From NCBI GenBank assembly GCA_017462485.1, contig JAFTRA010000041.1, forward strand, positions 1 to 33,666: a stretch of DNA of 33,666 bases, written 5' to 3'. Shown piece by piece: positions 1 through 33,666 of this stretch. The translations under genes and the position numbers were made by a program. The notes beneath the pieces are model-generated. The model was not told the origin of the DNA. It saw nothing but the letters and a program-made list of their open reading frames with translations, and did not search any database. Source of the stretch: Clostridia bacterium. GTDB lineage: Bacteria; Bacillota; Clostridia; Oscillospirales; CAG-272. Within the stretch, counting starts at the first letter, position 1, and every line of letters begins with the position of its first letter.

Positions 1-230
1 AAGATTTCATCTTTTGGTGCGTCACACCATACTCACTTACAGTGAGTCACCAAAGAGCAATCTGCGCTTGCTCGCTTATGCAAGCACAGACTCGCTTTGC
101 TTGATTATCAGCCGACGATTTCTGCTCTAAATCAAGCGAGCCCCAAATGCGCTTCGCACTAAGAATTCAGATTTTTTGACCCAAAAGTCCCAAAAAACCT
201 TGGTACATCTGAATTCTTAATGACTCGCCC
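1..230. repeat. Palindrome-rich intergenic region
   Basis: No gene is visible here; the stretch is made of nested inverted repeats. TTTGGTG (13-19) pairs with CACCAAA (48-54) around an inner ACTCAC/GTGAGT hairpin (31-47). CTGCGCTTGC near 68 pairs imperfectly with GCAAGCACAG. GCTTGATT near 98 pairs with AATCAAGC near 129. TAAGAATTCAGAT (160-172) pairs perfectly with ATCTGAATTCTTA (207-219). It could be the 3' end of an upstream transcription unit or a small non-coding repeat element. The function is unknown. Confidence 0.5.
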
Positions 231-238
231 CTTTATTG

Positions 239-267
239 TTGACAAACGCACGTGAAAATGATAAAAT
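239..267 (+). promoter_or_regulatory. Sigma-A type promoter
   Basis: TTGACA (239-244), a 17-base spacer and TAAAAT (262-267), about 40 bases before the first gene. It should drive the membrane protein gene and ligA together. Confidence 0.7.
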
Positions 268-309
268 ATTTATGCTGTTTATTTACTAAAAAACTGAAAT
301 GAGGAACAG

Positions 310-4024
<3,715 letters not shown>

Positions 4025-4077
4025 GAAGTTTTGTAAACTTGAATTTTCATTTTTGACTTCATTTTATTAAAAATACG

Positions 4078-4120
4078 AAAATGCAAGCGGATTCATTGTT
4101 TTCTTCGCTTGCATTTTTTT
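4078..4120 (+). terminator. Intrinsic terminator after ligA
   Basis: AAAATGCAAGCG (4078-4089) pairs with CGCTTGCATTTT (from 4106), followed by a run of T to 4120. The remaining bases up to the next gene hold only an AAGCAT/ATGCTT hairpin with six T at 4170-4198, possibly a decayed terminator, and the next promoter. Confidence 0.85.
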
Positions 4121-4296
4121 GCTTTATGCTCGTCTTAATTCTTAGGCTTTCCGCTTCGCACTTGTTCATAAGCATTATATCCGTATGCTTCGTTTTTTAG
4201 GCTCTTGGCATATGATAATCGGCTTTAGCTTTAACTTCTCCCTCTGTCGCGGGTTGCAACGAAGAAACTAAAACTTGTCAAAAATTATCTATCTTA

Positions 4297-4325
4297 TTGA
4301 CAAATTTTGATATAGGTGATAGAAT
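4297..4325 (+). promoter_or_regulatory. Promoter of AraC-type regulator
   Basis: TTGACA (4297-4302), 17-base spacer, TAGAAT (4320-4325), giving a leader of only about 20 bases. Confidence 0.7.
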
Positions 4326-4352
4326 AAATGCGAAAGATACGGGGGAATGGAT

Positions 4353-5159
4353 ATGGCAATAAATCATATAAAAAACAAGACCGCCAGAGTAACACAGGGC
4401 GGATACGCTATACTTGACTCGCAGTGGCGTGATAGCGGAGTTCTGCTTGAGGACAGTAAGCTTTTTTACATAACCGACGGTGAAATCATAATAAGGGTTA
4501 AAGACTTTGAAACCGTCTGCCGCAAGGGAGATATGGTCCTTATCCCTGCGGGAACGAGTCACGACTACTATCTTTCGCACCTCGCACGCGCCTCAAAATT
4601 TTGGTTTCATTTTTCAATAGAAAACGAGTCGGACAGTATATTCCGTTATTACGATTGCCCCATAAAAATAGCAGTTTCGGGGAGTGATGACGAAAAAATA
4701 AGGCGTCTTTTTTCCACCGTGACCGACAGAGCTCAAAAGAGCGAAGCCGACGAGCTTTTGAAGCTCGGAGCAATATTCGAGCTGGTCCACTTTTATATTG
4801 AGCGCTCGGGAGCTGCAAGACGTGAAGAAGGCGGTGACGAAATCGACCGAGTGCTGCGCTTTATAAACGCAAATCTTTCATTAGACCTTTCGTTGCCTCA
4901 GCTTGCGGCAGTTGCGTGCCTATCGAAAAACTATTTTATTCGCAAATTTCGTTCGAGAGTCGGTATAGCGCCCCAAAAATACGTGTCAATGGCGAGAATT
5001 GAAAGAGCAAAACTACTCCTCGCGAATTCAAACAGCCAGGTTTCCGAGGTAATGGCAGACGTTGGCTTTACCGATTCCGCCCATTTTTCGAAGGCGTTCA
5101 AGGCATCAACGGGCTACTCTCCGCGAGCGTATAAAAAGGTAGCCGTTCATTATCTTTGA
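4353..5159 (+). CDS. AraC-family transcriptional regulator
   Basis: A 268-residue one-gene unit with the usual two-part build: an N-terminal cupin-like sensing domain (about 10-100, including GDMVLIPAGTSHDYY) and a C-terminal double helix-turn-helix domain (about 165-265, with LSLPQLAAVACLSKNYFIRKF and the typical VGFTDSAHFSKAFKASTGYSP signature). Such proteins often sense sugars. The start at 4353 is preferred over the ATG at 4347 because GGGGGA (4341-4346) is correctly spaced only for 4353. No adjacent sugar gene shares its strand, so its target is unknown; the convergent nucleoside hydrolase operon is a neighbour, not a proven target. Confidence 0.9.
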   Translation: MAINHIKNKTARVTQGGYAILDSQWRDSGVLLEDSKLFYITDGEIIIRVKDFETVCRKGDMVLIPAGTSHDYYLSHLARASKFWFHFSIENESDSIFRYYDCPIKIAVSGSDDEKIRRLFSTVTDRAQKSEADELLKLGAIFELVHFYIERSGAARREEGGDEIDRVLRFINANLSLDLSLPQLAAVACLSKNYFIRKFRSRVGIAPQKYVSMARIERAKLLLANSNSQVSEVMADVGFTDSAHFSKAFKASTGYSPRAYKKVAVHYL

Positions 5160-5202
5160 TAAATTAGTCTAAAATAAAAAAGCAAGAATCCAAAGCAAGT
5201 AA

Positions 5203-5243
5203 AAAACGCAAGAATCCGACGAAACGAGGGATTCTTGCGTTTT
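5203..5243. terminator. Bidirectional terminator
   Basis: A perfect 15-base stem, AAAACGCAAGAATCC (5203-5217) with its complement at 5229-5243, works in both directions because the arms begin in A and end in T. It separates the AraC gene from the convergent nucleoside hydrolase gene. Part of the left arm (GCAAGAATCC) is duplicated just upstream at 5182-5191. Confidence 0.85.
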
Positions 5244-6185
5244 CTATTTAAAGCACGTCATAAACGTACTGATAACTTTTTCTCGGTCAACCTTTTTTGC
5301 CAGCGTGTGCTTTTTATCAAGGTTGAATCCCTTATAAAATTCGGGATTTAAATAAGCCTTTGTGTATGCGGAAACGTTGAGAGTCATACCTCTTGCCGCG
5401 CCGTCGGTTATAACGGCAACGGGAGCGCTATCGCACTCGCAAAGCGTCTTGTCACTAGCGTAGAGAATCGCAAGCGGGTCGTGAAGAACTCCGAGCTTTC
5501 CGTGAGAGAGTGCGGATTTCCAAGCCTTGTAAAGACCGCTTACGTATTCTGCCGCAGGGCTTTTCGAGGTGGCGCAAATTGCTTCGTCATCACACTTTTC
5601 TATTTCAAGGAGATGCGTTACGTCAGCGCCAAGGCAGCTTATATTTTCAAGACTGTCAAACATTATTTTTGCCGCCTCAACGTCGCACATAACGTTCCAA
5701 TCTGCATATTGCTTAAAATATGCGCCGCCCATAATAACGACCTCTTTTGCGAGGGATAAGGCATTCTCGTCCTTCTCGATAACTCCGGCGATATTGGTAA
5801 AAGGTCCTATCGCGATAACGGTTAGCTCTTTACCGTATTTTTTGCAGGATTCAATAATGAAATCTCTTGCGTCGTCTTCACTCATTGAGTCGGAAGCATA
5901 AAGTTCGTTTTCCAAATCGGGAGTGTATTGGCAAAGATGCGGATATTCTCTTTTTTCCTTTGCGATAGGAGTTGAATATCCTGCGAAAACCGGAACGTTT
6001 TCATATCCGTTTCCGTAAAGCTTGAGAAGCTTTTTGCATATCCTTGCACGCTCCTCGGTATTTTCAAAAACGGTAGTAATACCGATTATATCGTAATTGA
6101 GCTTCATAGCAAGAAGCAGGGCAAACGCATCGTCTATATCGTCGCCTATATCTGTATCAATTATCACCTTTAATCTGTCACTCAT
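5244..6185 (-). CDS. Inosine-uridine preferring nucleoside hydrolase family protein
   Basis: Hydrolyses the N-glycosidic bond of a nucleoside, releasing ribose and base for salvage. The 313-residue protein carries the calcium-binding signature near its start (DTDIGDDIDDAFAL, residues 10-23) and the C-terminal HDPLAIL motif that completes the metal site. The form of the first motif, with one extra residue relative to the classic DTDPGxDDA, is seen in a Firmicutes-type subgroup. The exact nucleoside cannot be read from sequence. It is the last gene of a tight operon, starting two bases before the end of the pseudouridine synthase gene, and is followed at once by the bidirectional terminator. 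Confidence 0.92.
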   Translation of the reverse strand: MSDRLKVIIDTDIGDDIDDAFALLLAMKLNYDIIGITTVFENTEERARICKKLLKLYGNGYENVPVFAGYSTPIAKEKREYPHLCQYTPDLENELYASDSMSEDDARDFIIESCKKYGKELTVIAIGPFTNIAGVIEKDENALSLAKEVVIMGGAYFKQYADWNVMCDVEAAKIMFDSLENISCLGADVTHLLEIEKCDDEAICATSKSPAAEYVSGLYKAWKSALSHGKLGVLHDPLAILYASDKTLCECDSAPVAVITDGAARGMTLNVSAYTKAYLNPEFYKGFNLDKKHTLAKKVDREKVISTFMTCFK

Positions 6186-6186
6186 T

Positions 6187-7035
6187 TTAAAAATCCGCCT
6201 CTTTGCTTAATATTATTCTTTCATTTGTTACGGGGTGGGTGAATTCTACCGATTTTGCGTGCAGTCTGTAATTTTCGTCCCCCGAACGCTCTCCGTAGAG
6301 AAAATCGTTAACGAGAGGGTGACCGATATAAGCCATATGCACTCTTATCTGATGCGTTCTGCCCGTGTGGAGCGTTATTTCAAGGAGCGAGTCACCCGAG
6401 TCAAGAATCTTTACGACCTCGTACTCGGTTACGGCTCGCTTGCCGTCGGGGCGAACGACTCTTTTTACGTTTCCCTCGCATTCACGCTCGATAGGAGCGT
6501 CAATAATATCGTGGCTAGGCGAGGGAACTCCCGTCACAATGGCCGAATATTTCTTTATATATCCGCCGCTCTTCATCTCGCGCGATAATTTATCGGCAGA
6601 AAGAGGGTCCTTCGCTATAATAACTATTCCACTCGTGTCTCTGTCAAGTCGGTTTATAGCCCTGAAAACAAATTTTTCGGGCGCAAAATACGCCATAACG
6701 CCCTCGGCAAGCGTCGGAAGACTGTTTCCGCGCGAAGGGTGAGTGGGCATATTCCTCGGCTTGTTTATCGCAATTAAATAATCGTCCTCATAAACGATAT
6801 CGAGGGGAATATCAATAGCTCTTATATTTTCGCTTTGGGCCTCGGGGAGCAAAACCGTAACCGAGTCGCCCGTATGAACGATGGCCCTCATATGAACGTT
6901 CTCACCGTTTATAAAAACTCCACCGAATTTCACCTTTTTTATGAGGGATACCGAAAGAGAAAGACCTCTTTTTAAAAAATCGAGAATTTTTATTCCGTCA
7001 AATTTCTCTTCAACTGTGGATTCTATCTTCCTCAT
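6187..7035 (-). CDS. RluA-family RNA pseudouridine synthase
   Basis: Converts specific uridines in rRNA or tRNA to pseudouridine. The 282-residue protein has an N-terminal S4-like RNA-binding segment (about 15-65) and the catalytic domain with NRLDRDTSG at about 128-136, whose first Asp (about 131) is the catalytic residue; the usual His before RLD is Asn here. The K-Y-x-A (KKYSAIV) and R-x-H-Q-I-R-V-H (GRTHQIRVHM) motifs are present. A longer upstream reading is possible but the start at 7035 is preferred: GGAGAG at 7045-7040 sits before it and the stop of the upstream gene overlaps this region. The exact target (RluB/C/D type) cannot be assigned. Confidence 0.93.
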   Translation of the reverse strand: MRKIESTVEEKFDGIKILDFLKRGLSLSVSLIKKVKFGGVFINGENVHMRAIVHTGDSVTVLLPEAQSENIRAIDIPLDIVYEDDYLIAINKPRNMPTHPSRGNSLPTLAEGVMAYFAPEKFVFRAINRLDRDTSGIVIIAKDPLSADKLSREMKSGGYIKKYSAIVTGVPSPSHDIIDAPIERECEGNVKRVVRPDGKRAVTEYEVVKILDSGDSLLEITLHTGRTHQIRVHMAYIGHPLVNDFLYGERSGDENYRLHAKSVEFTHPVTNERIILSKEADF

Positions 7036-7036
7036 A

Positions 7037-7861
7037 TCACTCTCCGAAAACTCTTGCGTGAACGATAAGGGGGAAGTGGTCGGAGCTTGCGTATGCTTCG
7101 TCAGAGGTGTCAACCTCAAACGAGTCGATAGCAACGTTTTTATGCTCGGTAACGAAAAAGTGGTCAAGCGTTCTTACGGGCTCGCGTCTGCCCTCAGCGG
7201 TATAAATAGCGTTTTCGTTACGCGGTGGATAGTCGTGATGCGTTAAGGTATCCGTACTGATGGGCGCAATCTCACGCACGTCAAGAAGCTGCTCCTTTAA
7301 GAAAAAGTAAGGCTCTTCGCCCTGGTCAGCGTTAAAGCCGCAGTTGAGGTCTCCCATAGCGAAAACGGGGATATCGTATTTATCCTTGATTCTCTTTATA
7401 TTTTCAAGAAGCACCCTTGCGTTATCTATTCTTTGAAGATTGTCATTTTCACCCCTTGCCATCCACCAGAAATGAGTGGAAATGATACCGACTCTTACCT
7501 TGGTTTCATTTTCTTCAAATACGGCGTAGGTCAGGGACTTGGAATCCAAGTCGTTGAGCCCGGGGTAAGCAAAAAATCCCGATTCTATAACTGTAAAGCG
7601 GTTTTCTTTGTAGAAAATGGGGGTAAAGTTAAGGCGGCCTGCCTCTGTTTTCACCTCTTTATATTCAGGGGCGAGAACAGCTTCAATATCAACGTCTCCA
7701 TTACGGCTTGTTTTGGGGTTGCATTCCTGGAATGAGACGAAGTCCGCATCGTGATAAGAGATAAGCTCTCCAATAAGAGCATTTCTGTTGGAAATTGTAG
7801 ACATTCCGGGCATATTACCCCAAATATTATGGTCGTATATAGTAATCTCTGTTTCTTTCAC
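7037..7861 (-). CDS. Endonuclease/exonuclease/phosphatase family protein
   Basis: A 274-residue metal-dependent phosphodiesterase of the DNase I-like fold. Visible active-site elements are N12 in DHNIWG, E46 in SFQEC, His in ISTHFWW (about 130), the Asp/Asn pair in MGDLNCG (171 and 173) and SDHFPL near the C-terminus. No signal peptide is seen, so it probably acts in the cytoplasm. The substrate could be DNA, RNA, a phospholipid or a sugar phosphate; sequence alone does not decide. The start codon is GTG with GAGG eight bases upstream. It lies 14 bases after the FAD oxidoreductase and one base before the pseudouridine synthase. Confidence 0.85.
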   Translation of the reverse strand: MKETEITIYDHNIWGNMPGMSTISNRNALIGELISYHDADFVSFQECNPKTSRNGDVDIEAVLAPEYKEVKTEAGRLNFTPIFYKENRFTVIESGFFAYPGLNDLDSKSLTYAVFEENETKVRVGIISTHFWWMARGENDNLQRIDNARVLLENIKRIKDKYDIPVFAMGDLNCGFNADQGEEPYFFLKEQLLDVREIAPISTDTLTHHDYPPRNENAIYTAEGRREPVRTLDHFFVTEHKNVAIDSFEVDTSDEAYASSDHFPLIVHARVFGE

Positions 7862-7875
7862 TTGATAAACCTCAA

Positions 7876-9162
7876 TTAAAGATGTCCGCCTTCAATCTCG
7901 GCGGCATTTTTACCGTGTATAATAACCGTTCTGTCGTCGGGAACGTATTCGTCGGGGAAGTGAACCATAACGTTTTCACTTTCAAGCTTTGCTTGAAGAC
8001 GTCTTATATCAACGTCTGCGATAGCGCATCCCTCGTCAATCGCCTGGCAAGCCGCCTCTGCCGCCGCCTGACCCGTGATTATAGCAGGGGGAATAACTCT
8101 TATAACGTCCCAGCCGTAGCCCGAAGCCGAAGCGCTTCTTCCTGCGGTAGCCATATTGGGATAGTCACGTCTCGTAAGGGCGCGGAGCGGTACCTCGTAG
8201 AGATAATCTCTGTGCTCAAAGTCGTTTATAGCGCATACCGAGTCGTCAAAATGACGGTAAGCGTCAGCAACCGTAAATGTATAATCACCGTTAAGATGGC
8301 AGGTAGTTCTGAACTGCGGCATATGAGGTATCATAGCCACGTCGCGTGAATTTCTCTCGGACTCGGTAGCCTTAAGCTTTTCAAGCATAACCATCTGGTT
8401 TGTAACGAGGTAATCGGTAACCTCTTCGGCGGTAAGTCCCGACCACTTCGGAACTCCCTCGGGCTGCCTGTCACCCCAAAGGCTTGCTCCGTAGCCGCCA
8501 ATACTCGAGTAAGCGTCGCGAATATTTCCGCTCTCGGCAGCCTTCTTGCAGCCGTCAAGACTAATCTGTTTGCAGGAATAGGTTGCGAAGTTTTCGCCCG
8601 CAGTATGAGGAACGCCTGCCGAACGCATAACGTCAAGGTCACCCGTGGTGTCAATAAGCATCTTGCAGCCGTAAAATTCCATACCCGACTTGCTGTGAGT
8701 AACCACTCCGACGCATCTGTTACCGTCCATAACGGGCTCTGTGGCAACAGAGTCGTAGAGAAGCTCCGCGCCGCTTGCGAGCAGGTCCTCGGTCATCTGA
8801 AGGGCAAATATGTAAGGTGGAAATCTGTTCGTATATCTTTTGAGGGTGGGCTCGTTCGGCTCACCGTTCTTCCATAACGACGGTATGGTATCGTAGCCGT
8901 AAAGCGAGGCTTCCTTTACCCACTTATCGCAAAGACCGAAAATTATCTGCTTTCCCCGTCCGTTGCAAAGCGGAACGAAAAGATTTATAAGTCCCAGAGT
9001 TGCAAGACCGCCGAGAATGGTGGATTTTTCAACAAGAAGCGTAGATTTTCCGTTATTTGCCGCGCTTATAGCCGCCGCAACACCGGCAACGCCGCCACCC
9101 GTAACGATAACGTCGTATTCTTTTTTCATTTTAAGCTCTTTTGATAAAGTAATAGAATTCAT
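7876..9162 (-). CDS. FAD-dependent oxidoreductase
   Basis: A 428-residue flavoprotein with the dinucleotide-binding motif VTGGGVAGVAAA near residue 20 and the second FAD-contact region ending in IDTTGDLDVMRSAG and GRSASASGYGWDVIRV. It resembles the FAD_oxidored group of Clostridia and Bacteroidetes, often found in sugar or polysaccharide loci, whose substrates are largely unknown. The start at 9162 is chosen because GGAGG lies seven bases upstream; an in-frame ATG at 9195 has no such site. It is the first gene of the operon leading to the nucleoside hydrolase. Confidence 0.88.
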   Translation of the reverse strand: MNSITLSKELKMKKEYDVIVTGGGVAGVAAAISAANNGKSTLLVEKSTILGGLATLGLINLFVPLCNGRGKQIIFGLCDKWVKEASLYGYDTIPSLWKNGEPNEPTLKRYTNRFPPYIFALQMTEDLLASGAELLYDSVATEPVMDGNRCVGVVTHSKSGMEFYGCKMLIDTTGDLDVMRSAGVPHTAGENFATYSCKQISLDGCKKAAESGNIRDAYSSIGGYGASLWGDRQPEGVPKWSGLTAEEVTDYLVTNQMVMLEKLKATESERNSRDVAMIPHMPQFRTTCHLNGDYTFTVADAYRHFDDSVCAINDFEHRDYLYEVPLRALTRRDYPNMATAGRSASASGYGWDVIRVIPPAIITGQAAAEAACQAIDEGCAIADVDIRRLQAKLESENVMVHFPDEYVPDDRTVIIHGKNAAEIEGGHL

Positions 9163-9185
9163 TTTAACACCTCCAAAGTATATCA

Positions 9186-9214
9186 ATTTTACCACAAATA
9201 TAATATTAAGTCAA
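9186..9214 (-). promoter_or_regulatory. Promoter of FAD oxidoreductase operon
   Basis: On the minus strand TTGACT (9214-9209), 17-base spacer, TAAAAT (9191-9186). Confidence 0.6.
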
Positions 9215-9259
9215 CAAAATGAGCGAAAAGAGAGGTAGAAAAAAATGAAAAATTCGGTA

Positions 9260-9287
9260 TTGCTTTTTGTTTAAAGTGTGCTATAAT
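9260..9287 (+). promoter_or_regulatory. Promoter of MFS transporter
   Basis: TTGCTT (9260-9265), 16-base spacer and a consensus TATAAT (9282-9287), about 60 bases before the start codon. Confidence 0.55.
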
Positions 9288-9348
9288 AGTAACCGTACGA
9301 GACAGCTTGTGATAAAGATTTACAAATAATAACCTACGGAGCTTTACT

Positions 9349-10524
9349 ATGTATTCCTTACTTCTTGCGCTTATATATCTTGCGTTTATAAGCCTTGGCT
9401 TACCCGACTCGCTGCTTGGCTCGGCTTGGCCTATAATGCGTGCCGACCTTGGCGCGCCTCTTTCGGCAGCGGGTGTGATTTCAATGATTATAGCGGGCGG
9501 CACGATAGTGTCGAGTCTTTTTTCGGATAAGCTTACGAAAAAGCTCGGAGCAGGGCTCGTTACCGCGGCAAGCGTCGCGCTTACGGCAATAGCGCTGCTC
9601 GGCTTCTCGTTCTCGACTGAATTCTGGATGCTGTGCGTTCTCGCGGTGCCTTACGGACTCGGAGCAGGCGCGGTTGACGCCGCCTTGAACAACTATGCGG
9701 CTCTTCATTATTCCTCCCGTCAGATGAACTGGCTTCACGCCTTTTGGGGACTCGGTGTTACCATAAGCCCCGCAATTATGAGCTACTGCCTCTCAAACGG
9801 GCTCGGCTGGGGAATGGGTTACCGCACGGTCTCCTTTATTCAGATGGCGCTTACGGCAATACTCTTTATCTCGCTCCCGATATGGAAAGGGCGTGCTTGC
9901 GACGGGGAAGAGCAGAGCGGTGAGGAAGCGCCGACGAAATCCCTATCGCTTATCGAAGCCTTTAAAATCAAGGGCGCTCCCTTGGTGCTCCTCGCCTTTT
10001 TCGGCTACTGCGCGCTTGAAACGACCTGCGGACTCTGGGCAACGTCGTATCTTGTGGGTTTTCGCGGCATTGATGCCGAAACCGCTGCACGCTTTGCCTC
10101 GCTCTTCTACATAGGTATAACGGCAGGCAGAATACTCAACGGCTTTATTGCCGATAAGCTCGGTGACCGCAGAATGATTCGCATAGGCATTATAACGCTT
10201 GCCGCAGGAGTTCTCCTCGTAGCGCTCCCTGTGTCTATGAACGTGCTGGCTCTTATCGGTCTTATCATAATAGGTCTCGGAGCGGCTCCGATATACCCCT
10301 CTATAATCCATTCAACCCCCGATAACTTCGGCAAGGAGAACTCGGGCGCCCTCGTCGGAATCCAAATGGCGTCTGCATACCTCGGCAGCACCTTTATGCC
10401 CCCCGTTTTCGGACTCATAGCGGAATATATCAGCATAGGACTCTACCCCTTGTATCTCGGCATTTTCGCGGTTATGATGTTCGTTATGACCGAGCTTGTT
10501 AATAATAAGGTGAATCAAAAATAG
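9349..10524 (+). CDS. MFS transporter
   Basis: A 391-residue integral membrane protein with about twelve hydrophobic segments and the loop 2-3 signature of the major facilitator superfamily (SDKLTKKLGAG), repeated as ADKLGDRRMIRIG after segment 8. The WLHAFWGLG stretch in segment 4-5 resembles FucP/sugar-type or YbjJ-like members, so a sugar or small organic substrate is plausible but unproven. It is divergent from the FAD oxidoreductase operon and may be functionally linked to it. A terminator follows directly. Confidence 0.88.
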   Translation: MYSLLLALIYLAFISLGLPDSLLGSAWPIMRADLGAPLSAAGVISMIIAGGTIVSSLFSDKLTKKLGAGLVTAASVALTAIALLGFSFSTEFWMLCVLAVPYGLGAGAVDAALNNYAALHYSSRQMNWLHAFWGLGVTISPAIMSYCLSNGLGWGMGYRTVSFIQMALTAILFISLPIWKGRACDGEEQSGEEAPTKSLSLIEAFKIKGAPLVLLAFFGYCALETTCGLWATSYLVGFRGIDAETAARFASLFYIGITAGRILNGFIADKLGDRRMIRIGIITLAAGVLLVALPVSMNVLALIGLIIIGLGAAPIYPSIIHSTPDNFGKENSGALVGIQMASAYLGSTFMPPVFGLIAEYISIGLYPLYLGIFAVMMFVMTELVNNKVNQK

Positions 10525-10528
10525 AATG

Positions 10529-10577
10529 ATAATGCTAAGTCGCTTTTAATTGGATTTACGGCTTAGCATTATTTTAT
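10529..10577 (+). terminator. Terminator after MFS gene
   Basis: ATAATGCTAAG (10529-10539) pairs with CTTAGCATTAT (10562-10572), followed by a T-rich stretch. Confidence 0.7.
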
Positions 10578-10590
10578 TGTTAGCACAACT

Positions 10591-10641
10591 AAAAAAGCAG
10601 AGCGAGAATAAGAGATAAAACTCCGGTTCTTGCTCTGCTTT
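10591..10641 (-). terminator. Terminator after glycoside hydrolase gene
   Basis: Read on the minus strand, AAAGCAGAGCAAGAA (10641-10627) pairs with TTCTCGCTCTGCTTT (10608-10594) and is followed by T residues. It closes the unit that ends with the gene at 10735. Confidence 0.7.
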
Positions 10642-10734
10642 AATTATATAACAGGTATTTAGTGTAAAAAATCCGCTCTGATTTTATTATACTGTTCAGC
10701 TTGTTTTTAATTTTGTTACGCCGGTTTATGCTAT

Positions 10735-11955
10735 TTATAAGTTATTCAGCCACTCAATCATATTGAGTGCAAGGAAATTCCAATTCTGGAAGCCGGGATT
10801 GTTGACGCCGACGCCTCTTTCGGGGTCGTAATACTCGTGCATCTCGCCGCACTCCTCAATATCCTTTCCGAAGAGTGTAACGGTCTTTTCGGCAAGCTCA
10901 CGCGCTTCTTCCGTAAAGCCGTACCTTACGAGTCCGTCGAATACCATATAGTTCGAAATGCCCCATATAGGACCGAGCCAGCAGGAAGGATTACCGCTTT
11001 TTACAATGCAGTACATTTTCTCGCATTTTCCTAGCGTGCGTACTCCGTAGGGAGCGTTGAAGGTTCTCGCATCACGGTATCGCTCTACCATGCGGCGCGC
11101 CTCTTCGGGTGTCGCTATCCCTGCCCACATAGGCATAAATCCGCTCCAGACGTCAATTCTCTGAATAAGAGTGCTCCAATGCCTCGGAGCGCCGGAGTGA
11201 AGTTTCTCATTGGGATTTACGGGCAGAAGATTCAAATCAGCGCTGTAAAAGAAGCCGTCTCGCTCGTCCCAAAGACACTCGTGCATAGCTGTATTAAGGC
11301 TTTCTGCCTTTCCGATAAATTCGGTATAGACTTCATCAAGCCCAAGCATTTTAGCAAGCGAAGCTATCGCAAGAAGTTCTTTATACATAAGCGAGTTGAG
11401 ATAAATTGACGCCGAGCTGTTCTTCGGGCGGTAGAAGGTAGAGGGGTCGTTATCAACTCCTATTGCGGAATCGTCCGTCCAGAAATAAAGACCTGATTCG
11501 TGACGGCAATTTGTGTCATACCAATTTATATAGCTCTTGATTTTGTCAAAGCCGCAACGTATCCATTCCACATTGCCAGAATTTTCGGAAATAAAGAGAG
11601 CGTGCTGCGCTATGCAGGGCTTGTGGATATTTCTGAGATTATCTCCTACGATTACGGGAGAAGCGCTTACAGGAGAAATAAATATCGGCATATAGCCGCT
11701 GTCTTTCGTGTGGTCTAAAAAGTTAAGCACGCAGCCCTTTTCGTATTCTTCAATATCCTTGCCGTCGGCTATTTTGCGAAGTGCTATATCAGTGAGCCAC
11801 GAATCCCAGTCCCAGAGCTGATTTGAGTAGCAGCTTCCGGGAACTATGAATTTATGCTTAAGAATTCCGTCAGGCTCGCGGAAGCATTTTTTATAGTTTG
11901 ATTTCGCATATTCGGTTATTAAAGTGCTGTATCTTTCAAATTCCTTACTGTTCAT
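10735..11955 (-). CDS. Glycoside hydrolase with (alpha/alpha)6 barrel, GH63/GH37-like
   Basis: A 406-residue protein built like the catalytic barrel of trehalase, glucosidase I and mannosylglycerate hydrolase. The N-terminal WDWDSWL motif, the mid-protein LWDERDGFF stretch and the C-terminal GPIWGISNYM and ...HEYYDPERG...FQNWN region are the usual landmarks of this clan. There is no signal peptide, so the substrate is probably taken up first. The exact sugar is not readable. Its ATG overlaps the stop of the decarboxylase gene by four bases (ATGA), implying coupled translation, although the two enzymes share no obvious pathway. Confidence 0.82.
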   Translation of the reverse strand: MNSKEFERYSTLITEYAKSNYKKCFREPDGILKHKFIVPGSCYSNQLWDWDSWLTDIALRKIADGKDIEEYEKGCVLNFLDHTKDSGYMPIFISPVSASPVIVGDNLRNIHKPCIAQHALFISENSGNVEWIRCGFDKIKSYINWYDTNCRHESGLYFWTDDSAIGVDNDPSTFYRPKNSSASIYLNSLMYKELLAIASLAKMLGLDEVYTEFIGKAESLNTAMHECLWDERDGFFYSADLNLLPVNPNEKLHSGAPRHWSTLIQRIDVWSGFMPMWAGIATPEEARRMVERYRDARTFNAPYGVRTLGKCEKMYCIVKSGNPSCWLGPIWGISNYMVFDGLVRYGFTEEARELAEKTVTLFGKDIEECGEMHEYYDPERGVGVNNPGFQNWNFLALNMIEWLNNL

Positions 11956-13298
11956 CGCGTATTCTCCGTTTTAATAACTTTAAGCTTTTGGATTCCGTAA
12001 TATTCAAAGACTCTTACCGTATCCTCGTCGATAAGCTCGCCCGAGACTAGAATGGGAACTGCGGGAGGGCAGCCAACCGTAACGGCGCCAAGCGTTCTTC
12101 CTACGCATTCCGAAACGGGTAAAAGCTCGCTTGAGAGGAGAATTGCCTCGCGCGGTGTCATGACGCGCTTCGGGAGCGAGAATTTCGGAGCCTTTTTTGT
12201 AATGGGAGTCCTTTTTGGAATGCTTCTCATAACCGATATCAGCTTTTCTAAATCGCATTCACTGTTCTCTGGTGTCAGCATAAGAACGACAAAATCTGGG
12301 TCGGCAAATTCCGGAACTATGCCGCCGCTTTCCAAAATAGCCGCTATTTCTGCGCCGAGATATCCGTATTCCTTTGCGGAAAGCGTGATTTTCAGAGGCT
12401 CGCTTCCATATAGCGTGTAACCGATATCCGAAAGGCTTTCCTTTAGCCTCTCCACTCGTCTCGCAAAAGCAGAAAGCTTTTCTTGGTATCCGTCCGCAAT
12501 ATAGCCGTTCACCCCATCAAGCGAGGAGAGGATAAGATAAGACGGACTCGTAGAGCCGAAGAGCGCAAGAGCGTCTCTTGCGTTTTCCTTGAAAAATTTC
12601 GGGGCGCTCCTCGATATATGCAGATAAGCCGCGCCCGTAAGTGCGGGGAGCGTCTTATGAGCCGAGTCGCAGCACACATCTGCCCCGAGGTCGATAGGGT
12701 GGCGCGACTTATTCAAAAACTTTAAATATGCGCCGTGCGCATTGTCAACGAGAAGAAGAATCCCTCTCTCACGGCAAAGTCTCGATATACCCTCAATATC
12801 AGCGGTATTTCCGAGATAATCGGGCGAGGTGATATAGACGGCTGTAGGCGTTCTTTTAAGCTCCTCAATTTTGCGAAGCACGTCTTCTGCAGTAATTTCG
12901 CACGAGAGGTACGAAGCGTTTTCCTTAGGGGTGAGCCACTCGGTCTCTATACCGATTAGAGAAACTGCGCTGACAAAGGTCTTATGCGCATTTCTTCCAG
13001 CAAGAATCAGGGGCGTTCTATGGCACTCAGCAGCGTATTTGCCGGCAAGATAGAGCATAGCGCGAATCGAGAGGGAAGAGCCCTCCGCCGAATAAAAGGT
13101 ATCTGCTCCGAAAAGCGTGCCCGCATTGGCTTCGCTCTCCTTGATTATGCCGTCTGCCTCGTATAAGCTGTCAGCTCCCGAGATTTCGGTGATATCGGAT
13201 TTCTCGATATTTCCCACACCCTTATGCCCGGGCATATGCAAGCGAACGCAACTTTTCTCTGCGTATTCTGAAATGAAATCAATAATAGGAGTTTTCAT
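11952..13298 (-). CDS. Orn/Lys/Arg decarboxylase family PLP enzyme
   Basis: A 448-residue fold-type I PLP enzyme of the YaaO/SpeA-like group. Near the N-terminus is HMPGHKG (21-27); the cofactor-contacting Asp is in LLLVDNAHGAY (about 185); the Schiff-base lysine is in DSAHKTLPALTG (K215). The C-terminal domain has the PP-x-P region (VGCPPAVPILVSGELI). Family members remove CO2 from lysine, arginine or ornithine to give polyamine precursors, but the substrate here is not certain. Weak AGGGA lies upstream of the ATG. The gene starts 74 bases after the SCIFF maturase with no clear promoter between, so it may be read through from it. Confidence 0.9.
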   Translation of the reverse strand: MKTPIIDFISEYAEKSCVRLHMPGHKGVGNIEKSDITEISGADSLYEADGIIKESEANAGTLFGADTFYSAEGSSLSIRAMLYLAGKYAAECHRTPLILAGRNAHKTFVSAVSLIGIETEWLTPKENASYLSCEITAEDVLRKIEELKRTPTAVYITSPDYLGNTADIEGISRLCRERGILLLVDNAHGAYLKFLNKSRHPIDLGADVCCDSAHKTLPALTGAAYLHISRSAPKFFKENARDALALFGSTSPSYLILSSLDGVNGYIADGYQEKLSAFARRVERLKESLSDIGYTLYGSEPLKITLSAKEYGYLGAEIAAILESGGIVPEFADPDFVVLMLTPENSECDLEKLISVMRSIPKRTPITKKAPKFSLPKRVMTPREAILLSSELLPVSECVGRTLGAVTVGCPPAVPILVSGELIDEDTVRVFEYYGIQKLKVIKTENTR

Positions 13299-13372
13299 AG
13301 GTATGAAGTCCCTTTAAGGTTAGTCAGCCGCAGGACTGTCTTTTTGATTATCCTACGGCGCGGCTTTTAAAA

Positions 13373-14752
13373 TTAATTCTCAAGCTGCTTTGCTATCTCA
13401 AGCATAATGGCGCATTCCATTCTCTTTTTGAAAAGCTCGCAGCCCTTTTTATAAATGCCCTTTACCGTGCCGGTTGCGTGATAAGCGTTAGCTGCGCAGC
13501 CGCCCGAGCAATAAAGCCTTGCCCAGCAGTCACGGCATTCTTTTCTTGAATAAACGTTGCACTCGGCAAATTCGCACTGCGCCGCGGTGTTTGTCACACC
13601 GTCGTAGATATTTCCGAGCTTGTATTTGTCCTCACCGACGAATTGGTGGCAGGGATAAAGGTCGCCCCAAGGAGTTACCGCCATATATTCCGTACCCGAG
13701 CCGCAACCTGAAATTCTCTTGTAAATGCAAGGTCCGCCCGTAAGGTCTATCATATAGTGGTAGAAGGTGAAGGGCTCGCCCGCCTTGTGCCTCTTTAGCA
13801 TAAGATTTGCAAGCTTTTCGTACTGGTCTTTAACGATTTCCATATCGGAGTCGGTAAGCTCGGCAGGGTCCCCGGGAGCGCAAACGACGGGCTCCATACT
13901 AAGCTCGTTAAAGCCAAGGTCGAGCATAACCTTGATATCCTCAAGGAAATCAGGGTTAGCGTGGGTAAATGTGCCTCTCATATAGTAGTTCTTTCCGCCG
14001 CGCGACTCAACGAGCCTTTGGAACTTGGGAACTATCTTATCAAAGCTTCCGTTTCCCGCATAGTCAACTCTGAAGCGGTCGTGTATCTCACGGCGCCCGT
14101 CAAGGCTCAGGACAACGTTGCTCATCTCCTTGTTGGCAAAGTCTATAACGTCGTCGTCGATAAGCACACCGTTTGTTGTGAGAGTGAAACGGAAGTTCTT
14201 ATTGTACTTGCCCTCAACCTCTCTTGCGTATTTAACGAGGCGCTTAACAACGTCAAAGTTCATAAGCGGCTCACCGCCGAAGAAGTCAACCTCAAGATTT
14301 CTTCTTTTGCCCGAGTTTTCTATAAGGAAATCAAGCGCTCTTTTACCAACCTCGTAGCTCATAACGGCCCTCTCACCGTGGTATTTACCCTGGCTTGCGA
14401 AGCAATAGGAGCAGTTGAGATTGCAGGTATGCGCAATATGTAGGCAAAGAGCCTTAACGACGCCCGAGGTCTTCTCCTTGAGCTTTCCCGCCATAGACTC
14501 GAAATTATCCTCTGTGAAAAGCTTTCCTGCCTCTTTGAGAGACTTTACCTGCTCGTAGCATTCCTTGATGTCCGAGAGGGAAATATCCTCTCTGTTCTTA
14601 TACTTTTCGGACAAAAGGCTTATTATTTCGTCAGCGGTTTTAGATTCGAACGCTTCTATGACGTCATACGCAACCTCGTCAACTACGTGAATAGCTCCCG
14701 AGCATACGTCAAGCACGATATTATAACCGCCGAGCTTGTATTGATGTATCAT
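13373..14752 (-). CDS. scfB: SCIFF peptide maturase (radical SAM, thioether-forming)
   Basis: A 459-residue radical SAM enzyme that installs a Cys-to-Thr thioether crosslink in the SCIFF peptide. The N-terminal ~90 residues form a peptide-recognition region (HQYKLGGYNIVLDVCSG...). The radical SAM cluster is C110-x3-C114-x2-C117 (CNLNCSYC). The C-terminal SPASM domain holds many cysteines (CGSG, PCHQF, CEFAEC, CRDCWARLYCSGGC, GCELF) for two auxiliary iron-sulfur clusters. The start at 14752 (MIHQYKLG) is preferred to an ATG ten codons upstream because it matches the conserved N-terminus and has GGA at suitable spacing. The substrate gene lies 161 bases upstream on the same strand. Confidence 0.95.
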   Translation of the reverse strand: MIHQYKLGGYNIVLDVCSGAIHVVDEVAYDVIEAFESKTADEIISLLSEKYKNREDISLSDIKECYEQVKSLKEAGKLFTEDNFESMAGKLKEKTSGVVKALCLHIAHTCNLNCSYCFASQGKYHGERAVMSYEVGKRALDFLIENSGKRRNLEVDFFGGEPLMNFDVVKRLVKYAREVEGKYNKNFRFTLTTNGVLIDDDVIDFANKEMSNVVLSLDGRREIHDRFRVDYAGNGSFDKIVPKFQRLVESRGGKNYYMRGTFTHANPDFLEDIKVMLDLGFNELSMEPVVCAPGDPAELTDSDMEIVKDQYEKLANLMLKRHKAGEPFTFYHYMIDLTGGPCIYKRISGCGSGTEYMAVTPWGDLYPCHQFVGEDKYKLGNIYDGVTNTAAQCEFAECNVYSRKECRDCWARLYCSGGCAANAYHATGTVKGIYKKGCELFKKRMECAIMLEIAKQLEN

Positions 14753-14850
14753 AATTTTTCCAATCCGCCCCGAAATGCGCAAAATAGCTTCATAGGGGCA
14801 ATAAATTTATACTGTGCGGCGCTTCAAAAGCGCGCTTAAATCGAAAATCA

Positions 14851-14877
14851 ATAAAAATGCCGCCAGAGCAGGCGGCA
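14851..14877 (-). terminator. Terminator/attenuator between SCIFF and maturase
   Basis: On the minus strand TGCCGCC (14877-14871) pairs with GGCGGCA (14864-14858) around a six-base loop and is followed by five T. It would let the peptide be made in large excess over its maturase. Confidence 0.75.
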
Positions 14878-14913
14878 CTTTTATATGAAAGTCAAGGCAG
14901 GTATTGCCTGTAA

Positions 14914-15066
14914 TTACTTGCTTTCCTTGTTGCTTTCGCACTGCTGGTTAGCAATACCGCAGCTGGTCTTGCAAGCAGACTGGCAAGAAGTCTGGCATTC
15001 GCCGCATCCGCCGTTCTTTGCGCTGTCGCAAAGATTTCTTGTTTCAATGGTCTTGATGTGTTCCAT
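14914..15066 (-). CDS. scfA: SCIFF ranthipeptide precursor
   Basis: A 50-residue ribosomally made peptide, the substrate of the adjacent radical SAM enzyme. It begins MEHIKTIETRNLC, the conserved leader/core start of the family, and ends in a cysteine-dense core. The cysteines are at 13, 21, 24, 28, 32, 36 and 43; the T-S-C and T-S-C-G spacing around C28 and C36 suits thioether bonding to Thr. Seven cysteines are present rather than the six of the family name. GGAGG (15078-15074) lies ahead of the ATG, and a consensus promoter lies upstream. In related Clostridia such peptides are linked to quorum sensing and metabolism; that role is not visible here. Confidence 0.95.
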   Translation of the reverse strand: MEHIKTIETRNLCDSAKNGGCGECQTSCQSACKTSCGIANQQCESNKESK

Positions 15067-15097
15067 AGTACGCCTCCAATAAAAATATTGCCCCTAA

Positions 15098-15126
15098 AGT
15101 ATATCATAATCCTTATGAGTTGTCAA
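15098..15126 (-). promoter_or_regulatory. Promoter of SCIFF gene
   Basis: On the minus strand TTGACA (15126-15121), 17-base spacer, TATACT (15103-15098). A near-consensus, strong promoter. Confidence 0.8.
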
Positions 15127-15263
15127 TAGAAGAGGAAAAAATAAACTTAAAAATGTTTGCCTGCAGGGAGAACTTCGGTGACGGGCGCGATAATGCTCGT
15201 TCATCAAAACCTTATAAGAGGATATTCTACTCTCTGCCTGATACGCAGTTTACATTTATGCGC
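15127..15263. other. Intergenic region between divergent promoters
   Basis: About 140 bases between the SCIFF and dapB promoters. I see no convincing gene, RNA or operator. Confidence 0.5.
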
Positions 15264-15292
15264 TTGACAACAGAAGAGGTATATGTTAAAAT
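15264..15292 (+). promoter_or_regulatory. Promoter of dapB unit
   Basis: TTGACA (15264-15269), 17-base spacer, TAAAAT (15287-15292). It leaves a leader of about 120 bases in which no known riboswitch pattern was recognised. Confidence 0.7.
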
Positions 15293-15417
15293 ATTGCCGC
15301 CGAAAGAAAGCTTTTTTCTCTTACGTCTCTCCAAAGTGTTCTAAAAACGCTCGTCGACCTGTAAAATTAACTGTTTGAGGGATTTTCGCCCAACGATTTT
15401 AACAAAGGTGCGTCTTT

Positions 15418-16167
15418 ATGAATATTTTAATAAATGGATTGCTCGGTTATATGGGCAAGGAGGTAGAGAGGCTTTGCCGTGACTGTTACCTCGGAGCATG
15501 CCTTGCTTACGGAGTTGACCCGCTGCTTGAAAGAAATGAAAAAAAAGGATTTTTTAGCTCACTGTATGATATTCCCGACACGTCGAAAATTGACTGCATA
15601 GTTGATTTTTCCCACCATCTCGGAACAGATGCTCTCTTGCGCTTTGCCACATCCTATAAGCTTCCGCTCGTTATAGCTACGACGGGACATACGAATGAAG
15701 AAGCAAGAGCCATAACGCTCGCTTCTGGGGATATCCCGATTTTCTGTTCCGCAAATATGTCGTTCGGAACGGCTTACCTTGCTGAGCTTTCAAAGAAAGC
15801 CGCTCGCGTTTTTCCCGATGCCGAAATCGAGATAATAGAGAAGCATCATAACAGAAAATATGATTCTCCGAGCGGAAGCGCGCTTATGCTCTTTGAGGCT
15901 ATACGAGAGGTACGCCCCGAGAGCTATGCGGTCTATGGCAGATGCGGCAGAGATAAAAGAAAGCGCGATGAAATTGGAATTCATTCTATCCGCATGGGAA
16001 ACACCGTGGGGGAGCACGAGGTAATAATAGGCAACGATTACGAGACCTTCACGTTAAGGCACACCGTTCATAGCAGAGCCCTTTTTGCAAAGGGCGCTCT
16101 ACTCGCGGCAAAATTTCTTACGAAGAGCAAAGCGGGGCTTTACGGTATGCAAAGCCTCATTTCATAA
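15418..16167 (+). CDS. dapB: 4-hydroxy-tetrahydrodipicolinate reductase
   Basis: Reduces hydroxy-tetrahydrodipicolinate to tetrahydrodipicolinate with NAD(P)H in the lysine and meso-DAP pathway. At 249 residues it has the usual length. The nucleotide-binding loop NGLLGYMG is at residues 6-13, followed by VDFSHH, the VIATTGHT loop, FCSANMSFG, and the catalytic EKHHNRKYDSPSGSAL block with the two histidines, the lysine and the P-S-G anion site. The start has an AAAGGTG site nearby. Ddh follows 38 bases later, the next consumer of the product. Confidence 0.95.
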   Translation: MNILINGLLGYMGKEVERLCRDCYLGACLAYGVDPLLERNEKKGFFSSLYDIPDTSKIDCIVDFSHHLGTDALLRFATSYKLPLVIATTGHTNEEARAITLASGDIPIFCSANMSFGTAYLAELSKKAARVFPDAEIEIIEKHHNRKYDSPSGSALMLFEAIREVRPESYAVYGRCGRDKRKRDEIGIHSIRMGNTVGEHEVIIGNDYETFTLRHTVHSRALFAKGALLAAKFLTKSKAGLYGMQSLIS

Positions 16168-16205
16168 TTTGTAACCGAGCGCTCCGACTAAACTTCGGAG
16201 GGCAT

Positions 16206-17183
16206 ATGAGAATAGGAATTTACGGATACGGAAATCTCGGACGGGGAGTTGAGTGCGCTCTGCACTCCTCAAAGGACGCGCAGCTTGTCGGAATATTTAC
16301 AAGAAGAGCGCCAAGCTCTATAAAAACAGTCTTCGGCACTCCCGTGTTTTCCTCGGAGAAGGTGAGTGATTTCAAAAAGAAAATAGACGTAATGATAATA
16401 TGCGGCGGAAGCGCCACCGACCTGCCAGAGATGACGCCTGCGCTTGCGATGGACTTTAACGTAGTTGATAGCTTCGATAACCACGCCGACGTGATGAGGC
16501 ACTTCGCGGCAGTCGATAAGGCGGCAAGCTCGGGCGGTAAGCTCGCCTTGATTTCTTCGGGGTGGGACCCGGGACTCTTTTCACTTGCGAGACTTTATTT
16601 TTCGGCCTTCTTGCCCGAGGGAAAAACCTACACCTTTTGGGGAAAGGGCGTAAGCCAAGGTCATTCCGACGCTGTACGGAATATAGAGGGAGTTCTTGAC
16701 GCAAGGCAATATACGATACCAAACGACGAGGCGATGGCTGATGTCCTTACGGGAAATTTCCCGACTCTTCGTCCGACCGATATGCATAGGCGCGAGTGCT
16801 ACGTCGTAGCCAAGCCTGAGGCAAATAAAGAGAAAATGACTCGAAAAATCAAAAATATGCCCGCCTATTTCCGCGGTTATGACACCTCCGTAAGCTTCAT
16901 ATCAACCGAAGAACTTCTAGAAAAGCACGGCAAAATGAGCCACGGGGGCAGGGTTATAAGAAGCGGTAAGACGGGGGTTGACTTCTCGAATCTCTCGGCG
17001 CTTGAGTTGAACTTGAAGCTTGACTCAAATCCCGAATTCACAGCAGGGGTGCTACTTGCGTCGGCAAGAGCGGTATATAGAATGTCGAGCAGAGGCGACG
17101 TTGGTGCGAAAACCCTCTTTGACGTTACCCCGACGGATTTTTCGGAGCTTGCGAGAGAAGAAATTATCGCAACTCTGCTTTAA
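16206..17183 (+). CDS. ddh: meso-diaminopimelate dehydrogenase
   Basis: Converts tetrahydrodipicolinate, ammonia and NADPH directly to meso-diaminopimelate in one step, the shortcut branch to peptidoglycan DAP and lysine. The 325-residue protein has the N-terminal NADP motif IGIYGYGNLGRG (residues 2-13), the conserved CGGSATDLPEM and VDSFDNH segments, and the DAP-binding region GWDPGLFSLARL and WGKGVSQGHSDAVR typical of the family. CTTCGGAGG precedes the ATG. It is placed directly behind dapB, so the two probably form one unit, perhaps with the two-component genes 46 bases further on. Confidence 0.95.
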   Translation: MRIGIYGYGNLGRGVECALHSSKDAQLVGIFTRRAPSSIKTVFGTPVFSSEKVSDFKKKIDVMIICGGSATDLPEMTPALAMDFNVVDSFDNHADVMRHFAAVDKAASSGGKLALISSGWDPGLFSLARLYFSAFLPEGKTYTFWGKGVSQGHSDAVRNIEGVLDARQYTIPNDEAMADVLTGNFPTLRPTDMHRRECYVVAKPEANKEKMTRKIKNMPAYFRGYDTSVSFISTEELLEKHGKMSHGGRVIRSGKTGVDFSNLSALELNLKLDSNPEFTAGVLLASARAVYRMSSRGDVGAKTLFDVTPTDFSELAREEIIATLL

Positions 17184-17229
17184 AATAAATGCCGAATTTT
17201 AAAAATATTGTTATATAAGAGGTATTCTG

Positions 17230-17904
17230 ATGTTCAATATAATGGTTGTTGACGATGATAAAAACACAAGAATGTTTCTTGAAGCCGTATTAAAGGACGC
17301 AGGCTATACCGTTATGCTCGCGAGCAACGGAGCCGAGGCGCTCGAGCTTCTTGACAAGGAGCATATCGACCTAGTCGTTCTGGATATTATGATGCCGAAA
17401 ATGGACGGCTACGAGTTTACGAAGAGCGTGCGCGAGGCTGATAATAATATACCGATACTTATGGTCTCCGCAAAGCAGCTCCCGATAGATAAGCATAAGG
17501 GCTTCCTCGTCGGCACAGACGACTATATAACGAAGCCGATAGACGATGAGGAAATGCTTTACAGAATAAAGGCGCTTCTTCGCAGAGCGAGGATTGCGAC
17601 CGAAAGGAAAATCGTCATAGGCAAGGTAACGCTGGATTACGATTCGCTTACCGTAACCCGAGAGGACGACGTTCAAGAGCTGCCCCAAAAGGAGTTTATG
17701 CTTCTTTATAAGCTGCTCTCGTACCCCGGGAAAATATTCACGAGAATTCAGCTTATGGATGAAATATGGGGAGCTGAAAGCGATACGGGCTGGGAAACTG
17801 TTACCGTACATATAGGAAGACTGCGTAAGAGATTCGACTCTTACCCGGAGTTTTCAATAGAATCGGTCAGAGGACTTGGATATAAGGCGGTCAAAAAGAT
17901 ATGA
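17230..17904 (+). CDS. OmpR/PhoB-family response regulator
   Basis: A 224-residue DNA-binding response regulator. The receiver domain has the acidic pair D8/D9, the phosphorylated Asp at 52 (VVLDIMMPKMDGYE), S80 and K102 (YITKPID). The C-terminal winged helix (about 125-224) shows the ELPQKEFMLLYKLLSYPGK and VTVHIGRLRKRF signature. AGAGGT precedes the ATG. It overlaps the sensor kinase gene by four bases and forms a coupled pair with it. Confidence 0.95.
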   Translation: MFNIMVVDDDKNTRMFLEAVLKDAGYTVMLASNGAEALELLDKEHIDLVVLDIMMPKMDGYEFTKSVREADNNIPILMVSAKQLPIDKHKGFLVGTDDYITKPIDDEEMLYRIKALLRRARIATERKIVIGKVTLDYDSLTVTREDDVQELPQKEFMLLYKLLSYPGKIFTRIQLMDEIWGAESDTGWETVTVHIGRLRKRFDSYPEFSIESVRGLGYKAVKKI

Positions 17905-18989
17905 AAAAAATTACGGATTTTGCAAGCGCAAAGAGCAAGCAGCGCTTTTCACTCACGTTTACCTTTGCGACGGTTGTATTTATAGTTCTTCTTGCGGCAA
18001 TTCTCTTTGCGGCAATTCTTCTTTTCGTATTCTCAAAGACGGGAGTCATAGGCGGCTTTGAAGATGAGCTTTCGCTCGGAACTATTCTACTCTGTGTGCT
18101 TGCGTTCAGTATTATATCGGGAGCTATAATATCGCTGCTTCTTGCGCTTATACCCCTGAAGCCCCTGAACCGCTATATAGACCATATGAATAAGCTTGCC
18201 GAGGGCGATTTCAAGGTGCGCCTTAAATTCAATTCCTCGTGGGCGGACCATAAAACGTTTAGAGAAATCAGCGATAGCTTCAATAAGCTTGCCGAGGAGC
18301 TTGAAAACACCGAAATGCTGAGAGCTGACTTTATAAACAATTTCTCGCACGAGTTCAAAACACCGATAGTTTCGATAGCGGGCCTTGCGAAGCTCGTAAA
18401 TCGTGGCTCTTTAACAGAGGAAGAGAGAACTCGTTACCTCACCGCAATAGAGGACGAATCGCTGCGGCTTGCGGCTATGGCGACCAACGTTCTGAATCTT
18501 ACAAAGGTTGAAAACCAATCAATCCTTACGGGAACGAAAGTCTTTAATCTCTCCGAGCAGCTTCGCTCGTCGGTGCTTTTGCTCGAAAACAAATGGGTGA
18601 AAAAGGACGTAAACCTCGAGATTGATTTTGACGAATTTTTCGTTGAAGCCGACGAGGAGCTTTTAAAAGAGGTTTGGATAAATATACTCGACAATGCGAT
18701 AAAATTCACCTCACACGGCGGCACGGTAGCCATTAAAATCGAGGATACGGATAGAAGTCTCTCTGTTGCGATAAGTAATACCGAAAGCGAGATATCCGAC
18801 GAGGATAAAAAGAAAATCTTCGCTAAATTCTACCAGGCAGATAAGTCTCACGCCGCCGAGGGAAACGGAGTCGGACTTGCGATAGTAAAGAAAATCGTCG
18901 ATTTACATAAGGGAAATATTGAGGTTTTCAGCGAAAACAGAGTCGTAAACTTTAAGGTGACCGTACCTAAAAAACAGTCTAAATTATAA
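17901..18989 (+). CDS. Sensor histidine kinase
   Basis: A 362-residue membrane histidine kinase. Two membrane segments (about 20-45 and 60-85) are separated by only about 15 residues, so it lacks an extracellular sensing domain. A HAMP linker (about 85-140), the phosphorylated His150 in NNFSHEFKTPIVSIAG, the N box NILDNAIKF and the G boxes (ending GNGVGLAIVKKIVDLHKG) follow in order. The short loop suggests sensing within the membrane, or through a partner protein. The signal is unknown. Its closest downstream genes, across a terminator, are the acyl-phosphate lipid cluster. Confidence 0.94.
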   Translation: MKKITDFASAKSKQRFSLTFTFATVVFIVLLAAILFAAILLFVFSKTGVIGGFEDELSLGTILLCVLAFSIISGAIISLLLALIPLKPLNRYIDHMNKLAEGDFKVRLKFNSSWADHKTFREISDSFNKLAEELENTEMLRADFINNFSHEFKTPIVSIAGLAKLVNRGSLTEEERTRYLTAIEDESLRLAAMATNVLNLTKVENQSILTGTKVFNLSEQLRSSVLLLENKWVKKDVNLEIDFDEFFVEADEELLKEVWINILDNAIKFTSHGGTVAIKIEDTDRSLSVAISNTESEISDEDKKKIFAKFYQADKSHAAEGNGVGLAIVKKIVDLHKGNIEVFSENRVVNFKVTVPKKQSKL

Positions 18990-19010
18990 ATAAAGCGTAT
19001 AAATCAAAAG

Positions 19011-19047
19011 CGAAGCTTCCGCATAAAAAGTGGGAGCTTCGTTTTTT
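19011..19047 (+). terminator. Terminator after sensor kinase
   Basis: CGAAGCTTCC (19011-19020) pairs with GGGAGCTTCG (19032-19041) with one G-T pair, followed by six T. Confidence 0.85.
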
Positions 19048-19116
19048 ATTAACAGTTTATTTTCAGTTTAGATTTCTTTTGTAAACTTTTGTCGGAAAAT
19101 GGAAAATATATAAATT

Positions 19117-19132
19117 TATCTACAAGTAGATA
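19117..19132. promoter_or_regulatory. Possible operator before the fatty acid kinase operon
   Basis: TATCTAC-AA-GTAGATA is a perfect 7-base inverted repeat with a two-base centre, about 20 bases before the start of the fakA-like gene. Such a site often binds a dimeric repressor. No promoter boxes around it are clear enough to annotate. Confidence 0.4.
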
Positions 19133-19152
19133 GTAAATCATTTGGAGGACAA

Positions 19153-20787
19153 ATGCAGAGACGGACGATAGACGGAAAATGCTTTGCCGAAATGCTTCAC
19201 GGCGGAGCGGTAATGCTTTCCGAGCATGCTCAGGAAATAAACGATTTGAACGTATTTCCGGTGCCTGACGGAGATACGGGAACGAATATGACCAAAACTC
19301 TTGAGGGCGGACTTTCGGAGATTTCCTCTGATAGCGAAAGCATAGGCGAGCTTTCGGGCAATTTCGCTCACGGAGTATTGCTTGGAGCAAGAGGCAATTC
19401 GGGCGTAATTCTTTCGCAGATTTTTGCCGGAATTAACGAGGAGCTTTCAAAATATGATAAGGTAGGAGCAAAGGAGCTTGCGCGTGCGTATAAGAATGGT
19501 ATTAAGAAATCCTATTCCGCCGTTCAGAATCCCACCGAGGGAACGATACTCACCGTTTTCCGAGAAAGCACCGAATATGCGGCAGATAATATTAACGACG
19601 AGTCGAGCATAGAGGATTTCTTCAAGCTTCATATAGAAAAGGCGAGGCATTCGCTTGCCAAAACCAAGGATTTGCTCCCCGCTCTTGCGGAGGCTGACGT
19701 GGTTGATTCGGGAGCGGCAGGCTACCTTTATATTGTAATGGGAATGTATGCCGTGCTTACGGGTGAGCTTGAGGGAACTATATACAAAAGCGTAACCGAA
19801 AACCCCACGGAAAAGATAGATATTAACCTCTTCACACGTGATTCAAGGCTTGAATTCGGTTATTGCACCGAGTTTTTGCTTCGTCTTACCACCGATAAGG
19901 TTGACCCCGACAGCTTTGAGATTGCGAGGGTGCTGTCAGTCCTCGAGGAGCTTGGCGGTGAGAGCGTCGTAGCCTATAAGGAGGGTGATATAGTAAAGGT
20001 CCACGTGCATACCTTTAAGCCGGGAGACGTTCTCTCGCGCGTTCAAGCGTTCGGAGAATTTCTGACGGTCAAAATAGAGAATATGTCGCTCGGTCACTCG
20101 GAAAGCGCAAAGCCAAAGGAGAAGAAAAAATTCTCGGTGCTTACGGTTGCCTCCGGCGAGGGAATGAGCGCCCTGTTCTCTGATATGGGAGCAGACGAAA
20201 TAGTTGCGGGCGGTCAGACTGCAAACCCCTCAACCGAGGAGTTTATAACAGCCTTTAAGAAATGCGACTCGGAGCATATTATAGTTCTTCCCAACAATAA
20301 GAACGTTATCCTTGCCGCAAAGCAGGCTGCCGAGATGTATAACGACGCTGAAATTCATATAATTCCGACGAAGAATCTTATGCAGGGCTACGGAGCGCTC
20401 TCGGTTATAACACCCGGAATTACGGATATCAACGCCCTCGTTCAAAGCATAGAAAGAGCGGCGGAGGGGGTTGTCGGCAGCGAAATCACAAGAGCCGTGC
20501 GTGACGTAACGATTGGCGGTAAGCAAATCCACGCGGGCGACTATATTGCCATAACAGACGGTGAAATAAACGCCGTAGCTGAAACTGCTGAGGCAGCGGT
20601 TATGAATATGCTTTCCGAAATAGGTATGGACGACTATGAAATTATAACTCTATTCGTCGGACGTGAGGTTAGCGACGCAAGAAGAGTCGAGCTTACTGAG
20701 CTTATTGAGGAGTCTTATCCCGACTGCGAGCTTGAGGTTTATATCGGCGGTCAGGACGTTTATGACTATATGATAGCCGTTGAATAA
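19153..20787 (+). CDS. fakA: Fatty acid kinase catalytic subunit FakA-like (DAK2/DegV-fusion)
   Basis: Transfers phosphate from ATP to a fatty acid held by a DegV/FakB partner, making acyl-phosphate. The 544-residue protein has the full family build. An N-terminal DhaL/DAK2 nucleotide domain (about 10-200) has NVFPVPDGDTGTNM, with D39 and D41 as likely magnesium ligands, and GARGNSGVILSQ. The middle domain has C238, H284 and H286, matching the Cys/His/His metal site described for FakA. A C-terminal DegV-like domain (about 310-544) completes it. GGAGG is four bases before the ATG. It opens the five-gene block ending at 24205. Confidence 0.93.
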   Translation: MQRRTIDGKCFAEMLHGGAVMLSEHAQEINDLNVFPVPDGDTGTNMTKTLEGGLSEISSDSESIGELSGNFAHGVLLGARGNSGVILSQIFAGINEELSKYDKVGAKELARAYKNGIKKSYSAVQNPTEGTILTVFRESTEYAADNINDESSIEDFFKLHIEKARHSLAKTKDLLPALAEADVVDSGAAGYLYIVMGMYAVLTGELEGTIYKSVTENPTEKIDINLFTRDSRLEFGYCTEFLLRLTTDKVDPDSFEIARVLSVLEELGGESVVAYKEGDIVKVHVHTFKPGDVLSRVQAFGEFLTVKIENMSLGHSESAKPKEKKKFSVLTVASGEGMSALFSDMGADEIVAGGQTANPSTEEFITAFKKCDSEHIIVLPNNKNVILAAKQAAEMYNDAEIHIIPTKNLMQGYGALSVITPGITDINALVQSIERAAEGVVGSEITRAVRDVTIGGKQIHAGDYIAITDGEINAVAETAEAAVMNMLSEIGMDDYEIITLFVGREVSDARRVELTELIEESYPDCELEVYIGGQDVYDYMIAVE

Positions 20788-20876
20788 AAGGCTACGACGA
20801 TAAATTAAGCGTATTTCACCGTACTAAACATTGTAAATTTAGCCGAACCAACCTAAGTCGAATACGTTTTAAGAGA

Positions 20877-20897
20877 CGCATTTTTCGTATAAATGCG
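20877..20897 (+). other. Small hairpin before plsX
   Basis: CGCATTT (20877-20883) pairs with AAATGCG (20891-20897). There is no T run, so it is not a clear terminator. It is the only structure seen in the 152-base gap and may control the ratio of fakA to downstream message. Confidence 0.35.
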
Positions 20898-20939
20898 CCA
20901 AAAAGTCTTGCAATATTTAACATTAGAGGTATTAGCGAT

Positions 20940-21932
20940 ATGAAAAATCAGTATAAAATAGTTATAGATACTAAGGGCGCGGATAAGGGCCCCGAAATGA
21001 TTATAAGAGGCGCGCTTCTGGCTCTTGATAAATACCCCGAGCTTTCGGTGCTTCTCGTGGGTGACAGTGAGTTGATTTCAGAGGAGTGCAAAAAGCAGGG
21101 AGCGCCTATAGAAAGAATCGAGATACTTGAAGCTCCCGGCACTATTACTAATTATGACAGTCCAGCGGCGGCACTCTTCGAGAAAACCGATTCCTCTCTC
21201 GTAAGAGCGCTCGAAGCGCTTTCTGCGCGTGAGGACCTCGTAGGACTTATAAATGCGGGTAGCACGGGTGCGCTTATCGCAGGCTCAATGCGTTACCTTT
21301 CCGGGAAGGAGCGAGTGCGTCCCGCCCTTGCGGCAGTTCTTCCCGCGTCAAACGGAGGCTTTACCTGCCTTGTCGATACTGGAGCTACGATAGATTGCCC
21401 CGCGTCAACTCTTCTTCATTTCGCAAGACTCGGCAGAGATTTTATGAAAAATCTTTACAGAATAGATAACCCAAGAGTCGGACTCCTCTCAAACGGAGCA
21501 GAGCCCACGAAGGGAAATAAGGTCGTAAAGGAAGCCCACGTTCTTCTTAATGAAGCTGAGGATATCAACTTCGTCGGCAATATAGAGGGCAACGGCGCGC
21601 TTTCGGGTGATTGCGACGTTCTCGTATGCGACGGCTTTGCGGGAAACCAGGTGCTTAAGGTAACCGAGGGCATAGCAAAGCGTATCATAACCGATATAGT
21701 CAAGTATTCGAAAAAAACGGGTGATGAGAGCCTTATGAAGCTCGTTGGCTATCTTATGGGGATTTACGATTTCAATTCTCTTGGCGGCGGTATAATACTC
21801 GGAACGTCGAAGCCCGTAATAAAGGCTCACGGCGCTGCAAACGAGCAGTCGATAGTCAGCACGGCGGGAATACTTCTGAATCTTGCCGAAAATAAGGAAA
21901 TCTTCGATAAAACAGCATTTGATATTAAATGA
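20940..21932 (+). CDS. plsX: Phosphate acyltransferase PlsX, divergent
   Basis: Interconverts acyl-ACP and acyl-phosphate, the link between fatty acid synthesis and phospholipid synthesis. The 330-residue protein has the family's length and motif order. However, the classic N-terminal DAMGGD appears as DTKGADKGP, and SAGNTGAL appears as NAGSTGAL (residues 106-112), so it is a variant form. LVDTGATIDCPASTLLHFARLG, LLSNGAEPTKGN and the C-terminal GGIILGTSKPVIKAHGAAN are well conserved. AGAGGT precedes the ATG. Fifteen bases separate it from the DegV gene. Confidence 0.93.
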   Translation: MKNQYKIVIDTKGADKGPEMIIRGALLALDKYPELSVLLVGDSELISEECKKQGAPIERIEILEAPGTITNYDSPAAALFEKTDSSLVRALEALSAREDLVGLINAGSTGALIAGSMRYLSGKERVRPALAAVLPASNGGFTCLVDTGATIDCPASTLLHFARLGRDFMKNLYRIDNPRVGLLSNGAEPTKGNKVVKEAHVLLNEAEDINFVGNIEGNGALSGDCDVLVCDGFAGNQVLKVTEGIAKRIITDIVKYSKKTGDESLMKLVGYLMGIYDFNSLGGGIILGTSKPVIKAHGAANEQSIVSTAGILLNLAENKEIFDKTAFDIK

Positions 21933-21947
21933 AAAGAGGAATAGAAA

Positions 21948-22850
21948 ATGAGTAAAATCAAAATTATGTGCACCTCTACGGGCTGCATAGAGTACGCTCC
22001 CGAGCGTTACAGAAATCTCGGTATAGACATAATAAGAGTACATATTTATTTCGAGGACAAGGAGTACCTTGAGGGCATAGGACTTGACCCCGTAGAATTC
22101 TACGCGCGTCTTGAGACTCTTGAGAATCCCAAAAACAATCTTCCGAAAACAGGCCTGCCTACGCCTATCGAGATTAAAGCGCATTATGAAAAGGCAATCG
22201 AGGAGGGATATGACGAAGTCATAGTATATGCTATATCTTCGGGACTTGGCGGAACGTTCAATCAGCTCTCGGTCGTGGCAAAGGAATTTTCGGACAGAAT
22301 AAAGATTCACGTGGTAGATACCAAGCTCACCGCTTTTGGAGAGGGACTTCTCGCTATAAAGGCGCAGGAAATGGTTAATGCGGGCAAGAGCGCGGAGGAA
22401 ATTCTTAAGGAAACCGCTTGGATGATGAAGCGCCAGATATTTATGGGCGTTGACGGTAAGCTTGACTATCTTATCTACAACGGCAGACTTAAGGGCGGTA
22501 AGGCGTTTATGGGCCAGATGCTCAAAATCTGCCCCGTAGTTCACTTTAACGAGCTTGGAGAGTGCGTTGCGCTTGAGTCGGTAAGAACACAGAAAAAGGC
22601 GCTCATACGTACCTGTGAGATACTCAAAGAGAAAATAGGGGACAGAAGCCCCGATGATTATATCCTCTTCCACGTTTATACGGGTCCCTCGCTTCTCGAA
22701 ACGCTTCTTCCGATAGAGGAAAAGTACGGAATCAAGACCAACCACGAGGACGTAATAATGTCCCCCGTCAGCGGAAGCCATAACGGACCATGGCTTGCGG
22801 GCTATGGCTATTTGCCTCTGCGCCGTGACGACGAGCCTCTGGAGGACTAA
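21948..22850 (+). CDS. DegV-family fatty-acid-binding protein (FakB-like)
   Basis: Binds a fatty acid in a buried tunnel and presents its carboxylate to FakA. The 300-residue protein keeps the three functionally important positions described for FakB proteins: Ser97/98 in AISSGLGGT, Arg180 in YNGRLKGG, and His278 in SGSHNGPWLAG. Its start (CTSTGCIEYAPE) departs from the usual DSxxDL opening, and the TSQPS loop is TGLPT, so fatty acid specificity may differ from known FakBs. AGAGGA precedes the ATG. Its stop abuts the start of the GNAT gene with no gap. Confidence 0.93.
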   Translation: MSKIKIMCTSTGCIEYAPERYRNLGIDIIRVHIYFEDKEYLEGIGLDPVEFYARLETLENPKNNLPKTGLPTPIEIKAHYEKAIEEGYDEVIVYAISSGLGGTFNQLSVVAKEFSDRIKIHVVDTKLTAFGEGLLAIKAQEMVNAGKSAEEILKETAWMMKRQIFMGVDGKLDYLIYNGRLKGGKAFMGQMLKICPVVHFNELGECVALESVRTQKKALIRTCEILKEKIGDRSPDDYILFHVYTGPSLLETLLPIEEKYGIKTNHEDVIMSPVSGSHNGPWLAGYGYLPLRRDDEPLED

Positions 22851-23981
22851 ATGGTAGAGATTAAAAGAGTCGAAACTAAAAGAGACGTAAAGGAGTTTAT
22901 CGAGTTTCCCTTAAGGCTTTACCGCGGATGTGAATATTTCGTTCCGCCGCTTTACGCAGATGAAAAGAAGCTTATCCTTTCCGGCGGCAATACGGATATA
23001 GCCGAGTCGGTATTCTTCATTGCCGTGCGCGACGGAAAAACCGTTGGCAGAATACAGGGAATTTTGCATAAGCAGTATAACGAGCTTCACGGTGAGAAGC
23101 GTATCAGATTTACGAGATTTGACTCGATAAACGACACCGAGGTTTCACAGGCTCTCTTTAAAGCCCTTGAAAAATGGGGAGAGGAGCGCGGAATGACTGC
23201 TGTATGCGGTCCTCTTGGATATAGTGACCTTGACCGAGAGGGACTTCTTATCGAGGGATTTTCGGAGAATTCCACCTTTGAGGAGCAGTATAACTACGAA
23301 TACTATGCTACGCTTCTTGAGAATTCGGGATATGAAAAGGAAGTCGATTGGCTCGAATTTGAGCTTCGCGCACCCGAAAAGAAAAACGATATGCTGAAAA
23401 GGGTTGCAGAGCGAGCTCTCGAGCTGAATAAGCTTCATATAGCTCAAACCAATATGTCAAAGCGCAAATATATAGAGAAGTACGGTGACAGCTTCTTTGA
23501 ATGTCTTGACGAGTGTTACAGTAAGCTATACGGCACCGTGCCGATTTCCCCCGAAGCTAGAAAAGAGCTTATCGACCAGTTTTTGCTTATCATCAATATC
23601 GAGCTTGCCGTTTTTATCTGCGACGAGAGGGAGAGGGTAGTGGCGTTCGGGCTTTGCTTCCCCGCAATAGGTGACGCTGTTAAGAAAAGCGGCGGCAGGC
23701 TTACGCTCCCCACGCTTATAAAGCTTCTTAAGCTCACAAATCGTCCAAAGGTTATGGACCTCGGACTCGTAGCGGTACGCCCCGAATATCAGAACTCGGG
23801 TGTCAATGCCGTGCTTATAAACGGTATTGTTGAAATGCTCTCCTCGGGCAAGATTGAGAAATGCGAAACCAACCTCAATTTAGAGACGAACACCGCAGTA
23901 ATAGCGCAGTGGAAGTATTTCACTCAAAGGCAGCATAAGAGAAGACGCTCTTATATAAAAACAATAGAAAGTGAGAAATAA
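22851..23981 (+). CDS. GNAT-fold N-acyltransferase-like protein (YghO-like)
   Basis: A 376-residue protein with an N-terminal part (EFPLRLYRG...YFVPPLYADEKK) shared by a widespread family of uncharacterised GNAT-related proteins. It has conserved CGPLGYSDLDREGLLIEGF (about 119-137) and NYEYYATLLENSGYEKEVDWLEF, and ends in a classical GNAT acyl-donor loop region, GLVAVRPEYQNSGVNAVLI. Members are annotated as N-acetyltransferases without proven substrates. Immediate contact with the DegV gene and only two bases to the ACP gene suggest the donor may be an acyl-ACP or acyl-phosphate rather than acetyl-CoA. That is inference; it could also be an unrelated passenger. Confidence 0.82.
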   Translation: MVEIKRVETKRDVKEFIEFPLRLYRGCEYFVPPLYADEKKLILSGGNTDIAESVFFIAVRDGKTVGRIQGILHKQYNELHGEKRIRFTRFDSINDTEVSQALFKALEKWGEERGMTAVCGPLGYSDLDREGLLIEGFSENSTFEEQYNYEYYATLLENSGYEKEVDWLEFELRAPEKKNDMLKRVAERALELNKLHIAQTNMSKRKYIEKYGDSFFECLDECYSKLYGTVPISPEARKELIDQFLLIINIELAVFICDERERVVAFGLCFPAIGDAVKKSGGRLTLPTLIKLLKLTNRPKVMDLGLVAVRPEYQNSGVNAVLINGIVEMLSSGKIEKCETNLNLETNTAVIAQWKYFTQRQHKRRRSYIKTIESEK

Positions 23982-23983
23982 AA

Positions 23984-24205
23984 ATGCTTGATAAATTAAA
24001 GGAAATACTCGGCAAGGTTTTGCCCGACGTTGATATGGACACTGTAACCGAGGAAACGAAGCTTATAGACGACCTCGGCTTCGACTCCCTCGCTCTTATG
24101 ATGATGTCTATGGAAATCGAGGACGCGTTCGGCTTCAAGTTCAAGGAATTTGTAAGATTTGAAAGCGTTGGTGACGTGGCAAAATATCTCGAAAGCAGAA
24201 TATAA
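23984..24205 (+). CDS. Acyl carrier protein
   Basis: A 73-residue acidic four-helix carrier. The phosphopantetheine attachment serine is Ser35 in DDLGFDSLALM, and the following EIEDAFGFKF is typical of ACPs of fatty acid type. It is not next to fabD/F/G genes, so it may be a second, dedicated ACP that serves the PlsX and GNAT genes before it. It is the last gene of the operon, ahead of a strong terminator. Confidence 0.95.
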   Translation: MLDKLKEILGKVLPDVDMDTVTEETKLIDDLGFDSLALMMMSMEIEDAFGFKFKEFVRFESVGDVAKYLESRI

Positions 24206-24247
24206 CTTAAGGCAGAAATGTGTCTTTGATAGAAAGCAGAACGTTAA

Positions 24248-24285
24248 AACGCCCCCGGAAAGCTCTCCGGAGGCGTTACTTTTTT
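24248..24285 (+). terminator. Terminator of the acyl-phosphate operon
   Basis: AACGCCCCCGGA (24248-24259) pairs with TCCGGAGGCGTT (24266-24277), six-base loop, then a T run. Confidence 0.92.
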
Positions 24286-24384
24286 ATTTGTTTTATAAGG
24301 ATTAGTGACTTAAAGGATACTGAAATTTACAGTCGTAAGACTTATTTTGTATAGTTAAGTTTTAGCGTCTGTGTGCTGACGGAT

Positions 24385-25842
24385 TTAATTGGATTTTTCC
24401 ACGGCTTTGTTTCTTTCTTCGAGGTCCGAGACAATTTTTTCGTACATCTTTTCATCAATCTTGAACTTTTTATAATAGATGATAAAGCCTGCGAGAATGC
24501 AGAGCAGAGGAAGTATCATCATAGCTATTTTCATTATCCAGATAGGCGAGCCCTCAACGCCCATTATAAGAGCGTTTATTTCAGCCTGAACAGCTGAAAT
24601 CTCGGCAGCGTCGGTCATACCCGCCATAGATTCCTCAAGCCCTGCGATTTTTTCTGATACGGGGTTTATTCCCGATATAATGAGAGTTGCCGTAACGACT
24701 GCCGTACCTACCGCACCGCCGAGCTTGTTAATAAACGGCTGGACGGCAAAGCTTACCGATTCGTTACGTCGCCCGAGCTTCCACTCTCCGTACTCCACGG
24801 CGTCCGCAAGGAATAGAAGCATAAGAAGCTGAATGAATGCCTGCGCAAAGAAGAGCGCAAGTCCCGCTATTACTATGAGGGCGAGCTTCTCGAACGAGAA
24901 GAAGAATATTACGTATGCAATTACCACGGTTACCATAGAGCCGAAGTAGAGCTGCTTTCTCGTAAATCTTTTACTGAATATAGGGAATACCGAAAGTGCC
25001 GTAAGCTGCGCAACTCCGAGAACCGCGGCAAATATCATATAAGTACCCTCGTCCTTGTATGCGTACTTGAAGTAATATACGCCGAACGATGTAGTAGTGC
25101 AGTAGCCTATCATAAAGAGCGCCATAGCGAGAGCAGAAATCATAAGCTGGTCGTTTTTCGCAAGAGCTTTAATCATACCGCGAAGAGTCGTTTTTTCCTC
25201 CAGCTGCTCTGTCTGCATACGTTCTTCTTTAACACCGAGGACGGTGAATGCCTGGAAGAACCACATAAGAAGCACGATTATTACGGTAAACCAGAAATAA
25301 GATTTTCTTGGCGACATACCGAAAATATCGGGTACCATAGTATAAAGAACAACTACTGCAAACATACCGATATTAGCGCAAATTCTTGCTATAGCGCCGA
25401 TTTTCTCTCTCTGCTTCTGGTCCTTCGTGATAGCAGGCATAAGCGACCAGTAGGAGATATCGTTAGTTGTGTACGCCATACCCCAAAGAAGATAAATAAT
25501 AGCAAAGAAAACTATGTATCCCGTACCCGAAAGCTTAAAATTGGAGAATAACAGAATAGTCAATATACCCGACGTAATAGCGCCGAACACTATCCACGGC
25601 TTGAATTTACCCCATTTTGTCGAGGTGTTGTCAACTATTGTACCCATAATCGGGTCGTTAAGAGCGTCGAAAACTCTGAACGCTACCATAAGCGCTCCGA
25701 TAATGCCAAGCTGAGCGTTAGAGAGGCCGACAACCTCGGTAAGATACGTAATGAAGTACATACTGATGAGCGTATATACGGCATCTCTGCCCAGCGTACC
25801 GATACCAAAGCAGAATCGGTTTCTTTTTGCAGTCTTATCCAT
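24385..25842 (-). CDS. GPH-family sugar transporter
   Basis: A 485-residue, about twelve-segment cation/sugar symporter of the glycoside-pentoside-hexuronide family (MelB-like). The start RFCFGIGTLGRDAVYTLISM and the conserved FRVFDALNDPIMGTIVDNT segment (about 55-75) are diagnostic, as is the GRRNESVSF stretch after segment 9. It has a long lysine-rich C-terminal tail. As the last gene behind the mannosidase and the GH13 enzyme, it probably imports the oligosaccharides they split. The substrate is likely a beta-mannoside or an isomalto-type sugar. Confidence 0.92.
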   Translation of the reverse strand: MDKTAKRNRFCFGIGTLGRDAVYTLISMYFITYLTEVVGLSNAQLGIIGALMVAFRVFDALNDPIMGTIVDNTSTKWGKFKPWIVFGAITSGILTILLFSNFKLSGTGYIVFFAIIYLLWGMAYTTNDISYWSLMPAITKDQKQREKIGAIARICANIGMFAVVVLYTMVPDIFGMSPRKSYFWFTVIIVLLMWFFQAFTVLGVKEERMQTEQLEEKTTLRGMIKALAKNDQLMISALAMALFMIGYCTTTSFGVYYFKYAYKDEGTYMIFAAVLGVAQLTALSVFPIFSKRFTRKQLYFGSMVTVVIAYVIFFFSFEKLALIVIAGLALFFAQAFIQLLMLLFLADAVEYGEWKLGRRNESVSFAVQPFINKLGGAVGTAVVTATLIISGINPVSEKIAGLEESMAGMTDAAEISAVQAEINALIMGVEGSPIWIMKIAMMILPLLCILAGFIIYYKKFKIDEKMYEKIVSDLEERNKAVEKSN

Positions 25843-25863
25843 TTTGAATTTTCCTTTCGTTTT

Positions 25864-27495
25864 TTAAATTGTAGAAGAGGTAAGTCTGAATTCAAACGGC
25901 TTAAGCACCTCACCCGAAGCCTCATAGCTCGAGATAACGGTATTTTTGTAAGCGGAAAGCTCTTTCGGGAGCTTTACCTCTTTTCCGCACATATTGAATA
26001 TCGAAACCAGCTTCTTGCTACCGAGGACTCTCGCAAATGCGTAAACGCTCTTACCCTCGTAAAGCGGAACGAACTCTCCGTCGCAAAGAACGTCAAGCTC
26101 CTTTCGTAAGGAAATCATCTTTTTCCAAAAGGCAAGAGTTCCGAAGTCAAGCGTAAGCTCACGCTCAACGTTGATATTCTTGTGATTTCCGTTAACCTTA
26201 AGCCAAGGCTTTGAGTCCGAGAAGCCCGCGTTTTCTCCGTCTGACCACTGCATAGGAGTTCTTGCGTTATCGCGTGAAGTTTTCTGTATCATTTTCCAGC
26301 GTATGCCCCTTGGAATACCGAGGCTTTTCGCCATCTTATAGACGTTGTGGCTCTCGATATCCATAACCTCGTCAAGACACTTGAAATCTCCGTTTGTCAT
26401 ACCGATTTCCTGTCCCTCGTAAACGAATGGCGTACCGCGAAGCGTCATAACGAGTCCAGCCATCATCTTTGATGCCTCGGAGAGATACCCCTCGCTGTCG
26501 GAAAATCTGCTGATAAATCTCGGCTGGTCGTGGTTTTCGAAGTAAACGGCATTCCAGAAAAGTCCCGTCTGCCACTTGGTTATTGTCTGCATAAGCTTTT
26601 TCGGACGAAGCTTCTTTTTAAACCATTTAACAGCAATCTGGTCGCATTCCATATGCTCAAAGGAGAATACCATATCAAGCTCGTCGCGCTCCTCGTCGCA
26701 AAGGTCGCGCGCCTTTTTCAAATCAACAAATACGGTTTCTCCGACCGCCCACGCCCCGTAAGGCTCAAGGCAGCATTTACGAAGCTCGGCAAGTATTTTG
26801 TGGCACCCATCGGTAGAGAGATAATGCTCGCTTCCCGTAAGAACGAGGCTCTTTTTGCCGTTCTCAAGGCTGTTCTTGTAGATTACGTTTATTACGTCGC
26901 ATCTGAAGCCTCGAACACCCTTTTCAAGCCAGAATTTCATAACGTCCTTGATTTCTTCTAAAACCTCGGGGTTGTGCCAGTTGAGGTCGGGCTGCTTTTT
27001 GGAGAAGAGGTGCAGATAGTATTCGTCTGAGTCCTCGCCGCCGAATTTTGCCCAAGGGCATTCGGCGAAGAAGTTGCCCCAGTTGTTAGGCAGCTTTCCG
27101 TTTTTACCCTTTTTAATTATATAATAATTGCGATACTTCTCCTCGCCTGCTAGCGCGCGCTTAAACCACTCGTGCTCATCGGACGTATGGTTTATAACGA
27201 GGTCCATAACTATATCTATTCCGCGCGCCTTTGCTTCGGAGATAAGAGTCTCGAAGTCCTGCATAGTGCCGAATCTTTCCTGGATAGCCTTGTAATCGGA
27301 AATATCGTAGCCGTTATCGTCATCGGGGCTCTTGTATATAGGGGAGAGCCAAATAGTGTTAACGCCAAGCGAGGCTATGTAATCAAGCTTCGATATAATG
27401 CCCGGCAAATCTCCCATACCGTCGCCATTTGTGTCCTTATAGGACCTTGGATAAATCTGATAAACTACGGTGTCGTTCTTATAATTTCTTGCCAT
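25864..27495 (-). CDS. GH13 alpha-glucosidase, oligo-1,6-glucosidase type
   Basis: A 543-residue cytoplasmic enzyme that releases glucose from the non-reducing end of short alpha-glucosides. The GH13 active site is complete: nucleophile D200 in GFRCDVINVI, acid/base E253 in VGETVFVD, and D323 in ENHDQPR. The TNGDGMGDLPGI calcium-type loop is at about residues 22-33. Val201 next to the nucleophile is the residue found in alpha-1,6-acting members, where alpha-1,4-acting maltases have Thr, so 1,6-linked substrates are favoured. Its own promoter lies just upstream, and the transporter gene follows after 21 bases. Confidence 0.93.
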   Translation of the reverse strand: MARNYKNDTVVYQIYPRSYKDTNGDGMGDLPGIISKLDYIASLGVNTIWLSPIYKSPDDDNGYDISDYKAIQERFGTMQDFETLISEAKARGIDIVMDLVINHTSDEHEWFKRALAGEEKYRNYYIIKKGKNGKLPNNWGNFFAECPWAKFGGEDSDEYYLHLFSKKQPDLNWHNPEVLEEIKDVMKFWLEKGVRGFRCDVINVIYKNSLENGKKSLVLTGSEHYLSTDGCHKILAELRKCCLEPYGAWAVGETVFVDLKKARDLCDEERDELDMVFSFEHMECDQIAVKWFKKKLRPKKLMQTITKWQTGLFWNAVYFENHDQPRFISRFSDSEGYLSEASKMMAGLVMTLRGTPFVYEGQEIGMTNGDFKCLDEVMDIESHNVYKMAKSLGIPRGIRWKMIQKTSRDNARTPMQWSDGENAGFSDSKPWLKVNGNHKNINVERELTLDFGTLAFWKKMISLRKELDVLCDGEFVPLYEGKSVYAFARVLGSKKLVSIFNMCGKEVKLPKELSAYKNTVISSYEASGEVLKPFEFRLTSSTI

Positions 27496-27532
27496 AATCG
27501 CCGCCCCTTCAGGTAAAATTCTTTATATAACC

Positions 27533-27561
27533 ATTTTACCAAAAAGCGCATTAAAAAGCAA
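27533..27561 (-). promoter_or_regulatory. Promoter of GH13/transporter unit
   Basis: On the minus strand TTGCTT (27561-27556), 17-base spacer, TAAAAT (27538-27533). Confidence 0.6.
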
Positions 27562-27583
27562 CTGTTCAACTTGGATAATATTA

Positions 27584-27600
27584 TTAGTAAATATTACTAA
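27584..27600. promoter_or_regulatory. Possible operator upstream of GH13 promoter
   Basis: TTAGTAA-ATA-TTACTAA is a perfect inverted repeat just upstream of the -35 box and two bases past the mannosidase stop codon. Its place suits an activator or repressor of the sugar locus. Confidence 0.4.
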
Positions 27601-27602
27601 AG

Positions 27603-30011
27603 CTACCTTATATCAAAAACGCTTCTTAAACGAAGGTTTTTCGGATTTCCTTTTAAGATTTTAACCCGTTTTTCTCCGCCGTTCATATCGAAGTAGTTGT
27701 CCGAAAGGATAAAATCGCAGTCGGGAGAGTCAATCTCAACGCTCTTTGCGTAAGCTTCTGCCGACACTATGATTTCGTCGCCCTCTATCCTTGCCGTAAG
27801 GTCGGGATTCTTAAATTTGAAATGCTTCGGGGCGGTGAATAGAACGCTGCCCTCGGAAACTACCTTGCCATCTACGACGAATTCGTAAGAATAGTAGTTG
27901 TTCAAAACGTCGGTTTTCTTAAAATCCGTTTCCTCAAGCGTCAGGACAGACATAGGCTCTACCGTCACCGAACGGTGCGAAGCTTCGAGAATTTCTCCCG
28001 AGCTGTTACGAAGATAGCCGAAAACCTCTCCCGTGACAGTGGAGAGCGTGTCGTTCGTTACCGATAAGCTCGCCGTCGTTTTATAGTCGTAATATCCAGG
28101 CTCCATTATAACGAACGGACGGCTTGCGGTCTCGCCGACCTCCTTGCAGGAAATAAGAATCGGGGAATAGAAGCGCTTTGCGTAATAGTGAAGCGCCTTA
28201 AGTCTGCCGTAGTAGTCTATGCTCGACCAGGACGCAGTAGGCCATATATCGTTGAGCTGCCAATAGAGTGTACCCATACATCTGCCGCGCTCACGGCGAA
28301 GATGCTCCACGCAATAGCGCATAGCCTCTGCCTGAAGCAGCTGCGAGGCGTAAACAAGCGTGCCGAAATCACCGGGGTAGAGATAGGTCTCCGAAAGGTA
28401 GCTTATAATTTTACTGTTCGCTCCCGTATTACGCTGATGCAGCTCCATAACCCTTGAAAAGATATTTCTGTCCTCGGGGAGCGTTATTGCGTTAAGCGTT
28501 TTTTCGTTAGGGAAGGATTGGAAGCCGAACTCTGAAAGGTAACGGAAATGATGATTTCTGTATTCCGTGAACGGTTTGTTTTTATGCCAAACGTCCCAGT
28601 AGTGCGAATCTCCGAAGTTTTCATTCTTCGGGTCAACGAATCTTCCCACGGTTATAGGAGAGGTGTGGATATACGGTATTTCGGGGCAAACGTCCTTTGC
28701 GATATCAGCTATCAAGCCCTCGAAAAGCTCGATGCATTCCGGAATGCAAACGTTACCGACCGCCTTTCCAAGCTTCCACGTGTTGCAGGATTCTACCTCG
28801 TTATTACCCGAAATAAGAGCCAGCGATGCATGATGGCGTAAGCGCTTGAGATTTTGTCTGACTTCCGTATCTATGCTGTCCAGCATTTTTTTATCGGGAT
28901 GATATAGCGTACAGGCAAAGGCGAGGTCAAAAAATACAATAAGTCCGAGCTCGTCGCATATGTCGAAGAAATAGTCGTCGGGATAATAGCCGCCGCCCCA
29001 AACTCTTATTGCGTTGAAGTTAGCGTCTGTGCAGTGGGTAAGAAGCTCTCTTGTGCGCTCTTTGTTGCAGCGTGAGAGAATATTGTCCTCGGGGATATAA
29101 TCGGCTCCCATAGCGAAGAATTTTATTCCGTTGCACTCGTGGGTGAAGCTCTCGCCCCATTTGTCCTTTTCACGTATAAGCTTCAGCGTGCGAAGACCTA
29201 TTTTTCGCTCTGCCGAGTCGCAAACCGAGTTGCCGTCAATAACCTCGGCGCGAACGGTATAGAGAGGCTGCCCACCGAGTCCTCTCGGCCACCAGAGCAT
29301 AGGCGAGGGAACTTCCCACGTCTCGCCTGCCGAAATTTCGTATTTTTTGCCGTCGGGCGAGGTAACGGTAACCCTAACGTCGCAGGGCTCGTCGGTGGAA
29401 ATATTCGGTGTGATAAACACCTTGCCGTCTTTGTGAATTTGGTCTATTTTAACGTCGGTAATTCTTGCCGAGTCCTTGGTAATCAAGGATACCTCGCGCC
29501 AGATTCCCATATCGGGAAGATAAGGTCCCCAATCCCAGCCGAGCATACAGTGAGCTTTTCTTATATACCCGTATCCCGCCAGACTGAAATAGCAGTCGTA
29601 AAGATTTAATTCCTTGTGCTTTTTCTTGATGTAAGTATGGATTTCACGGCAGGTAACGCGGAGCGTATTTTCTCCCGAAATCAAAAGGTCGCTGACGTCG
29701 AATTCATACGTTACGTGCATATTGTCGGTCGAGGCAATATGCTGTCCGTTAAGCTCTATATCGCAAAAGGTGTCAAGCCCCTCAAAGCGCAAAATATGAG
29801 GATTTTTGTCCTTTTCGAAGAGGAATTTTTTCTCAAATGTATAATCGTGATGCGTCAGCTCGAGGGCAGAGAATTCGTTATCTCGATAGTAGGGGTCGTC
29901 CATAAGCTTCGCGTCAAGAAGAAAGGAATAAAGAGAGCCCGGGATATTTCCCGTAACGTCAAATCCATTTCCCGTCATTCTCCAAATTCCCGAGAGTGAT
30001 AAGCTTTTCAT
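27603..30011 (-). CDS. Beta-mannosidase (GH2)
   Basis: Removes terminal beta-D-mannose from manno-oligosaccharides or glycan cores. The 802-residue protein has the sugar-binding jelly-roll domain (about 1-175), an immunoglobulin-like domain (about 185-275), the TIM barrel (about 280-600) and a C-terminal beta domain. RVWGGGYYPDD (about 336-346), the acid/base E405 in ISGNNEVESC and the nucleophile E494 in LSEFGFQSF are as expected; GWDWGPYLPDMGIW is typical of the mannosidase branch. There is no signal peptide, so it acts inside the cell. GGAGG precedes the ATG. The divergent AraC gene is the likely regulator. Confidence 0.95.
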   Translation of the reverse strand: MKSLSLSGIWRMTGNGFDVTGNIPGSLYSFLLDAKLMDDPYYRDNEFSALELTHHDYTFEKKFLFEKDKNPHILRFEGLDTFCDIELNGQHIASTDNMHVTYEFDVSDLLISGENTLRVTCREIHTYIKKKHKELNLYDCYFSLAGYGYIRKAHCMLGWDWGPYLPDMGIWREVSLITKDSARITDVKIDQIHKDGKVFITPNISTDEPCDVRVTVTSPDGKKYEISAGETWEVPSPMLWWPRGLGGQPLYTVRAEVIDGNSVCDSAERKIGLRTLKLIREKDKWGESFTHECNGIKFFAMGADYIPEDNILSRCNKERTRELLTHCTDANFNAIRVWGGGYYPDDYFFDICDELGLIVFFDLAFACTLYHPDKKMLDSIDTEVRQNLKRLRHHASLALISGNNEVESCNTWKLGKAVGNVCIPECIELFEGLIADIAKDVCPEIPYIHTSPITVGRFVDPKNENFGDSHYWDVWHKNKPFTEYRNHHFRYLSEFGFQSFPNEKTLNAITLPEDRNIFSRVMELHQRNTGANSKIISYLSETYLYPGDFGTLVYASQLLQAEAMRYCVEHLRRERGRCMGTLYWQLNDIWPTASWSSIDYYGRLKALHYYAKRFYSPILISCKEVGETASRPFVIMEPGYYDYKTTASLSVTNDTLSTVTGEVFGYLRNSSGEILEASHRSVTVEPMSVLTLEETDFKKTDVLNNYYSYEFVVDGKVVSEGSVLFTAPKHFKFKNPDLTARIEGDEIIVSAEAYAKSVEIDSPDCDFILSDNYFDMNGGEKRVKILKGNPKNLRLRSVFDIR

Positions 30012-30042
30012 AAAATGTCCTCCGCGTGAAAATTTATTTTTA

Positions 30043-30071
30043 TTGACATTTATATTATATTATGATAAAAT
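30043..30071 (+). promoter_or_regulatory. Promoter of AraC-type regulator
   Basis: TTGACA (30043-30048), 17-base spacer, TAAAAT (30066-30071). It overlaps the opposite promoter over almost its whole length. Confidence 0.7.
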
Positions 30072-30082
30072 CCTATTATCAA
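30054..30082 (-). promoter_or_regulatory. Promoter of beta-mannosidase unit
   Basis: On the minus strand TTGATA (30082-30077), 17-base spacer, consensus TATAAT (30059-30054). Confidence 0.7.
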
Positions 30083-30129
30083 TGGAATATATTACTTTTT
30101 GTTTATACAATATTATCGAGGGCATTAAA

Positions 30130-30915
30130 ATGAACTTTGTTGTATATGGGATTGATTTTCCGCATAAGCGCGGGGAATTTTGTCATAGAAGTGTTTTGCC
30201 GTATTACTTTATTTCCTGCTTCAGAACCGATTACGTAGCCGAAATTGACGGTAAAACAGTGCGCGGCAACGCAGGCGACTATATGATACTCGAGCCGGAA
30301 AAGACGGTTTATCACGGGCCTATGCCCGAAGCGGAAAAGGGCTTCAGAAACGATTGGCTCTATTTATCGGGCGAGGATTTCGTGACCTTGACTAAAAAAT
30401 ACCCCCTGCCGCTAAACAAACCCTTTCGTCTTGACGGCGCCTCTTATCTTGCCACGGCGTTAGAGAAAATCCACCGTGAAAAATCCTTTTTGCTCCCGGG
30501 CTACGAGGAAAAATGCGACCTTATAATGACGGACGCCTTTATAGATATGTACCGATCGTATCAAAAAAACGAGCGCCTTACCTCTGACGGTAAGCTTGAA
30601 TACGCTCGCGGTGAAATTATGAAGGACTATAAAAGAGAGTGGACTCTCGAAGAGATGGCGAAGCTCTCGGGGTATTCAAAAAGCCGATTTTGCGCGCTCT
30701 ACAAGGAGCATTATGGCATTTCGCCCGTAAACGATTTGATTCATCATAGAATCGAGCAGTCAAAGCTTTTGATGCTCTACGGAAATATGCGTCTTGCCGA
30801 GGTTTCCGAGGCGGTCGGCTTTGCTTCAATCTACTATTTTTCCAAATGCTTCAAGAAAAAAGAGGGAATTTCTCCCACCGATTATAAAAACATCGGCTCG
30901 CCAAAAGGGTATTAG
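30130..30915 (+). CDS. AraC-family transcriptional regulator
   Basis: A 261-residue regulator with an N-terminal cupin-type domain (VRGNAGDYMILEPEKTVYHG around residues 42-62) and a C-terminal double helix-turn-helix (about 165-258: WTLEEMAKLSGYSKSRFCALYKE and the signature VSEAVGFASIYYFSKCFKKKEGISP). The start at 30130 is chosen because GAGGG lies seven bases before it; the longer in-frame reading from 30043 would begin inside the promoter. It is divergent from the beta-mannosidase gene, the usual place for a local activator. Confidence 0.92.
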   Translation: MNFVVYGIDFPHKRGEFCHRSVLPYYFISCFRTDYVAEIDGKTVRGNAGDYMILEPEKTVYHGPMPEAEKGFRNDWLYLSGEDFVTLTKKYPLPLNKPFRLDGASYLATALEKIHREKSFLLPGYEEKCDLIMTDAFIDMYRSYQKNERLTSDGKLEYARGEIMKDYKREWTLEEMAKLSGYSKSRFCALYKEHYGISPVNDLIHHRIEQSKLLMLYGNMRLAEVSEAVGFASIYYFSKCFKKKEGISPTDYKNIGSPKGY

Positions 30916-30962
30916 GCTTTTCTACCTATCGGAAGATATTTTTATAAATTCCTTTAAAAGTA

Positions 30963-30991
30963 TTTACAATTTGTAGAAAATATGATATAAT
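30963..30991 (+). promoter_or_regulatory. Promoter of the structured RNA
   Basis: TTTACA (30963-30968), 17-base spacer, consensus TATAAT (30986-30991). Transcription should begin near 30998, at the base of the long stem. Confidence 0.75.
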
Positions 30992-30997
30992 TTTGTT

Positions 30998-31207
30998 GTC
31001 ACACAAACTTAATAATCGGTATTAGGGGTATTTTTGCTTTAAGGGATACTATACCCTTTTTTGAGCATACCTAAATTTATGGACTTGGTAAAAATGCAGG
31101 CTCCTCTAATTTAGGTATGGCTGAAATATTCCTATTCCGGTTAGTTTGTGTGACAACAATCGGGGTTTGCGTTTTTCGGTGCGTGGCTTCGGTTGCGCAC
31201 CTTTTTT
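30998..31207 (+). ncRNA. Structured non-coding RNA, 6S-RNA-like shape
   Basis: A rod-shaped RNA is predicted by eye. A 17-base perfect inverted repeat (30993-31009 with 31143-31159) closes it. Inside, AATCGG/CCGGTT and GGTATTT/AAATATT extend the stem with small mismatches. A large lopsided bubble follows: about 30 bases on the 5' side, holding its own AAGGG/CCCTT hairpin, against about 5 on the other side. A 12-pair upper stem (CATACCTAAATT with AATTTAGGTATG) and a tip hairpin (CUUG/CAGG) cap it. A terminator follows. A closing stem, central bubble and upper stem is the layout of 6S RNA, which binds RNA polymerase. I cannot confirm the family; a mobile palindromic element or a leader for the next gene are alternatives. 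Confidence 0.5.
31178..31207 (+). terminator. Terminator of the structured RNA
   Basis: GGTGCGTGGC (31178-31187), TTCG loop, GTTGCGCACC (31192-31201), then six T. A very stable hairpin. Confidence 0.92.
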
Positions 31208-31227
31208 GTTTATGGTGATATATACGT

Positions 31228-31593
31228 ATGAGTAAATCCAAAAAGATTATTGATATTACCGGTGTAGAGCTTACGCCCGGAAAGCCTGACATATGCCTTG
31301 GTAACGGAGAACAAGGTTTTGCGTGTTGCTGTGACGAGTGCGACTACTATTTGCTTTGTTTCCCCAATTTTGATTTGATAAACGAAGAAGAAATCAATGA
31401 TATAGAATTACCTCCGCCAAGTAAACGGCACAAGATACGAATGAACCGTCTGTTTCGTGAGCGTGTTGGCAGCTCCTTTCTTCCGTTTCCCGAGGTAGAT
31501 TGTCTTTATGAAAGAATACGAAGCAAGATTGTTGTAAAACTCAAGATAAATGAGTTTCTAGATAAATGTAAAAAACGCAGAAGAAGCATATAA
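31228..31593 (+). CDS. Small cysteine-rich protein of unknown function
   Basis: I do not recognise this 121-residue protein. Residues 13-46 hold a compact cysteine cluster: C23, then C33-C34-C35, C38 and C44, within LGNGEQGFACCCDECDYY, which could bind zinc or an iron-sulfur cluster. The C-terminal half is basic (KRHKIRMNRLFRERV and a Lys/Arg tail, KKRRRSI). There is no signal peptide or membrane segment. The ribosome site is weak (GGTGA). The gene begins about 20 bases after the RNA terminator, so it may be read through from that promoter, and it has its own strong terminator, which supports it being real. Confidence 0.7.
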   Translation: MSKSKKIIDITGVELTPGKPDICLGNGEQGFACCCDECDYYLLCFPNFDLINEEEINDIELPPPSKRHKIRMNRLFRERVGSSFLPFPEVDCLYERIRSKIVVKLKINEFLDKCKKRRRSI

Positions 31594-31596
31594 AAA

Positions 31597-31642
31597 GAAA
31601 AATACGAGAAATACCGTAAAGTTCTCGTATTTTTCTTTTTCA
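31597..31642 (+). terminator. Terminator after the cysteine-rich gene
   Basis: A perfect 14-base stem, GAAAAATACGAGAA (31597-31610) with its complement at 31622-31635, then T-rich sequence. Confidence 0.88.
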
Positions 31643-31695
31643 TTCGTTATGTCCGTTTATTCTTGATTCTATGGACTTGAACTCACGTTCTAAAT

Positions 31696-32003
31696 CACGA
31701 CGGAGTCGTGTATATCATCCGCAACTTGTTGCGGTATATCATCAATGCGTAGCATTGTATATCACCAAAACAAAGTTTTGTATATCACCAATCCCAACGG
31801 GATTGCATATCATCAACACGGAGTGTTGTATAGAGGCTCACAAGCTCGCTAATCCGTCGCTTTGCTCCTTACATCATTGCGAAAGAGCATACAGCATGAG
31901 ATACACGCCCTTTGGGCGTGATGATATACAAGGGCGGTATCTCCGCCCTTAATGATATGCACCGCACTCCGCGCGGTAATGATATACCAAGTCTGCGACT
32001 TGG
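31696..32003. repeat. Array of variable short palindromes with a conserved linker
   Basis: Ten short hairpins of different sequence. Six in the first block (31696-31828) are joined by the linker TATATCAT or a one-base variant. Their arms are CACGAC, CCGCAAC, CAATGC, CAAAAC, CAATCCC and CAACAC, each with its exact complement after a 2-3 base loop. Four in the second block (31904-32003: arms CACGCCC, AAGGGCGG, ACCGCAC with one mismatch, CCAAGTC) are joined by ATGATATA, the reverse complement of the linker, so the block faces the other way. Units repeat about every 23-27 bases. About 75 bases between the blocks hold only weak pairing. No protein-coding gene is supported here. Confidence 0.85.
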
Positions 32004-32010
32004 ATAAAAA

Positions 32011-32036
32011 AATCGGCAAGCCGAAACTTGCCGATT
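32011..32036 (-). terminator. Terminator after tRNA-Leu
   Basis: AATCGGCAAG and its complement (32011-32020 with 32027-32036) form a 10-pair stem with a T run on the minus strand. The hairpin begins four bases after the tRNA's CCA end. Confidence 0.88.
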
Positions 32037-32039
32037 TTT

Positions 32040-32123
32040 TGGTGCGGGAGACGGGAATTGAACCCGTACGGTAAAACCACACGCCCCTCAAACGTGCGCG
32101 TCTGCCAGTTCCGCCACTCCCGC
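32040..32123 (-). tRNA. tRNA-Leu (GAG)
   Basis: An 84-base class II tRNA with the 5' acceptor arm GCGGGAG pairing with CTCCCGC, a five-pair anticodon stem (CACGT/GCGTG) around the loop TTGAGGG giving anticodon GAG, a long variable arm, a GGTTCAATTCC T-loop and an encoded CCA end. Confidence 0.95.
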
Positions 32124-32135
32124 AGAACAGTCAAT

Positions 32136-32164
32136 ATTATATCACATAAAAATTTCAATGTCAA
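32136..32164 (-). promoter_or_regulatory. Promoter of tRNA-Leu
   Basis: On the minus strand TTGACA (32164-32159), 17-base spacer, TATAAT (32141-32136). Full consensus in both boxes. Confidence 0.85.
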
Positions 32165-32263
32165 TAGTTTTGAAAAATATTTTTTTAGATTTTTTAGAAT
32201 AGGGTTAAAACGCAATGGAAAAATATATTTTTAAAACAAATCAAACTTTTTTAAAAAACAATC

Positions 32264-32292
32264 TTGACAAACCAAATATTTTCTTGTATAAT
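32264..32292 (+). promoter_or_regulatory. Promoter of tRNA-Trp
   Basis: TTGACA (32264-32269), 17-base spacer, TATAAT (32287-32292). Full consensus. Confidence 0.88.
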
Positions 32293-32304
32293 ATACGAGT
32301 GCAT

Positions 32305-32380
32305 AGGGGTATAGCTCAGTTGGTAGAGTACTGGTCTCCAAAACCATGGGTCGTGGGTTCAAGTCCTTCTGCCCCTGCCA
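32305..32380 (+). tRNA. tRNA-Trp (CCA)
   Basis: A 76-base tRNA. The acceptor arm AGGGGTA pairs with TGCCCCT, the anticodon loop CTCCAAA gives anticodon CCA, GGTTCAAGTCC is the T-arm, and the CCA end is encoded. Confidence 0.96.
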
Positions 32381-32383
32381 TTG

Positions 32384-32437
32384 AAAGGGCTCAAGCTTTT
32401 TGACTACGCAAGTGTAGACTAAAAGTTTGAGCCTTTT
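32384..32437 (+). terminator. Long hairpin after tRNA-Trp, probable terminator
   Basis: AAAGGGCTCAAGCTTTT (32384-32400) pairs with AAAAGTTTGAGCCTTTT (32421-32437), with a smaller CTAC/GTAG stem inside and T-rich sequence after. It probably ends the tRNA-Trp transcript; it also lies within the suggested left end of the insertion sequence. Confidence 0.65.
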
Positions 32438-32444
32438 CTCATTT

Positions 32445-33587
32445 TTACAAATTTACACGCTCAAAGAACTCCGTCTCAACTTGGGACGGAGTTTTCATTT
32501 TCAAAGTCCGATGCATTCGGATTTCGTTATAATACTCAATATATTCATCAAGCACCGCCGCAAGATCGGCGGCAGAATCGTAAATGTGATAATAAATCGC
32601 TTCTTTTTTCAGCGTATTGAAAAAAGACTCACAAACAGAATTATCGTATGGGTAACCCGGTGCCGAAAAAGACTGTCTGCACTTCAATTCTTCTAAATGC
32701 GTTCGAAAAGCATACGAGGTATATTGAACACCTTGATCGCTATGAAAGATAAGATTTTGAGGTTGTCTCCTCTCTTCAAAGGCTTCATCAAAAGTATTCA
32801 TTGTGAGGACGGTATCAATGGTGCTGGAGATGCCGTATGATAAAATCTTCCTTGAAAACAAGTCGATTACCACACACACAAACATATATTGATCCTTTAC
32901 TTTCACATAGGTAATATCGCTTGCCCAAACCAAATTCGGTGCTTCAGGACTGAATTCTCCGCGAATAAGATTGCGAAATTTATTGCGTGACAATGACTTC
33001 TTGTGTTCAAGTGTGTACGGTGCAACTTTTACTTGAAGTCCCATTTCTTTCATCAACCGACTAATGCGCGTTTTACTGACTTGAAACCCCTGCTCTTGTA
33101 GCTTATACTTAATAGGGTTTCGCCCAAAGCGCTCTTTGCTATGGTAAAATATTTCTCGAATCATCACGCTAAGTTCTTTATCCGCAAGCTCGTATCGGTT
33201 AGGAATATCGCCTTTCTTCTTTCGATTGTAATATGTACCTCTCGGTATTTGAAGAGCCTCACATAAAACATGGATTGAATATTTACCTTCCAAGCGTTTT
33301 ATTTCAGCGACCTTTTCGGTGATGGACGAAGTAACACCGCACTTCAATTCTTTGGATGCCGCCACGATTTTATTCAGCTTATCAAGGTGCGCTTGGGCTT
33401 TGTGACCGGTATTTGCAGGTTTCTTTGAAACACGGAAAAAGTGGTTTTCTTCGTGTTTATTTTTCCATTTAAACAGCGTGCTACGGGCAATGCCGTATTT
33501 TTCAAGAGTCGCGCCGATATTACGATGCATTTTGTAGTACTTGACAACCTCTATTTTGAAATTGTCGGGATAATAGATTTTTGGCAT
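32445..33587 (-). CDS. IS3-family (IS150-like) transposase
   Basis: A 380-residue DDE transposase in one uninterrupted reading frame. An N-terminal helix-turn-helix (about 8-50: FKIEVVKYYKM and KYGIARSTLFKWKNK) comes first, then an HTH_21-type region (about 135-185), then the retroviral-integrase-like core. The catalytic triad is D224 (WASDITYV), D284 (HSDQGVQYTS) and E320 (CESFFNTLKKE), with 35 residues between the last two as expected. Most IS3 elements split this protein into two frames joined by a ribosomal frameshift; here no frameshift is needed. AGGAGG (33598-33593) precedes the ATG. It appears intact. Confidence 0.95.
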   Translation of the reverse strand: MPKIYYPDNFKIEVVKYYKMHRNIGATLEKYGIARSTLFKWKNKHEENHFFRVSKKPANTGHKAQAHLDKLNKIVAASKELKCGVTSSITEKVAEIKRLEGKYSIHVLCEALQIPRGTYYNRKKKGDIPNRYELADKELSVMIREIFYHSKERFGRNPIKYKLQEQGFQVSKTRISRLMKEMGLQVKVAPYTLEHKKSLSRNKFRNLIRGEFSPEAPNLVWASDITYVKVKDQYMFVCVVIDLFSRKILSYGISSTIDTVLTMNTFDEAFEERRQPQNLIFHSDQGVQYTSYAFRTHLEELKCRQSFSAPGYPYDNSVCESFFNTLKKEAIYYHIYDSAADLAAVLDEYIEYYNEIRMHRTLKMKTPSQVETEFFERVNL

Positions 33588-33666
33588 GATAGCCTCCTGT
33601 TATATAAAGATTTTGTCAAAAGACGAGCCATCATTATATCACGAAATTGTTAACTGCTTTATTGTC

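Follow-up and report, generated by a model that had tools for sequence, protein, structure and literature searches.

The closest described relatives of the locus analysed here belong to proteobacterial ceramide synthesis, in which the Caulobacter protein CC_1154 (aca, cerS, bCerS) is, in the excerpted text of the source, listed among the genes required for dihydroceramide with the remark that it "might be an N-acyltransferase", and E. coli YghO (ECD_02850) is given as its counterpart (PMC9386255). In an E. coli strain, yghO adjoins the spt, ACP, oxidoreductase and fatty acyl-AMP ligase genes. A second related system is plsX-acpB of E. faecalis, where a divergent second ACP is encoded with plsX and used with exogenous acyl-phosphate; the excerpt reports no GNAT in this organism and links AcpB to the regulation of fatty acid synthesis (PMC6509188), a pathway that is seemingly missing in the genome studied here. 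The third is the FakA/FakB-PlsX-PlsY-PlsC phospholipid route of Bacillota.

The window (the whole stretch of DNA that was analysed, 33,666 nucleotides from a Clostridia bacterium) shares features with all three. Its five-gene run holds the first three protein families of the phospholipid route but forms a full additional set that includes a GNAT and lacks PlsY and PlsC. It resembles the E. faecalis pair in its plsX with a divergent second ACP. The YghO/CC_1154 system is matched by the full-length homology of the GNAT (compared with YghO) and by the ACP gene and the fatty-acid activation system found nearby in both; on the other hand, the GNAT is only 25% identical to YghO, the operon uses FakA/FakB/PlsX in place of a fatty acyl-AMP ligase, and the genome lacks Spt. 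A limited search of titles and abstract starts in open-licence PubMed Central yielded, among the matches listed, none linking a fatty acid kinase with a ceramide-synthase-type GNAT.

The five-gene run and its second copies

The ORF listing and Pfam place five genes on the + strand: fakA, an extra copy of the fatty acid kinase catalytic subunit (19153..20787); a second plsX-like phosphate acyltransferase gene (20940..21932); a second fakB, encoding a DegV-family putative fatty acid binding protein (21948..22850); the gene of a 376 aa GNAT of the YghO/CerS family, a putative acyl-ACP-dependent N-acyltransferase (22851..23981); and a second ACP gene with a DSL motif (23984..24205). The gaps of 15, 0 and 2 bases after plsX given in the earlier note agree with the ORF coordinates. 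fakA and plsX are 152 bases apart, and this gap showed no excess structure (z -0.54). A terminator-like hairpin with a U run lies on the + strand 5' of fakA, after the histidine kinase gene (19006..19046, -24.7 kcal/mol, z -7.6) and sets apart from fakA a response regulator and histidine kinase pair (17230..18989, + strand) that may be a regulator of the run; another, followed by a U run, is found on the same strand 3' of the ACP gene (24248..24277, -18.9 kcal/mol, z -3.5). A simple terminator scan reported neither hairpin (4 sites, all on the - strand, against 6.5 in shuffles), a promoter scan gave no excess (8 against 7.2 in shuffles), and no known RNA element in the operon reached its gathering score. 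The five-gene run, flanked by the two terminator-like hairpins, is confirmed as a real operon-like unit.

FakA, FakB and the ACP fall clearly into their families and PlsX has the expected domain, while each of the four scores below the cut-off of at least one narrower model. The operon FakA is a FakA protein with Dak2, FakA_M and FakA_C domains in one chain (TIGR03599, 540 bits against a cut-off of 396), falling below the cut-off of NF038248 FakA_VfrB (434 against 975). The operon PlsX reaches 243 bits with PF02504 (FA_synthesis) and is slightly below the TIGR00182 cut-off (231.3 against 243.4). FakB belongs to the DegV family (TIGR00762, 205 bits against 99.7) and scores 123.5 bits with the FakB1 model, whose cut-off is 350. 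The ACP retains the DSL serine and is a member of the PP-binding family (PF00550, 38 bits against 20.8), and it misses the TIGR00517 cut-off. The earlier note had described the PlsX as carrying altered motifs; the changes are confirmed, but members of the window's own clade already differ from one another in these motifs (NTG and STG; GGD, GSD and GAD), and for that reason they were rejected as a mark of new chemistry.

The earlier note had also proposed looking for a second plsX and a second ACP in the genome, as sole copies would have pointed to a phospholipid cluster. Both were found, together with a second fakB-fakA pair, so the operon copies are not the only ones. The other copies are divergent: FakA and FakB on contig C31 (226/539 and 72/280 identical residues), PlsX on C40 (118/319) and ACP on C41 (25/72). 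At least two strong FakA copies occur in 13/14 operon genomes tested vs 0/19 genomes without the GNAT. In two genomes, G076 and G130, no plsX was found besides that of the operon.

The claim that PlsY and PlsC are absent holds for the operon but not for the genome, which has one PlsY and seven PlsC-family matches (six over the cut-off). Because no ketoacyl-ACP synthase was detectable in this genome, the bacterium probably scavenges fatty acids, to judge from its gene content; a ketoacyl synthase is missing in 20/21 GNAT-bearing genomes tested, compared with 7/19 of those without the GNAT.

The GNAT family and its partners

Pfam Acetyltransf_1 covers only the C-terminal part of the GNAT (22.5 bits, cut-off 20.7), and solved structures gave weak matches to parts of the protein, with no relative of the whole. 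Whole-length homology to the YghO/CerS-type family was found with hhalign against E. coli YghO (364 columns, probability 100, E 7e-42) and with BLASTP (25% identity, E 4e-34). Additionally, at least 97% of 97 family rows agree at 23 positions, all of which are kept in 3/3 proteobacterial proteins compared. At this identity, the acceptor may well differ from that of YghO.

Neighbouring genes were counted by six-frame profile search in 97 distinct loci, which were selected for their GNAT and for being close to the window and come from related genomes, so that p-values overstate independence. In this survey, of the kind called for by the earlier note, at least one of FakA, FakB, PlsX and ACP is kept beside the GNAT (same strand, within 5 kb) in 68/97 loci, all four in 29, while the remaining 29 have the GNAT without any of them. 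Since 68 of the loci keep a partner, the run is unlikely to have arisen by chance; by our own estimate, a FakA gene would fall within 5 kb in near 1% of cases (about 2 FakA genes in 2 Mb). The commonest partner is FakB (65/97), and at least three gene orders of the GNAT and its partners occur. The ACP gene lies directly 3' of the GNAT in most window-type loci, and L103 and L125 have the GNAT and ACP only, within the DNA covered. PlsX and ACP are missing nearby in nine distinct FakA-FakB-GNAT loci (one of them, L123, with only 1 kb of downstream DNA) and in four distinct GNAT-FakA-FakB loci, plus L041 with a split GNAT. Such operons include 3/97 loci and G109 of the window's own clade, and a dedicated ACP is therefore not universal. 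None of the 12 other genomes listed for the window's family has the operon, which is missing as a whole.

Five neighbour clusters recur in at least 6/97 loci, each named by Pfam from one member: a loose ABC-transporter cluster, scattered on both strands (13/97), a TetR-family regulator (11/97), a histidine kinase (7/97), a response regulator (6/97) and a small Cro/C1-type HTH protein (6/97). No further biosynthetic enzyme is among these five.

These observations bear on the alternative of ordinary phospholipid supply, in which the duplicated Fak-PlsX-ACP set would feed PlsY/PlsC and the GNAT would be a passenger modifying something unrelated. PlsY and PlsC-family genes are present in the genome, a Fak-PlsX-ACP supply is required anyway where no ketoacyl synthase was found, and the GNAT is apart from these genes in the 29 loci above; this alternative, already named in the earlier note, also retains some weight from G076 and G130 with their single PlsX. 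It nevertheless appears unlikely, given the full second set elsewhere in the window's genome, the survival of the GNAT-Fak union through several rearrangements (in loci collected by GNAT) and the placement of the GNAT in a family of long-acyl N-acyltransferases.

Spt-like enzymes and the acyl acceptor

Spt was not found in the window's genome, where the sole homologue is Kbl (60.6% identical to E. coli Kbl and above the glycine C-acetyltransferase cut-off), next to a protein that shares 66% identity with E. coli Tdh. With only Kbl present, the reading of the run as a ceramide operon outright was rejected and that label dropped; the amine must therefore be salvaged or different. The same holds across the window's own GNAT clade, in which 0/6 genomes of the order (the window's and five others) have an Spt-like enzyme.

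The sister operon group differs: Spt-like enzymes occur in 8/10 of its genomes of the order vs 18 of the other 187, and in six of those eight a KdsR-like gene is adjacent, while G076 and G130 have an Spt-like gene without an adjacent KdsR-like gene. Conversely, in 17 genomes an Spt-like enzyme occurs but this GNAT does not. Near the GNAT itself, within the DNA covered, an Spt-like gene was seen in one of the 97 related loci and not in the window. This locus, L075 from a spirochaete, has PlsX-FakB-GNAT-ACP in the window's order with the Spt-like gene 1.5 kb downstream; its contig begins inside plsX, leaving the fakA region outside, and no KdsR-like gene lies in its 6 kb. Neither the Spt-like proteins nor the KdsR-like protein reach their NCBIfam cut-offs, and by BLASTP the protein of G130 is nearly as similar to Kbl (38.2%) as to E. 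coli Spt (39.8%). Predictions of Spt-like enzymes already extend to 40 phyla, according to the excerpt of PMC11334938, so Spt in such bacteria would not be new by itself.

Another candidate acceptor for the GNAT is an amino acid or amino sugar, in which case the product would be an N-acyl amino acid or a comparable small molecule and not a ceramide. The lack of an Spt-like enzyme in the six genomes of the clade and of a recurrent biosynthetic neighbour among the 97 loci would fit such an acceptor. It is made doubtful by the closest characterised relatives, which function in ceramide synthesis (PMC9386255, in excerpt), by the co-occurrence of the sister group with Spt-like enzymes and by the Spt-like gene near one window-type run.

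The proposed acyl route and its significance

The five genes would make up a second line for activating acyl groups, with an end-user enzyme of its own. A scavenged fatty acid would be bound by FakB and phosphorylated by FakA to acyl-phosphate; PlsX would then transfer the acyl group to the ACP encoded in the operon, and from this acyl-ACP the GNAT would load it onto an amine, yielding an N-acyl lipid. Where a relative encodes an Spt-like enzyme, a sphingoid base is the probable acceptor and the product would resemble ceramide; the window's genome, lacking Spt, would probably draw on a salvaged sphingoid base or on some other lipid amine. We give this overall route, from exogenous fatty acid to a probably ceramide-like N-acyl lipid, a probability of roughly 55%. 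Gene content, second copies, the lack of a detectable ketoacyl-ACP synthase, homology and conserved linkage are observed here, and from them we infer the direction of PlsX, the ACP as donor, N-acylation and the acceptor. The suggestion of the earlier note that the acyl group is handed to an amine is thus supported in part: the flow fits, the GNAT is of the YghO/CerS type, and linkage and second copies agree, all at the level of sequence.

A GNAT drawing acyl groups directly from acyl-phosphate in a PlsY-like manner, with ACP and PlsX serving phospholipids, would suit the Fak-GNAT operons without nearby PlsX and ACP and the prevalence of FakB as partner, but is improbable in view of the GNAT-ACP pairs without nearby Fak genes and the ACP immediately after the GNAT in most window-type loci, and we know of no GNAT that uses acyl-phosphate.

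Returning to the acyl-ACP route, we tentatively propose, at less than even odds, a kinase-fed ceramide line in gut Clostridia and spirochaetes living on outside fatty acids, in which sphingoid bases would be the substrate of the YghO-type enzyme. One group would produce these bases with its own Spt, often together with KdsR, and the window's group would salvage them from the diet, the host or neighbouring organisms. Sphingolipids of Bacteroides and Porphyromonas are described as suppressing host inflammation in the excerpted text of PMC11087976. If true, the route would bring sphingolipid-like synthesis, tied to fatty acid kinase, to uncultured gut Bacillota and spirochaetes; it would explain a second PlsX and ACP in bacteria that seemingly do not make fatty acids, and sphingolipids would be reached through an acyl kinase, where proteobacteria use an AMP ligase.

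A five-gene unit with a probable role in acyl transfer

The operon comprises fakA (19153-20787), plsX (20940-21932), fakB of the DegV type (21948-22850), a GNAT gene (22851-23981) and an ACP gene (23984-24205), all on the forward strand; an ORF check returned the five genes as the earlier note had placed them, with gaps of 15, 0 and 2 bases after plsX, and Pfam and NCBIfam agree on the five families. Two terminator-like hairpins, one on each side, bracket the unit, and a simple terminator scan listed neither of them, probably because the first stem pairs its T run and the second stem is interrupted. A simple scan found no promoter excess. The 152 bases that separate fakA from plsX show no excess structure, so the five genes are likely transcribed as one. 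Response regulator and histidine kinase genes lie directly upstream (17230-18989); among 97 related loci, genes of these two kinds were seen near the GNAT gene in 6 and 7 loci respectively. Elsewhere in the window, a transposase with an rve integrase core (32445-33587) is located near the contig end, and a 566-aa ORF (310-2010) before the DNA ligase gene gave no Pfam match at 1e-5.

The 376-aa GNAT is barely recognised by Pfam and NCBIfam. Its family profile matches that of E. coli YghO across 364 columns (probability 100, E = 7e-42), and a direct comparison of the two proteins gives 25% identity along their full length (E = 4e-34). Where an E. coli strain has retained the genes around yghO, these are spt, an ACP gene, an NAD(P)-dependent oxidoreductase and a fatty acyl-AMP ligase. 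In one source the counterpart of Caulobacter CC_1154, among the genes required for dihydroceramide biosynthesis, is yghO (ECD_02850), which "might be" an N-acyltransferase (PMC9386255). CC_1154 is named cerS in another (PMC11324152), and a third gives bCerS a cytoplasmic, peripheral-membrane site (PMC11087976).

For these families, formation of acyl-phosphate by FakA/FakB and exchange with ACP by PlsX are described as established (PMC10146087, PMC6509188), and AcpB, encoded beside plsX, as the better acceptor from acyl-phosphate (PMC6509188). In the operon, FakA and FakB would make acyl-phosphate, PlsX would exchange the acyl group with the ACP and, judging from homology, the GNAT would N-acylate an amine in the last step.

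Conserved linkage and patchy distribution

Beyond the window itself, the order gave 28 GNAT matches; linkage was surveyed in 20 of them plus the best 80 of at least 569 genome-collection loci, that is 100 loci, or 97 after three repeated contigs were dropped; all 97 were found via the GNAT and are biased to the window's relatives, some being closely related to each other. FakA was found near the GNAT in 52 loci, FakB in 65, PlsX in 44 and ACP in 38. The earlier note had proposed counting how often the GNAT and ACP stay with plsX and degV: any Fak, PlsX or ACP partner is present in 68/97 loci and all four in 29/97 (40/57 and 17/57 for loci flanked by 4 kb or more on each side). The GNAT stands alone in 29/97, and in two loci (L103 and L125) an ACP gene is its only partner. 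The linkage is real and conserved, and the GNAT is probably more than a passenger in the operon.

The window's gene order, FakA-PlsX-FakB-GNAT-ACP, is also found in spirochaetes, and other loci show FakA-FakB-GNAT-PlsX-ACP, GNAT-FakA-FakB or FakB-GNAT-PlsX-ACP. A quick GNAT tree (SH-aLRT support only, 34/97 inner branches drawn open) places the window-type loci together among 23 rows (support 93), with three FakA-FakB-GNAT loci as fellow members. A second group, of 54 rows (support 95), contains the remaining operon types as well as GNAT-only loci. One genus (L037, L038 and L039, with similar spacing) does not have plsX between fakA and fakB; in L037 these two genes flank a 109-aa ORF (5265-5591) that gave no Pfam match and whose start, judged by eye, resembles that of a lipoprotein. 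A stop interrupts the GNAT frame at L041:7004-8119, where FakA and FakB remain.

The GNAT occurs in 27 of the 197 genomes of the order and in 3/13 listed genomes of the window's own family, where the other two carriers (G042 and G167) have divergent copies without the operon. The operon is therefore patchy in distribution and may have moved between lineages. Its nearest relative among the loci collected, an Oscillospiraceae MAG (L058), is 76% identical and has the same five genes.

A second gene set and fatty acid supply

At 2.23 Mb and 98% completeness, the window's genome carries two copies each of plsX, ACP, fakA and fakB, so that the second plsX and second ACP the earlier note had suggested looking for both exist elsewhere. 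The other plsX sits between a GidA/TrmFO-type gene and the ribonuclease III gene, and a MarR-family gene lies upstream of the other fak pair. The operon copies are divergent from this second set (identities of 118/319 for PlsX, 72/280 for FakB, 226/539 for FakA and 25/72 for ACP). A PlsY gene and seven PlsC-family matches are also located elsewhere in the genome. Within an ORF (L160:4060-4650) a few kb from its kbl-tdh genes, a 56-residue stretch is repeated exactly. At least two strong FakA copies were found in 13/14 operon genomes tested (G019 has one) versus 0/19 without GNAT, and in 1/7 of the other GNAT genomes.

No ketoacyl-ACP synthase was found in the window's genome with a family model that matched 10/14 control genomes; the organism is therefore probably dependent on fatty acids from its surroundings, a reading based on one family and a 98% complete genome. 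The synthase was found in 1/21 GNAT-bearing genomes tested, some less than 90% complete, versus 12/19 without GNAT, four of them chosen for having Spt (Fisher p = 1e-4, ignoring kinship). In the window's family, 4/10 genomes without GNAT likewise have no ketoacyl synthase, hence the tie is not tight. Neither the synthase nor the FakA C-terminal domain was found in G167 (99% complete, 1.6 Mb, divergent GNAT), where plsX was not found either, or in G086, which has the GNAT and an Spt-like enzyme.

Probable sphingoid base genes in relatives and the proposed acyl acceptor

An Spt-like enzyme, taken as at least 51% identical to the G015 protein, is present in 26/197 genomes of the order. Compared with E. 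coli proteins, that of G015 reaches 43.8% identity with Spt, 34.1% with Kbl and 33.5% with BioF, but that of G130 39.8% with Spt and 38.2% with Kbl. The serine palmitoyltransferase model SerpalmtaseCFB was the best NCBIfam model for both and for the protein of L075, a spirochaete MAG contig (511-532 bits, below the cut-off of 640), as was 3-ketodihydrosphingosine reductase for the reductase adjoining the G015 gene (225 bits, below the cut-off of 400). A relative of this KdsR-like reductase lies beside 21/26 Spt-like genes (G015 counted) and 0/4 weaker homologues, some of these pairs being in genomes without the GNAT; the G015 pair is at L162:7650-9610 and further pairs are in L169-L194. Judged from these pairs, synthesis of sphingolipids by uncultured gut Clostridia looks plausible in its own right.

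Nine of 27 GNAT genomes have the Spt-like enzyme (p = 0.003), and a single-sequence search did not find the GNAT in 17 Spt-bearing genomes. By GNAT group, a grouping made after seeing the data and among related genomes, it is present in 8/10 of the non-window operon group (p = 1e-6; 4/6 genera), 0/6 of the window's group and 1/11 genomes with divergent copies. G028, G065 and G109 were placed later on a second tree, in agreement, and for G044 (split GNAT) the grouping relied solely on gene order and similarity. An Spt-like gene is in line with the GNAT run in 1/97 loci, L075, which starts inside plsX and continues with FakB, GNAT, ACP, NfeD, SPFH and the Spt-like gene. The NfeD and SPFH/Band 7 genes occupy L075:2865-4240.

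For the Spt-bearing group only, we infer a sphingoid base as the GNAT acceptor. The earlier note's idea of an amide product stands in part: the GNAT now has a concrete family and its linkage is conserved, and in this organism the operon is a candidate sphingolipid system. For the window's GNAT, a salvaged sphingoid base is the first choice of acceptor and another amine the main alternative.
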